A program made the translations under genes and the position numbers. DNA of 64,000 nucleotides from Cognatitamlana onchidii (GTDB lineage: Bacteria > Bacteroidota > Bacteroidia > Flavobacteriales > Flavobacteriaceae): contig NZ_SRWZ01000006.1 in assembly GCF_004804355.1 (NCBI RefSeq), positions 124,001 through 188,000 on the forward strand, written 5' to 3'. This document shows, in pieces, positions 1 to 64,000 of this stretch (positions are counted from its first letter, which is position 1; every line of letters starts with the position of its first letter). Under the pieces are notes generated by a model. It ran no database searches. It was not told the DNA's origin and was given only the letters and a program-made list of their open reading frames with translations.

Positions 1-673
1 TGTTACGTAATGTTTTTCGACGTTGTTGGAATGCTGTTTTTACTGTTTTGAAAAATAATTTTTCACTACATGGTAGGGTGTAATTATCTTTTCTTGTAAG
101 CCTTAAAACACCAGAGTCTACTTTTGGGGGAGGATTAAAGACTCCTGGAGGAACCGTAAATAAATACTCCGCATCGTAAAACGCCTGTGTTAAAACCGAT
201 AATATGCCATAAACCTTACTCCCTTCTTTAGAACAAATACGCTGTGCTACTTCCTTTTGAAACATGCCTGAAAACTCAGGAATTTGATCCCTCATCTCTA
301 GAGTTTTAAAAACTATTTGACTTGAAATGTTATAAGGGAAGTTACCAATAACAGCAAAAGGTTCCTGATTAAAAACTATGTTTAGATCATACTTTAAAAA
401 ATCCTGTTCTATTATTCTCGGTGCCAAACTAAGGTAATTGACCTGCAAATATGTTACAGATTCCGTATCAATTTCAATCACGTAGGTGGTCACATCTTTC
501 TTAAGTAAATACTTGGTAAGCACTCCCATACCCGGACCAATTTCCAATACATTCTTATAACCTTTAAACATTAGCGTGTCTGCAATTTTTTCAGCCACGC
601 TTTCATCTTTCAAAAAATGCTGTCCTAAATGTTTTTTTGCTTTTACTTGATGTTGGTTGTAATTATTTGCCAC
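1..673 (-). CDS. rsmA: 16S rRNA dimethyladenosine transferase RsmA (KsgA), C-terminus cut by window edge
   Basis: Dimethylates two adjacent adenines near the 3' end of 16S rRNA during 30S assembly, using S-adenosylmethionine. About 224 residues are visible. The N-terminal GQHFL motif is at residues 17-21, followed by the SAM-binding stretch [10 protein letters not shown] and the catalytic NFPYNIS motif (NxPY class). The frame runs off the left edge at the QQRRKTLRN stretch, so roughly 40-60 C-terminal residues are missing. I chose GTG at 671-673 because an in-frame stop lies 18 nt upstream and no ATG intervenes; this start is less sure than the gene. A Bacteroidota -7 box lies 43 nt upstream, inside the end of the DUF4286 gene. 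Confidence 0.95.
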
Positions 674-715
674 GAACAAAGGGAATTAAGGTTTTTAAAC
701 CGCTAAATTTTAATG

Positions 716-723
716 CAAAACTA
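716..723 (-). promoter_or_regulatory. Bacteroidota -7 box (TAGTTTTG) for rsmA
   Basis: Read on the minus strand this matches TAnnTTTG, the -7 consensus of Bacteroidota housekeeping promoters. It sits 43 nt upstream of the rsmA GTG and just outside the stop of the DUF4286 gene. No clear -33 TTG is visible. Confidence 0.45.
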
Positions 724-725
724 AA

Positions 726-1049
726 CTATTTAAAGTTTACCGTATATTCATCAATAATTTGCAGCTCTGTTCTAAAGGCCAACATTTTATCTGCAAACTT
801 TTTTAAACCTTCATTTCTTAAATTATCGGCATCTTCTTTATAATAAGCATCTAGGGCTTCTCTAGAATAAGTTCGATATTGAATGGAATAGGTAACACCT
901 CCCATATCTTCTTCAACCAAAACTCTTGTTAATGTAGCCTTTTCAAACTTCCCAGTTCCCAATACTTGAGGAATATGTTCTTTTATCCAATTAAGCCATT
1001 CATCATGAATAGATTCGTCAATATTAACAGTTACATTGTATATATACAT
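726..1049 (-). CDS. DUF4286 family protein
   Basis: A 107-residue protein of the DUF4286 family, which in Bacteroidota often lies next to rsmA. It begins MYIYNVTVNID and contains the pattern W..WI..HIPQVL, then a YSIQY strand, resembling a small ferredoxin-like or dimeric alpha-beta barrel fold. No catalytic motif is evident and there is no signal peptide, so it is probably cytoplasmic. It is on the same strand as rsmA, 52 nt upstream, but rsmA seems to have its own -7 box. Function unknown; family membership is from recognition of the sequence. Confidence 0.8.
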   Translation of the reverse strand: MYIYNVTVNIDESIHDEWLNWIKEHIPQVLGTGKFEKATLTRVLVEEDMGGVTYSIQYRTYSREALDAYYKEDADNLRNEGLKKFADKMLAFRTELQIIDEYTVNFK

Positions 1050-1129
1050 CCTTATAATTTTTTTAAATAACAGAAGTTCCTTTTCATCTTCAAACTAGTT
1101 AGACGCTTTTCGTTAATAATTACCAATTT

Positions 1130-2080
1130 TTAATTTACCAACAACTTATTCTCAAAAAATTCAACAAACGATTTATATTTTGTTTCAGATCCAGGATAGT
1201 TTAAATCGGCTTCAATATTTAATTCGTCCATTTTTTCTTTTAATGCTATTCCAAAATCTACATGATGCATAATCCAGCCTCTAACCTTACTTGGGGTATT
1301 AGGCGCCTTAGCATTTGGAGACATATAGTACTTCATAAAAACAGGAGGGTCATCTACCGAAATTAATGAAAGCGCCGATAAATTATGAGCCATCTTATCG
1401 GCTTCTTCAAGTGTTTTAGCACCATACATTGCCATACGATTACGATCTATTGTTGCAGAATCTCCGAATATTTTTGCTACATAATCTGTACCCTTTTCAT
1501 CCTTCAAATGTCTATCGACTAGTTCTTTCCAAAACTTAAGATTCATAGTTGTTTGCCCTATTATTGGTGCGATACAAGTAACCCTTGTTGATTCCCTTTC
1601 AATTGGGTCGTTACTATTTGTATTGGCCATATCGTCACTAAAGGCTAACCACATACAAATTTGTGCACCAGCCGAACCTCCAAATAAACCTATTCTATTT
1701 TTATCAATTTTCCATGATTTAGCCTTTGAACGTATAAACTGTAGCGCATGCTTTGCATCCATATGCGCAGCTGGCAGTGGCGCATTTGATAATAACCGAT
1801 AATTTATTGATGCAACAGAAATTCCTGCCTCTAACAATTGTGATAGGTCATTGGCCTTAATTTTTTGTTTGCTCCCTATTTTAAACCCTCCGCCATGTAT
1901 ATAAATTACAATAGGGGTTATTTTGGTAGAATCTGCAAACCAAATATCCAAAACGTTTCGTTCATGATCTCCATATCTCACATTTTTAAAATCAGGTGCT
2001 GGCTTACTATTTTGAGCGTGAACAAAATTTAATGTAAAAAACAAGAATACGAATATCTTGATTGGTTTCATTGGTCTCAT
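1130..2080 (-). CDS. Secreted alpha/beta-hydrolase (carboxylesterase, HSL/BD-FAE-like)
   Basis: Exported serine esterase of the alpha/beta-hydrolase fold, 316 residues. A signal peptide (hydrophobic residues 7-20, cleavage after HAQ) is followed by the oxyanion-hole motif HGGG at residues 62-65 and the nucleophile elbow GGSAG with Ser136. A C-terminal MHHVDFG stretch carries the likely catalytic His. The HGGG motif with small-substrate architecture resembles feruloyl or acetyl esterases acting on plant or algal polysaccharide decorations, but substrate cannot be read from sequence. A second ATG three codons in (2071) is an equally possible start. It is transcribed alone. Confidence 0.8.
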   Translation of the reverse strand: MRPMKPIKIFVFLFFTLNFVHAQNSKPAPDFKNVRYGDHERNVLDIWFADSTKITPIVIYIHGGGFKIGSKQKIKANDLSQLLEAGISVASINYRLLSNAPLPAAHMDAKHALQFIRSKAKSWKIDKNRIGLFGGSAGAQICMWLAFSDDMANTNSNDPIERESTRVTCIAPIIGQTTMNLKFWKELVDRHLKDEKGTDYVAKIFGDSATIDRNRMAMYGAKTLEEADKMAHNLSALSLISVDDPPVFMKYYMSPNAKAPNTPSKVRGWIMHHVDFGIALKEKMDELNIEADLNYPGSETKYKSFVEFFENKLLVN

Positions 2081-2134
2081 TTTAAAGGTTAAATCTAACT
2101 ACTATCAACAAAGCGTAAATTGCACTTGGAGCTC

Positions 2135-3910
2135 TTAATTAATAGCATCGCCACGCAACTTTCTGAATCTTTTCCGGGCTTCTATAAAATAGATGCTATC
2201 TGCATGATTAAATACAATTTTCTCGTAGACGGCTTTTGCTTTTTCAGGCATATTCAAATACTTTTCGTAAATAATCCCCAAATGAAAGTAGGCATCATCA
2301 ATTAAAACACCATCTCTGTAGTTTTCAATAATGGCTTCATAATTTACTAAGGCTTGATCGTATTGAGATTTTAGTTCGAATAGTTGCGCCTGCTTATAAA
2401 GTGTTTGGGCTATGATAGGTTCTGTTTTATGCGCCTCTAGAATTTTACTTAAAATCGCAATGGCTTCGTCATTCCTGTTTTGATAAGATAATAAATCTGC
2501 TTTAGCGTATAATTTTAGAGCCGTTTGAAGCGAATCTTCATATTTGTTATCAGAAATTAACAATTTCAAATCAAGGGCATCGTTAGCAATAAGCTGAGAT
2601 GTTGAAGCTTTTAAAATTTTTAGTTGAGACTCTGCCCACTTAAAATCTCCCTTATAGTAGCTTGCTTTGGCCACTTTAAACCGAGCTTCCTGAGAAATCG
2701 TACTATTTTTTAAATTACGTTGAATTTGAGTGTAGTATATAAGCGCTTTATTAAACGCCTCCTTTAACACCAAAACATCCCCTAGCTCAAGTTTAACTTG
2801 GGCTTTTTCTAATCGGCTTAAAGGTGCTTCCATCAAATTCTCCAAAAAAGAAATGGCTTCATCGGTCTCATTCATATAAAAGGCCAAAAAATGAGCATAT
2901 GATAATTGCAATTCTAGAGTTTCTGGGGTTGTTCCAAAAGTATTAAGTAATTCTAAATATTGCGTTTTTATAGAGCCATAGTCATTTTCGTCGCTTGATG
3001 CTATATTTAGTTGCAGTAAACTGAAATGAGCCTTTAGCTTGGTTTCGGCATCTTGAGCCGTTTCAATAACATAACCATAAATTTCTTTAGCTATATTGGG
3101 AGCTTCCTCATTAGCAGCAATGGAGGCCAATTCTAAAACCCTATCTAAGTTACCTTGTTCTCTATTAAAAATAGCCTTCTCTTGAATAAATGCTTTTTTA
3201 AAATCTTTTTGCTGGATAAACAACCAACTTAAAGTAGCATTCCAAAGTGTATTTGGTTCTTCTTGCAGTCGTTTAAGTAGGTTCTTTCTTAATAGAACGT
3301 TGTTTTCGCTGTAAGCATCTTCACTTATAAAATCGTTTATAGCGCGTTTTACGTCTTTTAGGGCAGCGGGGTTAAATTCGGCATAATTTAAGTAGCTATT
3401 AAACATCTTATCAATATTACCTTGCTCGCCATAAATTTGTGCTAACTGTACATTAAAATTAAAATCAGGTTTTAAAACCATGGCCTTCTCATAGGCCAAA
3501 GCAGCCTCTTCTAACAAGGAATGATTTTGAAAACTTCGAGCCACTGTAAATACATTAGTAACTTTATCATCGATACTTACCAGTCCTTTTTGATAATTTA
3601 GTTGAGCTTGTTCTTTATTATTTTTTAACTCAAAATTGTAACCAAGTTCAACATAAAATGCTGGATAATTAATGCGTTTAATAAGCTTTAAAATAAAAAT
3701 TTCGGCCTCTTCATACTGCTCTAATTGCTGATACGTACTTATTATTTGATTTATATACGTGATATTAGATGGGGCTCTGGCATAGAGTTTCTTATATTCA
3801 ACTAAGGCCTTTTCGTATTTCCCATTTTTAAAATATTCTTTAGCAATAATATCGCCCTGAGCAATTGTAACAGAACAAACCAGAAAAAATAATATGAACA
3901 CGACTCTCAT
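2135..3910 (-). CDS. Secreted tetratricopeptide-repeat protein
   Basis: A 591-residue TPR scaffold with an N-terminal signal peptide (MRVVFILFFLVCSVTIAQG). Multiple degenerate TPR helices span the whole length, for example KYEKALVEYKKLY near the N-terminus and AKAVYEKIVFNHADS at the C-terminus. The ATG at 3910 was chosen over a longer frame because it begins the signal peptide and because a -7 box lies only 14-21 nt upstream at 3924-3931. Such proteins in Flavobacteriaceae are probably periplasmic or outer-membrane assembly scaffolds; no specific partner can be named. It is transcribed alone. Confidence 0.75.
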   Translation of the reverse strand: MRVVFILFFLVCSVTIAQGDIIAKEYFKNGKYEKALVEYKKLYARAPSNITYINQIISTYQQLEQYEEAEIFILKLIKRINYPAFYVELGYNFELKNNKEQAQLNYQKGLVSIDDKVTNVFTVARSFQNHSLLEEAALAYEKAMVLKPDFNFNVQLAQIYGEQGNIDKMFNSYLNYAEFNPAALKDVKRAINDFISEDAYSENNVLLRKNLLKRLQEEPNTLWNATLSWLFIQQKDFKKAFIQEKAIFNREQGNLDRVLELASIAANEEAPNIAKEIYGYVIETAQDAETKLKAHFSLLQLNIASSDENDYGSIKTQYLELLNTFGTTPETLELQLSYAHFLAFYMNETDEAISFLENLMEAPLSRLEKAQVKLELGDVLVLKEAFNKALIYYTQIQRNLKNSTISQEARFKVAKASYYKGDFKWAESQLKILKASTSQLIANDALDLKLLISDNKYEDSLQTALKLYAKADLLSYQNRNDEAIAILSKILEAHKTEPIIAQTLYKQAQLFELKSQYDQALVNYEAIIENYRDGVLIDDAYFHLGIIYEKYLNMPEKAKAVYEKIVFNHADSIYFIEARKRFRKLRGDAIN

Positions 3911-3923
3911 ACGGTAAATATAA

Positions 3924-3931
3924 CAAATGTA
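3924..3931 (-). promoter_or_regulatory. -7 box (TACATTTG) for the TPR gene
   Basis: A perfect TAnnTTTG on the minus strand 14 nt upstream of the ATG at 3910. Transcription would begin only a few bases before the start codon, which argues for the short start and a very short leader. Confidence 0.5.
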
Positions 3932-3964
3932 GTAAGTTGAAAATGTAAATATTATGATAAAAAA

Positions 3965-3985
3965 TGCCCGAATAAAATTCGGGCA
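3965..3985 (-). terminator. Rho-independent terminator
   Basis: Perfect 9-bp inverted repeat TGCCCGAAT / ATTCGGGCA with a 3-nt loop, followed on the minus strand by TTTTTT. It ends whatever is transcribed leftward from 4.0-4.4 kb (the small 40-codon frame and possibly serS read-through). Confidence 0.85.
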
Positions 3986-4126
3986 CAAACCAACCAAAAA
4001 TAGATTTTTTATTAACTACTGTTAATTAAATACTCGATTGGGGACAGTCTTTAAACTCTTGATAAACGAGAACGACTATATCAAAAAATTCATATTGCAT
4101 CAAGAATTCACTTTTGAATGGAATCC

Positions 4127-4249
4127 CTATTTACTCACTATAGCGGTGGTATTCTCTTCGGATTTAATTAATTCAAAATCTGAAGACAATACTTTACTAG
4201 CAACAAAAATGAGCGTAATTAAAAGCAGAAGGCGTTTAAAATTCTTCAT
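4127..4249 (-). CDS. Possible small secreted peptide, 40 aa
   Basis: An ATG-started minus-strand frame of 40 codons. The translation starts MKNFKRLLLLITLIFVASKV, i.e. a basic start and a hydrophobic core like a signal peptide, then a short polar tail ending in TAIVSK. It lies between serS (ends at 4409) and a strong terminator at 3965-3985, so it could be the last gene of the serS transcript or its own unit. I recognise no family and codon evidence is too short to be decisive. It may be the broken N-terminus of a larger exported protein, or chance. Confidence 0.35.
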   Translation of the reverse strand: MKNFKRLLLLITLIFVASKVLSSDFELIKSEENTTAIVSK

Positions 4250-4408
4250 GGTTAGTAGATTTAATAGATTTGGTTAGGCTAACTTGAAAATTAAAATCCA
4301 AATCACCAAAAGAATCTACAAAAAATCGTTAATTAGCATGTGTTTTTTGCATTTTATCGATTTTAATAACAAAATACTACATAAAAAGAAAGAATAAGAC
4401 TACTTGTT

Positions 4409-5680
4409 TTAGTTAATTATACTGAACCCAGTATATGGACGCAAAATCTCTGGAATAACGATACCTTCTTCTGTTTGATAGTTTTCCAAAATACCTGCCA
4501 GTACTCTCGGTAAGGCCAAAGAACTTCCGTTTAAAGTATGGGCTAATTCATTCTTACCATCACTATTTTTGAATCTCAATTTTAGACGATTCGCTTGGAA
4601 GGTTTCAAAATTCGAAACAGAAGATATTTCCAACCATCTATCTTGCGCTGTTGAGAACACTTCAAAATCGTAGGTTAAGGCCGAAGTGAATCCTAAATCG
4701 CCCCCACACAATCTTAAAATTCTATATGGTAGTTTTAATTCTTCTAAAATCGTTTTTACATGTGCTACCATACCATCTAAGGCATCATAAGATTTTGATG
4801 GATGCTCTACTCGTAAAATTTCTACTTTATCGAATTGGTGCAACCTGTTTAAACCTCGCACATGAGCACCATAACTCCCTGCTTCTCTCCTAAAACATGG
4901 GGTATAGCCAGTAATTCCAATAGGCAATTCACTTTCATTTAAAACTACATCTCTAAAAATATTGGTCCCTGGTACCTCTGCTGTTGGAATTAAATACAAA
5001 TTATCTTCTCCAACATGGTACATTTGCCCTTCTTTATCTGGAAGCTGGCCCGTACCAAAACCGGAGGCCTCATTTACCAAATGTGGTAACTGAAATTCTG
5101 TATATCCTGCTGCTGTATTTTTGTCCAAAAAATAAGCTATTAAAGCCCGTTGTAACCTAGCACCTTTACCCTTATAAACAGGAAAACCAGCTCCAGTGAT
5201 TTTATTCCCTAATTCGAAATCAATAATATCATATTTCTTGGCTAATTCCCAATGGGGTTGCGCACCATCGTATAACACAGGAATATCTCCAGCTCTAAAA
5301 ACCTCTTCATTATCCGCGTCCGTATTTCCGGCCGGTACGAGCTCGTTTGGTACATTTGGTATTTTATACAGTAGAGCGTTTAAGGCTTCTGCCTTTGCAT
5401 TTAATAATTCGGACAATTCCTTTGAGCTGCTCTTTAACTGTGCTGTCTTTGCCTTGAGTTCATTTGCCTTATCAACCTCACCAGACTTGTACAAATTTCC
5501 AATTTCTTTAGATAAGGTATTAGATTCTGCCAAAGTGTTATCTAACTCCGCCTGAAGACGTCTTCTATCTTCATCAAAAGTAATAACCTCCTCAATCATT
5601 TGCACAGCATTGATGTTACGCTTAGCTAAGCGTTCTACAATCAATTCCTTGTTCTCTCTAATAAAGGCAACTTGTAACAT
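4409..5680 (-). CDS. serS: Seryl-tRNA synthetase
   Basis: Charges tRNA-Ser with serine in the cytoplasm; class II synthetase, 423 residues, the usual length. The N-terminal helical arm (residues about 25-110, rich in Lys/Glu heptads) binds the long variable arm of tRNA-Ser. The catalytic domain contains motif 2 as FRREAGSYG and motif 3 in the C-terminal NGSSLALPRVLAGILENYQ. The start ATG begins MLQVAFIRENKE, as usual in the family. A -7 box at 5701-5708 lies 20 nt upstream, so it has its own promoter despite the same-strand gene behind it. Confidence 0.97.
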   Translation of the reverse strand: MLQVAFIRENKELIVERLAKRNINAVQMIEEVITFDEDRRRLQAELDNTLAESNTLSKEIGNLYKSGEVDKANELKAKTAQLKSSSKELSELLNAKAEALNALLYKIPNVPNELVPAGNTDADNEEVFRAGDIPVLYDGAQPHWELAKKYDIIDFELGNKITGAGFPVYKGKGARLQRALIAYFLDKNTAAGYTEFQLPHLVNEASGFGTGQLPDKEGQMYHVGEDNLYLIPTAEVPGTNIFRDVVLNESELPIGITGYTPCFRREAGSYGAHVRGLNRLHQFDKVEILRVEHPSKSYDALDGMVAHVKTILEELKLPYRILRLCGGDLGFTSALTYDFEVFSTAQDRWLEISSVSNFETFQANRLKLRFKNSDGKNELAHTLNGSSLALPRVLAGILENYQTEEGIVIPEILRPYTGFSIIN

Positions 5681-5700
5681 GTCTTGAAAAATTTAAGCGA

Positions 5701-5708
5701 CAAATTTA
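5701..5708 (-). promoter_or_regulatory. -7 box (TAAATTTG) for serS
   Basis: Matches TAnnTTTG on the minus strand, 20 nt upstream of the serS ATG, in the 45-nt gap after the HTTM gene. Confidence 0.5.
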
Positions 5709-5725
5709 ATGAATTACATAGATAA

Positions 5726-7042
5726 TTAATCTTGTTTTGAAGGTAAAATCCATAAGGCATGCTTAAATATATCCCATTCCTGATTTGCTATATCAACATT
5801 AGGATCTATAAACTGTTTGAAAGGCTTTCCATTAACACTTACTTTACTATCTACATAAACGCCAACGTTCAACCCTTCCTTACTATATTTCTCTTTCAGC
5901 CATTTAGCAAACTGCCAAATAACATCTGGCTTCGTGCTTGCCGAGCGCTGTTGTTTTTTAGTTAAATAAAAATCAGGATCAACCAACCACCGCTTACCAT
6001 TTTCCTGATTTTCTATCCAATATGAAATGCGTCCTGACTTGGTTCTAAGCATCATACGCCATGATAAACGATGGCCTTCTTCTGTCCATAAAACATCGTC
6101 ATCAATAAAATGATGCCTCACGGGCAATACTATTTGTACAACAAAATAAACAGCAAACAGAGCCAACAAAGGTGTCCTTAATTTAGGAACTATCACCTCA
6201 TTAGCCTTGTACAAAGTTTTCTTCTTTAAAAAGTATTTTTGAATGACCTCTGAAGGAAAAAAGAACAAAGTAAAGGCTAGAGACAAATACGGAAAAATGC
6301 CTATTTGAAATACAATGGAGTTAAAAAGATGAAAGCCTATAGATACCACAAAGGCATATTTCCTTGTTGGTTTAAATAGGAGTAAAGGCACTACCAAACC
6401 ATCAAAAATAATACCTCCATAGGCAAGGGCATAATGTGTCCATTTTTGCTGTAAAAGTTCACCCACTATGTAATAATCCTTCTTACCTCTCATTAAATTT
6501 TCAATAACCGTAGTGTCCAACCAATCTGGGTACAACTTTGCTATTGAAGCATAGGTATAAACAATAAAGAGTTGAAGAACAATGACCCATTTACACCAAG
6601 CTGGCATAGATAAACTCTTAATTTCTGGGCGCCTAAACACATCTATAGAAGCATATTTGTGTGCTGGCATAGCGACCATAACTCCACTTAATATCATTAA
6701 CAGATAATAGTGATTATTATAGGACGACTTTTGCATTAAATATGTTGCAGACCACATTAAAGTGAAACAAATCATACTCAGCCTATACCTGTACCCGAGC
6801 ATAACGCATAACCCAAAAATGCCCATAATAGCATAGTAATAATACATACCATTCCCAAGCAAGGGTTGTAGCCACTCGAAACCAATAAAATTGAACGTGA
6901 AATGAGGCTCCACTAGGGTGTGCTTTACCCAACCTGTAAAAATAGCTCCTACCGATTCTAAAAAACAAAGTAATCCGAAAATAATTCTAAAAACAATTAG
7001 ACCAGAATTATCAATATGCTTAAATAGGTGTTTATTAAGCAT
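5726..7042 (-). CDS. HTTM-domain / vitamin K-dependent gamma-carboxylase-like membrane protein
   Basis: An integral membrane protein of 438 residues with several hydrophobic helices in the first about 300 residues, then a soluble C-terminal third. The N-terminal half fits the HTTM domain of vitamin K-dependent gamma-glutamyl carboxylase homologues. The LPVRHHFIDDD..WT.EGHRLSWRMM segment resembles the SWDMM region of the animal enzyme. Bacterial members' substrates are mostly unknown. I chose the ATG at 7042, which overlaps the ribF stop by 8 nt and suggests translational coupling; a TTG four codons earlier also exists. Whether it carboxylates glutamates cannot be told here. Confidence 0.75.
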   Translation of the reverse strand: MLNKHLFKHIDNSGLIVFRIIFGLLCFLESVGAIFTGWVKHTLVEPHFTFNFIGFEWLQPLLGNGMYYYYAIMGIFGLCVMLGYRYRLSMICFTLMWSATYLMQKSSYNNHYYLLMILSGVMVAMPAHKYASIDVFRRPEIKSLSMPAWCKWVIVLQLFIVYTYASIAKLYPDWLDTTVIENLMRGKKDYYIVGELLQQKWTHYALAYGGIIFDGLVVPLLLFKPTRKYAFVVSIGFHLFNSIVFQIGIFPYLSLAFTLFFFPSEVIQKYFLKKKTLYKANEVIVPKLRTPLLALFAVYFVVQIVLPVRHHFIDDDVLWTEEGHRLSWRMMLRTKSGRISYWIENQENGKRWLVDPDFYLTKKQQRSASTKPDVIWQFAKWLKEKYSKEGLNVGVYVDSKVSVNGKPFKQFIDPNVDIANQEWDIFKHALWILPSKQD

Positions 7043-7970
7043 GGTGCTTGGCAATATACTTCAAGGCAGTTTCCTTATCTCTGGCGAGTTGAAGTTTTAA
7101 AGCTTCAACAGAGTCAAACTTTCTTTCATCACGAATACGGTGCCATAAATTTATTTGAATGGACGCTCCGTAAATGTCTTTTTCAAAATTGAAAAAATGA
7201 ACTTCAATAGTCTGCTCACTGCCATTAACGGTAGGGTTCACACCAATATTCATCATACCATAAACCGTGGTATCATCTATTCTGGAAGAGACTATATAAA
7301 CGCCTTGCTTGGGTATAATTTTGTAATCTTCTTCAATCTTAATATTAGCTGTTGGAAATTGCCATTGCTTGCCTAATCCTTTGCCTTTAATAACTTGGCC
7401 AGATAACATGAACTGGTAACCAAGATAGGCATTAGCTTTATCTATCTCTCCTTCATTAATGGCCGTTCTAATTTTAGTAGAACTCACCGATACATCATCG
7501 ATATCTTGAGCTGAAATCTCCTCCACCTCAAAGCCATAGGTTTCACCAAACTGTTTCAGATCATTGATATCGGCATTCCTGTTTCTTCCAAATCTATGGT
7601 CATAACCAATAATCACTTTTTTAGCGTTTATTTTATCTACTAGAATGTCTTTTACAAAGTCTTCTGCAGAGAGTCTAGAAAACTCTTGCGTAAACTTTTT
7701 AATTAATAAATAATCTAATCCAAGGGCGTCCAAAATATCATGACGTTCTTTAATAGTATTTATGAGTTTAATATTAGAATCCTTTTGCAATACCATTCTG
7801 GGATGCGGAAAAAAGGTAAGTATTACAGATTTTAAACCCTCTAGCTTTCCGGTATTTATAAGTCTCTTTATAATTTTTTGATGACCTATATGCACGCCAT
7901 CAAAAGTACCAATAGTAACCACAGTAGGTTTGCTGGATTTATAAGTTTCTATATTTTTTACTTTCCGCAT
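7035..7970 (-). CDS. ribF: Bifunctional riboflavin kinase / FAD synthetase
   Basis: Converts riboflavin to FMN and FMN to FAD in the cytoplasm. The N-terminal nucleotidyltransferase domain has TIGTFDGVHIGH (HxGH motif) and a C-terminal SSTKIR. The C-terminal flavokinase domain has the GKGLGKQWQFPTANI stretch and the NIGVNPTVNG motif. Length about 311 residues is normal. The ATG at 7970 was chosen; a TTG 12 nt earlier is in frame but a less likely start. It overlaps the downstream membrane-carboxylase-like gene. Confidence 0.95.
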   Translation of the reverse strand: MRKVKNIETYKSSKPTVVTIGTFDGVHIGHQKIIKRLINTGKLEGLKSVILTFFPHPRMVLQKDSNIKLINTIKERHDILDALGLDYLLIKKFTQEFSRLSAEDFVKDILVDKINAKKVIIGYDHRFGRNRNADINDLKQFGETYGFEVEEISAQDIDDVSVSSTKIRTAINEGEIDKANAYLGYQFMLSGQVIKGKGLGKQWQFPTANIKIEEDYKIIPKQGVYIVSSRIDDTTVYGMMNIGVNPTVNGSEQTIEVHFFNFEKDIYGASIQINLWHRIRDERKFDSVEALKLQLARDKETALKYIAKHHA

Positions 7971-8014
7971 TTGGTGCAACAAATAATTAAAATGACCTAA
8001 AGCCTTAGAATTAT

Positions 8015-8022
8015 TATCTTTG
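8015..8022 (+). promoter_or_regulatory. -7 box (TATCTTTG) for the metalloprotease gene
   Basis: Perfect TAnnTTTG, 27 nt upstream of the ATG at 8050. An alternative upstream start at 8020 would begin inside this box, so the box supports 8050. Confidence 0.55.
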
Positions 8023-8049
8023 ACAATAAAATTCGCCTCAAGATTTGTT

Positions 8050-10749
8050 ATGAAAGCAAAACTACATTATGTTTTAACAACCACAATGCTTTTCTTTGCA
8101 TTTTCAAGTTTTGCTCAAAAAAGTTACTTTACAAAAGTAAACCATGATGCCTCTTTCCAAAAAACTACAATAAATAAAGACCAAACTAATTCTGAATCTA
8201 TCTACCAAATAGATTTCAAAGGTCTAACCACAATTCTATCTCAAGTTGTTGCAAAACCTAACAAATCACAAGTGCAGGAATGTATCATAGGTTTTCCTAA
8301 CTTACACGGAGAACTGGAACGCTTCAAGGTAGTAGAATCGTCTGTACTACATCCAGATTTACAATCTAAATACCCCGAAATTAAATCGTATGTAGCATCT
8401 GGTATAGACACGCCAACAGCTTATATGCGATTTAGTTTATCGCCATATACTGGGCTTTCTGGAATTGCAGTAAAAAACCACCAAACCATTGTATACCAAG
8501 CCTTAAAAAACTCCCCCAATCAGGTTTTGGTTTCACAAAAGTCCAATTTGTTGCAAAATAAATTGTTTAACTGTTTGAATTTGGACAAAAACCTCAAGCA
8601 AGCTTTAAAAGTAAACACCTTAAAAGATGCCGATGATAGCAAAAAACGAACTTATAGAATTGCTATTTCCACAACCGGTGAATACGCGCAGGCTAATGGA
8701 GGCACATTAGCGTCTGTAAACGCTGCTATAAATGCGACATTAACCAATATCAATGCGGTATATGAAAATGACTTAAATGTATCGCTACAGCTTATTGCCA
8801 CAAATAACAATGTGATTTACTTAAATCCTTCAACCGATCCTTATACGGGCTTAGGAAATTATAATAGCCAATTGGCTAACACCTTAGACACCCAGATACT
8901 CGAAGCTAATTATGATGTTGGACATTTGTTAGCAGGAATTGATGATGCCGCTGGCAATGGCACTGGTGATGCTGGATGTATTGGTTGTGTTTGTAATAAC
9001 GGAGGCTCTTACCCTAATAGAAACCATAAAGGTTCTGGATATTCCACGAGTTCAAACCCTTTTGGAATTAATTTTGATATTGATTTTGTTGCTCATGAAA
9101 TTGGGCATCAATTTGGTGCAACCCATACTTGGACTCATGATGGCAATGAAGGCAATAATTCGCAAATGGAACCTGGAGGAGGGTCGACTATTATGGGTTA
9201 CGCGGGTATAACCGGTTCTACTAATCTACAATTACATAGCGACCTATATTTCCATGCTATATCTATTCAACAAATAACCAATTTTATTAAAGGGACCTCC
9301 TGTGCTATGATAACAGATACAGGTAATACGACTCCAACCGCCAATGCTGGAAACGACCTAGTTTTACCTGTGGGTACTGCCTTTAAGTTAATTGGTTCAG
9401 GGACTGATGCCGATGGCGACAATCTTACTTTTTGCTGGGAGCAAATGAATGAAGACAATGCTTCTACTGTTTACCCAAACCCAGAATCCACAAATTCTAA
9501 TTCCGTGCTATTTCGGTCATTTCCTCCAAAACCAGAAAATACAAGACACTTCCCGAATATTTCCGATTTAAGGTTTGGCGTTAATGCCACCCAATGGGAA
9601 AAAGTTCCTAACGTAAATAGAACTGCGGACTTCAGACTAACTGTAAGAGACAATAAACCTGGTGGAGGCAATAATACCCACGATAATATGCGTGTAACAT
9701 TTAACTCAAATTTTGGACCTTTTGAAGTTACATCTCAGAATTCCCAGGGTATTATCTGGGAAAGTGGTAAAACCGAAACTATTACCTGGGCGGTAAATAA
9801 TACGAATAACTTATCTGGAGCATCGAACGTAAACATTCTACTTTCTACAGATGGCGGTCTTAGCTACACCACCACATTGGCTACCAATATTCCTAATAAT
9901 GGCGTATATACGTTTACTGTTCCTAATTCTCCAGCACCTTATTGCAGAATTATGATTGAGCCTACTGATAATTACTTTTATGCTATAAACTCACAGGATT
10001 TTGCAATCGATTATCAAGTTACCACCAATTGTACGCGCTATAGCTCCGCGGATAATTTAGGCATATCCATAACAGATAATGGCAAAGCATTTACAGAATC
10101 GCATTCTATTAACATTGGGCCTAATTCAAATATAAGCGATGTTAATATTGGCGTTAATATTTCTCATTCCTACAATGGCGATTTAGAAATTGGCGTTGTA
10201 AACCCGAGCAATACGCAAGTATTACTAAAATACCATGAAGATTGCGGTGAAGAAACCAATATTGTCTGTATTTATGATGATGATGCCATTCCTTACAATT
10301 GTCTGGAAGCCGCTAACAATAAATCCTTTAGGTCTTCGAACGACTTATTAGCGCTTTTTAACAATCAAAACGCTTCAGGAAACTGGACCATTCAATTAGG
10401 AGATTTTGAATCTGGAGATGTAGGTACTTTAAATTCGTGGTTTGTTGAAATATGCGAAACTGCAGAAACCCCATTAAGCGTTGTGGATCCCCCAACAGAA
10501 AGTAACGAATTTAAATTGTTTCCAAATCCGAATAAAGGCACATTTACTTTACAACTCTTTAATCCTTCTGGTAATCCTATTTTGATAGATGTTTTTGATA
10601 TTCGCGGACGTTTGGTTTATAAAGATGTTTATCAAAATATTACCAACTTCGACAAACAAATTGTCTTAAATCCAATTCAATCTGGATTATATGTTATGCA
10701 GGTTTCGTATGGCGCTGAAAAGGTTATAAAAAAAATAGTTGTTAAGTAG
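8050..10749 (+). CDS. Secreted reprolysin-like metzincin protease with P-domain and type IX sorting signal
   Basis: An exported zinc endopeptidase of 899 residues. Order: signal peptide (residues 1-23), long propeptide, metzincin catalytic domain with HEIGHQFGATH (zinc ligands His349, His353, His359, Glu350 as base) and a downstream Met-turn STIMGY. Then come Ig-like/fibronectin-like modules (about 420-670), a proprotein-convertase P-domain (about 670-810), and a C-terminal sorting domain beginning FKLFPNPNKGTF and ending KVIKKIVVK. The sorting domain directs secretion by the Bacteroidota type IX system and attachment to the cell surface or release. It probably digests extracellular protein for nutrition. 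It stands alone with its own promoter. Confidence 0.9.
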   Translation: MKAKLHYVLTTTMLFFAFSSFAQKSYFTKVNHDASFQKTTINKDQTNSESIYQIDFKGLTTILSQVVAKPNKSQVQECIIGFPNLHGELERFKVVESSVLHPDLQSKYPEIKSYVASGIDTPTAYMRFSLSPYTGLSGIAVKNHQTIVYQALKNSPNQVLVSQKSNLLQNKLFNCLNLDKNLKQALKVNTLKDADDSKKRTYRIAISTTGEYAQANGGTLASVNAAINATLTNINAVYENDLNVSLQLIATNNNVIYLNPSTDPYTGLGNYNSQLANTLDTQILEANYDVGHLLAGIDDAAGNGTGDAGCIGCVCNNGGSYPNRNHKGSGYSTSSNPFGINFDIDFVAHEIGHQFGATHTWTHDGNEGNNSQMEPGGGSTIMGYAGITGSTNLQLHSDLYFHAISIQQITNFIKGTSCAMITDTGNTTPTANAGNDLVLPVGTAFKLIGSGTDADGDNLTFCWEQMNEDNASTVYPNPESTNSNSVLFRSFPPKPENTRHFPNISDLRFGVNATQWEKVPNVNRTADFRLTVRDNKPGGGNNTHDNMRVTFNSNFGPFEVTSQNSQGIIWESGKTETITWAVNNTNNLSGASNVNILLSTDGGLSYTTTLATNIPNNGVYTFTVPNSPAPYCRIMIEPTDNYFYAINSQDFAIDYQVTTNCTRYSSADNLGISITDNGKAFTESHSINIGPNSNISDVNIGVNISHSYNGDLEIGVVNPSNTQVLLKYHEDCGEETNIVCIYDDDAIPYNCLEAANNKSFRSSNDLLALFNNQNASGNWTIQLGDFESGDVGTLNSWFVEICETAETPLSVVDPPTESNEFKLFPNPNKGTFTLQLFNPSGNPILIDVFDIRGRLVYKDVYQNITNFDKQIVLNPIQSGLYVMQVSYGAEKVIKKIVVK

Positions 10750-10770
10750 GCCTTATTTAGCACGTCTTTA

Positions 10771-11337
10771 CTATTTGCCATTAAAGCTATTCATAGTATT
10801 ATTTATACCTGCTAGGGCAAAGGATTTTATTAGTTCAGCAGATGTTTTTAATCGCTCTTCGAGTCTTTCCGACTCTTCACTAGTCCACTCACCTAAAACA
10901 TAATCTACTTGTCTGCCTTTGCTAAAAGCATCGCTAATACCAAATCTAAAACGGTTGTATTTCGTGGTGTTCAGTTTATCTTGAATATCTTTTAAGCCAT
11001 TATGCCCGCCATCGCTACCTTTGGTTTTTAGCCTGATACTTCCAAAAGGCAGATTTAGGTCGTCCGTAATAATTAGTAAGTTTTCTAATGGGACTTTCTC
11101 TTTTGTTAACCAATATAAAACGGCTTTACCGCTCAGGTTCATATAGGTATTAGGCTTCATAAAAATAAAGGTTCTGCCTTTTAGCTTATATGTGGTTACA
11201 TCACCAAGTTTTTGAGTCTCAAACGTAAGACCTTCCTTCATAGCAAAATAATCTAATATTTTGAACCCAATATTATGCCTTGTATTTTCATATTTTTCAC
11301 CAATATTCCCTAACCCGACTATTAAAAATTTTTTCAT
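10771..11337 (-). CDS. pth: Peptidyl-tRNA hydrolase
   Basis: Releases tRNA from peptidyl-tRNAs that drop off the ribosome. It begins MKKFLIVGLGNIGEKYENTR, with the conserved N and His of the active site in NTRHNIGF, then MKPNTYMNLSG and DDLNLPFG with the catalytic Asp. It is 188 residues from the ATG at 11337, which has AGAGGA 9-10 nt upstream. A frame extending to an ATG at 11403 would add 22 residues; some flavobacterial Pth proteins carry such an extension, so the longer start is not excluded. It follows rplY after a terminator. Confidence 0.95.
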   Translation of the reverse strand: MKKFLIVGLGNIGEKYENTRHNIGFKILDYFAMKEGLTFETQKLGDVTTYKLKGRTFIFMKPNTYMNLSGKAVLYWLTKEKVPLENLLIITDDLNLPFGSIRLKTKGSDGGHNGLKDIQDKLNTTKYNRFRFGISDAFSKGRQVDYVLGEWTSEESERLEERLKTSAELIKSFALAGINNTMNSFNGK

Positions 11338-11429
11338 ACCATCTATTTCCTCTAAGGGCTTGCGCTTATTCCTTGTAAAAAGATTTATAACATACCGCCA
11401 CATAAAGGATTGTTTTTGTAAAAATAAAA

Positions 11430-11456
11430 AAGCATCCTGAAAACTACAGGATGCTT
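11430..11456 (-). terminator. Rho-independent terminator between rplY and pth
   Basis: Inverted repeat AAGCATCCTG / CAGGATGCTT (10 bp, 7-nt loop) followed on the minus strand by TTTTTTATTTTT. It sits 24 nt after rplY and ahead of pth, so pth expression either relies on read-through or on a promoter within this gap. Confidence 0.9.
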
Positions 11457-11480
11457 AAACTATTTAGTTAAGAATATAAC

Positions 11481-12110
11481 CTATTCTTGAGCTTCGGCTG
11501 CTGCTTCAGCTGGTGCTTCTGCTCCTTCTTCTAACTCTTCATCTTCTTCTTCATCTTCTACGGCTGTTCTAGAAGTTCTTACTTGACATACTACAGTATT
11601 ATCAGAATGTAAGAATGTATATCCTTCTGATGGTAAATCGCCAACAGCCACTTTATCACCAATTTTAAGAGGTGTAATATCAATCTCTATAAAATCTGGT
11701 AAATTAGCAGGAAGTGCTTTAATACGTAACTTTCTGTTATTTCTTCTTAATACACCACCATTTTTAACACCTCTTGAGTTTCCAACAAGGTTTACAGGAA
11801 TATTTAAAGAAATTTCTTTGTCTTCAAATAATTGATAGAAATCTATGTGAAGAATTCTATCTGTAACCGGATGAAATTGAATGTCTTGAAGTACAGCATT
11901 TAAAGTTTCACCGTTATCAAGCTCAATCACAACTGTATGCGCATTAGGCGTGTATACAAGTTTTGAGAAAGCTAATTCTGGCGCAGAGAAATGTACTGGC
12001 TTATCTCCTCCGTATAATACGCAAGGAACCTGACCAGCATTACGTAAGGCTTTTGTTGCTTTTTTGCCTACGCTTTCTCTTTGAGATCCGTTGATTGTAA
12101 TTGATTTCAT
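11481..12110 (-). CDS. rplY: Ribosomal protein bL25 (long, Ctc-type)
   Basis: Large-subunit ribosomal protein binding 5S rRNA. The 209-residue form has the N-terminal L25 domain ([27 protein letters not shown]) and the C-terminal TL5/Ctc beta domain, followed by a very acidic, Ala/Glu-rich tail from about residue 185, common in Bacteroidota. It is in the order prs - rplY - pth, the usual flavobacterial arrangement, with a 43-nt gap after prs and a terminator after it. Confidence 0.95.
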
Positions 12111-12153
12111 TTTTGTTTATATAAATTTAATTAATGTTCTTTATTTGTTGTGA

Positions 12154-13095
12154 TTACATCACAAATTTTGAGCTAATTGACTGGTTATTATGAACCTTTT
12201 CCATGACCTCGGCAAATAAATCTGCACAACTTAAAACTGTGATTTTATCGCTTAGTGGTTTTACAGGAATAGAATCTGTAACAATAAGTTCTTCTAATTT
12301 CGAGTTATTCAAATTATCATAAGCAGGTCCTGATAAAATTGGATGTGTACAAATAGCTCTAACACTAAGCGCACCGCGTTCCATCATTAAATCGGCCGCT
12401 TTGGTAAGTGTTCCAGCAGTATCAACCATATCATCTACCAAAACAACATTTTTACCAGTAACATCTCCAATAAGCTCCATGTGAGCAATTACATTAGCCT
12501 TAGCACGTTCTTTATAGCAAATTACGACATCACTTTGCAGCGCTTTGGAGTAAGCATATGCTCTTTTTGACCCTCCCATATCTGGTGAAGCCATTGTTAA
12601 ATTATCTAGATTTAGGCTTTTTAAATACGGCAAGAAAATAGTAGATGCGAATAGATGATCTACAGGTTTCTCAAAAAAGCCCTGAATTTGATCTGCGTGC
12701 AAATCCATGGTGATAATGCGTGTGGCTCCTGCCGCTTCCAACATTTTTGCCACGAGTTTTGCAGCAATAGGCACACGGGGTTTATCTTTTCTGTCTTGTC
12801 TTGCCCAGCCAAAATATGGTAATACAGCTGTGACATGCCTTGCAGAAGCACGTTTTGCAGCATCAACCATTAAGAGCATTTCCATTAAATTCTCTGGCCC
12901 AGGATTGGTAGAACCAATAATAAAAATTCTAGTACCACGAATCGATTCCTCATACGATGGTTGAAACTCACCGTCGCTGTAGGTTGATGTTATTACATTA
13001 CCTAATTCAGCGCCAAAGGCTTTAGCAATTTTTTCCCCAAGGACTTTACTTTGAGTACATGCAAAAATTTTAGCTTCTGTAATAACAATTGGCAT
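12154..13095 (-). CDS. prs: Ribose-phosphate pyrophosphokinase (PRPP synthetase)
   Basis: Makes phosphoribosyl pyrophosphate from ribose 5-phosphate and ATP, feeding purine, pyrimidine, His, Trp and NAD synthesis. At 313 residues it is the standard length. Visible motifs are the flexible-loop region SPDMGGSKRAYAYSKAL and the PRPP-binding loop VVLVDDMVDTAGTL. The catalytic histidine segment is MDLHADQIQGFF. It is first in prs-rplY(-pth) and its promoter lies back to back with that of tRNA-Leu. Confidence 0.97.
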   Translation of the reverse strand: MPIVITEAKIFACTQSKVLGEKIAKAFGAELGNVITSTYSDGEFQPSYEESIRGTRIFIIGSTNPGPENLMEMLLMVDAAKRASARHVTAVLPYFGWARQDRKDKPRVPIAAKLVAKMLEAAGATRIITMDLHADQIQGFFEKPVDHLFASTIFLPYLKSLNLDNLTMASPDMGGSKRAYAYSKALQSDVVICYKERAKANVIAHMELIGDVTGKNVVLVDDMVDTAGTLTKAADLMMERGALSVRAICTHPILSGPAYDNLNNSKLEELIVTDSIPVKPLSDKITVLSCADLFAEVMEKVHNNQSISSKFVM

Positions 13096-13147
13096 AGGTA
13101 ACTTGTTGTATTAGAGCGAAAAAACCGCGCTTTATTTTAACGAGGTG

Positions 13148-13155
13148 CAAATTTA
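13148..13155 (-). promoter_or_regulatory. -7 box (TAAATTTG) for prs
   Basis: Perfect TAnnTTTG on the minus strand 53 nt upstream of the prs ATG, giving a leader of about 45 nt. Confidence 0.5.
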
Positions 13156-13220
13156 TACATTTATTTTAATCTAAAATGTATATTGACCACTATTTTTACT
13201 GGTAATATGGAAAAAATATA

Positions 13221-13228
13221 TAAATTTG
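13221..13228 (+). promoter_or_regulatory. -7 box (TAAATTTG) for tRNA-Leu
   Basis: Perfect TAnnTTTG 12 nt before the first base of the tRNA, the spacing expected when a promoter serves a stable RNA with little leader. Confidence 0.6.
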
Positions 13229-13240
13229 CAGGCACTTTTT

Positions 13241-13322
13241 GCTCAAGTGGCGGAATTGGTAGACGCGCTGGATTCAAAATCCAGTTCTTTCGAGAGTGTG
13301 GGTTCGATTCCCACCTTGAGTA
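13241..13322 (+). tRNA. tRNA-Leu (anticodon CAA)
   Basis: Folds as a class II cloverleaf. The acceptor stem is GCTCAAG paired with CTTGAGT (first pair G-U), then discriminator A. The D arm is GGCGG..GGTAGACGC. The anticodon stem is CTGGA/TCCAG with loop TTCAAAA, giving CAA, followed by a long variable arm (about CTTTCGAGAG). The T arm has GTTCGATTC. CA follows the discriminator, so only part of CCA is encoded. It reads UUG leucine codons. Confidence 0.97.
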
Positions 13323-13328
13323 CAGATA

Positions 13329-13366
13329 AAAGCCCATAACAAAATAGTTGTGGGTTTTATTTTTTT
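13329..13366 (+). terminator. Terminator after tRNA-Leu, shared with the cyclase gene end
   Basis: A 12-bp stem (AAAGCCCATAAC with GTTGTGGGTTTT, two G-U pairs) and a 6-nt loop, followed by ATTTTTTT. It overlaps the stop of the convergent cyclase gene at 13357 and could work in both directions. Confidence 0.75.
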
Positions 13367-14133
13367 AAAACGCCTTTTACAGTGTAAGTCCTAATGGGTT
13401 CAGACTTACCTTTAACTTTAACTAGAGGCATCGGTTCCAACACAAACCGATTATCTAACTCCACTTTTATTTTTTCGGTTATTAGAATATCTGTATTGTG
13501 CTCTCTAGTAAGAGCTTCAACACGTGCGGCCACATTTATTGGGTCTCCTACCACACCAAACTTGCTTAATTCGTAATTTCCCATTACACCCGCTAGTACC
13601 TTACCTTTATGAATTCCAATACCAAATGCTAACTCCGGAAACGACTTTTCCTTTAACTCCTTATTGTATTCTTCTAGAGCTAACCTCATATCTAACGCAG
13701 CCATAACCGCATCTTGAACCTGCCAAGGGTTATTTCTTAATGCTCCAAACAATGAAAGAATACCATCTCCTATTAACTCGGTTACTTGTCCATGATGTTG
13801 CGTTAAGACCTTACTCATACACCTAAAATAGCCATTCAGAATATTTACCATGTCACTTGGCTCAATTTCCTCGCACATTTTTGTAAACCCCTTAAGATCG
13901 GCAAACAAAACAGTAACAGGCCTCATGGTAGGTTTAAACGCCCTATCGGAATCTGTGAGTTGCTCTATAACTTCCTCTGGCGTAAATCTTCCAAAATGTA
14001 TTTGAAGACGTTCTAGCTTTTCATTTGTATACGCTAGTAGCTTTTCTAATTTTTGATTACGTTTTCTTTGATTGAAGATTATAACACCTAAACAAAGCAC
14101 TAAAAAACTCGCAAGTAATATATAAACTATCAT
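13357..14133 (-). CDS. Membrane-anchored class III nucleotide cyclase
   Basis: A 258-residue cyclase: one N-terminal membrane helix (residues 3-20), a short coiled linker, and a class III catalytic domain. Metal-binding aspartates are Asp79 (FADLKGFT) and Asp123 (IGDGILSLFG). The transition-state residues Asn200 and Arg204 lie in GDPINVAARVE. The purine-selecting position that is Lys in adenylyl cyclases is Glu119, and the partner position seven residues before Asn200 is Gly193. Glu at the first position is what guanylyl cyclases have, so cGMP or another product is possible. It follows the AhpD-like gene by 5 nt, so the two are almost surely co-transcribed. Confidence 0.85.
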   Translation of the reverse strand: MIVYILLASFLVLCLGVIIFNQRKRNQKLEKLLAYTNEKLERLQIHFGRFTPEEVIEQLTDSDRAFKPTMRPVTVLFADLKGFTKMCEEIEPSDMVNILNGYFRCMSKVLTQHHGQVTELIGDGILSLFGALRNNPWQVQDAVMAALDMRLALEEYNKELKEKSFPELAFGIGIHKGKVLAGVMGNYELSKFGVVGDPINVAARVEALTREHNTDILITEKIKVELDNRFVLEPMPLVKVKGKSEPIRTYTVKGVLKK

Positions 14134-14138
14134 ATTTA

Positions 14139-15212
14139 TTAACCTAAAAGCACCGCTAATCTAACCGTTGAATTGGCCAGGGATGCAACTCCGATAGCCT
14201 CAAGCATCATAGAATCTCCAACTTCCAGAGCCAGCTCCCTAACTCTAGATTGCATCGGACCATTTTGAAAATGTATGGTTTCTCTGGTCCACGAAAGTAA
14301 TTTTTCTTCTTGCTCCGTTAAATGCGGAGAGGATAAGGTATTCAAAGCCGCGTTGAATTCAGTTTCCGAAAAACCACACTCTAATGCCATGGAATGTGTT
14401 TCTTCTTTACAAAACTCGCAGTCTAAACTATTGGCCACTACAGCAAACATAAGTATCTTTAATTTTCTAGACAGGCCATTAGAATTTAGTGCGCCTTCTA
14501 GTGCATCATTCATGACCCTTGCAGCCGGCAGCCCCAATAGTTTTTGCACTACCCCAGGAAAAGACTCGGGATCTCCTTCTAAAGGCCGGGTTTCTGTCCA
14601 ACTCATTTTCCTAAGTTTCCATCCAATAATAGGTCTTAAAAGTTTTCCTAAAAAACTATTGGGGAGACGTTCTAAATCGTCCATTGGGGGGACTGCCAAA
14701 AAGGTAGATACTCTATTCACAAAACACTGGTTTACTATAAGGAAAGCCATTTCTGCCACCGCCAATTCAGAATACCCCAATCGAATAAGCTCATCTCGAT
14801 CTTTTTTTGGTGGCTTTGGATTGGACCTCGACAAATTTCTACAAAACCTAATAAAAGCCCGTTCTTTTTCATCCATTTCTGCCATTTGAACGCTGCGCTC
14901 TATATTATTAATCATCTTTTGAGAATACCCCCAAAGTCGCATCCACGACCGTGCCACCCCATAGCAGTACCTACAAGCATTTTCCTGTGCAGCAACAAGC
15001 GTACAAATGTCGGCCAATTTTCTTGGGAATTCTTTCGCTTCATATCGGGGCCATTTCAGAATGGTTTTTCTTAGCCATTCACTATTAGAAGTTCGCATAT
15101 GTATATCCATAACCCGACCAATATCGGCCTTAACTTCTGCTTCCCACTCAAGATCATGTACTATGGGTAAGGTTGGTTCGCTCCATTCAATATCATTAAG
15201 TAATTCAGCCAT
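14139..15212 (-). CDS. Tandem AhpD-like (carboxymuconolactone decarboxylase/peroxidase-related) protein
   Basis: A 357-residue cytoplasmic protein with two AhpD-type helical domains. Each carries a CxxC redox pair: Cys80/Cys83 in ACRYCYGVAR and Cys265/Cys268 in DCEFCKEETHSMA, the second with the typical following His. AhpD proteins reduce peroxide-linked partners through a CxxC and proton relay. Here the function is inferred only. The gene lies 5 nt upstream of the nucleotide cyclase on the same strand, suggesting a joint redox-to-cyclic-nucleotide signalling role. Confidence 0.75.
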   Translation of the reverse strand: MAELLNDIEWSEPTLPIVHDLEWEAEVKADIGRVMDIHMRTSNSEWLRKTILKWPRYEAKEFPRKLADICTLVAAQENACRYCYGVARSWMRLWGYSQKMINNIERSVQMAEMDEKERAFIRFCRNLSRSNPKPPKKDRDELIRLGYSELAVAEMAFLIVNQCFVNRVSTFLAVPPMDDLERLPNSFLGKLLRPIIGWKLRKMSWTETRPLEGDPESFPGVVQKLLGLPAARVMNDALEGALNSNGLSRKLKILMFAVVANSLDCEFCKEETHSMALECGFSETEFNAALNTLSSPHLTEQEEKLLSWTRETIHFQNGPMQSRVRELALEVGDSMMLEAIGVASLANSTVRLAVLLG

Positions 15213-15321
15213 GACTAAGACATTTTATTTTGTATTGTAGTGTCACTAGATATTTACTCTAGATTTTATAAACTTAATACTTTTTTAATAGAATATAAAT
15301 TGCGCTAAATCTACAAACAAA

Positions 15322-15358
15322 AGAAACCGCCTAAAGCGGAGTGCCTTAAACGGTTTCT
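15322..15358 (-). terminator. Probable terminator after the 15.4-16.3 kb lipoprotein gene
   Basis: Inverted repeat AGAAACCG / CGGTTTCT enclosing a 21-nt loop with further internal pairing. On the minus strand it is followed by a T-rich run (TTTGTTTG). It lies 29 nt downstream of the lipoprotein stop. Confidence 0.6.
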
Positions 15359-15386
15359 AACTAAATAACCAACCAAAAATTTTTAT

Positions 15387-16322
15387 TTAAACCCTTAAAC
15401 TTTCTCGAGGGTTCTCTTGCTTTTCTTTTTTAAACTTACGTGTTTTCTCTTTAACTTGTTTTTTCCCATCAGCAGTTTTTAAATACTGTATGTATCCTCT
15501 TCCCTTGAACTTATACACAGTTTCAGAAACGGGATGAAACAACTTGATGGTTTTGTCATTTATAACGGTCAATTCGAAAAATTCATTGCCCATAAAATCA
15601 TAATCTAATGTTAAAGTTTTTACGTAAAAATCGTCCACAACGTCTCCAACACCATATAATCCTGTATAATCCCAATAGATATACATTGGATTTATCCCTA
15701 TATCATCTTTAGAGCTCCTAAAAGTAGAATCGTTTCCTCCTGCTAAAAACTGTAAATAGTTTTCCTTGTCAAACTCGTTAATAGCGCCAAACTCACTGGT
15801 GTAGGTTTTTTCCCAAGCCTCATACTCTTGTAAAAAATAATGAATGTTATCATAAAACACATAGTCATAATCAAAATTATCACGCTGATAGCCCTCTAAA
15901 AAATACGAGGTATCCAACTCTGGATTGTAAAGTTCTATTCGGCTATTATTAATTTGAAACACATCGAAGGTTACAAAACCATCGAGGTCATGATTCACAT
16001 CTAGTATCATATCGTAAGCATCGTAATTGGCCACATCAATACCAAATCCGTCCCCAGTATCCCCAATACCAACAATATTGTTATTTGCATACAATACACC
16101 ATTTAAAAAAGATACGGTAAAAGCCTTTTGCAAGAATGGAATCTCTCCATAACCTAAAGTAGCATTAATATCCACATACCATAATTCGTGCGACCCTAGC
16201 ACCTGATTAATTGATATTGGCACGTCCTCAATTAGAGGTTCCACTACAATTGTTTCTTGATAACAGGAGGTAAACAACGTTATGCTTAGCGCAAAACCAA
16301 AAAGTAATTTTATAGTATTCAT
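15387..16322 (-). CDS. Predicted lipoprotein, unknown function
   Basis: An exported lipoprotein of 311 residues. From the ATG at 16322 it has a type II signal (MNTIKLLFGFALSITLFTSC) with lipobox TLFTSC. A longer frame exists but would bury the signal. The mature part is rich in Asp, Tyr and aromatic residues with repeated beta-strand-like stretches (VYKFKGRGYIQYLK near the end) and a basic C-terminal tail. I do not recognise the family. It is divergent from gpsA, with a 127-nt gap. Confidence 0.7.
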   Translation of the reverse strand: MNTIKLLFGFALSITLFTSCYQETIVVEPLIEDVPISINQVLGSHELWYVDINATLGYGEIPFLQKAFTVSFLNGVLYANNNIVGIGDTGDGFGIDVANYDAYDMILDVNHDLDGFVTFDVFQINNSRIELYNPELDTSYFLEGYQRDNFDYDYVFYDNIHYFLQEYEAWEKTYTSEFGAINEFDKENYLQFLAGGNDSTFRSSKDDIGINPMYIYWDYTGLYGVGDVVDDFYVKTLTLDYDFMGNEFFELTVINDKTIKLFHPVSETVYKFKGRGYIQYLKTADGKKQVKEKTRKFKKEKQENPRESLRV

Positions 16323-16394
16323 AGTACAAACATTTAGGGGTTCTATGTATGCTATCCAAAACGCGTGCCAAAAAAATGACTTCTCATATCTTGT

Positions 16395-16426
16395 TTGATA
16401 ATTCATTGAATTTTTATGTACTTTTG
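16395..16426 (+). promoter_or_regulatory. Complete Bacteroidota promoter for gpsA
   Basis: -33 TTG at 16395-16397, a 21-nt spacer, and -7 TACTTTTG at 16419-16426. This fits TTG-N17-23-TAnnTTTG and lies 23 nt before the gpsA ATG. It is the best complete promoter in the window. Confidence 0.65.
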
Positions 16427-16449
16427 GTATTAGGATTGATTTAGTTTTT

Positions 16450-17451
16450 ATGGATAAACCTTTAAAATATGCTGTTTTTGGAGCTGGAAGCTGGGCTACA
16501 GCTATAGTAAAAATGCTCTCGGAAAATTTGGACGAAATTGGATGGTATATGCGAAGCGTTTACACCAAAGAACATCTATTAAGAGAACAGCACAACCCCA
16601 ACTATTTAAGCTCTGTAGAGTTTCATTTAGAGCAGTTAATATTAAGTAATGATATTAATGAAATTGCAGAATATGCCGATGTGCTTATTTTTGTGGTACC
16701 TTCTGCTTTTATTCATACCGAACTTGAAAAACTCACTATAGATATTTCCAAAAAAACCATTGTGTCTGCAGTAAAAGGCATTGTTCCAGAATCTGGTTTA
16801 CTCGTGGGCGAACATTTTAACGAACATTTTAATGTCCCTTTTGAACACATCGCTGTTATTGCGGGTCCTTGCCATGCCGAGGAAGTAGCCCTTGAAAGAC
16901 TATCTTACCTCACTATTTCTTGTTGGGATTCGAAAATAGCTAAAGACATCGCTGAAAATTTATCTAGTGACTACATAAAAACCAAAATTAGTGATGATGT
17001 TATAGGCATCGAGTATGGTGTTATGCTAAAAAATATTTATGCTATTGCCGCCGGTATTGCACACGGATTAGGTTATGGCGATAATTTTCAAAGCATATTA
17101 ATGAGTAATGCTATTCGAGAAATGAAACGCTACATAAAAAAAGTGCATAAAATGAAGCGTAATATTAATAACTCTGCCTATCTGGGGGACCTTTTAGTAA
17201 CTGGTTATTCTGTGTTTTCAAGAAACCGTATGTTTGGTAATATGATTGGCAAAGGCTATACCGTGAAATCGGCTCAAATGGAAATGAATATGGTTGCTGA
17301 AGGTTACTATGCTACAAAAAGTGCCTATTTAATCAATCAAAAAAACTCCAAAAAAGCGCAGATTCCCATTATAAAAGCTGTTTACGCTGTGCTTTATGAA
17401 AATAAAAACCCTAAAAAAGTTTTTAAGCAATTAACCGAGAAGTTAGATTAA
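16450..17451 (+). CDS. gpsA: Glycerol-3-phosphate dehydrogenase [NAD(P)+]
   Basis: Reduces dihydroxyacetone phosphate to sn-glycerol 3-phosphate for phospholipid synthesis. At 333 residues it is normal length. The Rossmann motif FGAGSWATA is at residues 10-18, followed by the conserved KGI and AGPCHAEEV segments and the catalytic Lys region GVMLKNIYAIAAGIAHGLGYGDN. It has its own promoter, and converges on the 17455-17850 gene with only 3 nt between the stops. Confidence 0.95.
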   Translation: MDKPLKYAVFGAGSWATAIVKMLSENLDEIGWYMRSVYTKEHLLREQHNPNYLSSVEFHLEQLILSNDINEIAEYADVLIFVVPSAFIHTELEKLTIDISKKTIVSAVKGIVPESGLLVGEHFNEHFNVPFEHIAVIAGPCHAEEVALERLSYLTISCWDSKIAKDIAENLSSDYIKTKISDDVIGIEYGVMLKNIYAIAAGIAHGLGYGDNFQSILMSNAIREMKRYIKKVHKMKRNINNSAYLGDLLVTGYSVFSRNRMFGNMIGKGYTVKSAQMEMNMVAEGYYATKSAYLINQKNSKKAQIPIIKAVYAVLYENKNPKKVFKQLTEKLD

Positions 17452-17454
17452 CAC

Positions 17455-17850
17455 TTACTTGACAACAACGCCTTTTACATCCATTAACGGCACGGACTGT
17501 AATGCCTTTAAGTTGATAGTGTTTTTTCTAAAAAGATACGTTTTGTCAAACATTTGGTTTCCCTCAAAAAAAGACACTTTAAACGTATTGTTTAAAGCAA
17601 ACAAATCCTCTTGCATTAATTCTATTTTTGCATAGCTTTTCCTTGGAAGACTATCTAGTTTCTTTCTAAAAACAGACGTTGTCTTTTTCTCTGAATACCC
17701 ACTAGTTACAATAAGTACCATATCCAGATCAATATCTTTATTGTTTATTATATAAGCATTCCAATCTTGAGTTTTATAAATAGCATTGTATTCGTTTACC
17801 ACAGCAATATAAACGTCTTCAACTTTAGGAATATGGATGTCTTTTTTCAT
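17455..17850 (-). CDS. Conserved flavobacterial hypothetical protein next to pheS
   Basis: A 131-residue soluble protein starting MKKDIHIPKVEDVYIAVV. Members of this family are often listed as phenylalanyl-tRNA synthetase alpha subunit only because they follow pheS; the sequence has no synthetase motifs. It has alternating beta strands (DMVLIVTSGYSEKKTT, SYAKIELMQEDL) and a conserved FDKTYLFRKNTIN segment. It is coupled to pheS with a 3-nt gap, so it shares its transcript. Function unknown. Confidence 0.75.
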   Translation of the reverse strand: MKKDIHIPKVEDVYIAVVNEYNAIYKTQDWNAYIINNKDIDLDMVLIVTSGYSEKKTTSVFRKKLDSLPRKSYAKIELMQEDLFALNNTFKVSFFEGNQMFDKTYLFRKNTINLKALQSVPLMDVKGVVVK

Positions 17851-17853
17851 AGG

Positions 17854-18873
17854 CTATAAAGCCGATTTAAACTGCTCTAAGAAACGCACATCATTTTCAC
17901 TGAGTAAACGAATATCTCCTATCTGGTGTAATAACATGGCAATACGATCTATACCAACACCAAAGGCAAAACCTGAATACTCAGAAGCATCAATTTTACA
18001 ATTCTCAAGAACATTAGGATCTACCATACCACAACCACCAATTTCTAACCAACCTGTCCCCTTCGTAATCTTATAATCGGTTTCTGTTTCTAAGCCCCAA
18101 TACACATCAATTTCGGCACTAGGCTCTGTAAAAGGAAAATATGACGGACGTAACCTAATCTTAGACTTTCCAAACATTTCTGTTGTAAAGTGCTGCAAGG
18201 TTTGCTTTAAATCTGCAAAACTTACATCTTTATCAATATAAAGCCCTTCTACTTGATGGAAAAAACAATGTGAACGTGCCGATATAGCTTCATTTCTATA
18301 CACTCTACCGGGAGAAATAGTTCTAATAGGTGGTCTGTTATTTTCCATATAACGCACCTGCACAGAACTGGTATGGGTGCGCAATAAAATATCGGGATTC
18401 GTCTGAATAAAAAACGTATCCTGCATATCGCGAGCGGGGTGATATTCTGGTAGATTTAATGCTGTAAAGTTATGCCAGTCGTCTTCTATTTCTGGGCCCT
18501 CGCTTACATTAAAACCAATGCGCGAAAAGATATCTATAATTTGATTTTTAACAATTGAAATTGGATGACGTGCACCAATTTCTATAGGAGCTCCGGGACG
18601 TGATACATCTCCGTAAACCCCTTTAACTTCCTCTTTACTTTCCAGTTCATTTCTAAGAGCATTTACCTTGTCTTCAGCTGTTTTTTTTAGCTTATTTATG
18701 GTTTGGCCAAATTCCTTCTTTTGGTCGTTAGCCACGTTCTTAAACTCAGCAAAAAAGTCGTTTAGTATGCCTTTTTTTCCTAAGTACTTAATACGAAAGG
18801 CTTCAACCTCCTCTTTAGATTGCGCTTTAAAAGATTCTGCTTCGGTAATAAGTTCTTTTATCTTGTCTATCAT
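17854..18873 (-). CDS. pheS: Phenylalanyl-tRNA synthetase alpha subunit
   Basis: Catalytic subunit of the (alpha-beta)2 synthetase. It has 339 residues: an N-terminal coiled coil (residues 1-85), then the class II core with ARHPISIVKNQI, HPARDMQDTFF, the RTHTSSVQVR segment and the motif 3 region FAFGVGIDRIAMLLH. The beta subunit gene (pheT) is not in this window. It is followed by a small conserved gene with a 3-nt gap. A -7 box 23 nt upstream fits this start. Confidence 0.97.
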   Translation of the reverse strand: MIDKIKELITEAESFKAQSKEEVEAFRIKYLGKKGILNDFFAEFKNVANDQKKEFGQTINKLKKTAEDKVNALRNELESKEEVKGVYGDVSRPGAPIEIGARHPISIVKNQIIDIFSRIGFNVSEGPEIEDDWHNFTALNLPEYHPARDMQDTFFIQTNPDILLRTHTSSVQVRYMENNRPPIRTISPGRVYRNEAISARSHCFFHQVEGLYIDKDVSFADLKQTLQHFTTEMFGKSKIRLRPSYFPFTEPSAEIDVYWGLETETDYKITKGTGWLEIGGCGMVDPNVLENCKIDASEYSGFAFGVGIDRIAMLLHQIGDIRLLSENDVRFLEQFKSAL

Positions 18874-18895
18874 AACGTCATTTCAAAAATGCATG

Positions 18896-18903
18896 CAAAT
18901 TTA
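18896..18903 (-). promoter_or_regulatory. -7 box (TAAATTTG) for pheS
   Basis: Perfect TAnnTTTG on the minus strand, 23 nt upstream of the pheS ATG. The remaining bases to 19191 show nothing else I can name. Confidence 0.5.
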
Positions 18904-19191
18904 CTATTTTTATGGGATTTGTACCAGAGGTTTAACGGCTTTCAACAATGAATTTTGAAATATGTGTTACCATAGAATAAAAGAGTACTACAACCACAAA
19001 ACGTTATATCTAAAAATAAGCGTTAAAACTTTCAAATCCTTTAAAACACATCGAAAAAACCTCCTTTTTTTTAGACAAATTGAAATAGTTCGTTATTTTT
19101 AACATCAATTAAAACCAGAAAATTCTCTAGTATATTTAATATATCTCACACAAAATAAAATCTTAAAAGAAATCCAACTAAATCTAATAGC

Positions 19192-20328
19192 ATGAACCCA
19201 ATAAAAAGCCAAAACTTACTTTTCGTCTTACTAACGCTATCCCTATGTCTTATTGGATGTGAAGGAGATAGAGGTCCAATCGGCCTAAAGAGCCTTATAA
19301 AAACCTCTAATGAACCTGCAAGTAGTCGCTGCGAAAATGGCGGGACAAAAATTGATGTTGGTATTGATAACAATGCCAACGGCGTATTAGATAATGATGA
19401 AGTAACCAGTACCAGTTATGTTTGTAATGGCGTTGATGGTAATACGAGCCTAACATCTACAACCATCGAACCGGCGGGTGAAAACTGTGCCAATGGCGGG
19501 TTAAAGATTGACTCTGGAATTGATACCAACGGCAATGGAACCCTTGATGAGGATGAGATAACTGCCACAGCCTATGTGTGTAATGGTAATGATGGTAATA
19601 ATAGCCTAACTAAAATTACTACTGAAGCGGCAGGAGCCAATTGTGAAACTGGTGGTGTTAAAATTGATTCGGGGGTAGACACCAATGGCAATGGCATGCT
19701 TGACGAAAATGAAATCATTGCAACTGCCTATGCCTGTAATGGTTTAGACGGCAAGCTTAGTTTAGTGAATGTTAACGATGAGGTAGCAGGAGATAACTGT
19801 GAAAACGGGGGAGTTAAAATAGAATCGGGGGTTGATGATAATGGTAATGGCACTCTGGATGACGATGAAGTTAGCGTAGAACGCTATGTTTGTAATGGTA
19901 TTGATGGTGGGTTTGATGAACAAATAAGACTTTTGATAATAAGTGGATCTGGAGGTGAATTTGGCACCAATGGACCTCCAACCATAGATGGGGAGTTAAT
20001 TGATTTTGATAAACGTAACTGGATAGGTGTAGACTCTATAGTATTTATACCTGGACTTCATACATGGACATCAAATAATACAGTTTTTGCTGAATTATAT
20101 GATCTTACTAATAACAGAGTTATTGATAATTCAAAAGTGTCCACCAACAGTACGGATTTTATTCATGTTAAATCGTCAAATATTTTCAGTGATTTACCAG
20201 AAGAAAAAATTGATTTAGCTATTCAATTAACATCGGAAAACTTGGTTGACCCGAATGGCCCCATTGAATGGAGTTGGGCTCGTGCAAAGTCTTATTTAAT
20301 GTTATATCGAAACATTAAACCTGAATAA
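19192..20328 (+). CDS. Lipoprotein with four EF-hand-loop repeats (DUF7151-like)
   Basis: A surface or periplasmic lipoprotein of 378 residues with lipobox LCLIGC at residues 19-24. Four repeats of about 50 residues follow (residues about 35-240). Each reads C..GG.KID.G.D.N.NG.LD.DE....YVCNG.DG. The DxNxNGxLDxxE core fits a 12-residue calcium-binding EF-hand or dockerin loop, and each repeat has two cysteines that could pair. The C-terminal about 135 residues have no repeats and may form a beta domain. Binding of calcium is inferred. The protein may be an adhesin or a matrix component. Confidence 0.75.
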   Translation: MNPIKSQNLLFVLLTLSLCLIGCEGDRGPIGLKSLIKTSNEPASSRCENGGTKIDVGIDNNANGVLDNDEVTSTSYVCNGVDGNTSLTSTTIEPAGENCANGGLKIDSGIDTNGNGTLDEDEITATAYVCNGNDGNNSLTKITTEAAGANCETGGVKIDSGVDTNGNGMLDENEIIATAYACNGLDGKLSLVNVNDEVAGDNCENGGVKIESGVDDNGNGTLDDDEVSVERYVCNGIDGGFDEQIRLLIISGSGGEFGTNGPPTIDGELIDFDKRNWIGVDSIVFIPGLHTWTSNNTVFAELYDLTNNRVIDNSKVSTNSTDFIHVKSSNIFSDLPEEKIDLAIQLTSENLVDPNGPIEWSWARAKSYLMLYRNIKPE

Positions 20329-20349
20329 TTCTTAATTCTTAAGGCATAT

Positions 20350-20403
20350 AAAATGAATACGCATGCCTTCTTGTTGTTTCAGGCATCCATGCGTATTCAT
20401 TTT
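20350..20403 (+). terminator. Long perfect hairpin ending the EF-hand lipoprotein transcript
   Basis: A 16-bp perfect inverted repeat (AAAATGAATACGCATG and its complement) with a 22-nt loop that itself pairs GCC with GGC. It begins 22 nt after the stop. The T tract after it (TTTTGTTGTT) is modest, so it may be a transcript-protecting hairpin as well as a terminator. Confidence 0.7.
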
Positions 20404-20467
20404 GTTGTTACTCTAATAATCTAGAAAAAAACAGCTCTAGGCCATATAAAACTTAACTCAGCAAATA

Positions 20468-20561
20468 GATGCGTTAGGGATTGCAACGGTAGCTTTTGGC
20501 GAGGCGTGCATCGAGCCAAAACTAAAAGTGGAAAGCCCGACCCGCCAGGGTAACGCCCTAA
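20468..20561 (+). ncRNA. Structured intergenic RNA-like element, possibly the Flavo-1 motif
   Basis: A GC-rich island in an AT-rich gap. GCGTTA at 20471-20476 can pair with TAACGC at 20551-20556. Inside, TTTTGGC and GCCAAAA flank a hairpin, followed by the conserved-looking GTGGAAAGCCCGACCC. I recall similar sequence recurring between genes of Flavobacteriaceae. The published Flavo-1 RNA motif is a candidate identity, but I cannot confirm this or the strand from the sequence alone. Confidence 0.4.
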
Positions 20562-20566
20562 TTGTT

Positions 20567-20923
20567 TTAATTAATATACTTGGTTTCTAGAAAGTAACCC
20601 ACAATAGCTTCTTTCATTAACACACTTTGCTCGCCTGCCTTTAAAAAGGGAAGCTTTTCGAGCATTTTATAATGTGGCCAGCCATCATCATCTACAAAAT
20701 CGAGTTCGTAATAACCATAAGGCACCAATACTTTACATATAGCAATATGCATAAGATCGAGCTTTTGGTCCTTTTTAAAAGTCCTGCCAAGCTGCCCCAA
20801 TTCCTGAACCCCAATTAAATAAATAATCGCATCAAGATCTAGCGTATCGCCATCTGCAAATTGATTGGAGAGTTTCTGCACTAGTGTCTCCCATCGTTCC
20901 TTTAATTGTTCGTCTCTAGACAT
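20567..20923 (-). CDS. Conserved hypothetical protein, 118 aa
   Basis: A small soluble acidic protein starting MSRDEQLKERWETLVQKLS. It has the segment DAIIYLIGVQELGQLGR and a C-terminal DDDGWPHYKMLEKLPFL..EQ..LMKEAIVGYF, apparently all helical. I recognise it as a conserved flavobacterial protein but know no function. The ATG at 20923 was chosen over a TTG one codon before. A possible -7 box lies at 21037-21044. It ends 6 nt from the structured element. Confidence 0.7.
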   Translation of the reverse strand: MSRDEQLKERWETLVQKLSNQFADGDTLDLDAIIYLIGVQELGQLGRTFKKDQKLDLMHIAICKVLVPYGYYELDFVDDDGWPHYKMLEKLPFLKAGEQSVLMKEAIVGYFLETKYIN

Positions 20924-21036
20924 CAAGTTTATCGTTATTACTATATGGTGCTAATACTAAATTGGGATTAGCTCAACCAAAATATTTTCTACGCAATACA
21001 CACTTGAAAATATGCGTTTTACTAATTTGAAAGCTG

Positions 21037-21044
21037 CAAAGTTA
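21037..21044 (-). promoter_or_regulatory. Possible -7 box (TAACTTTG) for the 20.6-20.9 kb gene
   Basis: Matches TAnnTTTG on the minus strand, leaving a leader of about 105 nt. It is back to back with the cvpA box. Confidence 0.35.
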
Positions 21045-21068
21045 ATAAACCATATGTTCACTATTATT

Positions 21069-21076
21069 TATATTTG
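21069..21076 (+). promoter_or_regulatory. -7 box (TATATTTG) for cvpA-like gene
   Basis: Perfect TAnnTTTG, 23 nt before the ATG at 21100. Confidence 0.5.
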
Positions 21077-21099
21077 CTGAAATTGTTTAGCTACAGGTT

Positions 21100-21624
21100 A
21101 TGGAGGTTATTGATATTGTTTTGGGTGCTCTAATTTTATTTGGATTGGTTCGCGGTTTTATGAAAGGGCTCTTTGTAGAAATTGCCTCGTTAGTAGCCTT
21201 GGTGGCTGGGGTTTATGGCGCCATACACTTTAGTAATTTTGCTGCGGAATTTTTACAATCTAAAACCGATTGGAATGAGAACACGATTCATATTGCGGCA
21301 TTGGCTACAACCTTTGTAATAATTGTTCTAGCTATTGCCTTTGCAGGGAAAGCCTTAACCAAATTAGCAAATTTTGCTGCTTTAGGTATTTTAAACAAAC
21401 TAACTGGAGCGGTTTTCGGTGCTTTAAAAATGGCCCTTATATTAAGTATTGTTTTAAATCTTTTTGATAAAATAAACAAAACGATTTCTATTATTGATGA
21501 AGACCATGTAAAAGATTCTAGTTTATTTGAGCCTATAAAAGAACTAGTCCATGTTATAATTCCTGATATATGGGAGCCTACCATAGAAATCATTGAAGAT
21601 ACGACCCTTTCAAATGAAGCATAA
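21100..21624 (+). CDS. CvpA family membrane protein
   Basis: A 174-residue inner-membrane protein with about four hydrophobic helices in the first 130 residues. It starts MEVIDIVLGALILFGLVRGFMKG, the typical CvpA opening (D....G.....G...G). The family is linked to colicin V production and envelope stability. The C-terminal tail is acidic and soluble. It is transcribed alone and ends at a bidirectional terminator shared with the carbonic anhydrase gene. Confidence 0.85.
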   Translation: MEVIDIVLGALILFGLVRGFMKGLFVEIASLVALVAGVYGAIHFSNFAAEFLQSKTDWNENTIHIAALATTFVIIVLAIAFAGKALTKLANFAALGILNKLTGAVFGALKMALILSIVLNLFDKINKTISIIDEDHVKDSSLFEPIKELVHVIIPDIWEPTIEIIEDTTLSNEA

Positions 21625-21629
21625 AAAAA

Positions 21630-21657
21630 GCCACTAAATAGTGGCATAGTTTTTTTA
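21630..21657. terminator. Bidirectional terminator between cvpA and carbonic anhydrase
   Basis: Stem GCCACT / AGTGGC with a 4-nt loop. It has AAAAAAA on the left and a T run on the right, so it can terminate the two convergent genes. Confidence 0.85.
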
Positions 21658-21667
21658 TACTATAGGT

Positions 21668-22297
21668 TTACAGCATTTCCACTTTCCCAGTAGAGAGCAT
21701 ATAAACACCACCTACTATTTGAATTTCTCCGGCTTCTTCCATCTCTTTCAATATTGGGCTACGCTCCCTAATACGGTCTATGGTAAATTTAACATTATTT
21801 TCAACGGTTTTAGATACAAATTCACTGTTTGACGAATTTAGTTCACCATCAACTTCTTCAGAACTTCTTTTTACTGCAGGCAAAATATTTCCTAGCATGG
21901 CCGTAATATTGCCCAGCTCAACACCATCGCAGGCTGCTTTTACTGCACCACAGCTTTCATGACCTAAAACTAAAATTAATTTACTTCCTGCAACCTTACA
22001 GGAATACTCAAGGCTTCCTAATATATCAACATTCTCAAAATTACCTGCAACTCGCGCTACAAAAATATCTCCAATAGCCTGATCGAAAACAGTTTCTACA
22101 GGTACTCTAGAATCTATACAAGACAGCACCACGGCCTTAGGAAATTGACCTGTTGTTGTTTGACTTATAAGTGAGGCATTATCAACTTCTTGATTATTAT
22201 TATTTACAAAACGGTTATTCCCGGCAATTAAATCTTCTAAAACACTTTGCGGGGTGTATGCCGATTGTACATCTTTTGTTATGGCCGTATTTTTCAT
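21668..22297 (-). CDS. Beta-class carbonic anhydrase
   Basis: Interconverts CO2 and bicarbonate in the cytoplasm. It has 209 residues. The zinc ligands are Cys60, His113 and Cys116, and the Asp62/Arg64 dyad lies in SCIDSRVP; the second site is GHESCGAV. It is the last gene of a run in which two SulP transporters and a universal stress protein precede it (16-nt gap to the nearest SulP), so it probably supplies or traps imported bicarbonate. Confidence 0.93.
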   Translation of the reverse strand: MKNTAITKDVQSAYTPQSVLEDLIAGNNRFVNNNNQEVDNASLISQTTTGQFPKAVVLSCIDSRVPVETVFDQAIGDIFVARVAGNFENVDILGSLEYSCKVAGSKLILVLGHESCGAVKAACDGVELGNITAMLGNILPAVKRSSEEVDGELNSSNSEFVSKTVENNVKFTIDRIRERSPILKEMEEAGEIQIVGGVYMLSTGKVEML

Positions 22298-22313
22298 ATG
22301 TATAAGGTTATTA

Positions 22314-24179
22314 TTAATCTCTGTCTTTTACATTAAGTTTTATCCATTTCAGGCAGTCCTTAAAGGTATCAAAAATATGTTCATTGGGAACAAAATCTGG
22401 AATTATATCAATACGCTCCATCATATACCTAGGTTGCTTAAGAAGATCTACAAACAGGACGTCAACATCTTTCTTTCTCAAATCTTGGAGCATATCTTCC
22501 ATAGCATACAGGCCCGATTGATCCATATATTGCATACGTCCTAACCTTAAAATAACCACTTCTGCTGTTTCAGGTATTTGGGCATATAACTGTTGAAAAT
22601 CGCTGGTAGAACCAAAGAATAATGGTCCTTTTAAGTGTTTTATAAATACTTCTTCCTTTAAATTAACCGGAAAATCCCCCTCATCATCCCAGGCTTCTTC
22701 CTTAAGTGGTTTTACATCGGAGCGTTCCGCCGTTAAATCCCCTATTTTTTTCATAAACATAAGGGATGCAATTACCAAACCGATACCAACAGCATATACC
22801 AAGTTCCAAAAAGTAGATAATACTAAAACGGTTAGCATAATTACAACTTCCATACTAAATTTTATAGGTCCAATTTTCACATCTTTTGGTAAACTTGGAA
22901 TGGCCTTTAAGCCCTTATAATCCATAACTCCAATACCTACAGTAATTAAAATACCCGCTAAAACAGCCGCAGGAATTTTTGAAGCAATGGGTCCTAAACC
23001 AAGCAAGATTATAAATAACAAAACCCCTGCAATCATGCCAGACAATTTAGTTTTTCCACCAGAAGTGATATTTACAACGGTCCTAATGGTTGCTCCTGCA
23101 CCGGGAATACCACCAAAAATAGCTGCAATACTATTGCCTATTCCTTGCCCTACTAATTCCTTATTGGGTTTATGTTTGGTCTTAGTCATGTTATCTGCCA
23201 CCACACTAGTAAGCAACGAATCGATGGCTCCTAGTAATGCTAAAGTAAGTGCTGTAAAAATATAGGGTGTTAAACTCGCTAAATTAAAACTGGTAAAGAT
23301 TTCTAAATTAGGAATTGGTAATCCGCTTGGAATCTCATCAATGGGTCTATACTGTATCCCAAAGCCTATTGCGATACCAGACATAACTAAAAGCGCTACT
23401 AAAGTACTGGGGATGGCCTTTGTAATACGTTTAAACCCATAAATTATGAAGATTGTTCCAAGTGCCAATAACAGTTCTATCCAGTTAATATGTTTAACCG
23501 CTCTGGGGATAGCTTTTATAGATCCTAAAGCGCCCGAAGCTGCTTTTGCAGCAAGTGTTTGAGATTCTTTTAAAATGGCTTCCTCCGTAACCTCATCTGA
23601 GCGTTCTATGGTTTCCTTAAAATCTTCCAACACAAGAATACCTTCTTCCGCTTCTTCTTTTAAAATATTCTCTAAAATAACCTCTTCAGCCTGTGGTTTA
23701 AACTGGCTTACAAAGTCCATATCTTCCTTTGGGTAATATCCTAAGGAAGGCTGTATTTGAGTTAATAAAATAATCACGCCTATGGCAGTCATAAAACCAG
23801 AGACAACAGGGTATGGGATATACCTGATATACTTTCCTAAACCTAAAAGGCCTAAGCCAATTTGCATTAACCCCGACAGTAAAAAAATAGTGAGTATTAC
23901 GGGAAGCGCTTTAGATATATCGCCGTCGTTAGTGGCAATAATACCCGCAATAACCACCATACTTACTGCCGTCATTGGAGCTGTAGGTCCAGAAATTTGA
24001 GTGTTAGTACCACCAAAAAGTGCTGCAAAAAAACTAATAAAAATAGCCCCGTAAAGACCTGCCGTAGGCCCTAAACCAGAAGACACTCCAAAAGCAAGAG
24101 CCAACGGTAATGCCACAATACCAGCAGTTACTCCTCCAAAAATATCACCTTTTAAATTTGAAAATATACCTTTTACCAC
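22314..24179 (-). CDS. SulP-family anion transporter with STAS domain (long form)
   Basis: A 621-residue inner-membrane transporter of the SulP/SLC26 family. It has the N-terminal FGGVTAGIVALPLALAFG, many transmembrane helices, and a C-terminal STAS domain (about residues 505-600, with MDQSGLYAMEDML). An unusual acidic insertion (about residues 150-220, with EEVILENILKEEAEEG) separates the early helices. It lies 16 nt ahead of the carbonic anhydrase gene, which favours bicarbonate as substrate; sulfate or another anion is possible. Confidence 0.9.
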   Translation of the reverse strand: MVKGIFSNLKGDIFGGVTAGIVALPLALAFGVSSGLGPTAGLYGAIFISFFAALFGGTNTQISGPTAPMTAVSMVVIAGIIATNDGDISKALPVILTIFLLSGLMQIGLGLLGLGKYIRYIPYPVVSGFMTAIGVIILLTQIQPSLGYYPKEDMDFVSQFKPQAEEVILENILKEEAEEGILVLEDFKETIERSDEVTEEAILKESQTLAAKAASGALGSIKAIPRAVKHINWIELLLALGTIFIIYGFKRITKAIPSTLVALLVMSGIAIGFGIQYRPIDEIPSGLPIPNLEIFTSFNLASLTPYIFTALTLALLGAIDSLLTSVVADNMTKTKHKPNKELVGQGIGNSIAAIFGGIPGAGATIRTVVNITSGGKTKLSGMIAGVLLFIILLGLGPIASKIPAAVLAGILITVGIGVMDYKGLKAIPSLPKDVKIGPIKFSMEVVIMLTVLVLSTFWNLVYAVGIGLVIASLMFMKKIGDLTAERSDVKPLKEEAWDDEGDFPVNLKEEVFIKHLKGPLFFGSTSDFQQLYAQIPETAEVVILRLGRMQYMDQSGLYAMEDMLQDLRKKDVDVLFVDLLKQPRYMMERIDIIPDFVPNEHIFDTFKDCLKWIKLNVKDRD

Positions 24180-24291
24180 TACCTTATAAGTTTTAACCTC
24201 TAAATTAATCTAAAATGGCAAAAAATAAGCTAATATTAAAAATATCAGCTTATATAAAAAATCATAATGATTCTTCCTTAAGGATGGCCTA

Positions 24292-25119
24292 TTACAGTTC
24301 ATATGGTTGCCTACCCGAAATAAGCATTGACACATTAAGTTTACCAATTAAATCTCTTAAATCATATTTCATAAGATTTACCGTGTCTTTTGCTGGCGCC
24401 TTATCCCTACCCACACATAACAAATCAATCTTGTTTTTAGATAAATACTTTGACAGGTTATCTATGGCATTATCCCCTTTCTCAAACACATAATTAACTG
24501 TTTTTAAGCTACTAAATACACCTTTACCGGCCTTTAATTGAGACGGTGTCTCTCCAATTTTAAAAGATTTTAAAGGGACATTAGTGTTTTTAATTAGTTG
24601 ATCTGCAAAATCAATATCTAAAGGTTTATGTTTACCTTGAAATATTCCTAAAGAAAGTTTTTTGTTGGGTTCTAAAACGTTGCCTTCAGAAGCAATAAAA
24701 ACGGGTCCTTCATGATGTTTTAGTATAAACTGCGTCATATTATCTCCTCCAAAGTTTAAGAACTTCTGCTTGCGCTTACCCAAAACAATTACATCTGGAT
24801 TAACCTCCTTAATATGACTAATTATTTCGTTTTTTACATTTCCTATGGCGAACTTGTATTTTATTTTGACGTTATAATCTTCAGCGATTGAATTCAATAA
24901 GGTTTTTATCTTTTTTTCCGAGGCACTAAACTGACTGTTAATAGTTCTTATTGCCGAGAATTGATTGTCTTGTTTTATAACCTCTGTTGGTTTCTTTACA
25001 TAAAAAAACTCTACCGCTCCATCTATCATGTTTGCTAAACGCGCAGTGCTTTTTAAGATAGAAGCTGTTGAATTCTTAAAATCGGAAAGCACCAGGATCT
25101 TATACTTCTTTTTTTCCAT
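24292..25119 (-). CDS. Universal stress protein (UspA family, two domains)
   Basis: A 275-residue cytoplasmic protein with a UspA-type first domain (ILVLSDFKNST..SILKSTARLA, then PDVIVLGKRKQKF) and a more degenerate second half with similar strand order (DLLCVGRDKAPAK). Such tandem Usp proteins often bind ATP and modulate neighbouring transporters. It sits between two SulP genes on the same strand, 11 nt from the upstream one, which suggests a regulatory role for anion uptake. The 112-nt gap after it contains nothing I can identify. Confidence 0.8.
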   Translation of the reverse strand: MEKKKYKILVLSDFKNSTASILKSTARLANMIDGAVEFFYVKKPTEVIKQDNQFSAIRTINSQFSASEKKIKTLLNSIAEDYNVKIKYKFAIGNVKNEIISHIKEVNPDVIVLGKRKQKFLNFGGDNMTQFILKHHEGPVFIASEGNVLEPNKKLSLGIFQGKHKPLDIDFADQLIKNTNVPLKSFKIGETPSQLKAGKGVFSSLKTVNYVFEKGDNAIDNLSKYLSKNKIDLLCVGRDKAPAKDTVNLMKYDLRDLIGKLNVSMLISGRQPYEL

Positions 25120-25130
25120 GATTTCTAATT

Positions 25131-26711
25131 CTAAGTCAATTTTGGCCTTAATTTGAAAAATTCAATAAAACTCTCAGGGTTTTCAACAATGCCCCGCTCA
25201 GAAATTAATTGAATATCAATATTCCTTTCGGTTGCCTTAAATGCAAAATCCTCTAAAATCTCAATAATATCGTTATCTAAATATCTCGTTTTAGTAACAT
25301 CAAGCTCTAAATAGGTGTCTCTAGGCAAGCTATCTAATTCTTTTAGGATAGCCCCTTTATTGAAAAAGGTTACTTCTTCGGCAAGCGTCATCTTAATTTT
25401 ATGTTTTCCATTACTCTTGTCCTCAATGTGCAGGAAGTGTGAATTCTGAAAGCTCTTAATTAATATCACTATAATACCAACTCCCAATCCAAAGCCAATT
25501 CCCCAAAGTAAATCAACAAATACAATCCCTAAAATAGTCGCTGTAAATGGCACCCATTGTTTCCAGCCTAAACTAAACATTTGTTTAAACGTTGATGGCT
25601 TAGCCAGCTTGTATCCTACAAGCAGTAATATAGCCGCTAAAACCGACAGCGGGATCATATTTAATAATCTAGGGATAAGAATAATAGAAGTTAACAAGAA
25701 AAACCCATGAATTATGGCCGAAAGTTTTGATCTTCCTCCGGACTGAATATTGGCAGAACTTCTTACAATCACCTGAGTTATTGGAAGCCCTCCTATCATG
25801 CCAGAAATAATATTTCCTGTTCCTTGTGCGAGTAATTCTCTATTTGTCGGCGTTACATTTTTGTGCGGATCTAATTTATCTGTTGCTTCAACACATAACA
25901 ATGTTTCTAAACTAGCAACAAGTGCAATAGTAAAGGCCACTACCCAAACATCTGGGTTTGTTATGGCCTTAAAATTAGGAAAGCTAAACTGCGCAAAAAA
26001 TGAAGCGCTATCTTCGGGTACAGGTACACTCACTAAATGCGTCTGTGATATACTTAAAGTATCATTTGACTGTGTTATAACATAAAAAATAATCCCAATA
26101 ACCACAACCACAAGAGGTCCTTGAATTAGCTGAAATATCTTTGCCTTTTTTGAAAGCACTTTTTCCCAAAGAATCAAAATCCCTAAACCAACTACTCCAA
26201 TTAATGCAGAACCTGGGGTTATAAACTTGAGCGTATTAAACAAATCAGAAAATGTATTTTCACCATCTACCTGAAAAAAAGCAAAATCCCCTTCGGGATC
26301 GGCATCATATCCAAAGAAATGAGGTATCTGTTTAAGAATAATAATAATCCCTATTCCTGTTAACATCCCTTTAATGACGGATGAAGGAAAATAGTAGCCA
26401 ATAATACCAGCTCTTAACACTCCAAATAACAGTTGAATAACACCGCCTAAAACCACAGCTACCAAAAAATTTTGATACCCTCCTAAGGTGCCAATCGCAG
26501 TAAGTACTATAGCTGCCAATCCAGCAGCAGGACCACTAACCCCTATTTTGGACCCACTTAAAGCTCCAACCACTATACCTCCCACAATACCAGCAATTAA
26601 TCCTGAAAATAGAGGTGCACCACTAGCTAATGCAATCCCCAAACACAATGGCAAGGCCACAAAAAACACGACAATACTAGCTGGTAAATCTTTTTTAATT
26701 GTTTTAAACAT
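25131..26711 (-). CDS. SulP-family anion transporter (short form)
   Basis: A 526-residue inner-membrane transporter, first gene of the SulP-Usp-SulP-carbonic anhydrase run. The conserved opening is PASIVVFFVALPLCLGIALASGAP and the membrane core covers about residues 15-420. A short STAS-like C-terminal domain (about 430-515, with YLELDVTKTRYLDNDIIEIL) follows. It resembles the BicA-type bicarbonate carriers found beside carbonic anhydrase in marine Flavobacteriia, but the substrate is inferred from context. Confidence 0.88.
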   Translation of the reverse strand: MFKTIKKDLPASIVVFFVALPLCLGIALASGAPLFSGLIAGIVGGIVVGALSGSKIGVSGPAAGLAAIVLTAIGTLGGYQNFLVAVVLGGVIQLLFGVLRAGIIGYYFPSSVIKGMLTGIGIIIILKQIPHFFGYDADPEGDFAFFQVDGENTFSDLFNTLKFITPGSALIGVVGLGILILWEKVLSKKAKIFQLIQGPLVVVVIGIIFYVITQSNDTLSISQTHLVSVPVPEDSASFFAQFSFPNFKAITNPDVWVVAFTIALVASLETLLCVEATDKLDPHKNVTPTNRELLAQGTGNIISGMIGGLPITQVIVRSSANIQSGGRSKLSAIIHGFFLLTSIILIPRLLNMIPLSVLAAILLLVGYKLAKPSTFKQMFSLGWKQWVPFTATILGIVFVDLLWGIGFGLGVGIIVILIKSFQNSHFLHIEDKSNGKHKIKMTLAEEVTFFNKGAILKELDSLPRDTYLELDVTKTRYLDNDIIEILEDFAFKATERNIDIQLISERGIVENPESFIEFFKLRPKLT

Positions 26712-26813
26712 ATTACAATGAATTATCCTTTTGATATTTGGAAATATCGAAAAGTTGTTAAAATTAAGACTGAGACTATTTAGATTAAAACAGTCTGAAA
26801 AAAACTCTAAATA

Positions 26814-27116
26814 CTATAATATGATTAGCTCTGGAGGCGGGGAGATAAGATTTAAATGAGGCTTAGGGTACTTTTTAAAAAAGTAAACCAAACTATTATC
26901 GGTTTCATTTAAATCAAATTCTGAAAGATATTTTGAAAAATCATAAAGCAACAATTCTTTATCTTTATTTTTTTCTTGACCTTTTTCTTCTTCTTCACTT
27001 GAAGTATAAAACACAGAAACATCGACCGAATCGTCTACCATCATAATGACTGTTGGCGCACTTACAAACACTAAGAACAACGCAGATAAAAATATGGAAA
27101 CGATGTGTTTTGACAT
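26814..27116 (-). CDS. Small predicted membrane or exported protein
   Basis: A 100-residue protein with a hydrophobic N-terminus (residues 4-27, SIFLSALFLVFVSAPTVIMM) and a soluble part. An acidic stretch (SSEEEEKGQEKNKDKE) lies in the middle and the C-terminus is PPPELIIL. It resembles small proteins often seen at transporter loci of Flavobacteriaceae; no function is known. It lies 97 nt before the SulP start on the same strand and may be transcribed on its own. Confidence 0.55.
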   Translation of the reverse strand: MSKHIVSIFLSALFLVFVSAPTVIMMVDDSVDVSVFYTSSEEEEKGQEKNKDKELLLYDFSKYLSEFDLNETDNSLVYFFKKYPKPHLNLISPPPELIIL

Positions 27117-27169
27117 CTAGGCTCAAGTTTTATTAAGACCTAAATATAAGAATTTCGCGTTAGTTATAA

Positions 27170-27928
27170 CTAAAAGTCCTTTAACAATTTAACATCCTCA
27201 GACATAACCCAACCTGTTTTCCCGTCTGTAAGTTTAATTTTTTGCCAATTATTATAGCTATCTACCACTTGGACTTTAGTACCTTCATGTAACCTAAAAG
27301 CTTCTTCTCCATTAGGGTTTGGCGTGTTCTTTACTCTACTTTCTTGAACAAAGATAATCGCTGGGTTATCAAGTTTTTCAAGATTATATTTATGAAAAGC
27401 TAGTGCTAAGGTGATACAAACCAACATTAATGCCGTTATGCTGGCAATAAATGTAAATCGTTTTCTAAATGTGGAGTACGAAAAATAATAGAACAAGAAC
27501 AATATTACAAAGACAAAAACCAACACAACAGTGCAAACAGCCCAAGAATCGAATGACATTGCATTCGCTATATTCTTAATAATTTTAGCTAATCCCGCTT
27601 CAGGTATTACGTCAATTACATCGATTGTCATGTTTTTCGCAAAGGCCATATTGTCCTTAATATCTTGATCATTAGGATTTAAAAGCAAGGCTTTTTCATA
27701 AAAATAAATACTTGGAGCTATATTGTTTAATTTATAATTGGCATTCCCTAAATTAAAATACAAATCGGCTGAGTGATATCCACTTTCTAAAATAGCCTGA
27801 TAATTATCAATAGCTTCTGCGTACTTCCCTGCATTATAAAAGGCATTGGCCTTCTCAAATAAATCTTGATTTTGAGCAAAACCAACCATAGTCAAAGAAA
27901 TCAACAATATGTGAATTATAAATTTCAT
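27170..27928 (-). CDS. batE: BatE-like TPR and SH3 domain protein
   Basis: Last gene of the aerotolerance (bat) operon, 252 residues. It has a signal peptide (residues 1-18), TPR motifs (about 20-100, with ADLYFNLGNANYKLN), two membrane helices around 130-185, and a C-terminal bacterial SH3 domain (about 195-245, NWQKIKLTDGKTGWV). It begins 1 nt after batD ends, so translation is probably coupled. Confidence 0.85.
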   Translation of the reverse strand: MKFIIHILLISLTMVGFAQNQDLFEKANAFYNAGKYAEAIDNYQAILESGYHSADLYFNLGNANYKLNNIAPSIYFYEKALLLNPNDQDIKDNMAFAKNMTIDVIDVIPEAGLAKIIKNIANAMSFDSWAVCTVVLVFVFVILFLFYYFSYSTFRKRFTFIASITALMLVCITLALAFHKYNLEKLDNPAIIFVQESRVKNTPNPNGEEAFRLHEGTKVQVVDSYNNWQKIKLTDGKTGWVMSEDVKLLKDF

Positions 27929-27929
27929 A

Positions 27930-29708
27930 CTACCTTGCTTGTTTATCTATTAAAGAAATGGTTTTACTAGCCTTTTCATAGTCCTCTTGCATGGTTACGA
28001 TATCAATTGGTGTATAACGTGCCAGTTCACAACGTTCTAAAATACTGTTAAAGGCATTGATAACCTCATTATCCACGTTCCTACCAGACAATAGTTCGGT
28101 TATTTTATCCTTACTTAAATCACTAGTCTCGATACGTAATTTAGCCTTTAAATAATTATGCAAAGCTTTTTCTAAAGCAATGTAAAAGGCCTCCTTTTGA
28201 CCTAGTGATTTTTTTGCGCCTTTTAAATATTTTCTGGCCAGTTTATCGGCTTTTCTAATTTTATTCCCATAAACATCGGCATCTCTAGCTTCTTTCTTTC
28301 TTCTAACAATAACCGCCAACGGTATGGCTATAAACGGTAATAAAAATAAACTCCAAAACAACTTAGTTTTAAAGAAAAAAGATGACTGTACCTCACTAAA
28401 ATCTGTTCGCGTTTTTATAAAAGCAAATTGATCACTATTTAAAACCACCGCTTGTTTGTTTCCGGCAGAAACCACTTTGTTTACATTACCCGAAGTACCG
28501 CTCGATGGTCCGTTTAAAACATTTATAACAATCTCATCTGAAGACAACCGCTTGTAAGACTCTGTTTTTAAGTCGAAATATGAAAATGAAATGCTCGGAA
28601 TAGGGTATTTTCCTTTGTACTGAGGAACCACTGTATAGCTATCTGAAATACTACCTTGCATGCCCGATAAATTTGTTTTTACCTTTTCGTCATGCTCCGG
28701 TTCATAGACTTCTAAAGAACTAGGAAGGGATACTTTTGGAAGCTTAAAGAGTTTTAAATTGCCTTTACCCTTTACACTAACTTTTAGCTGTAACGATTCG
28801 GTAGCATCAAGTTCTGTTTTTGTGGTTGCCACATCAAATGTAAAATCGCCAACGGCACCAGTAAAATCTTGTGGCTTACCCATTTCTGGTAGCGGTTTTA
28901 CATTAATTGTTTTGCTACCTGCCGAAACTGTTTTATTGGCTCTTGCCATTAAAACACTTCCAAAAATGTCTCTTCGGTTAGTAGGAACACGCAAAGCAAT
29001 ATCTAAACTTAAAGGCTCTATATTTAGACGGCCCGTTTTCTGAGGATATAATACCGCCTTTTTATAAATTACATAGCGGTAATCCTCCCCGTTGTACTTA
29101 CCACTTTGCACCTTTTGGTTTTTCGTGTCTAGGTTCTGACTCCAAAAATCATTATATCGAGGGGTGTCAATTTCATTAACATTATCAACGGCTATTTTGT
29201 GAGATATGTATAGCTTATAAACCACCGTTATGGCTTCATTCAAATAGGGATTGGTGTTTGATACCTCTGCAACCAAATGGATGTTTTGCGACGCCAAATA
29301 ATTCGGGTCATTAGGGTCTTTGGGAAGTTCTACTGCTGCCGTCACTTCAACCTTAATAGGAGAGGTTTTAAAGGCGCTTCCATCTACATAAATAGTTGCT
29401 TGCGAAATAGTAAAAACACCTCTTTTCTTTGGTGCCAACCAGTAGCTATACGTTTTTTTGAAGGTTCTAACTCCGTTAATCCATGAATTACTTACAGATT
29501 GATTTGGCCCACCTACCACCGTAAACATTGAAAAATCTGGAGGACTAAAATTATCTCCATCTTGATTCATTATAAAATCAATACGCAGGCGTTCGTTAAT
29601 ACCAAGCTTATGCTTACTAACTTTTGCAAAAAACTCCACCTCTTGTGCAGAAATAAAGCTTACAGACAATGTAACAAGTATGGTTAATATGTGCTTAAGT
29701 AGTTTCAT
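27930..29708 (-). CDS. batD: BatD family protein
   Basis: A membrane-anchored protein of 592 residues in the bat operon. A signal peptide (residues 1-21) precedes a large beta-rich periplasmic part, with FFAKVSKHKLGINERLRIDF near the start. One transmembrane helix lies at about 450-470 and a charged cytoplasmic C-terminal domain follows. BatD proteins accompany the von Willebrand BatA/BatB proteins in stress resistance, with a role not well defined. Confidence 0.9.
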   Translation of the reverse strand: MKLLKHILTILVTLSVSFISAQEVEFFAKVSKHKLGINERLRIDFIMNQDGDNFSPPDFSMFTVVGGPNQSVSNSWINGVRTFKKTYSYWLAPKKRGVFTISQATIYVDGSAFKTSPIKVEVTAAVELPKDPNDPNYLASQNIHLVAEVSNTNPYLNEAITVVYKLYISHKIAVDNVNEIDTPRYNDFWSQNLDTKNQKVQSGKYNGEDYRYVIYKKAVLYPQKTGRLNIEPLSLDIALRVPTNRRDIFGSVLMARANKTVSAGSKTINVKPLPEMGKPQDFTGAVGDFTFDVATTKTELDATESLQLKVSVKGKGNLKLFKLPKVSLPSSLEVYEPEHDEKVKTNLSGMQGSISDSYTVVPQYKGKYPIPSISFSYFDLKTESYKRLSSDEIVINVLNGPSSGTSGNVNKVVSAGNKQAVVLNSDQFAFIKTRTDFSEVQSSFFFKTKLFWSLFLLPFIAIPLAVIVRRKKEARDADVYGNKIRKADKLARKYLKGAKKSLGQKEAFYIALEKALHNYLKAKLRIETSDLSKDKITELLSGRNVDNEVINAFNSILERCELARYTPIDIVTMQEDYEKASKTISLIDKQAR

Positions 29709-29734
29709 TTATAGTCCAAGTCTGGTTGGTTTAC

Positions 29735-30568
29735 CTACCAATCTTTATCTGTCTTTATTATAACCCCTTTTTGTTTTTCAGCATTCATTTTTTCTTGAAC
29801 CTTCTGCTCTTGATTATTCATAGCTTCTAACAAGTTTTTAATCTGTTGAGGCGATAATTGACCTGGTTGAGGTTTTGGCTGTTGTGGTTTTTCTTTTTTA
29901 TCCTCTCCTTCTTTACCCTCATCTTTTTTATCATCTTCAGGTTTACCGTCGTCATCATTTTTATCATCTTCTTTCTGCTCATCTTCGCCCTGATCGTTTT
30001 GGTCCTCCTCATTATCGCCTTCCTGATCTTTATTCTCTTGATCTTCTTTGTTATCTTTATCCTCTTGATTCTCGTCGTTCTGGTCGTCTTTGTTCTGATC
30101 CTCCTGCTGTTTCTGTTCTTCTGCACAAGCCTTAGCAACACTTAAGTTGTATCTTGTTTCATCGTCTATAGGATTATTTCTTAAGGCGTTTTTATAGGCT
30201 TCAACAGCTTCTTTGCATTTTTCATTCTGCATCAAAACGTTCCCCATATTATGAAACGCTTTGTGCTTTTCGTTTTTAGAAGTGGCTGCTTTTGCTGCTT
30301 GCTCTAAACGAAATAAGGCTTCTGGTGCATTTCCATTTTTTATGTAAGCATTAGCTAAATTGTAGGTTCCAGCTACTGAACTAGATTCTTCTGAAATGGC
30401 TTTTCTGTATTCCATTTCTGCTAAAACAAAGTCTTCTTCTATTAAATTATTGCCTTCATAAACATAATCATTGGCTCTTTTAATAGCCAGTTCCTGAACC
30501 TTATCCTTTTCCTGAGAAAAAGATATACTTGAAAAGCATATTATTAATAGTGTTATTATTTGTTTCAT
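29735..30568 (-). CDS. batC: BatC-like TPR protein with a long acidic low-complexity segment
   Basis: A 277-residue exported protein with a signal peptide (residues 1-18) and TPR repeats (about 25-150; GTYNLANAYIKNG and HKAFHNMGNVLMQ). A low-complexity stretch of about 75 residues made almost wholly of D, E, K, N and Q (about 150-228) follows. The C-terminus is basic/Gln-rich and contains PQPGQLSPQQIKNLLEAM. The acidic stretch is typical of BatC proteins and creates several long antisense frames that are not genes. Confidence 0.85.
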   Translation of the reverse strand: MKQIITLLIICFSSISFSQEKDKVQELAIKRANDYVYEGNNLIEEDFVLAEMEYRKAISEESSSVAGTYNLANAYIKNGNAPEALFRLEQAAKAATSKNEKHKAFHNMGNVLMQNEKCKEAVEAYKNALRNNPIDDETRYNLSVAKACAEEQKQQEDQNKDDQNDENQEDKDNKEDQENKDQEGDNEEDQNDQGEDEQKEDDKNDDDGKPEDDKKDEGKEGEDKKEKPQQPKPQPGQLSPQQIKNLLEAMNNQEQKVQEKMNAEKQKGVIIKTDKDW

Positions 30569-30641
30569 TTTTTTACTTCTAAAGTATAAAACCTGTTCTT
30601 TTTTATGAGTTAAAAAACTTATAAATAAAGCAACTCTCTAA

Positions 30642-31679
30642 TCACAAATTCTCATTAAATAAATTCAATTTTTTCAACCATGCTGTTTTTCGTTCCAATA
30701 GAAAAACATCTAACAGCAAAAAGAAAATACCAAATCCTAAAAACCACTGAAATTGATCCTTAAAATCGGCAAATTGTTTCGCTTCAAATTCTGTTTTGTC
30801 CATGGCATTTAAAATCTCTCCTATACTATCCACAACCTCATTTGTGTTTCTTCCGTTTATATAAACGCCATCGGCCTCGTTAGCTATTTCCTGAAGCGTT
30901 TCTTCATTTAGCTTTGTTATAACAGTTTCTCCTTGACTATCTTTTTTATAGTTAAGTACAACGCCGTTTCTTTTCTCTGGAATAGGACCACCCTTAACAT
31001 CTCCTACGCCTATAGTAAAAATTCTAATCCCGTCTTCACTAGCTTCTTCAGCTACCTCTGCCGAAGCTTCGCTATGATCTTCTCCATCAGATATTATAAT
31101 AAGTACACGATTGGTTTGCTCTTGATTATCAAAATAAGTCCTTGATAGTTTAATAGCCTCATTAATTGCTGTACCTTGAGAAGACAGCATGTCTGTATTC
31201 ATACTTTGCAAAAACATTTTTGCTGAGGCATAATCTGTGGTAATAGGCAACTGCGGAAATGCTTTGCCTGCGTAAGCAATAATTCCAACCCTATCACTGG
31301 CCAAATTATTAATGATTTGTGTGACTAATTGTTTCGACTTTTCTAAACGATTGGGCGCAATATCTTCTGCAAGCATACTTTTTGATACATCGACAGCAAA
31401 AACAATATCGACACCTTCACGTTTAACAGTTTCTAACTTGGTGCCAATTTTGGGGTTTACAAGGGCAATAGTCAAACAAAAAAATGCGAGACTTAGCATT
31501 AAAACTTTTAAAGCGCCTTTAAACACAGATCTATTAGGGCTTAATCGCTTAAGAAGCTTCTTATCTGCAAACTTATTCTGAGCCTTATACCTCCAAAATT
31601 GAAGCACCAAAAAGAATAGTATTATAATAGGAATAATACCTAACGCCCAGAACCATATTTTTTCTTCTAACTGATACAT
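30642..31679 (-). CDS. batB: BatB: von Willebrand factor type A membrane protein
   Basis: A 345-residue protein with two N-terminal membrane helices (residues 7-28, 57-75), a VWA domain (about 88-290) with MIDAS motif DVSKSMLAED, and a C-terminal membrane helix (about 312-330). VWA domains bind partners through a metal ion and are typically controlled by the MoxR ATPase of the same operon. It is 14 nt downstream of batA. Confidence 0.9.
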   Translation of the reverse strand: MYQLEEKIWFWALGIIPIIILFFLVLQFWRYKAQNKFADKKLLKRLSPNRSVFKGALKVLMLSLAFFCLTIALVNPKIGTKLETVKREGVDIVFAVDVSKSMLAEDIAPNRLEKSKQLVTQIINNLASDRVGIIAYAGKAFPQLPITTDYASAKMFLQSMNTDMLSSQGTAINEAIKLSRTYFDNQEQTNRVLIIISDGEDHSEASAEVAEEASEDGIRIFTIGVGDVKGGPIPEKRNGVVLNYKKDSQGETVITKLNEETLQEIANEADGVYINGRNTNEVVDSIGEILNAMDKTEFEAKQFADFKDQFQWFLGFGIFFLLLDVFLLERKTAWLKKLNLFNENL

Positions 31680-31693
31680 TATTCGCGTTTCAT

Positions 31694-32701
31694 TTAAACA
31701 AAACTTCTAAAAACGGTAAACCTTAATAGCAATTCTAGCAACAGTAATAGGCCTGCCAAAATAACTAAAGACCGGTATTTTTCATCATAGTTATAGAACT
31801 TAAACTCTTCTATTTCCGTTTTTTCTAATTTGTTAATCTCCTCATAAATTTCTTCAAGCTTCTTGTTATTGGTAGCTCTGAAGTACTTTCCACCTGTAGC
31901 ATCTGCAATTTCTTTTAGTAACTCCTCATCAATTTCTACTTGTGCCCTGGCATATTGAAACTTTCCATTTTGCAAAATAGCAACTGGTGTTAAAGCCATT
32001 CCGTTTGTTCCCAAACCAATAGTATACGTTTTTATACCATATTCAACTGCTAATTCACTCGCTATCTTAGGGTCAATAAAACCAGAATTATTGACACCAT
32101 CCGTAAGTAGAATAATAACTTTACTAGTCGCTTTACTATCTTTCAATCTATTTACTGAAGTGGCTAACCCCATTCCAATAGCCGTTCCGCCTTCAATAAT
32201 AGTATTGTATTTAATACTTTTTAAGGAACGTAATACAATACCTTTATCACTTGTAATTGGTGTTTTAGTATAACTTTCTCCTGCGTATTCAACTAAACCA
32301 ATTCTATCATTTGGACGCCCTTTTATAAACTCGGCTGCCACCTTTTTGAGAGCCTCCAATCTATTAGGAGATAAGTCTTTTGCCAACATACTTGCCGAGA
32401 CATCAATAGCCATAACAATATCAATACCGCGAGTTGTTTTCGTTCTGGTAGAAACGTCTACCGATTGCGGTCTTGCAAGCGCCGTAATAAGTAGTGCCAA
32501 CGCAACAAGCCTTAAACCAAATAAGACATGCTTTAGTTTTGGCAACCAAGAGTGTGTTAACTTGAAACCTTTTAAGCTTGAAATTTTTAACTCGGCTGTT
32601 TGTTTCTTATGCTTTAAGATGTACCATAAAACAGCCGGTGGTATAGCTAAAAACAACCAAAAAAACTCTTTATTTAAAAACTCTACGCCTCCAATCATCA
32701 C
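31694..32701 (-). CDS. batA: BatA: von Willebrand factor type A membrane protein
   Basis: A 335-residue protein with N-terminal membrane helices, a VWA domain with the MIDAS motif DVSASMLAKD and the downstream LLTDGVNNSG metal-binding stretch, and a C-terminal helix (VILAGLLLLLELLLRF). It overlaps the end of the preceding BatD-like gene by 4 nt, indicating translational coupling. Confidence 0.9.
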   Translation of the reverse strand: MMIGGVEFLNKEFFWLFLAIPPAVLWYILKHKKQTAELKISSLKGFKLTHSWLPKLKHVLFGLRLVALALLITALARPQSVDVSTRTKTTRGIDIVMAIDVSASMLAKDLSPNRLEALKKVAAEFIKGRPNDRIGLVEYAGESYTKTPITSDKGIVLRSLKSIKYNTIIEGGTAIGMGLATSVNRLKDSKATSKVIILLTDGVNNSGFIDPKIASELAVEYGIKTYTIGLGTNGMALTPVAILQNGKFQYARAQVEIDEELLKEIADATGGKYFRATNNKKLEEIYEEINKLEKTEIEEFKFYNYDEKYRSLVILAGLLLLLELLLRFTVFRSFV

Positions 32702-34356
32702 TTATCTAGTTCTTTAAGTTCTACTGAATTAAGAATTCGCTCTACCATTTGCTCTGCATAGCTGTCTCCTGTTTTCCATGTTAAGGAAACCTGCTGTACA
32801 ATATTCTGAGTCGTAAACGCCAAAAGCACATATTTACCATTCTCTAACTGCTCTGTTCCTTGAGTAGGCATTTGTAGGGAACCATAAACCTTTAATCCTT
32901 CGGCACCATTTGGAGTAATAAATTTATCATTCTTAGTAACAATATTTTGGGCTCCAGCCGCTTCAAAAGTTTTTAAATTACCATCAATAACTTGATTTAA
33001 ATCAATATTGGTATCGTCTTGTGTTTTATAGTTTGAAGTGGCAACAACAATATTAAATTTATCAATTAAGCTACCGTAACCAAAAAGCGTTATATCAACC
33101 TGCTGTTTCATTTCATCAGAGAGACCAGCATCTATTCTCTTAAGAACCCTTGGTGTTGTTATAGTTACAGGTGGAAAACCGTACTGACTAGTTACCCAAT
33201 CGCCCTCCAAAAGTTCTTTACTATCATGCCCAATAATGGTATCTTTTACATAATTAAAACCAAACTTTAAGGACAACCCTGTTACAGTGGCAAGCAATAA
33301 AAAAACACTAATTCCAACGGTAAGCCATATTTTTTTACGCTTCTTCTTGCGTTCTTGTTCTTCTCTATATTTTTCGTCTAGCAGTTTTTCTTCTTCGGTA
33401 GGTTCTGGTAGCGCCTCTTTAACATGGTCTATTTCAACATCAATAGTTTGTCTATCCATTTTTGCCAATTCAACATCTGGAGCAGATTTAGCAAATTTCA
33501 CCAAATCGGCACGTTGCAAGATACTTTCTAGATTCTTAATATCATCTTTAGAAATATCAATTTGATTTCCTTCTTTTAATAAGGTTAGCCGATCTATGAG
33601 CTCGTTAGTGGTACTCTCCAAAGCCTTGTCGTAAACCTTCTCTTCAAGATACTTTCTAATAATAAATGTTAATTCAGAATAATAGTCTTTTAAGTTTTCG
33701 TGCTCTAAATATGGGCTTTCATCTAGTTTTTTTAATGCCAATTTTGCCCGATCATACGGCGGTAATAACGCGATTTGTTCTTCTTCCGTCAATGGTTTTT
33801 GACGCCATATAAACCAATATAATAGTGCTCCAACCAAAGCCATTATTAGTATTGCTAAAAGCAAGTATTTCCACCACTTACTTCCTGATTTTTCAACAGC
33901 AATAATCGGTTTAATATCGTATAGTCCTTTTGTACTGTCTATTACAACCGTATTCACTTCTACTTTCAAAGAATCTGTAAAAAAGCTTTTATCTCCAATG
34001 ACTATTTTTTGCGGAGGAATAGTATACGACCCTGAATCAAATTGTGTTAACCCGTATTTTTTTATAAGATTGAACTTATCCTTATTTTTTAAGGTATCTA
34101 CATCATAAGACTCTATAACTTCTAAAGGTAAAAAAGTCTGTCCCTCAGGAAAAACTACCAACTTGGAAGTATCTGCTTCTACCTGTATACGATAAGTAAT
34201 TTGCTCTCCAATTTTAATTGAAGTAGAATCTACAGCCGATTTTACTTGAGAAAAGGAAAAATTAGATGCCAGAATAAAAATTACTAAAAACACAATCGAA
34301 GTTAGGCGTCCTAAATCGATATTTTTCCATTTCATAAATTGTAATTCGTTAACCAT
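32698..34356 (-). CDS. Bat-operon protein, BatD-like signal and two membrane helices
   Basis: A 552-residue protein between the DUF58 gene and batA, in the position usual for an extra oxygen-tolerance protein of flavobacterial bat operons. The N-terminus has a signal sequence (IVFLVIFILASNFSFSQ). Two transmembrane helices lie near residues 165-185 and 345-365, with a charged coil between. A C-terminal soluble domain of about 180 residues follows. The start at 34356 has AGGAG about 8 nt upstream. It likely helps the VWA proteins in the membrane. Confidence 0.75.
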   Translation of the reverse strand: MVNELQFMKWKNIDLGRLTSIVFLVIFILASNFSFSQVKSAVDSTSIKIGEQITYRIQVEADTSKLVVFPEGQTFLPLEVIESYDVDTLKNKDKFNLIKKYGLTQFDSGSYTIPPQKIVIGDKSFFTDSLKVEVNTVVIDSTKGLYDIKPIIAVEKSGSKWWKYLLLAILIMALVGALLYWFIWRQKPLTEEEQIALLPPYDRAKLALKKLDESPYLEHENLKDYYSELTFIIRKYLEEKVYDKALESTTNELIDRLTLLKEGNQIDISKDDIKNLESILQRADLVKFAKSAPDVELAKMDRQTIDVEIDHVKEALPEPTEEEKLLDEKYREEQERKKKRKKIWLTVGISVFLLLATVTGLSLKFGFNYVKDTIIGHDSKELLEGDWVTSQYGFPPVTITTPRVLKRIDAGLSDEMKQQVDITLFGYGSLIDKFNIVVATSNYKTQDDTNIDLNQVIDGNLKTFEAAGAQNIVTKNDKFITPNGAEGLKVYGSLQMPTQGTEQLENGKYVLLAFTTQNIVQQVSLTWKTGDSYAEQMVERILNSVELKELDK

Positions 34357-34371
34357 AAATCACTCTCCTTA

Positions 34372-35238
34372 TTAACCTCTTCTTTTAAAGTAGCCCAATA
34401 ATTTTTTCACATAACTTTCGTCTACCCTACAATCAATAACACCAGCACCAGCTTTTGAGAAACTCTCTTTGTAATAGGCTACTTTTTCTTTATAAAACTT
34501 GGCATAATTTTGTCTAACTTTTTTAGATGAAGTATTTACAAGCATATATTCCCCAGATTCTTCATCCTGCATTTGCACAATACCTAAATTTGGAATGTCC
34601 GCTTCTCGTTTATCATAAACTCTAATGCCTGTTACATCATGCTTTCCTGAAACAATTTTCATGGTTTGATGATAGTCTTCGGCCATAAAATCGGAAAGCA
34701 CAAAAACAATGGCTTTCTTTTTCATAACATTTTGCATGAATTTTAAAGCTTCGGCGAGATTAGTTTGCCTACTCTCAGGTTTAAATTCTATGAGTTCTCT
34801 AATAATTCTTAATACATGAGAGCGTCCTTTTTTAGGCGGAATGTACAACTCTACCTGATCTGAAAATAAGATTAAACCAATTTTATCATTGTTTTGAGTA
34901 GCAGAAAATGCTAAAGTGGCGGCTATTTCAGTAACCACCTCATTTTTAAATTGCTCTTCTGTTCCAAACAATTCAGAACCAGATACATCAACCATTAGCA
35001 TCATGGTTAATTCTCGTTCTTCTTCAAAAACCTTTACAAAGGGTTCGTTATAGCGGGCTGTTACATTCCAATCTATATTCCTAACATCATCACCAAATTG
35101 ATACTGACGCACTTCGCTAAAAGTCATACCACGTCCTTTGAAAGTAGAATGATATTCTCCTCCAAAAATATGATCAGACAACCGGCGTGTCTTAATCTCA
35201 ATTTTTCGTACCTTCTTTAGTAATTCTTTAGTATCCAT
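34372..35238 (-). CDS. DUF58 domain-containing protein
   Basis: A 288-residue cytoplasmic protein with the DUF58 signature GRGMTFSEVRQYQFGDDVRNIDWNVTARYNEPFVK and a VWA-like fold (MMLMVDVSGSELFG, VFVLSDFMAED). DUF58 proteins act with MoxR ATPases, and in this operon probably link MoxR to BatA/BatB. It follows moxR after a 79-nt gap with a small inverted repeat and a tandem heptamer. Confidence 0.92.
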   Translation of the reverse strand: MDTKELLKKVRKIEIKTRRLSDHIFGGEYHSTFKGRGMTFSEVRQYQFGDDVRNIDWNVTARYNEPFVKVFEEERELTMMLMVDVSGSELFGTEEQFKNEVVTEIAATLAFSATQNNDKIGLILFSDQVELYIPPKKGRSHVLRIIRELIEFKPESRQTNLAEALKFMQNVMKKKAIVFVLSDFMAEDYHQTMKIVSGKHDVTGIRVYDKREADIPNLGIVQMQDEESGEYMLVNTSSKKVRQNYAKFYKEKVAYYKESFSKAGAGVIDCRVDESYVKKLLGYFKRRG

Positions 35239-35265
35239 CTATAAATTGTCTATTGAATATTTTTT

Positions 35266-35317
35266 ATTGATTATTCTTGAACCCTATAATCAATGGTCAA
35301 TTATCAATTGTCAATTA
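35266..35317 (-). repeat. Inverted repeat and four-copy tandem heptamer between moxR and DUF58
   Basis: A 9-bp perfect inverted repeat ATTGATTAT / ATAATCAAT at 35266-35274 and 35286-35294. It is followed by four consecutive 7-mers (TCAATGG, TCAATTA, TCAATTG, TCAATTA) at 35290-35317 that end exactly at the moxR stop. No T-run follows the hairpin on the minus strand, so it is unlikely to be a terminator. It might modulate mRNA processing within the operon. Confidence 0.6.
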
Positions 35318-36322
35318 TTAAGGTACTTCTATTTCGTTTACAATTTTATTGATGATTTCAACCGATGTCACATTTTCTGCTTCAGCTTCATAGGTAATAC
35401 CTATTCTATGTCTTAACACATCATACACAACAGCTCTTACATCTTCAGGAATCACATAACCTCGTCTTTTAATGAACGCGTAGCACTTAGCAGCGGTAGC
35501 TAAATTGATACTTCCACGAGGGGAAGCGCCAAAGGATATTAGGGGTTTTAAATCGGCTAATTTGTATTTTTCAGGGTAGCGGGTAGCGAAAATAATATCT
35601 AGGATATATTTTTCTATTTTCTCATCCATGTACACGTCCCTAACAGCCTCTTGAGCTCTTAAAATTTGATCAATAGATACTACGGCTTGAACTTTATCCC
35701 ATGCGCCTTTTAAATTAGCCCTCATAATGAGCTGCTCTTCTGTTATTTTAGGGTAATCAATAACTGTTTTTAACATGAAACGGTCTACCTGAGCTTCTGG
35801 TAATGGATAGGTTCCTTCCTGTTCTACTGGGTTTTGCGTAGCCATTACTAAAAATGGTTTGTCTAGAGGAAAGGTTTCATCTCCGATGGTTACCTGTTTT
35901 TCCTGCATAGCCTCTAGTAGTGCTGATTGCACCTTAGCTGGAGCCCTGTTAATCTCATCTGCCAAAACAAAATTAGCAAAAATAGGTCCTTTCTTTATTG
36001 AAAAATCATTGACCTTCATATTGTAGATTAATGTCCCCGTTACATCTGCAGGCAATAAATCTGGAGTAAACTGAATTCTACTAAAACTTCCATCAACTGC
36101 TTGCGACAGCGTGTTAATTGCAAGTGTTTTTGCTAAACCAGGTACACCTTCTAACAAAATATGCCCGCGTCCCAGTAAACCAATAAGCAGGCGTTCTACC
36201 ATATGCTTTTGACCCACGATGACTTTATTCATCTCTAACATCAATAAATCAACAAAAGCACTTTCTTTTTCTATTTTTTCATTAATCGACTTAATATCAA
36301 TCGTACCTGTTTCTTCCATCAT
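35318..36322 (-). CDS. moxR: MoxR family AAA+ ATPase
   Basis: A 334-residue AAA+ chaperone-like ATPase, first gene of the bat operon. It has the Walker A motif GVPGLAKT, Walker B VLADEINRA, sensor 1 MATQNPVEQEGTYPLPEAQVDRF and the arginine finger region ASPRGS. MoxR proteins remodel VWA-domain partners, which here are DUF58, BatA and BatB. A longer noncoding region of 254 nt lies upstream and presumably carries the operon promoter; I see no exact TAnnTTTG near the start. Confidence 0.93.
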   Translation of the reverse strand: MMEETGTIDIKSINEKIEKESAFVDLLMLEMNKVIVGQKHMVERLLIGLLGRGHILLEGVPGLAKTLAINTLSQAVDGSFSRIQFTPDLLPADVTGTLIYNMKVNDFSIKKGPIFANFVLADEINRAPAKVQSALLEAMQEKQVTIGDETFPLDKPFLVMATQNPVEQEGTYPLPEAQVDRFMLKTVIDYPKITEEQLIMRANLKGAWDKVQAVVSIDQILRAQEAVRDVYMDEKIEKYILDIIFATRYPEKYKLADLKPLISFGASPRGSINLATAAKCYAFIKRRGYVIPEDVRAVVYDVLRHRIGITYEAEAENVTSVEIINKIVNEIEVP

Positions 36323-36576
36323 TTTTTATTTTATTAAAAGCCCGAATATACAGTCCTTATTTGAGCATTGCAAATTGTTAAAATTTTTATTGTGATGATG
36401 TTAAAAATTGGTTAAAAATATGAACAAACCTCAACAGGAATAGTATTTAACAAAATATTATAATACGTTTATCTTAAATAAGAACTCGATTCTATTTCTT
36501 TCAAAAAAAAGAATACGTTTTATTCTTGTATTGCGTATTTTGTGGTAATCATATAAAAACTTAAAAACCAGAGCAT

Positions 36577-37326
36577 ATGGCAAAAACGGCGCTTATTACT
36601 GGAGCAACCAGTGGAATTGGAGAAGCAACGGCCTATGAGTTCGCAAAACAAGGTATTCAATTAATTTTATGTGGAAGACGATTAGAGCGACTTCAAACCA
36701 TAAAAAAGGCTTTGGAAGGTTTAACCAACGTCCATTTATTAAACTTTGATGTAAGAAATAAAGACGAAGCCTTTAAGTACATAAATGAGCTCCCTACAGC
36801 ATTTAAAAACATTGACATTCTTATAAATAATGCTGGGAATGCTCATGGCCTCGATCCCATTGAAACTGGAAATATTGATGACTGGGATGCCATGATGGAC
36901 ATTAATGTAAAAGGTTTATTATATATAAGTAAGGCAGTAATCCCGCAAATGACTGAGCGCAGGTCGGGGCATATTATTAACATTGGATCTTCGGCTGGCA
37001 AAGAAGTGTACCCAAAAGGAAATGTTTATTGTGCCAGCAAGCATGCTGTTTTAGCTATTACAGAAGGCATGCGAATAGACCTAAACCCTTATGGTATTAA
37101 AGTAGGATCAGTCAACCCCGGCTTGGTTGAAACTGAATTTTCAAAAGTACGTTTTAAAGGCGATGCCATAGCCGATTTGGTTTACAAAGGCTACAAGGCT
37201 TTGCAAGCCAAAGATATCGCTGAAATTATTTATTTCGTGGTATCCAGACCAAGTCATGTAAACATAGCCGATTTGCTAGTTTTTCCAACAGCCCAAGCCA
37301 ATAGTACTACCATAAATAAAAACTAG
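36577..37326 (+). CDS. Short-chain dehydrogenase/reductase (YdfG-like)
   Basis: A 249-residue NAD(P)-dependent oxidoreductase of the classical SDR type. It has the cofactor motif TGATSGIGEA (residues 7-16), the NNAGNAHG segment and the catalytic Ser/Tyr/Lys (SSAGKEVY..YCASK). The NADP-preferring CGRRLERL follows the first strand. Resembles 3-hydroxy acid dehydrogenase YdfG, which acts on serine and related substrates; the true substrate is unknown. The gene that follows starts 21 nt later on the same strand. Confidence 0.85.
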   Translation: MAKTALITGATSGIGEATAYEFAKQGIQLILCGRRLERLQTIKKALEGLTNVHLLNFDVRNKDEAFKYINELPTAFKNIDILINNAGNAHGLDPIETGNIDDWDAMMDINVKGLLYISKAVIPQMTERRSGHIINIGSSAGKEVYPKGNVYCASKHAVLAITEGMRIDLNPYGIKVGSVNPGLVETEFSKVRFKGDAIADLVYKGYKALQAKDIAEIIYFVVSRPSHVNIADLLVFPTAQANSTTINKN

Positions 37327-37347
37327 ACGTAATAGGTTCCTTAAATC

Positions 37348-38481
37348 ATGATTAATAAACGCCTTCTTATAAAACACTTACTCGCTCACAATGACGAAAA
37401 CAGTTTTTATGACAAAAAGCGTAAAATTGACATTAGCCATAAAGAAGGGAAAGCAAAATTCTTAAAACACATATGTGCATTATCAAATAGCAACCCCAAA
37501 AACAACTCCTACATAGTTATTGGGATAGAAGATGAGGATAACAACATTATTGGGGTAGATTTTTTTGATGATAGTAAAATACAAAACCTTATTAATGCCT
37601 ATTTAAGTAAGCCTCCTATTGTACAATACGAAAACATTCCTTTTCCTCATTTACCAGATGATAAAGTAGTTGGACTGGTAACTATTAGACCAACAGGAAC
37701 ACTTACTTCATTAAGAAAGAATATTTGGAAATATTATGGAGGTTCTGTGTTTTTTAGAGATGGCAGCATGAGCATGCCTAAGTTTTTTGACATTGAAGTA
37801 AAAGATGTTAACTCTAAGATTGTTGAAGCCATTGAAAAGCATGCCCAAAATAATATAGAGCATACCCTTAATGGTGTTTTTCATTTTATGAATACGCGAA
37901 AAGATTACAACGCTAAGTACAAAGTTTTTAAAGAGTATTTTGTGGTATGCTGGGCCGGACAAAAAAAAGTGGTTAAAGATGAAGTCTTTTACTCTAGAGT
38001 AGACATTGAACTTATAAATGAACAGGTACGATTATTTTTTTCTGCCTTAGACGAAGTTTCTATTGATTATAATGATGATAGCTTTAAAATTATTGAATAC
38101 GTTAACCTTGGCTTACAAGGCAGCAACAAATATTATAAACTTGAAGAAACTCTTATAAAGTTTGAAGACAACGCCCATTACAACATAGAAACCAAATTAT
38201 TGTTTGATCCGCCGCAGTTTGATAAAAGAATATTGCATCATATTTATAATGCCAACAACAGTATTTTAGAAAAGCTTAAAAAAGGACAGGCTTTAACCGA
38301 AACCGAACAACAGGATTTAAGAAACTTACCTGCCACATATTTAATATGTTACTTAAACCTTTTTCATGAAGCACTAAATAAACTGAACGAGGCCAAACCC
38401 TACTTAAAAAACCATAGCAAAGAAATATATAGCTTATATAAAGAAGCCTTGAGGATATTGAGAAAGGTAAAGTATAGTTAA
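37348..38481 (+). CDS. Schlafen AlbA_2-like putative nucleic-acid/ATP-binding protein
   Basis: A 377-residue soluble protein. The first about 120 residues look like an AlbA_2 (Schlafen) domain, with ISHKEGKAKFLKHICALSNSN, SYIVIGIEDEDNNIIGVD and a later VGLVTIRPTG. The rest is mostly helical and has no known motif. AlbA_2 proteins are usually DNA-binding regulators or ATP-binding helicase-like proteins. It follows the SDR gene by 21 nt and may share its transcript. Confidence 0.7.
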   Translation: MINKRLLIKHLLAHNDENSFYDKKRKIDISHKEGKAKFLKHICALSNSNPKNNSYIVIGIEDEDNNIIGVDFFDDSKIQNLINAYLSKPPIVQYENIPFPHLPDDKVVGLVTIRPTGTLTSLRKNIWKYYGGSVFFRDGSMSMPKFFDIEVKDVNSKIVEAIEKHAQNNIEHTLNGVFHFMNTRKDYNAKYKVFKEYFVVCWAGQKKVVKDEVFYSRVDIELINEQVRLFFSALDEVSIDYNDDSFKIIEYVNLGLQGSNKYYKLEETLIKFEDNAHYNIETKLLFDPPQFDKRILHHIYNANNSILEKLKKGQALTETEQQDLRNLPATYLICYLNLFHEALNKLNEAKPYLKNHSKEIYSLYKEALRILRKVKYS

Positions 38482-38543
38482 CATTTGTTAATAGATTTAA
38501 CTTTAAGTTAACTTTAAAAAATTCCTTAGAAATGGAAAAGCAC

Positions 38544-38551
38544 TACATTTG
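38544..38551 (+). promoter_or_regulatory. -7 box (TACATTTG) upstream of a small RNA candidate
   Basis: A perfect TAnnTTTG in the 350-nt gap between convergent genes, preceded by AAATGGAAAAGCAC and followed by a GCACTGCT start. No -33 TTG is visible. No reading frame follows, but a strong terminator does. Confidence 0.5.
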
Positions 38552-38556
38552 CACTG

Positions 38557-38630
38557 CTATTAATCTTTTTAAGATCTGAAACCTTGTCTCTCAATTGTTA
38601 TTCAATTTTGGTCAAGGTTTTTTCATTTTT
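38557..38630 (+). ncRNA. Small RNA candidate, about 70 nt
   Basis: Starts just after the -7 box. It contains the hairpin ATCTT-TTT-AAGAT (38563-38575), then the stem AAACCTTG (38579-38586) with CAAGGTTT (38613-38620) followed by TTTTCATTTTTT, a good rho-independent terminator. No start codon with a meaningful frame is present. It could also be just a terminator for the gene upstream, but the gene ends about 60 nt before the promoter-like box. Confidence 0.45.
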
Positions 38631-38631
38631 T

Positions 38632-38769
38632 AAATATATTATTAATAGTTTCATGGTTTGCACCAATGTTTGCATTTTCTTTTACATGGCAGCCAAATTC
38701 TGAAAACGTTAAAATTAAAATACCGCCAAACATACCACTGGCTTTTAAATCATTTACCAAACTCTCGAG
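38632..38769 (-). pseudogene. Remnant of a DUF1501 gene
   Basis: The minus-strand translation reads LESLVNDLKASGMFGGILIL, then TFSEFGCHVKENANIGANHE. The stretch LILTFSEFG.RVKENA..GTDHG is a hallmark of DUF1501 proteins, and here the terminal pattern NNIF also fits. There is no start, a TAA stands directly upstream in frame, and only about 46 codons remain out of about 400-500. It is the leftover of a secreted DUF1501/DUF1800-type pair, now deleted. Confidence 0.65.
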
Positions 38770-38771
38770 TT

Positions 38772-38798
38772 AAAAAAAACCGCTTTTCTTAGAAACGG
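38772..38798 (-). terminator. Probable terminator after the aldehyde dehydrogenase gene
   Basis: Stem CCG(C)TTT / AAACGG with one bulge, followed on the minus strand by TTTTTTTT. It lies 32 nt beyond the aldehyde dehydrogenase stop. Confidence 0.5.
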
Positions 38799-38830
38799 CT
38801 TAGTAATGATATGTAATGCTCAAATCTATT

Positions 38831-40381
38831 CTATAAATCAAATTTAATGCCTTGAGCCAATGGTAACTCAGTTGTATAGTTAATAGTGTTTGTCTGTCTG
38901 CGCATATAAACTTTCCAGGCATCTGATCCAGATTCGCGACCTCCTCCAGTCTCTTTTTCACCCCCAAATGCACCTCCAATTTCGGCACCAGAGGTCCCAA
39001 TGTTTACGTTGGCAATACCACAATCACTTCCTGCGTGAGATAAAAATCGCTCCGCTTCTCTTAAATTACTCGTCATTATTGCTGAAGAAAGCCCCTGAGC
39101 TACATTATTTTGAATGTCAATAGCATTTTGAACGTCTCCATTATATTTCAATAAATACAATACAGGAGCAAACGTTTCGTGTTGTACAATTTTAAAATGA
39201 GGTTCTGCTTCTGCAATTGCTGGTTTTACATAACACCCGCTCTCGTATCCAACCCCAGAAAGGACACCTCCTTCAACAACCAAATTACCACCTTCTTTTA
39301 CCACTTGTTCTAAAGCGGAGGTATAACTCTTAACCGCCTCGACATCTATTAAAGGTCCCACATGATTATTTTGATCGAGCGGATTACCAATGCGTAATTG
39401 CTTGTAAGCGTCTATTAAAGCCTGCTTCACCTTTTCGTAGATTGAATTGTGGACAATTAATCTTCGTGTCGACGTACATCGCTGACCTGCCGTACCAACT
39501 GCACCGAATACCGCTCCAATAATAGTCATTTTAATATCAGCATTAGGAGTCACTATAATGGCATTATTACCTCCTAATTCTAAGAGTGATTTGCCCAAAC
39601 GGCCTGCCACTTCTTTTGCTACTATTTTTCCCATTCTGGTAGACCCTGTGGCAGAAACTAAAGACACTCTGGTATCTTTGGTGATAAGCTCTCCTACTTT
39701 ATAATCGCCATTAACCAAACATGAAATGCCTTCAGGTAGGTTATTCTCTTTTAATACCTCTGTTATTAAATTTTGACAAGCTACTGCGCATAATGGTGTT
39801 TTCTCTGAAGGCTTCCACACACAAACATCCCCGCATATCCATGCTAAGGCCGTATTCCAAGACCAAACAGCCACAGGAAAGTTAAATGCCGAAATTATTC
39901 CAACGATCCCCAGCGGGTGATATTGTTCATACATACGATGTCCTGGGCGCTCAGAGTGCATAGTTAAACCATGAAGCTGACGTGAGAGACCAACGGCAAA
40001 ATCACAGATATCGATCATTTCTTGCACCTCTCCCAAACCTTCTTGATAACTCTTACCCATTTCAAAGGACACCAACTTACCAAGCGCATTTTTATGTTTA
40101 CGTAGTTTTTCTCCAAATTGACGCACTATGTCTCCACGTTGAGGAGCGGGCATAAGCCTCCATGTCTTAAATGCTGAAACTGCCGCCTCCATAACTTTTT
40201 CATAATCAGCTTTTGTTGCTGACTTGACCTTTGCAATTAAAGTTCCATTAACTGGAGAAAAGGATTCAACAGGCTCTCCATTTGAAAAGTTCTGCACTCC
40301 TGTAGAAGCCCCTTCGTTCATCATCCTAACCTGTAAATCTTTAAGAACCTTATCTATACCAGAACCAGAATTCATATTCAT
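38831..40381 (-). CDS. ALDH7-type aldehyde dehydrogenase (alpha-aminoadipic semialdehyde dehydrogenase-like)
   Basis: NAD-dependent aldehyde dehydrogenase of 516 residues, close in pattern to antiquitin/ALDH7. The substrate channel motif is GEVQEMIDICDFAVGLSRQ and FNFPVAVWSWNTALAWICGD. The catalytic Cys302 lies in GTAGQRCTST and Glu268 in LLELGG. Antiquitins oxidise alpha-aminoadipic semialdehyde in lysine degradation. The gene is transcribed alone, and ends in a terminator beside a DUF1501 remnant. Confidence 0.9.
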   Translation of the reverse strand: MNMNSGSGIDKVLKDLQVRMMNEGASTGVQNFSNGEPVESFSPVNGTLIAKVKSATKADYEKVMEAAVSAFKTWRLMPAPQRGDIVRQFGEKLRKHKNALGKLVSFEMGKSYQEGLGEVQEMIDICDFAVGLSRQLHGLTMHSERPGHRMYEQYHPLGIVGIISAFNFPVAVWSWNTALAWICGDVCVWKPSEKTPLCAVACQNLITEVLKENNLPEGISCLVNGDYKVGELITKDTRVSLVSATGSTRMGKIVAKEVAGRLGKSLLELGGNNAIIVTPNADIKMTIIGAVFGAVGTAGQRCTSTRRLIVHNSIYEKVKQALIDAYKQLRIGNPLDQNNHVGPLIDVEAVKSYTSALEQVVKEGGNLVVEGGVLSGVGYESGCYVKPAIAEAEPHFKIVQHETFAPVLYLLKYNGDVQNAIDIQNNVAQGLSSAIMTSNLREAERFLSHAGSDCGIANVNIGTSGAEIGGAFGGEKETGGGRESGSDAWKVYMRRQTNTINYTTELPLAQGIKFDL

Positions 40382-40504
40382 TAAGTTTGTTGATTTAATA
40401 GTATTATTGTTATTATTTGCGAATATACTAATAAATAGTTGATTTTTATGAAATTAATCAATTACTAAATATTAACTTTAACCTTTTCTTATAACCTATT
40501 TCAA

Positions 40505-41539
40505 ATGAAACCCATCCTTACAACCCTCCTTATTTCTGTCTTTATATTATCCTGTAGAGACAACAAAACCATTAAAAAGGAAACCTCTAATCAAGAAAGA
40601 GTTACATTTTCTATTGTCGTTCATGGAGGCGCCGGAAATATTATCAAAGAACAAATGTCTGATAGTTTAGAAATGGTATATCGTCAGGAATTGAAAGAAG
40701 CTATTCAGGTTGGATATAACATATTAGATACCGGTGGAACAAGTCTTGATGCTGTTCAAAAAACTATAAATATTCTGGAAGATTCCCCTCTATTCAACGC
40801 TGGAAAAGGAGCCGTACTTACCTATGATGGCATAAATGAACACGACGCTTCTATAATGGATGGTAAAACTTTAAATGCTGGAGCATCAGCTGGAACCAAA
40901 ACAGTTAAGAACCCCATAAACCTAGCTAGGGCCGTTATGGAACAATCTCCTCATGTAATGCTCTCTGGTAATGGAGCAGAGTTGTTCGCCAAAGAACAAG
41001 GATTAAACATAGTTGATCCAAGCTATTTTCTAACGAAAGCAAAATTAAATGCATTAAAGCGGATAAAAGCATCTGACAACAGTGAAGTTGTTTCGGTTTA
41101 TGACCAAACTATTAGCGATTCAAAATTTGGAACCGTTGGTTGCGTTGCTCTTGATAAACATGGAAACCTAGCTGCTGGCACTTCTACAGGGGGAATGACC
41201 AACAAACGGTGGGGACGTATTGGAGACTCGCCTATTATTGGTGCAGGCACCTATGCCAACAATAATACTTGTGCTGTATCTGCCACAGGTTGGGGCGAAT
41301 TCTTTATAAGAGGTACGGTAGCCCATGATATTTCTGCCCTTATGGAGTATAAAGGAATATCTTTAAATGAAGCGGCTCGTCTAGTTATTCAAAGTAAACT
41401 AACAGAACTTGGTGGAGACGGAGGCATAATTGCTATCGATAAGAACGGGCATGTGACAACGGAGTTCAACACATCAGGTATGTTTCGAGCCAGTATGAAC
41501 GACAAAGGAGACCTTTACGTAGCTATATTTAAAAACTAA
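40505..41539 (+). CDS. Isoaspartyl peptidase/L-asparaginase (Ntn hydrolase), exported
   Basis: An exported plant-type asparaginase of 344 residues with a lipoprotein-like signal (MKPILTTLLISVFILSC). The precursor cleaves itself at Thr210 in KFGTVGCVAL to expose the catalytic threonine; STGGMTNKRWGRIGD forms the substrate pocket. It hydrolyses beta-aspartyl peptides and asparagine. It stands alone, divergent from the aldehyde dehydrogenase gene and convergent with the CAP-domain gene. Confidence 0.9.
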   Translation: MKPILTTLLISVFILSCRDNKTIKKETSNQERVTFSIVVHGGAGNIIKEQMSDSLEMVYRQELKEAIQVGYNILDTGGTSLDAVQKTINILEDSPLFNAGKGAVLTYDGINEHDASIMDGKTLNAGASAGTKTVKNPINLARAVMEQSPHVMLSGNGAELFAKEQGLNIVDPSYFLTKAKLNALKRIKASDNSEVVSVYDQTISDSKFGTVGCVALDKHGNLAAGTSTGGMTNKRWGRIGDSPIIGAGTYANNNTCAVSATGWGEFFIRGTVAHDISALMEYKGISLNEAARLVIQSKLTELGGDGGIIAIDKNGHVTTEFNTSGMFRASMNDKGDLYVAIFKN

Positions 41540-41556
41540 GTTTATTTTTGGAAATG

Positions 41557-42066
41557 CTACTTTCTAAAAAACACCTGTGTATAATAAAAAAATCCTGAAT
41601 TATCTTTTATAGCACTAATACCTATATGAGTAAAATTCGCTTCTATATTAGCTTTATGCCCTGGGCTGTTTAACCAAGCTTCCATAACCTCCTTTGCGGT
41701 TCTGTATTTAAACGCAACATTTTCTCCTACCTTAATAGCTTGTTCTTCAGAGATAAGCCTGTCCCCTCTTTCATCAAAATTATCATGACTAATATCTCCC
41801 TTATTAATCATATATAAGGTATGTTCCTTAGCTAAAACGGCAGCAAGATTGTTGATCTCTAATTTTGATTTTCCAATACTGGACCGATGATTATTAACCA
41901 ATTGAAGAATCTCTGTTTCAATAGCACTTGCCTCCACGTTTATGATATCTTCACTTGAATCATCATCAACTGGAATATCAACTTCATCATTTGAACAAGA
42001 CATAATACAAATAGCAGCGACCACGCATATAAAACACTGTCGTGCTTTAGCATAAATAGTTTTCAT
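41557..42066 (-). CDS. CAP (SCP-like) domain lipoprotein
   Basis: A 169-residue protein of the CAP/SCP superfamily with a type II signal (lipobox AICIMSC). The mature part has the typical LVNNHRSSIGKSKLEIN start, HDNFDERGDRL and the His-containing VMEAWLNSPGHKANIE and FFYYTQVFF motifs. The function of bacterial members is poorly known. A -7 box is present 21 nt upstream. Confidence 0.85.
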   Translation of the reverse strand: MKTIYAKARQCFICVVAAICIMSCSNDEVDIPVDDDSSEDIINVEASAIETEILQLVNNHRSSIGKSKLEINNLAAVLAKEHTLYMINKGDISHDNFDERGDRLISEEQAIKVGENVAFKYRTAKEVMEAWLNSPGHKANIEANFTHIGISAIKDNSGFFYYTQVFFRK

Positions 42067-42086
42067 AATGTTTGATTTAGGGTACT

Positions 42087-42094
42087 CAAATATA
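42087..42094 (-). promoter_or_regulatory. -7 box (TATATTTG) for the CAP-domain gene
   Basis: Perfect TAnnTTTG on the minus strand 21 nt before the ATG at 42066. Confidence 0.5.
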
Positions 42095-42219
42095 CATTTA
42101 TTTTTTTAACTATGGAATATGGAGGTTTTTTAAGACATGTTGAAACAACCTAATTAGAGTATAAATGATATAATGAATTAGAAAAAACCAAGCGATAATG
42201 CATTTAAGAACCAAAATAT

Positions 42220-43095
42220 TCATCCTCTATTGAGAACCACACCAATCAAACTATGATCGGACAATAATGTTTTAGTATTTTTTGAAGTTCTTATTTCTAA
42301 ATCTGGAGACACCCATATTTGATCTAATGACAATAAAGGAAGCCCCCAAAACCAGGTTTCTCTAAACCCATTTCCTTTGGAAGAAAAAAAATATTTATAA
42401 TTATCTTTTATTTTTTTTAATAGTGTAGACTCGTATGGCACGTTAAAATCTCCCAATATAACCGTATTCTCTTTTGCAAGAATAACCTCATATAAAAAAC
42501 CTATTTCCCATAATCTTGGAACGTCTATACTACCTGTGACATCAACTGCATAAAAATTGATTTCCGCTGTTTTAAAATTAACCACACTGGTACTATAGTG
42601 GGTAGTAGTATCTTTTACTATAGTTAGTGGTGTTTTTGAAAAAATTCGTAATTCCCTCTTGCCTTGATAAAAATAAAAATCAGGATATTTACCTTTTAAT
42701 TTATTGAAATTATAATCATTTGATTCTGTTAAAACCAAAACATCTGGAATACCCTTATTAATTTCAATAGCCGTTTTAAAACCATTATCTCTTGAAGCAT
42801 TCCAAAAAACTATTTCTAAATCTGATTTTTGAGGTTTTATAGGGAAGCTCATCCTAAAACTTCTTCCTATCCAAATAATAAATACAAATCCAGCGATGAT
42901 TAAATTATACTTTCTGTATTTACCTAAAAAAACGGATAAGCATAAAATTATAAAAACTATAATTGGTAATGGAAATGAATAAAACCAAATTGCATATTTA
43001 AAGGACGTATCTCTTACAATAAAATACAGAAGTAATAATGCTACTATAATAGCAATATTGACAATTAAATATAAACCCTTTACTAGTTTCAACAT
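42220..43095 (-). CDS. Membrane-anchored endonuclease/exonuclease/phosphatase family protein
   Basis: A 291-residue protein with two or three N-terminal membrane helices (about residues 8-80) and an EEP-fold domain (about 95-290). Visible catalytic elements are VLVLTESND, VILGDFNVP (DFN motif) and the terminal SDHSLIGVVL (SDH motif). The family includes exonucleases and phosphodiesterases; such membrane forms in Bacteroidota have no assigned substrate. It abuts the YciI-like gene with no spacer. Confidence 0.85.
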   Translation of the reverse strand: MLKLVKGLYLIVNIAIIVALLLLYFIVRDTSFKYAIWFYSFPLPIIVFIILCLSVFLGKYRKYNLIIAGFVFIIWIGRSFRMSFPIKPQKSDLEIVFWNASRDNGFKTAIEINKGIPDVLVLTESNDYNFNKLKGKYPDFYFYQGKRELRIFSKTPLTIVKDTTTHYSTSVVNFKTAEINFYAVDVTGSIDVPRLWEIGFLYEVILAKENTVILGDFNVPYESTLLKKIKDNYKYFFSSKGNGFRETWFWGLPLLSLDQIWVSPDLEIRTSKNTKTLLSDHSLIGVVLNRG

Positions 43096-43632
43096 CTACC
43101 TTAATGGAAACCCTTTTGCAGCCCACCATGGGTGAACCTCAACTTCTAACCTTCCTGCCTTTACCATAGGATCGGCATTAGCTAAACTATCTACCATCTT
43201 TAATGTTGGTACATTATAAATGGTAACGCCTCTAATATTCCCATCATCACCAAAAGGACCAGATATATCGGCATATCCTAACTCATACATTTTTGTTAAA
43301 TGTGATAAGTGTTGCACCTGTAACTCTGCATCTTCCTCTTCATTTTGCCCTCGTATGGGCCCCGTTTTTAAAAAAACCATAAAATATTGCTGCATTAACA
43401 CTGTATCCTGAGTTTTTTCATCTACGTAATCAAAGATTTTAAAACCTTTGCTTAAAAGCGCTTCTTTTTTTTCTTTTACAGTTCTTATTGGTGCGTCTTG
43501 CACTTCAACAATAGAATCCACTTCAACCTCAACTTCGTCTAAAACAACCTCTTCTGATAGACTAGGTTGGGATGCCTTTTTACATGATTCCGTCATTACT
43601 AATAGTAATAATACAGCTAAAATTTTTTTCAT
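43096..43632 (-). CDS. Lipoprotein with a YciI-like domain
   Basis: A 178-residue lipoprotein: signal peptide MKKILAVLLLLVMTESC (lipobox), an acidic stretch of Val/Glu/Asp repeats (residues 20-45), then a YciI-like domain. The domain has MQQYFMVFLKTGPIRGQNEEEDAELQ, HLSHLTKMYELGYADISGPFGDDG and EVEVHPWWAAKGFPLR. YciI proteins are small dimeric enzymes with a His/Asp active site; here the form is exported. The ATG at 43632 gives the proper signal peptide. The gene lies 11 nt from the CYTH gene. Confidence 0.75.
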   Translation of the reverse strand: MKKILAVLLLLVMTESCKKASQPSLSEEVVLDEVEVEVDSIVEVQDAPIRTVKEKKEALLSKGFKIFDYVDEKTQDTVLMQQYFMVFLKTGPIRGQNEEEDAELQVQHLSHLTKMYELGYADISGPFGDDGNIRGVTIYNVPTLKMVDSLANADPMVKAGRLEVEVHPWWAAKGFPLR

Positions 43633-43643
43633 TTGATACATGT

Positions 43644-44117
43644 TTACGAGTCCCAAGTATTATAAGGACGTTTACTTAATAATGAGTTATAATATTTAAT
43701 ATCTCCTGTTACTTCAGTATCTAACCAATCAGGTTTTTCAAAATCTTCAATAGTTGATTGAAGCTCAACTTCTGCAACAATTAAACCTTTATTTTCTCCA
43801 AAAAACTCATCAACCTCATAAGTATGAGTTCCACATGTTACTTCGTACCTAATCTTATCAATTATGGTTGGCTCACACAGCTTCAATAAAGCTATAGCCT
43901 CCTCTTTAGAAATGGACTTTTCCCATTCAAATCTTGACAACCCATCATGCGATGACTTCCCTTTTACAGTAAGAAAACCCAAATCACCTTTAATTCTTAC
44001 GCGTACCGTGCGCTCTTTGTGAGTATTAAGAAACCCTTGACAAATTCTGGTTTGTTTAAAAGCCTGTTTTTTAAAAGCCTGAGACTTCACTAAAAACTTT
44101 CGTTCAATTTCTATCAT
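43644..44117 (-). CDS. CYTH domain protein (adenylate cyclase/thiamine triphosphatase fold)
   Basis: A 157-residue cytoplasmic protein with the CYTH signature MIEIERKFLVKS (ExExK) and conserved basic positions VRVRIKGDLGFLTVKG. It closes a beta tunnel that binds triphosphates. Family members hydrolyse inorganic or organic triphosphates; the substrate here is unknown. It is the first gene of a leftward run with the YciI-like and EEP genes. Confidence 0.85.
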   Translation of the reverse strand: MIEIERKFLVKSQAFKKQAFKQTRICQGFLNTHKERTVRVRIKGDLGFLTVKGKSSHDGLSRFEWEKSISKEEAIALLKLCEPTIIDKIRYEVTCGTHTYEVDEFFGENKGLIVAEVELQSTIEDFEKPDWLDTEVTGDIKYYNSLLSKRPYNTWDS

Positions 44118-44187
44118 AGAAATGTAATAAAATTAATAATGGACACCGAAAGGTAATCATTAAAACTCATTTATTAGTTAAATTTAC

Positions 44188-45315
44188 ATGATGTCTGATA
44201 ATCTTCCAAAACGCAAAATTATTCATGTAGATATGGATGCTTTTTATGCCTCTGTTGAGCAAATGGATAATCCTAAACTGCAAGGAAAACCAATTGCTGT
44301 TGGTGGAGGAAGTAAGCGAGGAGTGATTAGCGCTGCTAGTTACGAAGCAAGAAAATACGGGGTTAAAAGTGCCATGGCGGGTAATTTGGCTTCTAAGCTT
44401 TGTCCAGAACTTATCTTTGTAAGGCCACGTTTTGAACGTTATACTCATATTTCTAAACAACTTAGAACCATATTTTTAGATTATACAGATTTAGTAGAAC
44501 CGCTTTCTTTAGATGAAGCTTATCTAGATGTTACAGAAAACAAAAAAGGTAACCCAAGTGCATCATTAATTGCAGAGGAAATAAGGTTTAGAATTTTAAA
44601 TGAAATTGGTTTAACAGCTTCAGCGGGAATTTCTATCAATAAATTTATAGCAAAAATAGCCAGTGATTACAATAAACCTAACGGACAAAAAACTGTTAAC
44701 CCAGAGGAAGTCATCACATTTTTAGAGCAGCTTGATATTAGAAAGTTTTATGGTATAGGCAAAGTAACTACTGAAAAAATGTACCAAAAAGGTATTTTTA
44801 CAGGACTCGACTTAAAACAAAAATCGTTAGAATACCTCGAGGCCAACTTTGGCAAATCGGGACGCTACTTTTACTACATAGTTCGAGGTATTCAAAATAG
44901 TGAAGTTACACCTAACCGCATAAGAAAAAGCTTAGCGGCAGAACGTACTTTTAAAGAGAATTTATCATCGGAAGTTTTTATGCTTGATAAACTCGAACAT
45001 ATTGCTGAAGAAGTTTCTAAACGATTAGCTAAAAGTAAAGTTGCTGGAAAAACGGTAACGCTAAAAATAAAGTATAGCGATTTCACCTTGCAAACTAGAA
45101 GTAAAACTTTATCATATTTTATACGTGACAAAAGTGTGATCTTAGAAACGGCAAAAGATTTGCTCTATCAAGAAAAACTAAATAATTCAGTACGATTATT
45201 AGGTATCTCTCTTTCCAATTTAAATACTGAAAAAAAGGAAGCCGACCTTAAAAATCACCAAAGTAAACCTGTGCAAAAGCAAAGTGTCAGTGTGCAGTTA
45301 CGGTTTGAGTTTTAG
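44188..45315 (+). CDS. dinB: DNA polymerase IV
   Basis: Error-prone Y-family translesion polymerase of 375 residues. The catalytic acidic residues lie in HVDMDAFYASVEQ and in SLDEAYLDV. A palm-finger core (AASYEARKYGVKSAMAG), helix-hairpin-helix (FYGIGKVTTEKM) and C-terminal little finger (NRIRKSLAAERTF..) follow. Its 3' 255 nt are nearly duplicated at 47.9-48.2 kb. The genomic neighbour downstream, where pyk would be expected, is separated by two cargo genes. Confidence 0.95.
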   Translation: MMSDNLPKRKIIHVDMDAFYASVEQMDNPKLQGKPIAVGGGSKRGVISAASYEARKYGVKSAMAGNLASKLCPELIFVRPRFERYTHISKQLRTIFLDYTDLVEPLSLDEAYLDVTENKKGNPSASLIAEEIRFRILNEIGLTASAGISINKFIAKIASDYNKPNGQKTVNPEEVITFLEQLDIRKFYGIGKVTTEKMYQKGIFTGLDLKQKSLEYLEANFGKSGRYFYYIVRGIQNSEVTPNRIRKSLAAERTFKENLSSEVFMLDKLEHIAEEVSKRLAKSKVAGKTVTLKIKYSDFTLQTRSKTLSYFIRDKSVILETAKDLLYQEKLNNSVRLLGISLSNLNTEKKEADLKNHQSKPVQKQSVSVQLRFEF

Positions 45316-45424
45316 ATTCAAAATCAAATACATTTTTAGCCTAATTAGGACTAATTGTGGTTAATTATTTATTATTCACGATAAACTAAAACTTCTATCT
45401 TCCGTTCAAAATTTGATAGGTAAA

Positions 45425-47248
45425 ATGAAAACATTCTTTATGCTTGCAATACTTACAGTTTTGCACATGCCTTTACTTGCTCAAGTAGAGGCACCTTCTA
45501 AATTACCATCACAACGATTAGAAAGTGAGTTTTTTACTGACAATTCTGGTGATTTTACTGCATCTCAAAGAATTACATTAGTTAATAATCCAGGTGATGA
45601 TTCATCTACTTTAAACACCAATATAGCAGCGCTTTCTAATACCGGCGGTGGTGTAATAACCATACCAGCAGGTACTTGGGAATTTGGAGAAATTGTATTG
45701 CTTTCTAATGTACATTTAATGTTTGATGAAAATGCTATTGTAAAACCTGTGCTTTCATCTAAAATTGATAAATCTATTTTTGTATTAGGATTTAATAATG
45801 CCAGTATTTCTAATGTAAGTATTCGTGCTATAAGTGGTAAGTTTACATTAGACATGTCTGAAATAAGTTATGACCTAAGAGTATTACCTTTTAATGTCAA
45901 AGATTTGGATAATTTTATGATCGCTGGTTGTCATGTTATCGATAAAAGAACAATACACTCTACAGTAAACTGTGGTGTTAGTAGAAACAATAATGTATGG
46001 GCAGGAGCTAGGAATGGTGTAGTAAAAGACATTACTGTTGAAAATGCTCATGATGGTTATGGTGCTGTTCAGGTAAGAGTTGGTGAACGTTTATTTTTTA
46101 AAAACATAATTTCTCTTAGTGGTGGTGCCACATTACGTATTGAAACTGATGCACACGAAACAACGAACCTACAAGCGCCAAGAACTGTAACTCGAGTTTC
46201 TGAAATTTCTGGTTATAACATAAAATGTAATGAAGGAAACTCTGCTGTAATGATACAACCTTGGGGAGTAACAAATGGCTGGTTTGATGTAGAAAAGATT
46301 GAAGCCACAAGTTGTAAAACAACCGTAAGAGTTGATAGAGCTTTTGTTGATGTAAATGCTGATGATATTGGTAGCTTTGATCCAGACTCTAGAATTACTG
46401 ATGTAACTAGTACTTACGGAACCAATGCACATATTAAAGATGGAAGTTTTAAATCTGTTCCTTGTGCCTTAAGAAACCTAATTAGTAATACTGCGCTTGA
46501 AGGTACTGGTGGTAGATGGTTTGTAGGTCCTACTATCGCACCAGTTTTATATACCGCAAGTAGTGATGGTCCTGATGATCCAAGATATTACAGAGTACGT
46601 ATCCCATCAGAAAGTGAGCTTGCAGCACAATCATCAAATTTTCCGGATAATTCATTAGTAATATCTCGTTGGAATCATACAAGAACTAATTGTAATGGTG
46701 GTAATGGTTTAACTTTTCCTATTACTGGTTTATCTGTTTCGCCTGCAGAATCAAGTATAACTACAGACGAGACTACACAATTAACAAAAATAATTACTCC
46801 CAACGGGGCTACAAATAAAGGTGTTACTTGGACGTCTTCAGACGAGGATGTTGCTTATGTAGATCAATGGGGTGCTGTTACTGGTATTAGTGAAGGTATT
46901 ACAACTATAACCCTTAATAGTACAGAAGGCAATTTTATTGCCACAGCAACAATTAAAGTAGAGAATAGTTTAAGTACTGATGTTTTTACAAATACCAAGC
47001 CTCAAATAAAGATATACCCCAACCCAATATCTGATAAAGATTTGTTTATTAATTTTAGCCAAACCCTAAATGAGCCTTTAATAGTTATATATAATGTAAA
47101 AGGGCAACAAGTCTACGAAAAGTCGTTTAAGGGAAGCATCGATAAAATAAAAATTAACACTTCAGAACTTCAATTAAATTCAGGGTTATACTTCCTTTTG
47201 ATAAAAAATGAGCAGTACAACCTTAATTTAAAACTGGGTGTTCAATAA
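45425..47248 (+). CDS. Secreted GH82-like (iota-carrageenase family) beta-helix protein with type IX sorting signal
   Basis: A 607-residue exported protein. Order: signal peptide (residues 1-19); right-handed beta-helix domain (about 30-350) with GGGVITIPAGTWEFGEIVLL near the start; a BIG2-type Ig domain (about 435-515; WTSSDEDVAYVDQWGAV); a C-terminal type IX sorting domain (KIYPNPISDKDLF). By my recall of the Alteromonas iota-carrageenase, the segment GGATLRIETD aligns with its active-site region. Gln216, Glu240 and Asp242 match the catalytic Gln, Glu and Asp, but the His position appears to be Trp280. Activity may therefore differ. The ATG at 45425 was chosen over an upstream TTG. Confidence 0.65.
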   Translation: MKTFFMLAILTVLHMPLLAQVEAPSKLPSQRLESEFFTDNSGDFTASQRITLVNNPGDDSSTLNTNIAALSNTGGGVITIPAGTWEFGEIVLLSNVHLMFDENAIVKPVLSSKIDKSIFVLGFNNASISNVSIRAISGKFTLDMSEISYDLRVLPFNVKDLDNFMIAGCHVIDKRTIHSTVNCGVSRNNNVWAGARNGVVKDITVENAHDGYGAVQVRVGERLFFKNIISLSGGATLRIETDAHETTNLQAPRTVTRVSEISGYNIKCNEGNSAVMIQPWGVTNGWFDVEKIEATSCKTTVRVDRAFVDVNADDIGSFDPDSRITDVTSTYGTNAHIKDGSFKSVPCALRNLISNTALEGTGGRWFVGPTIAPVLYTASSDGPDDPRYYRVRIPSESELAAQSSNFPDNSLVISRWNHTRTNCNGGNGLTFPITGLSVSPAESSITTDETTQLTKIITPNGATNKGVTWTSSDEDVAYVDQWGAVTGISEGITTITLNSTEGNFIATATIKVENSLSTDVFTNTKPQIKIYPNPISDKDLFINFSQTLNEPLIVIYNVKGQQVYEKSFKGSIDKIKINTSELQLNSGLYFLLIKNEQYNLNLKLGVQ

Positions 47249-47344
47249 AGCAAAGCTTACAAGTCTAAGACAAAATAAAATAATCTCTAAACTAAAGTAC
47301 TTATTAGTTTTATTTCTTCGCTTTATAAAAATATATGCTTTCAT

Positions 47345-47795
47345 TTAGAAACTACAGCTCCCTATTTCTGTAACACTTAAAGTGTTTACCATCCCCTTAG
47401 CCTTCATAGGCATGGCTGCTAAACTAATAAACATATCACCCACATCGAGATAACCCTTTTTACAAGCAATGGCACTCATATCCTTAATGGTCTCATATGT
47501 ACTAACAAACTTATCATAATAAAAAGCTCGTACACCCCACAACAAACTTAAACACTTTAAAATACGCCTATTTGATCTAAAAACTAAAATATGGAATGAG
47601 ACGGTCTCCAAGCAGAAATTTGAAATGCAGTATACCCAGTATTAGTATAGTAAGTTTAGAAATGGCTTTTGCACCAATCTCGTTTGCCATATTTGCAGCG
47701 TGAAAACAAATGGGCTTTGTAATATAGCGACTGGTGCGAATAGGGGGCGGCCATTGTGGTACTTGAATTAAGGTAGAAGTCACTAGAATTTTAAG
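47345..47795 (-). pseudogene. Truncated second copy of the pyk 3' end
   Basis: Minus-strand sequence matching the last about 145 codons of the intact pyk at 50084, at roughly 85 percent nucleotide identity by eye. It runs from the stop codon (47345) up to LIQVPQ, where it ends abruptly. Two insertions (+2 near 47597, +5 near 47650) destroy the frame. There is no promoter or start. The break with the dinB remnant is at about 47795-47802. Confidence 0.9.
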
Positions 47796-47801
47796 ACTCT
47801 G

Positions 47802-48244
47802 ATTTTGGGAAATCTGGACGCTATTATTACCATATCGCTAGAGGTATTCATAATAGCGAGGTAAAACCCAACCGAATACGAAAGACCTTAGCTACTGAGC
47901 GCATCTTTAGTGAAGATTTATCATCGGAAGTTTTTATGCTTGATAAACTCGAACATATTGCTGAAGAAGTTTCTAAACGATTAGCTAAAAGTAAAGTTGC
48001 TGGGAAAACGGTAACGCTAAAAATAAAGTATAGCGATTTCACCTTGCAAACTAGAAGTAAAACTTTATCCTATTTTATACGTGATAAAAGTATGACCTTA
48101 GAAACGGCAAAAGGTTTGCTCTATCAAGAAAAACTAAATAATTCAGTACGATTATTAGGTATCTCTCTTTCTAATCTTAATACAGAAAATAGAGAAACAA
48201 AGGAAAAAAACAGTATCAGCGTACAATTAAACTTCAAATTTTAA
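47802..48244 (+). pseudogene. Truncated second copy of the dinB 3' end
   Basis: Matches the C-terminal about 146 codons of DinB from FGKSGRY to the stop, in an uninterrupted frame but with no start. Positions 47917-48171 differ from dinB 44961-45215 at only about 6 of 255 bases. The preceding about 110 nt and the tail after 48171 diverge strongly: the ending is SISVQLNFKF rather than SVSVQLRFEF and shorter. Confidence 0.9.
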
Positions 48245-48390
48245 ACAACTACACCACTGTATTTAACCTGGCCAATGAATTTGAAATAAAAAATAATTAA
48301 TTTGGTTGTCAATTAACAATGCCTAACTTGACACCAAGAGTTTTTATCAGATTTAAAAATGGAACCCAAAACGTTAAACTAATATTTATA

Positions 48391-48428
48391 AAACATTTAT
48401 GATGTTTTTCTCATAATACATATTATGA
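48391..48428. repeat. Two small palindromes upstream of the acetylesterase gene
   Basis: AAACAT-TTATG-ATGTTT at 48391-48407 and TCATAATA-CA-TATTATGA at 48411-48428, within 45-80 nt of the start codon at 48472. They could be operator sites for a regulator or only AT-rich chance; no -7 box is visible. Confidence 0.4.
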
Positions 48429-48471
48429 AAAGAACAACCAAACCTTGATATCTAAATTACGACTAAACAAC

Positions 48472-49956
48472 ATGAGCCTTCCACAAAAACCCTCTCTTTT
48501 AAACAAACTATTTATCTCAATATTGGTTTTTACCAATCCGCTATTCATGGAATATGTTATGGCCGAGGTTAAACTTCCTGCTATTGTTTCTTCCAACATG
48601 GTCTTACAACGAAATACTACAGTTACGCTGTGGGGCTGGGCAGATGCTAAGGAAAAAATATCTGTAGAACTATCTTGGCTAAATACTCCTTTAAAATTAG
48701 AGGCTAGTGAAAAAGGAACTTGGCAAATTAATGTAGAAACAAACAATAGTAGGAAGCCCCAAACTATTAAAATAAAAAGTGACACATCAAATCTCTTATT
48801 AGAAAATGTCGTATTTGGTGAGGTATGGCTCTGTTCTGGGCAATCCAACATGTTCCAGCCTATGAAAGGGTATAAAGGACAGCCCACTTTTAGCTCTACA
48901 TTGACAATTGCAAAGTCTTCAAACACAAAATTACGTCTGTTTACTGTCAAGAAAGTAGGCTCTAGAATACCGGTTGAAAATATTGAAGACTATATCTCCT
49001 GGCAGCAAGCAACACCAAACAACGTTGCAAACTTTAGTGCTGTGGCGTATTTTTTCGGTCAACAATTGCAAGCCATTTTAGATGTTCCGGTTGGCCTAAT
49101 TCATACGTCATGGGGAGCAAGTAAAATTCAAGCTTGGATGAGTAAAGACGCTCTAAAACCCTTTCAAGAGGTTAGCCTTGAAAATGCAAACCTAAAAAAA
49201 GCAAACCGAATTCCAACAGCACTCTTTAATGCTATGATTTATCCCTTAGTAAACTATAAAATTAAAGGCGTTTTATGGTATCAAGGCGAGGGAAATCGCA
49301 ATGAACCCGAAAACTATAAAAAACTATTTCCCGCTATGGTAAAAGATTGGAGGACATTATGGGGACTTGGAGACTTCCCTTTCTACTTCGTTCAAATAGC
49401 TCCTTACTGGTATAATGATAATAGTGCCTTCCAATCTGTTACTAATACTGCCTTTATGCGCGAAGCGCAACTACAATGCCTGGACATCATTCCAAATTCG
49501 GGTATAGCCATTACCATGGATATTGGAGATGAATATTGTATTCATCCTCCAAAGAAAAAAGAAGTAGCTGATCGACTACTACTTAATGCCCTTCATAATA
49601 CTTACGGATTCGAAACTGTTGAGTATACAGCTCCTAGTTATAAATCTTTTGAATTAAAAGATAACAGCGTAGTTCTAAAATTTAACAATGTAGGCAATGG
49701 TCTATTTACTTATGATCAACTAGAAGGGTTTGAAATTTCTGGAAACGATAAGGTATTTTATCCCGCAGAAGCTAAAATTATTAATGGCCAAGATATTCTT
49801 GTAAAAAGTGATAAGGTCACGAGTCCAGTAGCGGTAAGATACGCATGGAGTAACTGGACTAAAGGCAGCTTATTAGGCACAAATCTTCTACCTGTATCTT
49901 CGTTTAGGACTGATTTATGGAATGATAATGACGCTACTCGTCCCAAAAAGATATAA
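48472..49956 (+). CDS. Sialate O-acetylesterase-like SGNH hydrolase, secreted
   Basis: A 494-residue exported carbohydrate esterase of the sialate O-acetylesterase family. Features: an N-terminal signal (LLNKLFISILVFTNPLFM), the leading beta-sandwich (LPAIVSSNMVLQRNTTVTLWGWA), the nucleophile motif CSGQSNM, HTSWGASKIQAWM, WYQGEGN and a terminal His block (CIHPPKKKEVADRL). It would remove acetyl groups from polysaccharides. The ATG at 48472 was chosen over a TTG at 48445. It is the second cargo gene of the dinB-pyk interval. Confidence 0.88.
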   Translation: MSLPQKPSLLNKLFISILVFTNPLFMEYVMAEVKLPAIVSSNMVLQRNTTVTLWGWADAKEKISVELSWLNTPLKLEASEKGTWQINVETNNSRKPQTIKIKSDTSNLLLENVVFGEVWLCSGQSNMFQPMKGYKGQPTFSSTLTIAKSSNTKLRLFTVKKVGSRIPVENIEDYISWQQATPNNVANFSAVAYFFGQQLQAILDVPVGLIHTSWGASKIQAWMSKDALKPFQEVSLENANLKKANRIPTALFNAMIYPLVNYKIKGVLWYQGEGNRNEPENYKKLFPAMVKDWRTLWGLGDFPFYFVQIAPYWYNDNSAFQSVTNTAFMREAQLQCLDIIPNSGIAITMDIGDEYCIHPPKKKEVADRLLLNALHNTYGFETVEYTAPSYKSFELKDNSVVLKFNNVGNGLFTYDQLEGFEISGNDKVFYPAEAKIINGQDILVKSDKVTSPVAVRYAWSNWTKGSLLGTNLLPVSSFRTDLWNDNDATRPKKI

Positions 49957-49990
49957 CCTCTAAAGGTGACAATACTATTATAAAGTAAAA

Positions 49991-50028
49991 AAACGAAATG
50001 CGTCGTAAAATCACTATGCATTTCGTTT
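49991..50028. terminator. Bidirectional terminator between the acetylesterase gene and pyk
   Basis: Perfect 11-bp inverted repeat AAACGAAATGC / GCATTTCGTTT. A-rich sequence on the left gives the T tract for pyk (minus), with a short T run on the right for the esterase. Confidence 0.8.
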
Positions 50029-50083
50029 ATTATTAAATATTAGGAATCCCTATCCCAATAATATGTCAAACACGTGTAAAAGT

Positions 50084-51529
50084 CTAAAAACTACAGCTCT
50101 CTATTTCTGTAACACGTAGAGTATTTACCATCCCTTTAGCCTTCATTGGCATGGCTGCTAAACTAATAAGCATATCGCCTACGTCTAGGTAGCCCATTTT
50201 ACAAGCTATGGCATTTACATCCTCAATAGTCTCATCGGTACTAACAAACTTATCATAATAAAAAGCTCGTACACCCCACAACAAACTCAAACGCGTTAAA
50301 ATACGCCTATTTGATGTAAATACTAAAATATGACATGACGGTCTCCAAGCAGAAATTTGAAATGCAGTATACCCACTATTAGTAAGTGTAGAAATGGCTT
50401 TTGCACTAATCTCGTTCGCCATATTTGCGGCATGATAACAAATGGACTTTGTAATATAGCGATTGGTGCGAATATGAGGCGGCAATTGTGGTACTTGAAT
50501 TAAAGCAGAATTCTCAACACTTTTAAGAATATCAGACATTTGTTTAATGACCTGAATAGGATATTGACCAACAGACGTTTCCCCCGATAACATTACAGCA
50601 TCTGCACCATCCATAACAGAGTTTGCTACATCATTAACCTCAGCTCTTGTTGGTGTTAAACTAGAAATCATGGTCTCCATCATTTGCGTAGCAATAATAA
50701 CAGGAATTCTTGCTTTTTTAGCACGTAATACCAGTTGCTTTTGAATAAGCGGCACCTCTTGTGCTGGCACCTCAACACCTAGGTCACCACGAGCAACCAT
50801 TAAACCATCACAATGAGCAACAATTTTATCTATATTCTCAACTGCTTCTGGTTTTTCAATTTTTGCTACAATTGGAATTTTATAATCGGAATGCTTAGCA
50901 ATAAGATCTCTTAACTGCATCAAATCTTCAGCATGTCTTACAAACGATAACGCAATCCAGTCTACATCAAGGCTAATAGCAAATATAGCATCCTTTATAT
51001 CTTTTTCGGTTAATGCAGGTTGCGAAATATCTGTGTTAGGAAGATTAACCCCTTTTTTAGATTTTAAAGGACCTCCTTGTATAACTTTAGCTTTAACCTC
51101 AGATTTTTTATCGGTAGATACGACTTCAAAAATTAACTTTCCGTCGTCTAAAAGGATACGCTCTCCTGGCTTCGCATCTTGAGGAAAACGATCATAAGTC
51201 ATATATACACGTTCTTTTGTCCCTTCAAAACGTTCTCCTGTAGCAAAAATAATCTCGTCGCCTGGGTTTACAACAACCTCTTCCTTCATAACGCCCACAC
51301 GAAGTTTTGGACCTTGTAAATCTGCAAGAATAGCAGCGGTAAATCCATACTCATCATTAAGCTCACGAATCATTTTAACACGTTCAGCTACATCATTATA
51401 ATCAGCATGAGAAAAATTTATTCTGAATACATTAGCACCCTCTTCTAGCATTCCCTTTAAGACTTCTTTAGAGCTTGTAGCGGGACCAAGAGTTGCTACT
51501 ATTTTTGTCTTTTTTAATATTGTTGACAT
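50084..51529 (-). CDS. pyk: Pyruvate kinase
   Basis: Converts phosphoenolpyruvate and ADP to pyruvate and ATP. At 481 residues it is normal length. It has the N-terminal TKIVATLGPATSS, the active-site IPIVAKIEKPEAVENID segment with catalytic Lys, MVARGDLGVEVP, and the TPTRAEVNDVANSVMDG stretch. Its 3' end is duplicated as a remnant at 47345. Its start overlaps by 1 nt the stop of the IPExxxVDY gene (TAATG). Confidence 0.97.
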   Translation of the reverse strand: MSTILKKTKIVATLGPATSSKEVLKGMLEEGANVFRINFSHADYNDVAERVKMIRELNDEYGFTAAILADLQGPKLRVGVMKEEVVVNPGDEIIFATGERFEGTKERVYMTYDRFPQDAKPGERILLDDGKLIFEVVSTDKKSEVKAKVIQGGPLKSKKGVNLPNTDISQPALTEKDIKDAIFAISLDVDWIALSFVRHAEDLMQLRDLIAKHSDYKIPIVAKIEKPEAVENIDKIVAHCDGLMVARGDLGVEVPAQEVPLIQKQLVLRAKKARIPVIIATQMMETMISSLTPTRAEVNDVANSVMDGADAVMLSGETSVGQYPIQVIKQMSDILKSVENSALIQVPQLPPHIRTNRYITKSICYHAANMANEISAKAISTLTNSGYTAFQISAWRPSCHILVFTSNRRILTRLSLLWGVRAFYYDKFVSTDETIEDVNAIACKMGYLDVGDMLISLAAMPMKAKGMVNTLRVTEIESCSF

Positions 51530-52014
51530 TAGTTAAAAATTAAATTGTCTTTAGATTTCAATTTACTAGAATCAATACTATAAGCAGTGGCAACTTGTGG
51601 AATTCTTAAAATACTATCTACGATATATTTTTCTTTATTAAAGCTAAAATCGCTTTCTATTTTTAAAAAAAAGTTGACCGTTTTATGTTCTGGTAATAAA
51701 TGAAATGTTTTTATTATTTTTTCTTGAGTGTCGAATAACGACCTAATTTCTCGTTCTTTAAGTTCTTCTGTCTTACAAATGTTTGACACCAAACTCCAAG
51801 TTATTAGCTGTTTATGGTCTTCCCATTCGTAAATAGCGTATGAAGCCTCTCCATCATTAAAGTCTAAATCAGAAGCTTTTCTAGTAAGCGCAGTACCTAA
51901 GTATTTATTTATTAAATAGGCTAATCTATAATCTTCAAGCCTACAATGCACTGCAATTAAGGTATATAGCGCCTCATCCAAAGTATCTTCTAAAATAAAC
52001 TTATGAACAGCCAT
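51529..52014 (-). CDS. IPExxxVDY family protein
   Basis: A 161-residue soluble protein of the family named for its motif IPExxxVDY, here in the variant IPQVATAYSID near the C-terminus. It is a marker protein beside pyk and rnc in Flavobacteriia. It starts at ATG 52014, though one three codons earlier exists. Function unknown. It shares a 1-nt stop/start overlap with pyk and so is translationally coupled to it. Confidence 0.85.
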   Translation of the reverse strand: MAVHKFILEDTLDEALYTLIAVHCRLEDYRLAYLINKYLGTALTRKASDLDFNDGEASYAIYEWEDHKQLITWSLVSNICKTEELKEREIRSLFDTQEKIIKTFHLLPEHKTVNFFLKIESDFSFNKEKYIVDSILRIPQVATAYSIDSSKLKSKDNLIFN

Positions 52015-52135
52015 AATTCGCATTAAACTTCGGTAAATATAGTATTAATATGCTTTTGTCGTATCACAATTAGGGCAATGTTAACATGAAAATCAACTAA
52101 AACGTTGTAGTGAATTAACAAATGTTAAGCCTACT

Positions 52136-52876
52136 TTAAATCATTTGTGACATCCTGCTCTGGAACACAAAAAAAGCACGTTTTGAAGCTTTTTCTTCAG
52201 CTTTTTTCTTTGAAGTTGCACGTGCTTTAGCTACTACTTTATTATCTATTGATAACTTTACTGAAAAATGCCTTACATCGTCATTTCCAGTATCCTCATA
52301 CACATTATAACCAAATGTCTTTTTTTCTTTTTGGCACCACTCTATTAGTAAACTTTTATAACTAATTACTTTACCTTCTAGTTTTTCTATATCAACATAG
52401 GGTTTTATAACTCTTCGATCAATAAACTTTTCACAATACCTATACCCTCGGTCTAAAAAGATAGCACCAACAAGCGCTTCAAAAAGGTTGCCATGAATAT
52501 TATCTCCAAACTGACCTGAAGGTATCTTGCTCTCTACAAGATCTATTAACTTTAAATCTTTACCAAGTTCATTTAAATGCTCTCTACTTACTACCTTAGA
52601 TCGCATTTTTGTTAAATATCCTTCATCGCCACCTGGCACCTCCAAATATAAATGCGATGCGATGACAGAACTAAGCATGGCATCCCCCAAAAACTCCAAA
52701 CGCTCATAGTTAAAAGGATTCCCTTTACTATCTCTAATATTCATGGAGCGGTGTGTAAAAGCTCTTTTGTAGTATTTAAGGTTCTTTGGCTTAAAGCCCA
52801 GCATTTCATTTAAGGCCATAAAAAAATTCCCGTTACGTTTAAAACGGGAATTTAGTATGTTACGAATGCTATCCAT
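52136..52876 (-). CDS. rnc: Ribonuclease III
   Basis: Double-strand-specific endoribonuclease for rRNA and mRNA processing, 246 residues. The signature ERLEFLGDAMLSSVIASHLY contains the catalytic Glu/Asp cluster. The C-terminal double-stranded RNA-binding domain includes YKSLLIEWCQKEKK and the terminal RATSKKKAEEKASKRAFF. It starts 7 nt after the fabF stop and is thus in the same transcript. Confidence 0.96.
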   Translation of the reverse strand: MDSIRNILNSRFKRNGNFFMALNEMLGFKPKNLKYYKRAFTHRSMNIRDSKGNPFNYERLEFLGDAMLSSVIASHLYLEVPGGDEGYLTKMRSKVVSREHLNELGKDLKLIDLVESKIPSGQFGDNIHGNLFEALVGAIFLDRGYRYCEKFIDRRVIKPYVDIEKLEGKVISYKSLLIEWCQKEKKTFGYNVYEDTGNDDVRHFSVKLSIDNKVVAKARATSKKKAEEKASKRAFFVFQSRMSQMI

Positions 52877-52883
52877 TCGGGAT

Positions 52884-54134
52884 TTAATCTATTTTCTTGA
52901 ATAATACACAGGCGTTGTGTCCGCCAAATCCAAAGGTATTACTCATTGCTACTTTTACGTCGCGCTTTTGAGCCTTATTTAAAGTTAAATTCAATTCAGG
53001 GTCAATTCTTTCGTCAACAGTTGAATGGTTAATGGTTGGCGGCACTACGCCATTTTCCATCGCCAATATTACTGATATCGCTTCGATAGCTCCAGCAGCC
53101 CCTAAAAGGTGCCCTGTCATAGACTTTGTTGAATTGATATTTATATGCTTAGCGTGACTACCAAATACTTCTGAAATTGCTTTTAATTCTGCAACGTCTC
53201 CTAAAGGTGTAGATGTACCATGTGTATTAATATGGTCAACATCTTCTGGTTTCAGACCTGCGTTTTCTAAACAATTTTTCATAACCGCTATAACACCAAT
53301 GCCATCTGGGTGTGGCGCTGTCATATGATGTGCATCAGAAGACAATCCTCCTCCAATAAACTCTGCATATATTTTAGCGCCTCTTGCTTTAGCATGTTCA
53401 TACTCTTCCAAGACAAGAGCTCCTGCTCCTTCACCTAAAACAAAACCATCCCTGGTAGCGTCAAAAGGTCGTGATGCTGTTTCTGGGCTATCGTTTCTTG
53501 TTGATAAGGCATGCATAGCATTAAAACCTCCCATACCAGCAATCGTGACAGCAGCTTCACTTCCTCCTGTAACTACTACATCTGTATGTCCTAAACGAAT
53601 AGAGTTTAAAGCATCAAACATCGCGTTGGCAGAAGAGGCACATGCCGAGACTGTGGTATAATTAGGCCCCATAAAGCCATGTTTTATAGAAATATTCCCT
53701 GGTGCTATATCAGCAATCATCTTAGGAATAAAAAACGGGTTAAATCTTGGTGTTCCATCTCCAGCTGCAAAATTTAAAACTTCTTGCTGAAAAGTTTCTA
53801 AACCACCAATACCTGCTCCCCAAATAACACCAACACGTAACTTATTAACTTCATCTAGATTAAGCTTAGCATCGGCAATGGCCTCATCGGCCGCTACCAT
53901 AGCGTATTGGGCAAATTTGTCCATTTTACGCGCCTCTTTTCTATCGAAAAAATCGTTAACGTTATAGTTTTTTAATTCGCAAGCGAATTTCGTTTTAAAC
54001 TTATCGGTATCATAATATGTTATAGGCGCAGCCCCACTTTTTCCACTTATTAAACCATCCCAATATTCATCTTTGGAATTGCCAATCGGTGTTAAAGCTC
54101 CTAATCCTGTGACTACAACTCGCTTTAATTCCAT
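52884..54134 (-). CDS. fabF: 3-oxoacyl-ACP synthase II (KAS II)
   Basis: Elongates fatty acyl chains by condensing malonyl-ACP with acyl-ACP. At 416 residues it has the active-site Cys in TVSACASSANAM, the His pair (NTHGTSTPLGD and STKSMTGHLLGAAGA) and the final GFGGHNACVLF. It is 22 nt downstream of acpP, the classical acpP-fabF pair. Confidence 0.97.
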   Translation of the reverse strand: MELKRVVVTGLGALTPIGNSKDEYWDGLISGKSGAAPITYYDTDKFKTKFACELKNYNVNDFFDRKEARKMDKFAQYAMVAADEAIADAKLNLDEVNKLRVGVIWGAGIGGLETFQQEVLNFAAGDGTPRFNPFFIPKMIADIAPGNISIKHGFMGPNYTTVSACASSANAMFDALNSIRLGHTDVVVTGGSEAAVTIAGMGGFNAMHALSTRNDSPETASRPFDATRDGFVLGEGAGALVLEEYEHAKARGAKIYAEFIGGGLSSDAHHMTAPHPDGIGVIAVMKNCLENAGLKPEDVDHINTHGTSTPLGDVAELKAISEVFGSHAKHININSTKSMTGHLLGAAGAIEAISVILAMENGVVPPTINHSTVDERIDPELNLTLNKAQKRDVKVAMSNTFGFGGHNACVLFKKID

Positions 54135-54156
54135 AAAGTATTTGCTTGTTTTTAGC

Positions 54157-54390
54157 TTATTTTGCTTCTTCTATATAAGAGATAGCTTGACCAACTGTAG
54201 CAATATTTTCAGCTTGATCATCTGGTATTTGAATATCGAATTCTTTTTCGAACTCCATAATTAACTCTACAGTGTCTAAAGAGTCTGCTCCTAAATCGTT
54301 AGTGAAACTAGCCTCAGAAACTACTTCGTTCTCATCTACTCCTAATTTGTCTACGATAATCGCTTTTACTCTTGATGCAATGTCTGACAT
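54157..54390 (-). CDS. acpP: Acyl carrier protein
   Basis: A 77-residue carrier of growing fatty acids. Ser37 in [10 protein letters not shown] receives the 4'-phosphopantetheine. It is a highly acidic, helical protein, the start of the acpP-fabF-rnc operon. A -7 box precedes it. Confidence 0.97.
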
Positions 54391-54422
54391 AATCTTTTAA
54401 TTTTTAAGTTTTAATTAGTTGG

Positions 54423-54430
54423 CAAAAATA
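54423..54430 (-). promoter_or_regulatory. -7 box (TATTTTTG) for acpP-fabF-rnc
   Basis: Matches TAnnTTTG on the minus strand, 33 nt upstream of the acpP start. Confidence 0.5.
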
Positions 54431-54578
54431 AAAAACTTTATTTTTAAAATACATCTTTCCAAAAAAAATGTGTTGGTAATTTACTAAAATTACTTTTAAG
54501 TATTTATATTTTTACCTTCTAATTGTTAATAATTATTCTTTTTTTTGTTCGAATAATCTTAACACTATAGTCTGTAAA

Positions 54579-55151
54579 ATGAAACGTATTGTAATTTTTG
54601 CGTCCGGAGGTGGAAGTAATGCAGAAAATCTGATAAAGTTTTTTCACAACAGCGATAATGCATCTGTTATTCAAGTACTTTGTAACAATCCTCATGCCAA
54701 AGTTTTAGATCGTGCCAAAAGACTTCAAGTAAGCGCCTTTTCATTCAACAAGATAGCCTTTACAAAAACCAACGATGTACTAAACATTTTAAAAGCAGCA
54801 AAACCAGATTTAATAGTATTAGCAGGGTTTTTATGGAAATTTCCTGAAAACATATTAAATGCTTTCCCAAACAGAGTTATTAATGTACACCCTGCTTTAC
54901 TGCCTAAATTTGGAGGTAAAGGTATGTACGGCATGCATGTGCATGAGGCAGTAGTTAAAAACAAAGAAACCGAAACAGGAATTACCATACATTATGTGAA
55001 TGAACATTATGACGAAGGCGCCATTATATTTCAGGCATCTTGCAAGGTTAGCCCAACTGATACGCCGCAAGATGTGGCATCCAAAATTCATGAATTAGAA
55101 ATGAAACATTTCCCTGAAGTGGTGGAATCATTGTTATTGCAACAAGAGTGA
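54579..55151 (+). CDS. purN: Phosphoribosylglycinamide formyltransferase (PurN)
   Basis: Transfers a formyl group from 10-formyl-THF in the third step of purine synthesis. At 190 residues the signature is FASGGGSNAENLIKFF near the start. The catalytic triad lies in NVHPALLPKFGG (His) and HYVNEHYDEGAIIFQ (Asp). It is divergent from acpP with 188 nt between. Confidence 0.95.
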   Translation: MKRIVIFASGGGSNAENLIKFFHNSDNASVIQVLCNNPHAKVLDRAKRLQVSAFSFNKIAFTKTNDVLNILKAAKPDLIVLAGFLWKFPENILNAFPNRVINVHPALLPKFGGKGMYGMHVHEAVVKNKETETGITIHYVNEHYDEGAIIFQASCKVSPTDTPQDVASKIHELEMKHFPEVVESLLLQQE

Positions 55152-55185
55152 ATCTTAATAACAGACATTCATAGTCTAACATAAT

Positions 55186-55824
55186 ATGTCTAAGAAAAAG
55201 AAATACTATACCGTTTGGAAAGGGCATCATACAGGCGTTTTTGACTCATGGAACGATTGCAAAGCTCAAATAAAAGATTACCAAGGAGCTCAATATAAAT
55301 CTTTTTCAACATTCGAGGCTGCAAAGAAAGCTTTAAAAGGTCATTACAAAGATTATGTAGGGAAAAACAAATCATTTATAAGCGAACTTTCTGCTGCTGA
55401 GCTCAAGAAAATTGGACAACCTAACTATAATTCCATTGCGGTTGATGCCGCTTCTAGTGGCAACCCTGGCATTATGGAGTATAGAGGCGTAGACACAAAA
55501 ACAAAGCAACAATTATTTATCCAAGGCCCCTTTGAAGAAGGCACGAATAATATTGGTGAATTTTTAGCTATTGTTCACGGGTTAGCCTTTTTAAAAAAGA
55601 ACAATAGCAATAGAATTATATATACAGACTCTAGAACAGCCATGAGCTGGGTGAAAAAGAAAAACTGTAACACGAAGTTAGACAGAAACTCAAAGAACAA
55701 ACCTGTATTTGATCTTATTGACCGCGCTATTATGTGGTTAAAAAACAACTCGTATAACACTACCATAGTAAAATGGGAAACCAAAGCATGGGGCGAAATC
55801 CCTGCGGATTTTGGAAGAAAGTAA
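55186..55824 (+). CDS. Ribonuclease H with N-terminal viroplasmin (RNHBD) domain
   Basis: A 212-residue eukaryote-like RNase H1. The N-terminal caulimovirus viroplasmin domain (residues 1-50; KYYTVWKGHHTGVFDSWNDC) binds RNA/DNA hybrids. The catalytic RNase H domain (about 80-212) has Asp/Glu/Asp residues in AVDAASSGNPG, EFLAIVHGL and YTDSRTAMSWV, plus ETKAWGEIPADFGRK at the end. It removes RNA from RNA-DNA hybrids. Starts 34 nt after purN. Confidence 0.9.
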   Translation: MSKKKKYYTVWKGHHTGVFDSWNDCKAQIKDYQGAQYKSFSTFEAAKKALKGHYKDYVGKNKSFISELSAAELKKIGQPNYNSIAVDAASSGNPGIMEYRGVDTKTKQQLFIQGPFEEGTNNIGEFLAIVHGLAFLKKNNSNRIIYTDSRTAMSWVKKKNCNTKLDRNSKNKPVFDLIDRAIMWLKNNSYNTTIVKWETKAWGEIPADFGRK

Positions 55825-55907
55825 ACACACCTATATCCTATTTATTAGCAGAAGTGAGACGTACACGCATTTCAAGAAAATATTCTTCAATTAGTATTAA
55901 AATGACG

Positions 55908-55915
55908 TATATTTG
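55908..55915 (+). promoter_or_regulatory. -7 box (TATATTTG) for the PfkB kinase gene
   Basis: Perfect TAnnTTTG, 23 nt before the ATG at 55939. Confidence 0.5.
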
Positions 55916-55938
55916 CAGCAAATTATCAGGTCTCTTTT

Positions 55939-56865
55939 ATGAGTAAATTAGTTATAGTGGGAACCGTGGCATTTGACGCTATTGAAACCCCTTTCGGTAA
56001 AACCGATAAAATTTTAGGTGGTGCAGCTACTTTTATTGGTTTGGCTGCTTCTCACTTTGATATTGACGCGGCTGCTGTTTCTGTAGTTGGTGATGACTTT
56101 CCTCAAGACTATTTAGATCTCCTATCTAATAAGCATATCGATACATCGGGCATTGAAGTTGTTAATGGAGGTAAGACTTTTTTTTGGAGCGGACGCTATC
56201 ACAACGACATGAATTCTCGCGACACTCTAGTTACCGAATTAAATACCTTAGCAGACTTCAACCCAGTAGTTCCTAGTGATTATAAGGATGCGGAAGTCGT
56301 TATGCTCGGGAACCTTCATCCCCTAGTACAATCGAGTGTTTTAGACCAAATGTCGAAAAAACCAAAACTGGCTATTTTAGACACAATGAATTTTTGGATG
56401 GATTGTGCTCTAGATGATTTACGAAACGTAATAAAACGCATCGATGTTATTACAATAAATGACGAAGAAGCAAGACAATTAACTGGAGAATACTCGTTGG
56501 TTGTAGCAGCAAGAAAAATCTACGAAATGGGACCAAAGTACGTGGTTATTAAAAAAGGAGAACATGGGGCTTTACTATTTCATGACGACCATGTATTTTA
56601 TGCTCCAGCTTTGCCTTTGGAAGAAGTTTTTGATCCAACCGGGGCAGGAGACACTTTTGCTGGAGGATTTGCTGGATATTTGGTAAAAACAAATGATTTT
56701 TCATTTGAAAACATGAAAAACGCTGTTATTTATGGCTCCACTCTTGCCTCCTTCTGTGTTGAAAAATTTGGAACCGAGCGTATGCAAACCTTATCAAGTA
56801 GCGAAGTCCATAAACGACTGCTACAGTTTAAACAATTAACACAATTTGATATAGAACTAGGATAA
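55939..56865 (+). CDS. PfkB-family carbohydrate kinase
   Basis: A 308-residue kinase of the ribokinase/PfkB family. The N-terminus is GGAATFIGLAASHF (residues 32-45), and the C-terminal anion-hole motif DPTGAGDTFAGGFAGYL carries the catalytic Asp. Substrate could be a sugar or nucleoside. It is followed by a terminator and then the purF-like gene on the same strand. Confidence 0.88.
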   Translation: MSKLVIVGTVAFDAIETPFGKTDKILGGAATFIGLAASHFDIDAAAVSVVGDDFPQDYLDLLSNKHIDTSGIEVVNGGKTFFWSGRYHNDMNSRDTLVTELNTLADFNPVVPSDYKDAEVVMLGNLHPLVQSSVLDQMSKKPKLAILDTMNFWMDCALDDLRNVIKRIDVITINDEEARQLTGEYSLVVAARKIYEMGPKYVVIKKGEHGALLFHDDHVFYAPALPLEEVFDPTGAGDTFAGGFAGYLVKTNDFSFENMKNAVIYGSTLASFCVEKFGTERMQTLSSSEVHKRLLQFKQLTQFDIELG

Positions 56866-56868
56866 TAT

Positions 56869-56897
56869 AACGCGCTCTAAAACTGGGTGCGTTTTTT
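56869..56897 (+). terminator. Terminator after the PfkB kinase gene
   Basis: A 9-bp stem AACGCGCTC / GGGTGCGTT (with G-U pairs), 7-nt loop, followed by TTTT. It separates the kinase from the purF-like gene. Confidence 0.75.
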
Positions 56898-56958
56898 AAT
56901 TATAAACAATTACTATGAGCTTATTCAACAACATGAATAACGCGAAAATATTTATTTT

Positions 56959-58857
56959 ATGAGTGATGCCTTAAAACACGAATGTGGAATAGCCGTTATC
57001 AGACTTTTAAAACCATTAGAATACTACAAGGAGAAATACGGTAGTGCATTTTATGGTGTAAATAAAATGTATTTAATGATGGAGAAACAGCACAACCGTG
57101 GTCAAGACGGAGCTGGATTTGCAAGCATTAAATTAGATACGCAACCAGGACAACGCTATATAAGCAGAGTACGTTCTATTGCCCAACAACCTATTCAGGA
57201 TATTTTTGGCCAAATAAATGATCGTGTAAATAAAGAGTTTAAGGCCCACCCAGAATATAAAGATGATGTTGCTGCTCAAAAAAGAAACATTCCATATATA
57301 GGCGAAGTTTTATTAGGCCACGTGCGTTATGGTACTTTCGGAAAAAATAGTGTAGAAAGCGTTCATCCTTTTTTAAGACAAAATAATTGGATGCACAGAA
57401 ATTTAATCATGGCTGGAAACTTTAACATGACCAATGTTAAGGAACTATTTTCTAACCTGATTGAACTAGGTCAGCATCCAAAAGAATATACAGACACCAT
57501 TACTATAATGGAGAAGATAGGGCATTTCTTAGACGATGCTGTTAGTAAAATTTATAAAGACCTTAAAAAAGAAGGCTATAACAAAAGACAAGCTTCCCCA
57601 CTTATTGCTGAGCGCTTAAAAGTTGCCAAAATACTTAGAAGAGCAGCTAAAAACTGGGATGGAGGGTATGCCATGGCGGGATTAATTGGTCATGGAGATG
57701 CATTTGTTTTAAGAGATCCTGCTGGAATAAGACCTGCCTATTACTACAAAGATGACGAAGTGGTAGTAGTTGCCTCGGAACGCCCAGTAATTCAAACAGT
57801 ATTTAATGTAAACTTTGAAGATGTTAAAGAGCTAGAGCCTGGCCAAGCCATCATCACCAAAAAATCCGGAGAAGTTAGACTTAAACAAATTTTAGAGCCA
57901 CTAGAGAAAAAATCTTGTTCTTTTGAGCGTATTTATTTCTCGAGAGGAAGTGATGCCGAAATCTATCAGGAACGCAAAATGCTTGGTAAGCTATTAATGC
58001 CAAAAGTATTGGAAGCGATTAACAACGACACAAAAAATACGGTGTTTTCCTATATTCCAAATACAGCGGAGACCTCATTCTTTGGAATGATTGAAACAGC
58101 TGAGGCATTCATCAATAAAACAAAAACACAAGCCATACTTAATGGCCAGCGATCTTTATCAGCAGCTAAAGTTACGGAGATTTTGTCTGAACATGCCCGT
58201 GTTGAAAAGATTGCCATTAAAGATGTCAAACTAAGAACGTTTATAACGGAAGACAGCAGCAGAGACGATTTAGTTGCTCACGTATACGATGTGACATACG
58301 GAGTTATTAAACCTAATGACAATTTAGTTATTATTGACGATAGTATTGTACGAGGAACTACTTTGAAAAAGAGTATTTTAAAGATGCTAGACCGCTTAAA
58401 CCCTAAAAAGATTATTGTCGTGTCTTCTGCTCCACAAATACGCTATCCGGACTGTTATGGAATTGACATGGCACGACTTGAAGATTTAATAGCCTTTAGA
58501 GCTGCCCTGGAACTACTTAAGGACTCGGGTAAATACGATGTAGTGGAAACTGTTTATAATAAATGTGTTACTCAAACAGACTTAGAAGACAAATTCGTAC
58601 AAAACTTTGTAAAAGAAATATACGACCCATTTACGGATGAACAAATTTCTGATAAAATATCTGAATTGTTAAGTGATGACAGCATCAAGGCCGAAGTGAA
58701 AATTATTTTTCAACCAGTAGAAAACCTACATAAAGCCTGTCCAGAGCATTTAGGAGATTGGTATTTCACTGGAAACTACCCGACCGTTGGAGGTAATCGT
58801 GTGGTAAACAGAGCTTTTATTAATTTTTACGAAGGAAACAAAGAACGAGCCTATTAA
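56959..58857 (+). CDS. Amidophosphoribosyltransferase (long PurF form)
   Basis: A class II glutamine amidotransferase plus PRPP transferase of 632 residues, longer than typical PurF (about 470-505). Cys9 in HECGIAVIRL would become the N-terminal nucleophile after removal of an eight-residue propeptide. The glutaminase half has QHNRGQDGAGFAS and VLLGHVRYGTFG. The PRPP loop is VIIDDSIVRGTTL. It resembles a second long PurF-like protein of Bacteroidota; whether it makes phosphoribosylamine or another product is not certain. Confidence 0.8.
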   Translation: MSDALKHECGIAVIRLLKPLEYYKEKYGSAFYGVNKMYLMMEKQHNRGQDGAGFASIKLDTQPGQRYISRVRSIAQQPIQDIFGQINDRVNKEFKAHPEYKDDVAAQKRNIPYIGEVLLGHVRYGTFGKNSVESVHPFLRQNNWMHRNLIMAGNFNMTNVKELFSNLIELGQHPKEYTDTITIMEKIGHFLDDAVSKIYKDLKKEGYNKRQASPLIAERLKVAKILRRAAKNWDGGYAMAGLIGHGDAFVLRDPAGIRPAYYYKDDEVVVVASERPVIQTVFNVNFEDVKELEPGQAIITKKSGEVRLKQILEPLEKKSCSFERIYFSRGSDAEIYQERKMLGKLLMPKVLEAINNDTKNTVFSYIPNTAETSFFGMIETAEAFINKTKTQAILNGQRSLSAAKVTEILSEHARVEKIAIKDVKLRTFITEDSSRDDLVAHVYDVTYGVIKPNDNLVIIDDSIVRGTTLKKSILKMLDRLNPKKIIVVSSAPQIRYPDCYGIDMARLEDLIAFRAALELLKDSGKYDVVETVYNKCVTQTDLEDKFVQNFVKEIYDPFTDEQISDKISELLSDDSIKAEVKIIFQPVENLHKACPEHLGDWYFTGNYPTVGGNRVVNRAFINFYEGNKERAY

Positions 58858-58959
58858 TTAGGATATTCTTAATATTTAACGTTTAAACCGCAAATAACGT
58901 ATTTCACCCCATAAATATGTTATTCGTCTAAAAAATATTCAGATTATCTAAAATACACA

Positions 58960-58967
58960 TAACTTGG
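58960..58967 (+). promoter_or_regulatory. -7-like box (TAACTTGG) for the first twin RNA
   Basis: One mismatch to TAnnTTTG, at the same position relative to the repeat as the perfect box of copy 2, 5 nt before its first base. Confidence 0.45.
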
Positions 58968-58970
58968 TCT

Positions 58971-59045
58971 CACCATAACATAAGTAGGTTAAGTTCATGG
59001 TAGATTTGGGGCAAAAAAAGGTGAACGCTTGTTCGCCTTTTTTTA
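58971..59045 (+). ncRNA. Twin small RNA candidate, copy 1
   Basis: About 75 nt. It begins with a hairpin ACCATAAC (58972-58979) / GTT-C-ATGGT (58993-59001). A single-stranded segment with TTTGGGGCAAAAAAA follows, then the terminator stem GGTGAAC / GTTCGCC with a 4-nt loop and a run of eight Ts. It has no reading frame. Copy 2 repeats nearly the whole unit 214 nt downstream. There is no known family I can name. Confidence 0.6.
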
Positions 59046-59173
59046 TGCGATTTAGTTTCCATCTAATTTACCCAAATGCTTATACAGTTCATCCCTTTAA
59101 AAGTGCGCTAACTCGCTTAAGCCAATAATTGCGCCGTTCAACTAAAATATTTTAACAAACTCTATAAAGCATA

Positions 59174-59181
59174 TATCTTTG
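59174..59181 (+). promoter_or_regulatory. -7 box (TATCTTTG) for the second twin RNA
   Basis: Perfect TAnnTTTG, 3 nt before the repeated core of copy 2. Confidence 0.55.
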
Positions 59182-59184
59182 ACT

Positions 59185-59259
59185 CACCATAACATAAGTA
59201 GGTTAAGTTCATGGTAGATTTGGGGCAAAAAGGTGAACACTCGTTCACCTTTTTCATTT
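59185..59259 (+). ncRNA. Twin small RNA candidate, copy 2
   Basis: Repeats copy 1: CACCATAACATAAGTAGGTT and the following bases are identical through the GGGGCAAAAA stretch. The terminator is GGTGAAC / GTTCACC, now a perfect 7-bp stem, followed by TTTTTCATTTT. Compared with copy 1 the G-U pair is replaced by A-U, so the helix is preserved. The two A's missing in the linker and the loop (ACTC instead of GCTT) are the other differences. It lies about 85 nt before the end of sod on the opposite strand. Confidence 0.6.
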
Positions 59260-59287
59260 TATAACAATTATCATTCCAAAGCATAAA

Positions 59288-59321
59288 AAAATCGTCTAGA
59301 AATTTCTTTCTAGACGATTTT
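59288..59321 (-). terminator. Terminator after sod
   Basis: A 15-bp perfect inverted repeat AAAATCGTCTAGAAA / TTTCTAGACGATTTT with a 4-nt loop. On the minus strand TTTTTT follows. It is 23 nt past the sod stop. Confidence 0.9.
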
Positions 59322-59343
59322 AACGTTCTAATATTATTTATGC

Positions 59344-59952
59344 CTACTTAGCTTCAGCGTAGCGTTTTTCAACTTCGTTCCAGTTAATTACATTAAAAAA
59401 AGCACTAATATAATCCGGACGACGATTCTGATAATTCAGATAATAAGCGTGTTCCCATACATCTAATCCTAAAATTGGTGTACCGCCACAACCAATGCCT
59501 GGCATTAATGGATTATCCTGATTTGCTGTTGAACAAATTTCAAGTTTACCCCCTTCGTGAACACATAACCAAGCCCAACCTGAGCCAAAACGTGTAGCTG
59601 CAGCTTTGCTAAACGCAGCGATAAATTCGTCTTTAGACCCGAAAGTAGCTTCAATAGCATCTTTTAAATCTCCAGAAAGATACCCTCTATCCTCAGGGTT
59701 CATAACCGTCCAAAACAATGAGTGGTTAAAAAAGCCACCTCCATTATTTCTCACAGCTCCATTATCCATATCCAGATTCGACAAAATGTCTTCAATAGAT
59801 TTTCCGTCTAAATCGGTTCCTGAAATTGCATTATTTAAATTATTAGTATAGCCTTGATGATGTTTTGAGTGGTGTATCTCCATGGTGCGTGCATCCATGT
59901 GAGGCTCTAAAGCATCGTAAGCATATCCTAATTTCGGTAATTCGAAAGCCAT
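59344..59952 (-). CDS. sod: Iron/manganese superoxide dismutase
   Basis: Converts superoxide to peroxide and oxygen. At 202 residues, it has [14 protein letters not shown] (His ligands), the [11 protein letters not shown] segment with the second His, and [15 protein letters not shown] with the Asp and His ligands. The Fe versus Mn preference cannot be told safely. The ATG at 59952 was chosen: an in-frame ATG at 59988 would begin inside the -7 box. Confidence 0.96.
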
Positions 59953-59985
59953 AATTATTTGTTTTAAATTAATTTTTAAATTCAT

Positions 59986-59993
59986 CAAATTTA
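59986..59993 (-). promoter_or_regulatory. -7 box (TAAATTTG) for sod
   Basis: Perfect TAnnTTTG on the minus strand, 34 nt upstream of the sod ATG. Confidence 0.55.
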
Positions 59994-60073
59994 CACTAAA
60001 ATCGAGTCAATTAAAAATAATTAATTGTTATCAAACCATTGATAGTTTTTATCTTGTATTCAAATATATTTTT

Positions 60074-63000
60074 ATGTTAAAAACATCGTCCTTTACCATA
60101 TATAACGCTTCTGCTGGTAGTGGAAAAACCTACACATTAGTAAAGGAGTATTTAAAATTGTTGTTTCAATCGGACAACCTATTTCATTTCAAACGTATTC
60201 TAGCCATCACCTTTACCAACAAAGCGGTAACTGAAATGAAAGAGCGCATTATTAATACGTTAAGATTATTTTCTGAAGACGATGTCCTTGAATCGTCAAA
60301 CAGTATGTTTGAGACTATTTCTTCTGAATTACAAATACAACCAGAGCGACTTCAAAAAAAATCCAAGCAACTTTTACAAACCATTATTCATAACTATGCT
60401 TCTTTCGACATTTCAACAATCGATGGTTTTACTCATAAATTAATTCGAACTTTTGCTCATGATTTGAAACTACCCCTAAACTTTGAAGTAGAATTAGATC
60501 AGGACACCCTTCTAAATGAAGCCGTAGAAAGCCTAATAGCAAAAACAGGAACTAACAAAATTCTAACCAAGACCTTGGTAGAATTCGCATTAGAAAAAGC
60601 CGACGACGATAAAAGTTGGGATATCTCTTATGATTTTAATAAAATAGCTAAGCTATTAATTACCGAAAACGACAAACCTTTTATTGAAAGTCTAAAGCAC
60701 AAAACTCCCGAAGATTTTGAAAGGTTAAAAAAACAGTTAACCCAAGAAATAAATGATACTGAAGCGATAATAACCAAAATTGGCAAAGACGTTATTGCTT
60801 TAATAAAAAACTCGGGATTGGAGTTTAGTGATTTTTCCGGAGGTTATTTACCAAAGTATTTCGACAAATTAGCCAGTTCAAATTTTAAGGTTAGCTACGA
60901 CTCTAACTGGCAAAAAGACTTAGAAAATAAAACCCTCTACCCTAAACGGGTTTCAAGAGACATCGCCTCGGTTATTGAAGCGCTTCAACCTCAAATCGCA
61001 AAAGCATTTCATTGTAGTAAAACTTCCATTTTTCAATTAAAATTTTTGAAAGCTTTTTATAAAAACATCACGCCCTTATCGGTCTTAAACGCTATAAATA
61101 ATGAACTCACGCTTCTTAAAGAAGACCAAAACAAAATGCTTATCTCTGAGTTTAACACTATAATAAGTGAAGAAATTAAAGAGCAACCCACGCCATTTAT
61201 ATATGAACGTATCGGTGAAAAATTTAAACACTATTTTATTGATGAGTTTCAAGACACCTCTATTATGCAATGGACAAATCTAATTCCTTTACTAAATAAT
61301 GCGGTTTCTACCGAAGGGGGAAGTACCATGCTTGTTGGAGATGCTAAACAGGCTATTTACCGCTGGCGTGGTGGTAAGGCCGAACAGTTTATCGATTTGT
61401 TTAATAAAACAACCTCTCCTTTTCAAATAGAGCAGAGTGTTGAAAATCTTCAGGAAAATTACAGAAGTTTTAAAGAAATTGTAAGCTTTAACAATGGTTT
61501 TTTCAAATACCTAGGGGCTCATTTTTTTGAAAATAGCACGCATCAAACCTTGTATGAACAAGCTGTTCAAAATAGCACACAAGACCATACTGGTTATGTT
61601 GAATTGTCTTTTTTAACCCCCAATAAAGATGATGATAGGAATGCCCTGTTTTCTGAAGTTACTTTAGATAAGATATATGATTGCTTGAATAATGGATTCC
61701 ATTATGAAGATATCTGTATTTTAGTAAGAAAGAAAAAAGACGGTATTGCCACCGCTAATTACCTAAGCCTTAATAATGTGCCCATTATCTCTTCCGACAC
61801 CTTATTATTAACAAGTGCACCCGAGGTAAATTTCATTAACGACCTATTAAGTCTTCTTAATCAACCCACCAACAATGAGATAAAAATTAGAATTTTAAAT
61901 TATTTGTCAACTTCATTAAAACTTGACGACAAACATGCCTTCTTTTCCAAACATATCACATTAAACCTTTCTGATTTCTTTAAAAGCTTAGAAGCTTACA
62001 ACATCAAAATATCCAGTCAAAACTTGCTTCAGCTACCCTTGTACGATTTAGCAGAAACCATCGTAAGAAGTTTTAATCTAGTTTCCTCATCGAACGCTTT
62101 CGTCCAATTTTACCTAGATGTTATATTGGACTTTTCAGAAAAAAAAGGATCGGACTTATCAGGTTTTTTAGAGTATTTTGATAAGAAAAAAGACACCTTA
62201 AGTATCACATCGCCTAAAGGACAAAATGCCGTTCAAATTATGACTATCCATAAATCTAAAGGCTTAGAGTTTCCAGTTGTTATCTTCCCTTTTGCAGACC
62301 TAGATATTTATAAAGAATTAGAAGCTAAATCCTGGTTTAAAATAGATGATAGCAAGTATTCTGGATTCACTCATACCTTGTTAAACTACAATAAAGATTT
62401 TGAGTTTTTTGGAGAAGAAGGTAACTATATTTACCATAAACATAAGGCAGAGCTTGAACTAGACAATATTAATCTTCTATACGTTGCATTAACAAGAGCA
62501 GTTGAACATCTATACATCATATCTTCAAAAGACATGTCTTCAAAAGGAGATGTTAACTCGAAAAAATATTCTGGCTTACTCATTAATTACCTCCAGCAGA
62601 TAGGCATTTGGAATGCTAATGAACTGGTCTATAGTTTTGGAACGCCACAAAACTCCTCTCGTGGGTGTTTGGAACAAAGTGCAACACCCCTTGAACCATC
62701 TTTTATTTCTACCGCTAAAGAAGAACACAACATAAAAGTTGTCACAAAATCGGGGTATCTTTGGAATACCAATCAACAAGAAGCCATTGAAAAGGGAAAT
62801 CTAATTCATGATATTTTGGGGCAAATCATTACGGCAGATGATATAGACCTTGTTGCAAATGAATTCTTAGTATCAAATAAAATTAACTTAGAACAATCCA
62901 TAGCTCTTAAAGAACTTGTCTTAAGTATCACTAACCACCCTAAACTCAAAAAATATTTCAGCGGAAAAGATATCGAAACCCATAATGAGCGTGACATCAT

Positions 63001-63211
63001 ATCAACTGATGGCATTATTCTAAGACCGGATCGAGTAAGTATCAATTCGAAAAATGAAGCCACAATTATTGATTATAAGACTGGACTAGAAGATAAAAAA
63101 CACGAGCAACAACTTAAATCCTATGAAGATGCTCTTGAAGACATGAATATAATTGTAGAAAAAAAGATTCTTGTATACATAAATAACGATATTAAAGTTA
63201 AAGATGTGTAA
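60074..63211 (+). CDS. UvrD/Rep-family helicase with C-terminal RecB-type nuclease (AddA/RecB-like)
   Basis: A 1045-residue DNA repair protein. The Walker A motif SAGSGKTYTL lies at residues 13-22, the Walker B FIDEFQDTS at about 389-397 (Asp390), motif III MLVGDAKQAIYRWRGG follows, and motif VI is LLYVALTRAVEHLY. The C-terminal about 130 residues hold a PD-(D/E)XK nuclease with the catalytic IIDYKTG (Asp1000 region). It would process double-strand breaks for recombination. A partner AddB gene is not in this window. The stop overlaps the -7 box of kbl. Confidence 0.92.
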   Translation: MLKTSSFTIYNASAGSGKTYTLVKEYLKLLFQSDNLFHFKRILAITFTNKAVTEMKERIINTLRLFSEDDVLESSNSMFETISSELQIQPERLQKKSKQLLQTIIHNYASFDISTIDGFTHKLIRTFAHDLKLPLNFEVELDQDTLLNEAVESLIAKTGTNKILTKTLVEFALEKADDDKSWDISYDFNKIAKLLITENDKPFIESLKHKTPEDFERLKKQLTQEINDTEAIITKIGKDVIALIKNSGLEFSDFSGGYLPKYFDKLASSNFKVSYDSNWQKDLENKTLYPKRVSRDIASVIEALQPQIAKAFHCSKTSIFQLKFLKAFYKNITPLSVLNAINNELTLLKEDQNKMLISEFNTIISEEIKEQPTPFIYERIGEKFKHYFIDEFQDTSIMQWTNLIPLLNNAVSTEGGSTMLVGDAKQAIYRWRGGKAEQFIDLFNKTTSPFQIEQSVENLQENYRSFKEIVSFNNGFFKYLGAHFFENSTHQTLYEQAVQNSTQDHTGYVELSFLTPNKDDDRNALFSEVTLDKIYDCLNNGFHYEDICILVRKKKDGIATANYLSLNNVPIISSDTLLLTSAPEVNFINDLLSLLNQPTNNEIKIRILNYLSTSLKLDDKHAFFSKHITLNLSDFFKSLEAYNIKISSQNLLQLPLYDLAETIVRSFNLVSSSNAFVQFYLDVILDFSEKKGSDLSGFLEYFDKKKDTLSITSPKGQNAVQIMTIHKSKGLEFPVVIFPFADLDIYKELEAKSWFKIDDSKYSGFTHTLLNYNKDFEFFGEEGNYIYHKHKAELELDNINLLYVALTRAVEHLYIISSKDMSSKGDVNSKKYSGLLINYLQQIGIWNANELVYSFGTPQNSSRGCLEQSATPLEPSFISTAKEEHNIKVVTKSGYLWNTNQQEAIEKGNLIHDILGQIITADDIDLVANEFLVSNKINLEQSIALKELVLSITNHPKLKKYFSGKDIETHNERDIISTDGIILRPDRVSINSKNEATIIDYKTGLEDKKHEQQLKSYEDALEDMNIIVEKKILVYINNDIKVKDV

Positions 63212-63216
63212 ATTTG
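63209..63216 (+). promoter_or_regulatory. -7 box (TAAATTTG) for kbl
   Basis: Perfect TAnnTTTG that includes the helicase stop codon, 17 nt before the kbl ATG. It suggests kbl has its own promoter. Confidence 0.5.
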
Positions 63217-63232
63217 CGAAAAACGCAAAAAC

Positions 63233-64000
63233 ATGTACGGAAAACTGAAGAATCACCTTCAAGAAGAACTTGAAACGTTAAAAAACAACGGACTTTTCAA
63301 AGAAGAACGAATTATTACCTCTGCCCAAGGTGCAGAAATCACCTTAAATACCGGGGAGACTGTACTTAATTTTTGTGCCAATAATTATCTAGGGCTTTCT
63401 TCTCACCCAGACGTTATAAAAGCCGCAAAAAACACTATGGATACCCATGGATTTGGCATGAGTTCGGTACGTTTTATTTGTGGCACACAAGATATTCATA
63501 AAGAATTAGAGCAAAAAATAGCTAACTTTTATCAAACCGAAGACACCATATTATATGCCGCAGCCTTTGATGCCAACGGAGGTGTTTTTGAACCCCTACT
63601 AGGAAAGGAAGATGCGATTATTTCAGACGCACTAAACCATGCCTCCATTATTGATGGTGTTCGTCTTTGCAAGGCCGCTAGATATCGCTACCAAAATAAT
63701 GATATGACAGACCTTGAACAACAACTTATTACAGCCAATAAAAACGGTGCAAGATTCAAAATAATAGTTACCGACGGCGTGTTTTCTATGGATGGCTTGG
63801 TGGCACCCTTAGATAAAATTTGTGATTTGGCCGATAAATATGAAGCCTTAGTTATGGTAGATGAATGTCATGCCGCTGGATTTATTGGTAAAAATGGGAT
63901 AGGTACATTAGAAGAAAAAAACGTATTAAACAGAGTAGATATTATTACCGGCACTTTAGGGAAAGCTTTAGGTGGTGCAATGGGAGGTTATACCACTGGG
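63233..64000 (+). CDS. kbl: Glycine C-acetyltransferase (2-amino-3-ketobutyrate CoA ligase), C-terminus cut by window edge
   Basis: PLP-dependent enzyme that cleaves 2-amino-3-ketobutyrate with CoA to glycine and acetyl-CoA in threonine breakdown. 256 of about 395 residues are visible. They include [47 protein letters not shown] and [23 protein letters not shown]. The PLP-lysine lies in the [14 protein letters not shown] segment at the edge. Catalytic Lys is visible in TLGKALGG. Confidence 0.93.

Follow-up and report, generated by a model that had tools for sequence, protein, structure and literature searches.

A predicted family of tandem small RNAs in Flavobacteriaceae with complementarity to the start of a small-protein message

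What do two short, closely similar units in the gap between a purF-like gene and sod encode, and on what might they act? They were noticed in an initial annotation of this DNA, and the observation is real and extends further than first seen. From their sequences we consider it probable that they belong to a new family of ~70-nt, tandem, trans-acting base-pairing small RNAs (sRNAs), which would most likely block translation initiation on the mRNA of a small ORF.

Anatomy of the predicted twin sRNA genes

The window, by which we mean the whole 64,000-nt stretch of DNA that was analyzed, contains two predicted RNA genes on the plus strand, at 58972-59044 and 59186-59254, recognized from the sequence and a repeat search. 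They lie 214 nt apart from start to start and have the same 44-nt core, ACCATAACATAAGTAGGTTAAGTTCATGGTAGATTTGGGGCAAA, in agreement with the initial annotation, which had described two small-RNA-like units with a shared core at this spacing. The genes, their signals and their neighbors are as follows.

56959-58857, plus strand: purF-like gene (amidophosphoribosyltransferase-like), upstream neighbor on the same strand (ORF, TIGR01134, GATase domains)
58923-58928, plus strand: putative proximal upstream promoter element of copy 1, TTCGTC (position peak in 343 copies)
58960-58967, plus strand: -7 box of copy 1, TAACTTGG (TAnnTTTG-type, offset as in the family)
58972-59044, plus strand: sRNA copy 1, predicted transcript of ~73 nt with 5′ hairpin, linker and terminator (sequence, fold, covariance model)
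59013-59044, plus strand: terminator hairpin and U run of copy 1 (inverted repeat I3, fold)
59137-59142, plus strand: putative proximal upstream promoter element of copy 2, TTCAAC (position peak)
59174-59181, plus strand: -7 box of copy 2, TATCTTTG (TAnnTTTG-type, offset as in the family)
59186-59254, plus strand: sRNA copy 2, predicted transcript of ~69 nt (sequence, fold, covariance model)
59227-59254, plus strand: terminator hairpin and U run of copy 2 (repeat search and signal scan)
59288-59321, minus strand: likely sod terminator, a strong 15-bp hairpin with U run (signal scan)
59344-59988, minus strand: sod gene (Fe/Mn superoxide dismutase), downstream convergent neighbor (ORF, profile matches)

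The purF-like gene matched GATase domains and scored 129.5 bits with TIGR01134, under the cut-off of that model (350). The gap between it and sod (58858-59343) has the 486 nt first reported, but it is not otherwise empty, as the opposing sod gene probably has its terminator there. In either copy, the -7 box starts 12 nt and ends 4 nt 5′ of the core, which bears out the earlier claim of a promoter-like box at the same offset. By its sequence the box is of the Bacteroidota type; sigma-70-type sites were not in excess in a promoter scan (4 found versus 3.5 expected). Since the TAnnTTTG-type consensus box of F. psychrophilum is located at -12 to -5, according to the part of the source available to us (PMC9723704), the predicted first base of the transcripts is the A of ACCAU (58972 and 59186). 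Further upstream, TTCGTC of copy 1 is one of two direct repeats that lie ~20 bp apart in the family.

At the 3′ ends, the terminator hairpins of the two copies differ from each other and are private to them, as first described. An ungapped repeat of 115 nt is 78% identical between the copies, so the 69 nt 5′ of the core are weakly alike (~63%, promoter elements included), and the stretch between the copies, which had been called unrelated, is not unrelated throughout. Both copies fold more stably than shuffled sequences (200 shuffles; z = -4.1 for copy 1 and -3.2 for copy 2). Their scores with model R1, 95.3 and 87.4 bits, respectively, are matches by construction, both copies being in the alignment of the model. 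The one stem change between them, U-G to U-A, is consistent with the earlier statement that the helix is kept; being one-sided, with no double change, it is not the compensatory change that had been claimed. The anatomy evident here, with promoter and intrinsic terminator signals around each copy, is that of an autonomous short transcription unit, and we infer that both copies are transcribed.

Conservation and distribution of the family

A BLAST search of other genomes for the core, a check that the initial annotation had recommended, found it in 27 of 60 genomes; these include the own genome, that is, the genome of the window, which has two core copies at the threshold used. A covariance model built from 60 copies matched 33 of 395 genomes of the phylum under stricter filters, which lose weak matches. 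All 33 belong to the own family, of which 41 members are listed in the phylum draw, and they include 22 of the 23 genomes of genus g57, probably Flavobacterium (we infer the genus name). A pattern scan of named genomes added carriers; among the matches listed were Zobellia, Maribacter, Winogradskyella, Cellulophaga, Aquimarina, Tamlana, Algibacter, Flavobacterium and others, with one to six copies per array.

The arrays lie mostly between purF-like and sod genes. Among 148 core-bearing loci, for which the fetched stretches often end early and a few overlap, homologs of both purF and sod were present in 105, purF only in 27, sod only in 12 and neither in 4. Where purF and sod have come to lie apart, each neighborhood retains a copy: the copies are ~220 kb apart in one genome (G014; L190 and L010) and ~18 kb apart in another (G007; L021 and L201). 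The array is thus mostly bound to one locus, and the dispersed element that the initial annotation had named as a refutation is in the main not what is seen. We also rejected a mobile-element reading, since the locus is mostly fixed and the family was absent from the viral contigs (exact pattern) and the plasmid and phage collections (blastn) that were searched. A few copies occur at other loci (L191, L192 and L200). L200, from genome G005, has two copies on the same strand, at 2469-2540 and 11093-11164, ~8.6 kb apart; by eye we recognized no purF or sod ORF there, and the genes between the copies include an ORF of 1633 aa.

Conservation was followed in two sets. In the 60-copy alignment (A1; 64 copies with 4 duplicates merged, L028 left out), double changes occur in 7 of 20 consensus pairs. 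The terminator stem accounts for 6 of these, and some of its pairs also have broken cells; the 5′ hairpin varies chiefly from A-U to G-U. The second set comprises 343 distinct copies chosen by an exact pattern, by which the 24 core bases inside the pattern are conserved by construction. The core bases outside it are near-invariant (CCATA, 96-100%; TT.GGG, 99-100% at the fixed bases), and promoter conservation is independent of the picking pattern. The -7 box stands at a single offset in 286 of the 343 copies and within 3 nt of it in 329, with no recognized box in 13. A TTYRTC-like element has two position peaks ~20 bp apart, with starts near -68 and -48, in a flank that is otherwise poorly conserved.

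The proposal that the copies are independent small-RNA genes is supported by these data, as copies across genera have their own promoters and terminators, the -7 box stands at one offset and conservation is focused on the core. By eye, the first copies of close relatives have first-copy terminators in common and the second copies second-copy terminators (overlapping loci L002 and L029-L031 were omitted when copies were compared across loci), so the tandem copies look old and separately maintained.

In several loci (L017, L018, L020, L022, L027, L160, L164, L167 and L169), the copy nearest sod or last in the array forms a separate class. In Maribacter/Zobellia-like genomes this class reads GCCATAGC...TTTATGG...GGGACGAAAAGGG and has very similar promoters, ending in ACAATACCAGTAATTTAG or ...GTATTTTAG; its sequence suggests a differently regulated paralog.

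Complementarity to a small ORF beside scoB

Weak BLAST matches of the 3′ half of the core in seven genomes led to a partner locus, which lies between scoB (3-oxoacid CoA-transferase B; TIGR02428 in the own genome) and a convergently oriented gene for an ABC-transporter ATPase. Sequence complementary to the sRNA is followed there, on the strand of scoB, by a small ORF ending in ...LTKKVFML or similar, which in the own genome is G000:C10:101406-101534, MNIATNLPELPTNEESKFKETLKENLQFFRSLYYLTKKIFML. The first pass covered 30 scoB loci, 14 of them read by tblastn. We read 23 unannotated small ORFs of this kind, 29-46 aa long (the first row of their alignment, A2, is without the initial M); the least alike, in L227, L229 and L235, were grouped with the others on position and C-terminus. 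The small ORF is under purifying selection, as judged from dN < dS in all seven pairs compared (dN 0.08-0.37, dS 0.61-1.83). The four small proteins that were compared with Pfam, NCBIfam and PADLOC matched no model in any of them.

The small ORF was found in 26 of 50 sRNA-bearing and in none of 9 sRNA-less family genomes (Fisher 0.003, phylogeny ignored), all counts being taken over related genomes. The 26 of 50 refer to genomes with a scoB interval read or a profile match and include one disrupted frame (G005); G015 is counted as sRNA-bearing via a diverged copy alone (L028, 47.6 bits), and G020, with the sRNA, has no profile match and a scoB interval outside the reading. In the first draw alone, the figures were 24 of 26 with the sRNA and none of 4 without it (Fisher 5.5e-4, phylogeny ignored). 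The sRNA is present without the small ORF in 24 genomes: G007, G031 and 22 of g57. None of the g57 genomes shows the small ORF at scoB, and we found no convincing copy elsewhere in them. The small-ORF mRNA is therefore not the sole reason for which the sRNA is conserved, and further roles must exist.

The predicted duplex between the core and the small-ORF region of the own genome has an energy of -38.4 kcal/mol (-30.2 in the narrower stretch from -70 to +30), compared with a mean of -18.3 (sd 3.6) and a best value of -30.8 kcal/mol for 386 start regions of the same genome, taken from a 464 kb sample that includes the window. When both RNAs were allowed to fold, the gain was -24.8 for the own pair versus -18.2 for the best of 329 backgrounds; it was -33.6 to -37.3 for L203, L204 and L213 and -20.4 for L222, and L219 (-17.9) fell short of the best background. 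Fifteen leaders (-70 to +30) averaged -36.1 with the real core and -17.0 (sd 1.5, best -21.7) with 300 shuffled cores. Five Maribacter-type leaders averaged -26.9, a value reached by none of 300 shuffled cores (mean -18.6). For whole scoB intervals, 10 of the 16 scored beat all 100 shuffles; the other six were L206 and L212, which have no ORF in the stretch, L208, L215, L219 and L220.

Duplex energy alone was rejected as a target test for being unspecific: in a 130-nt scan of the 464 kb, two sites (-42.7 and -40.0) gave stronger duplexes than the own small ORF and a third came close (-38.0). A pattern search of the own genome for near-perfect targets gave 9 matches, two of them the sRNA copies, versus 9 in the backward control; it missed the own small ORF because the sites of the latter are too diverged. 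In g57, none of 153 start regions stood out, those of metalloprotease-like genes beside scoB included, and the two top rows of the ranking were ORFs antisense to the sRNA itself. A 204-aa response-regulator gene of the own genome (L264:14664-15275, minus strand, contig C4) ranked second of the 386 start regions (-29.9). Its leader, ATCCCAAAACTAAGAATTTAACCTCATG, follows a TAGATTAG box and a TTTCAACGA element, and a partial homolog in G017 (L313) retains TTTAACCTATG; having few homologs, it was not accepted as a second target and remains a lead.

A site of -20 kcal/mol or better that covers the AUG and ends at +3 to +8 is present in 17 of 19 leaders (the exceptions are L205 and L235); in 12 of the 19 it outranks every other site. 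In the background, 108 start regions had a best site that strong, and 14 of them showed the same register. In the own genome, the AUG-covering site (-24.4, with a long unpaired stretch) is weaker than a site just inside the ORF. Typically, CAUAAGUAGG of the sRNA is opposite CCUACUUAUG of the mRNA, start codon included, and GAUUUGGGG opposite CCCAAAUC, just downstream of where the mRNA is predicted to begin (L229). One site lies inside the ORF, over N-L-P/S codons, and its Leu codon is CTA in 14 of 15 cases versus 36 of 317 other Leu codons, taken from the small ORFs and the 12 scoB genes sought (Fisher 7e-12; the rows are related). This bias inside a pairing site points to a codon-level constraint on the RNA as well as on the protein. 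What the sequences show directly is the gene anatomy and its conservation, the locus, and the complementarity with its shared start-codon register.

Proposed function, alternatives and known systems

On the reading that we prefer, each copy would be transcribed from a TAnnTTTG promoter of its own, which is of the housekeeping type and preceded by an activator-like direct repeat, and the predicted transcript would begin at the 5′ hairpin (ACCAU...AUGGU) and end at its private intrinsic terminator. The hairpin would open on contact with the mRNA, and the loop, CAUAAGUAGGUU, and the linker, GAUUUGGGG, would base-pair with the small-ORF mRNA (29-46 aa, beside scoB) at its leader and its start codon. 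By covering both, the pairing would prevent initiation. Being complementary to the start of a small-protein message, the sRNA would probably switch that message off, and the several copies might serve dose. The family shows the conserved complementarity to an mRNA encoded elsewhere that is expected of a trans-encoded base-pairing sRNA. The bacterial group is described as being without Shine-Dalgarno sequences, in the portion of the source seen (PMC9723704). The Hfq (PF17209) and RRM_1 (PF00076) models found no match in the own genome, with positive controls; no known helper protein is thus at hand, and pairing would be unaided or involve some other helper.

The main rival holds that the small-ORF leader is chiefly a sponge, whose tandem sites titrate the multicopy sRNA from other targets. 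Sites of -20 kcal/mol or better number two in 7 of 19 leaders and three in 5, although a single site would do to block a start codon; the sRNA occurs in more genomes than the small ORF; and by eye, many leaders other than those of the Maribacter type have an upstream element resembling the one at the sRNA promoters. Against this, the site onto the AUG is the feature common to the leaders, present also in the single-site leaders L207, L229, L220, L221 and L222, the small ORF is itself under purifying selection and no other target has been established. We regard the sponge as unlikely to be the main role.

An arrangement like a type I toxin-antitoxin pair acting in trans, with the sRNA array as antitoxin of a small toxic peptide, seems rather improbable to us. 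It would account for sRNA complementarity to the site at which translation of a 29-46-aa peptide begins, for the hydrophobic/basic C-terminus of that peptide, and for the lack of the small ORF from the nine sRNA-less family genomes read. The peptide, however, has no clear transmembrane stretch as judged by eye, the four proteins tried matched nothing in the databases named above, the two genes are at separate loci, and the sRNA is retained in G007, G031 and 22 g57 genomes where the small ORF was not found. Similarly improbable is that the RNA acts by binding and titrating a protein, in the manner of 6S or CsrB-type RNAs, with pairing secondary. About 40 nt of core are near-invariant, beyond the usual seed, the hairpin is conserved, and no target found accounts for the core in g57; yet the small-ORF leaders contain antisense counterparts to most of these 40 nt, with the codon-level constraint described.

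Rfam covariance models, run as had been suggested, assigned the window sRNAs to no family at its curated threshold. FopS (RF04319) gave 21.3 bits with copy 1 versus a gathering threshold of 56, and neither the window nor 9 related loci reached the gathering score; we rejected Rfam membership because the sub-threshold matches look mostly terminator-driven. On inspection by eye, a 43.9-bit sub-threshold FopS match in a genome of the same order (G053; L032:1501-1569) runs antisense to what is probably an ATGAAAAACACA gene start, and we did not count it as an sRNA; the FopS model may thus catch start-region antisense in general.

FopS and GibS of Bacteroides work in a similar way to that proposed here, pairing near start codons, according to the available parts of the sources (PMC11697453, PMC7366714). 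The window family is also like them in occurring in Bacteroidota, in being multicopy (as FopS is) and in ending at an intrinsic terminator, and UUCAUGGUA..AGAUUU resembles the FopS model consensus, a similarity that is not significant. Unlike FopS, it is mostly in tandem at one locus, and the mRNA partner so far identified belongs to a small ORF instead of susC. That the family is a distant member of the GibS/FopS family, which blocks SusC start codons, is very improbable, since the sub-threshold match aligning UUCAUGGUA..AGAUUU beside the terminator reflects a local similarity to the model consensus that shuffled sequences also reach (1308 of 20000 for the window core, 276 of 20000 for the Maribacter variant and 8949 of 20000 for the g57 variant), the 5′ seed part described as single-stranded in FopS is a predicted hairpin here, and the association of FopS with the RRM protein RbpB has no counterpart in an own-genome PF00076 match (Bacteroides control positive), even though both RNAs are multicopy and FopS acts near start codons, as far as the source was available (PMC11697453).

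Closer in phylogeny are the Rfp sRNAs of F. psychrophilum, found by RNA-seq, among which Rfp18 has a third stem-loop and metalloprotease targets, in the part of the paper seen (PMC9723704). Rfp18 was the only Flavobacteriaceae sRNA with reported targets to turn up in the literature searched, and as described it differs from the window family in that stem-loop and those targets. The Rfp sRNAs and the window family are both found in Flavobacteriaceae, and with members in 22 of 23 g57 genomes, one Rfp RNA may belong to the family.

Multicopy sibling sRNAs, namely Qrr, OmrA/B and the Neisseria sibling sRNAs, are named in the available part of PMC11697453. Like the window family, these RNAs have several near-identical copies and a common pairing region. 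Compared by description, the window family differs in its arrays of up to six copies in one gap (among the matches listed) and in a partner leader with repeated sites. A multicopy base-pairing sRNA is thus a known kind; the family, the locus-bound array and the multi-site small-ORF partner were not found in the literature searched.

Taken further, our preferred reading of translational block would become a dedicated RNA/small-protein circuit of Flavobacteriaceae, which we put forward tentatively, as possible in its full form. Up to six near-invariant sRNAs, mostly from one locus, would work without Hfq or RRM proteins; a 29-46-aa protein would be controlled via up to three tandem antisense sites in the leader and first codons; and the leader would be target and sponge at once, with both partners sharing an upstream activator element. 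The family combines a core that hardly varies with a locus that is mostly fixed, and it brings with it a concrete mRNA partner and a new small protein. Start-codon regulation without a Shine-Dalgarno sequence, and perhaps without Hfq, becomes directly testable in array carriers such as Zobellia and Maribacter.

Further upstream elements were also seen around scoB. Maribacter-type small-ORF promoters (L219, L220, L221 and L222) have direct repeats like TTCACAACA, ~21-22 bp apart, in place of the TTTCATCGA element. Downstream of scoB in g57 (L242, L243 and L249), repeated TTTCATCGATTA/TTTTATCGATTA-like elements, ~21 bp apart and of the type found at the small ORF, precede a gene for a secreted-looking protein.
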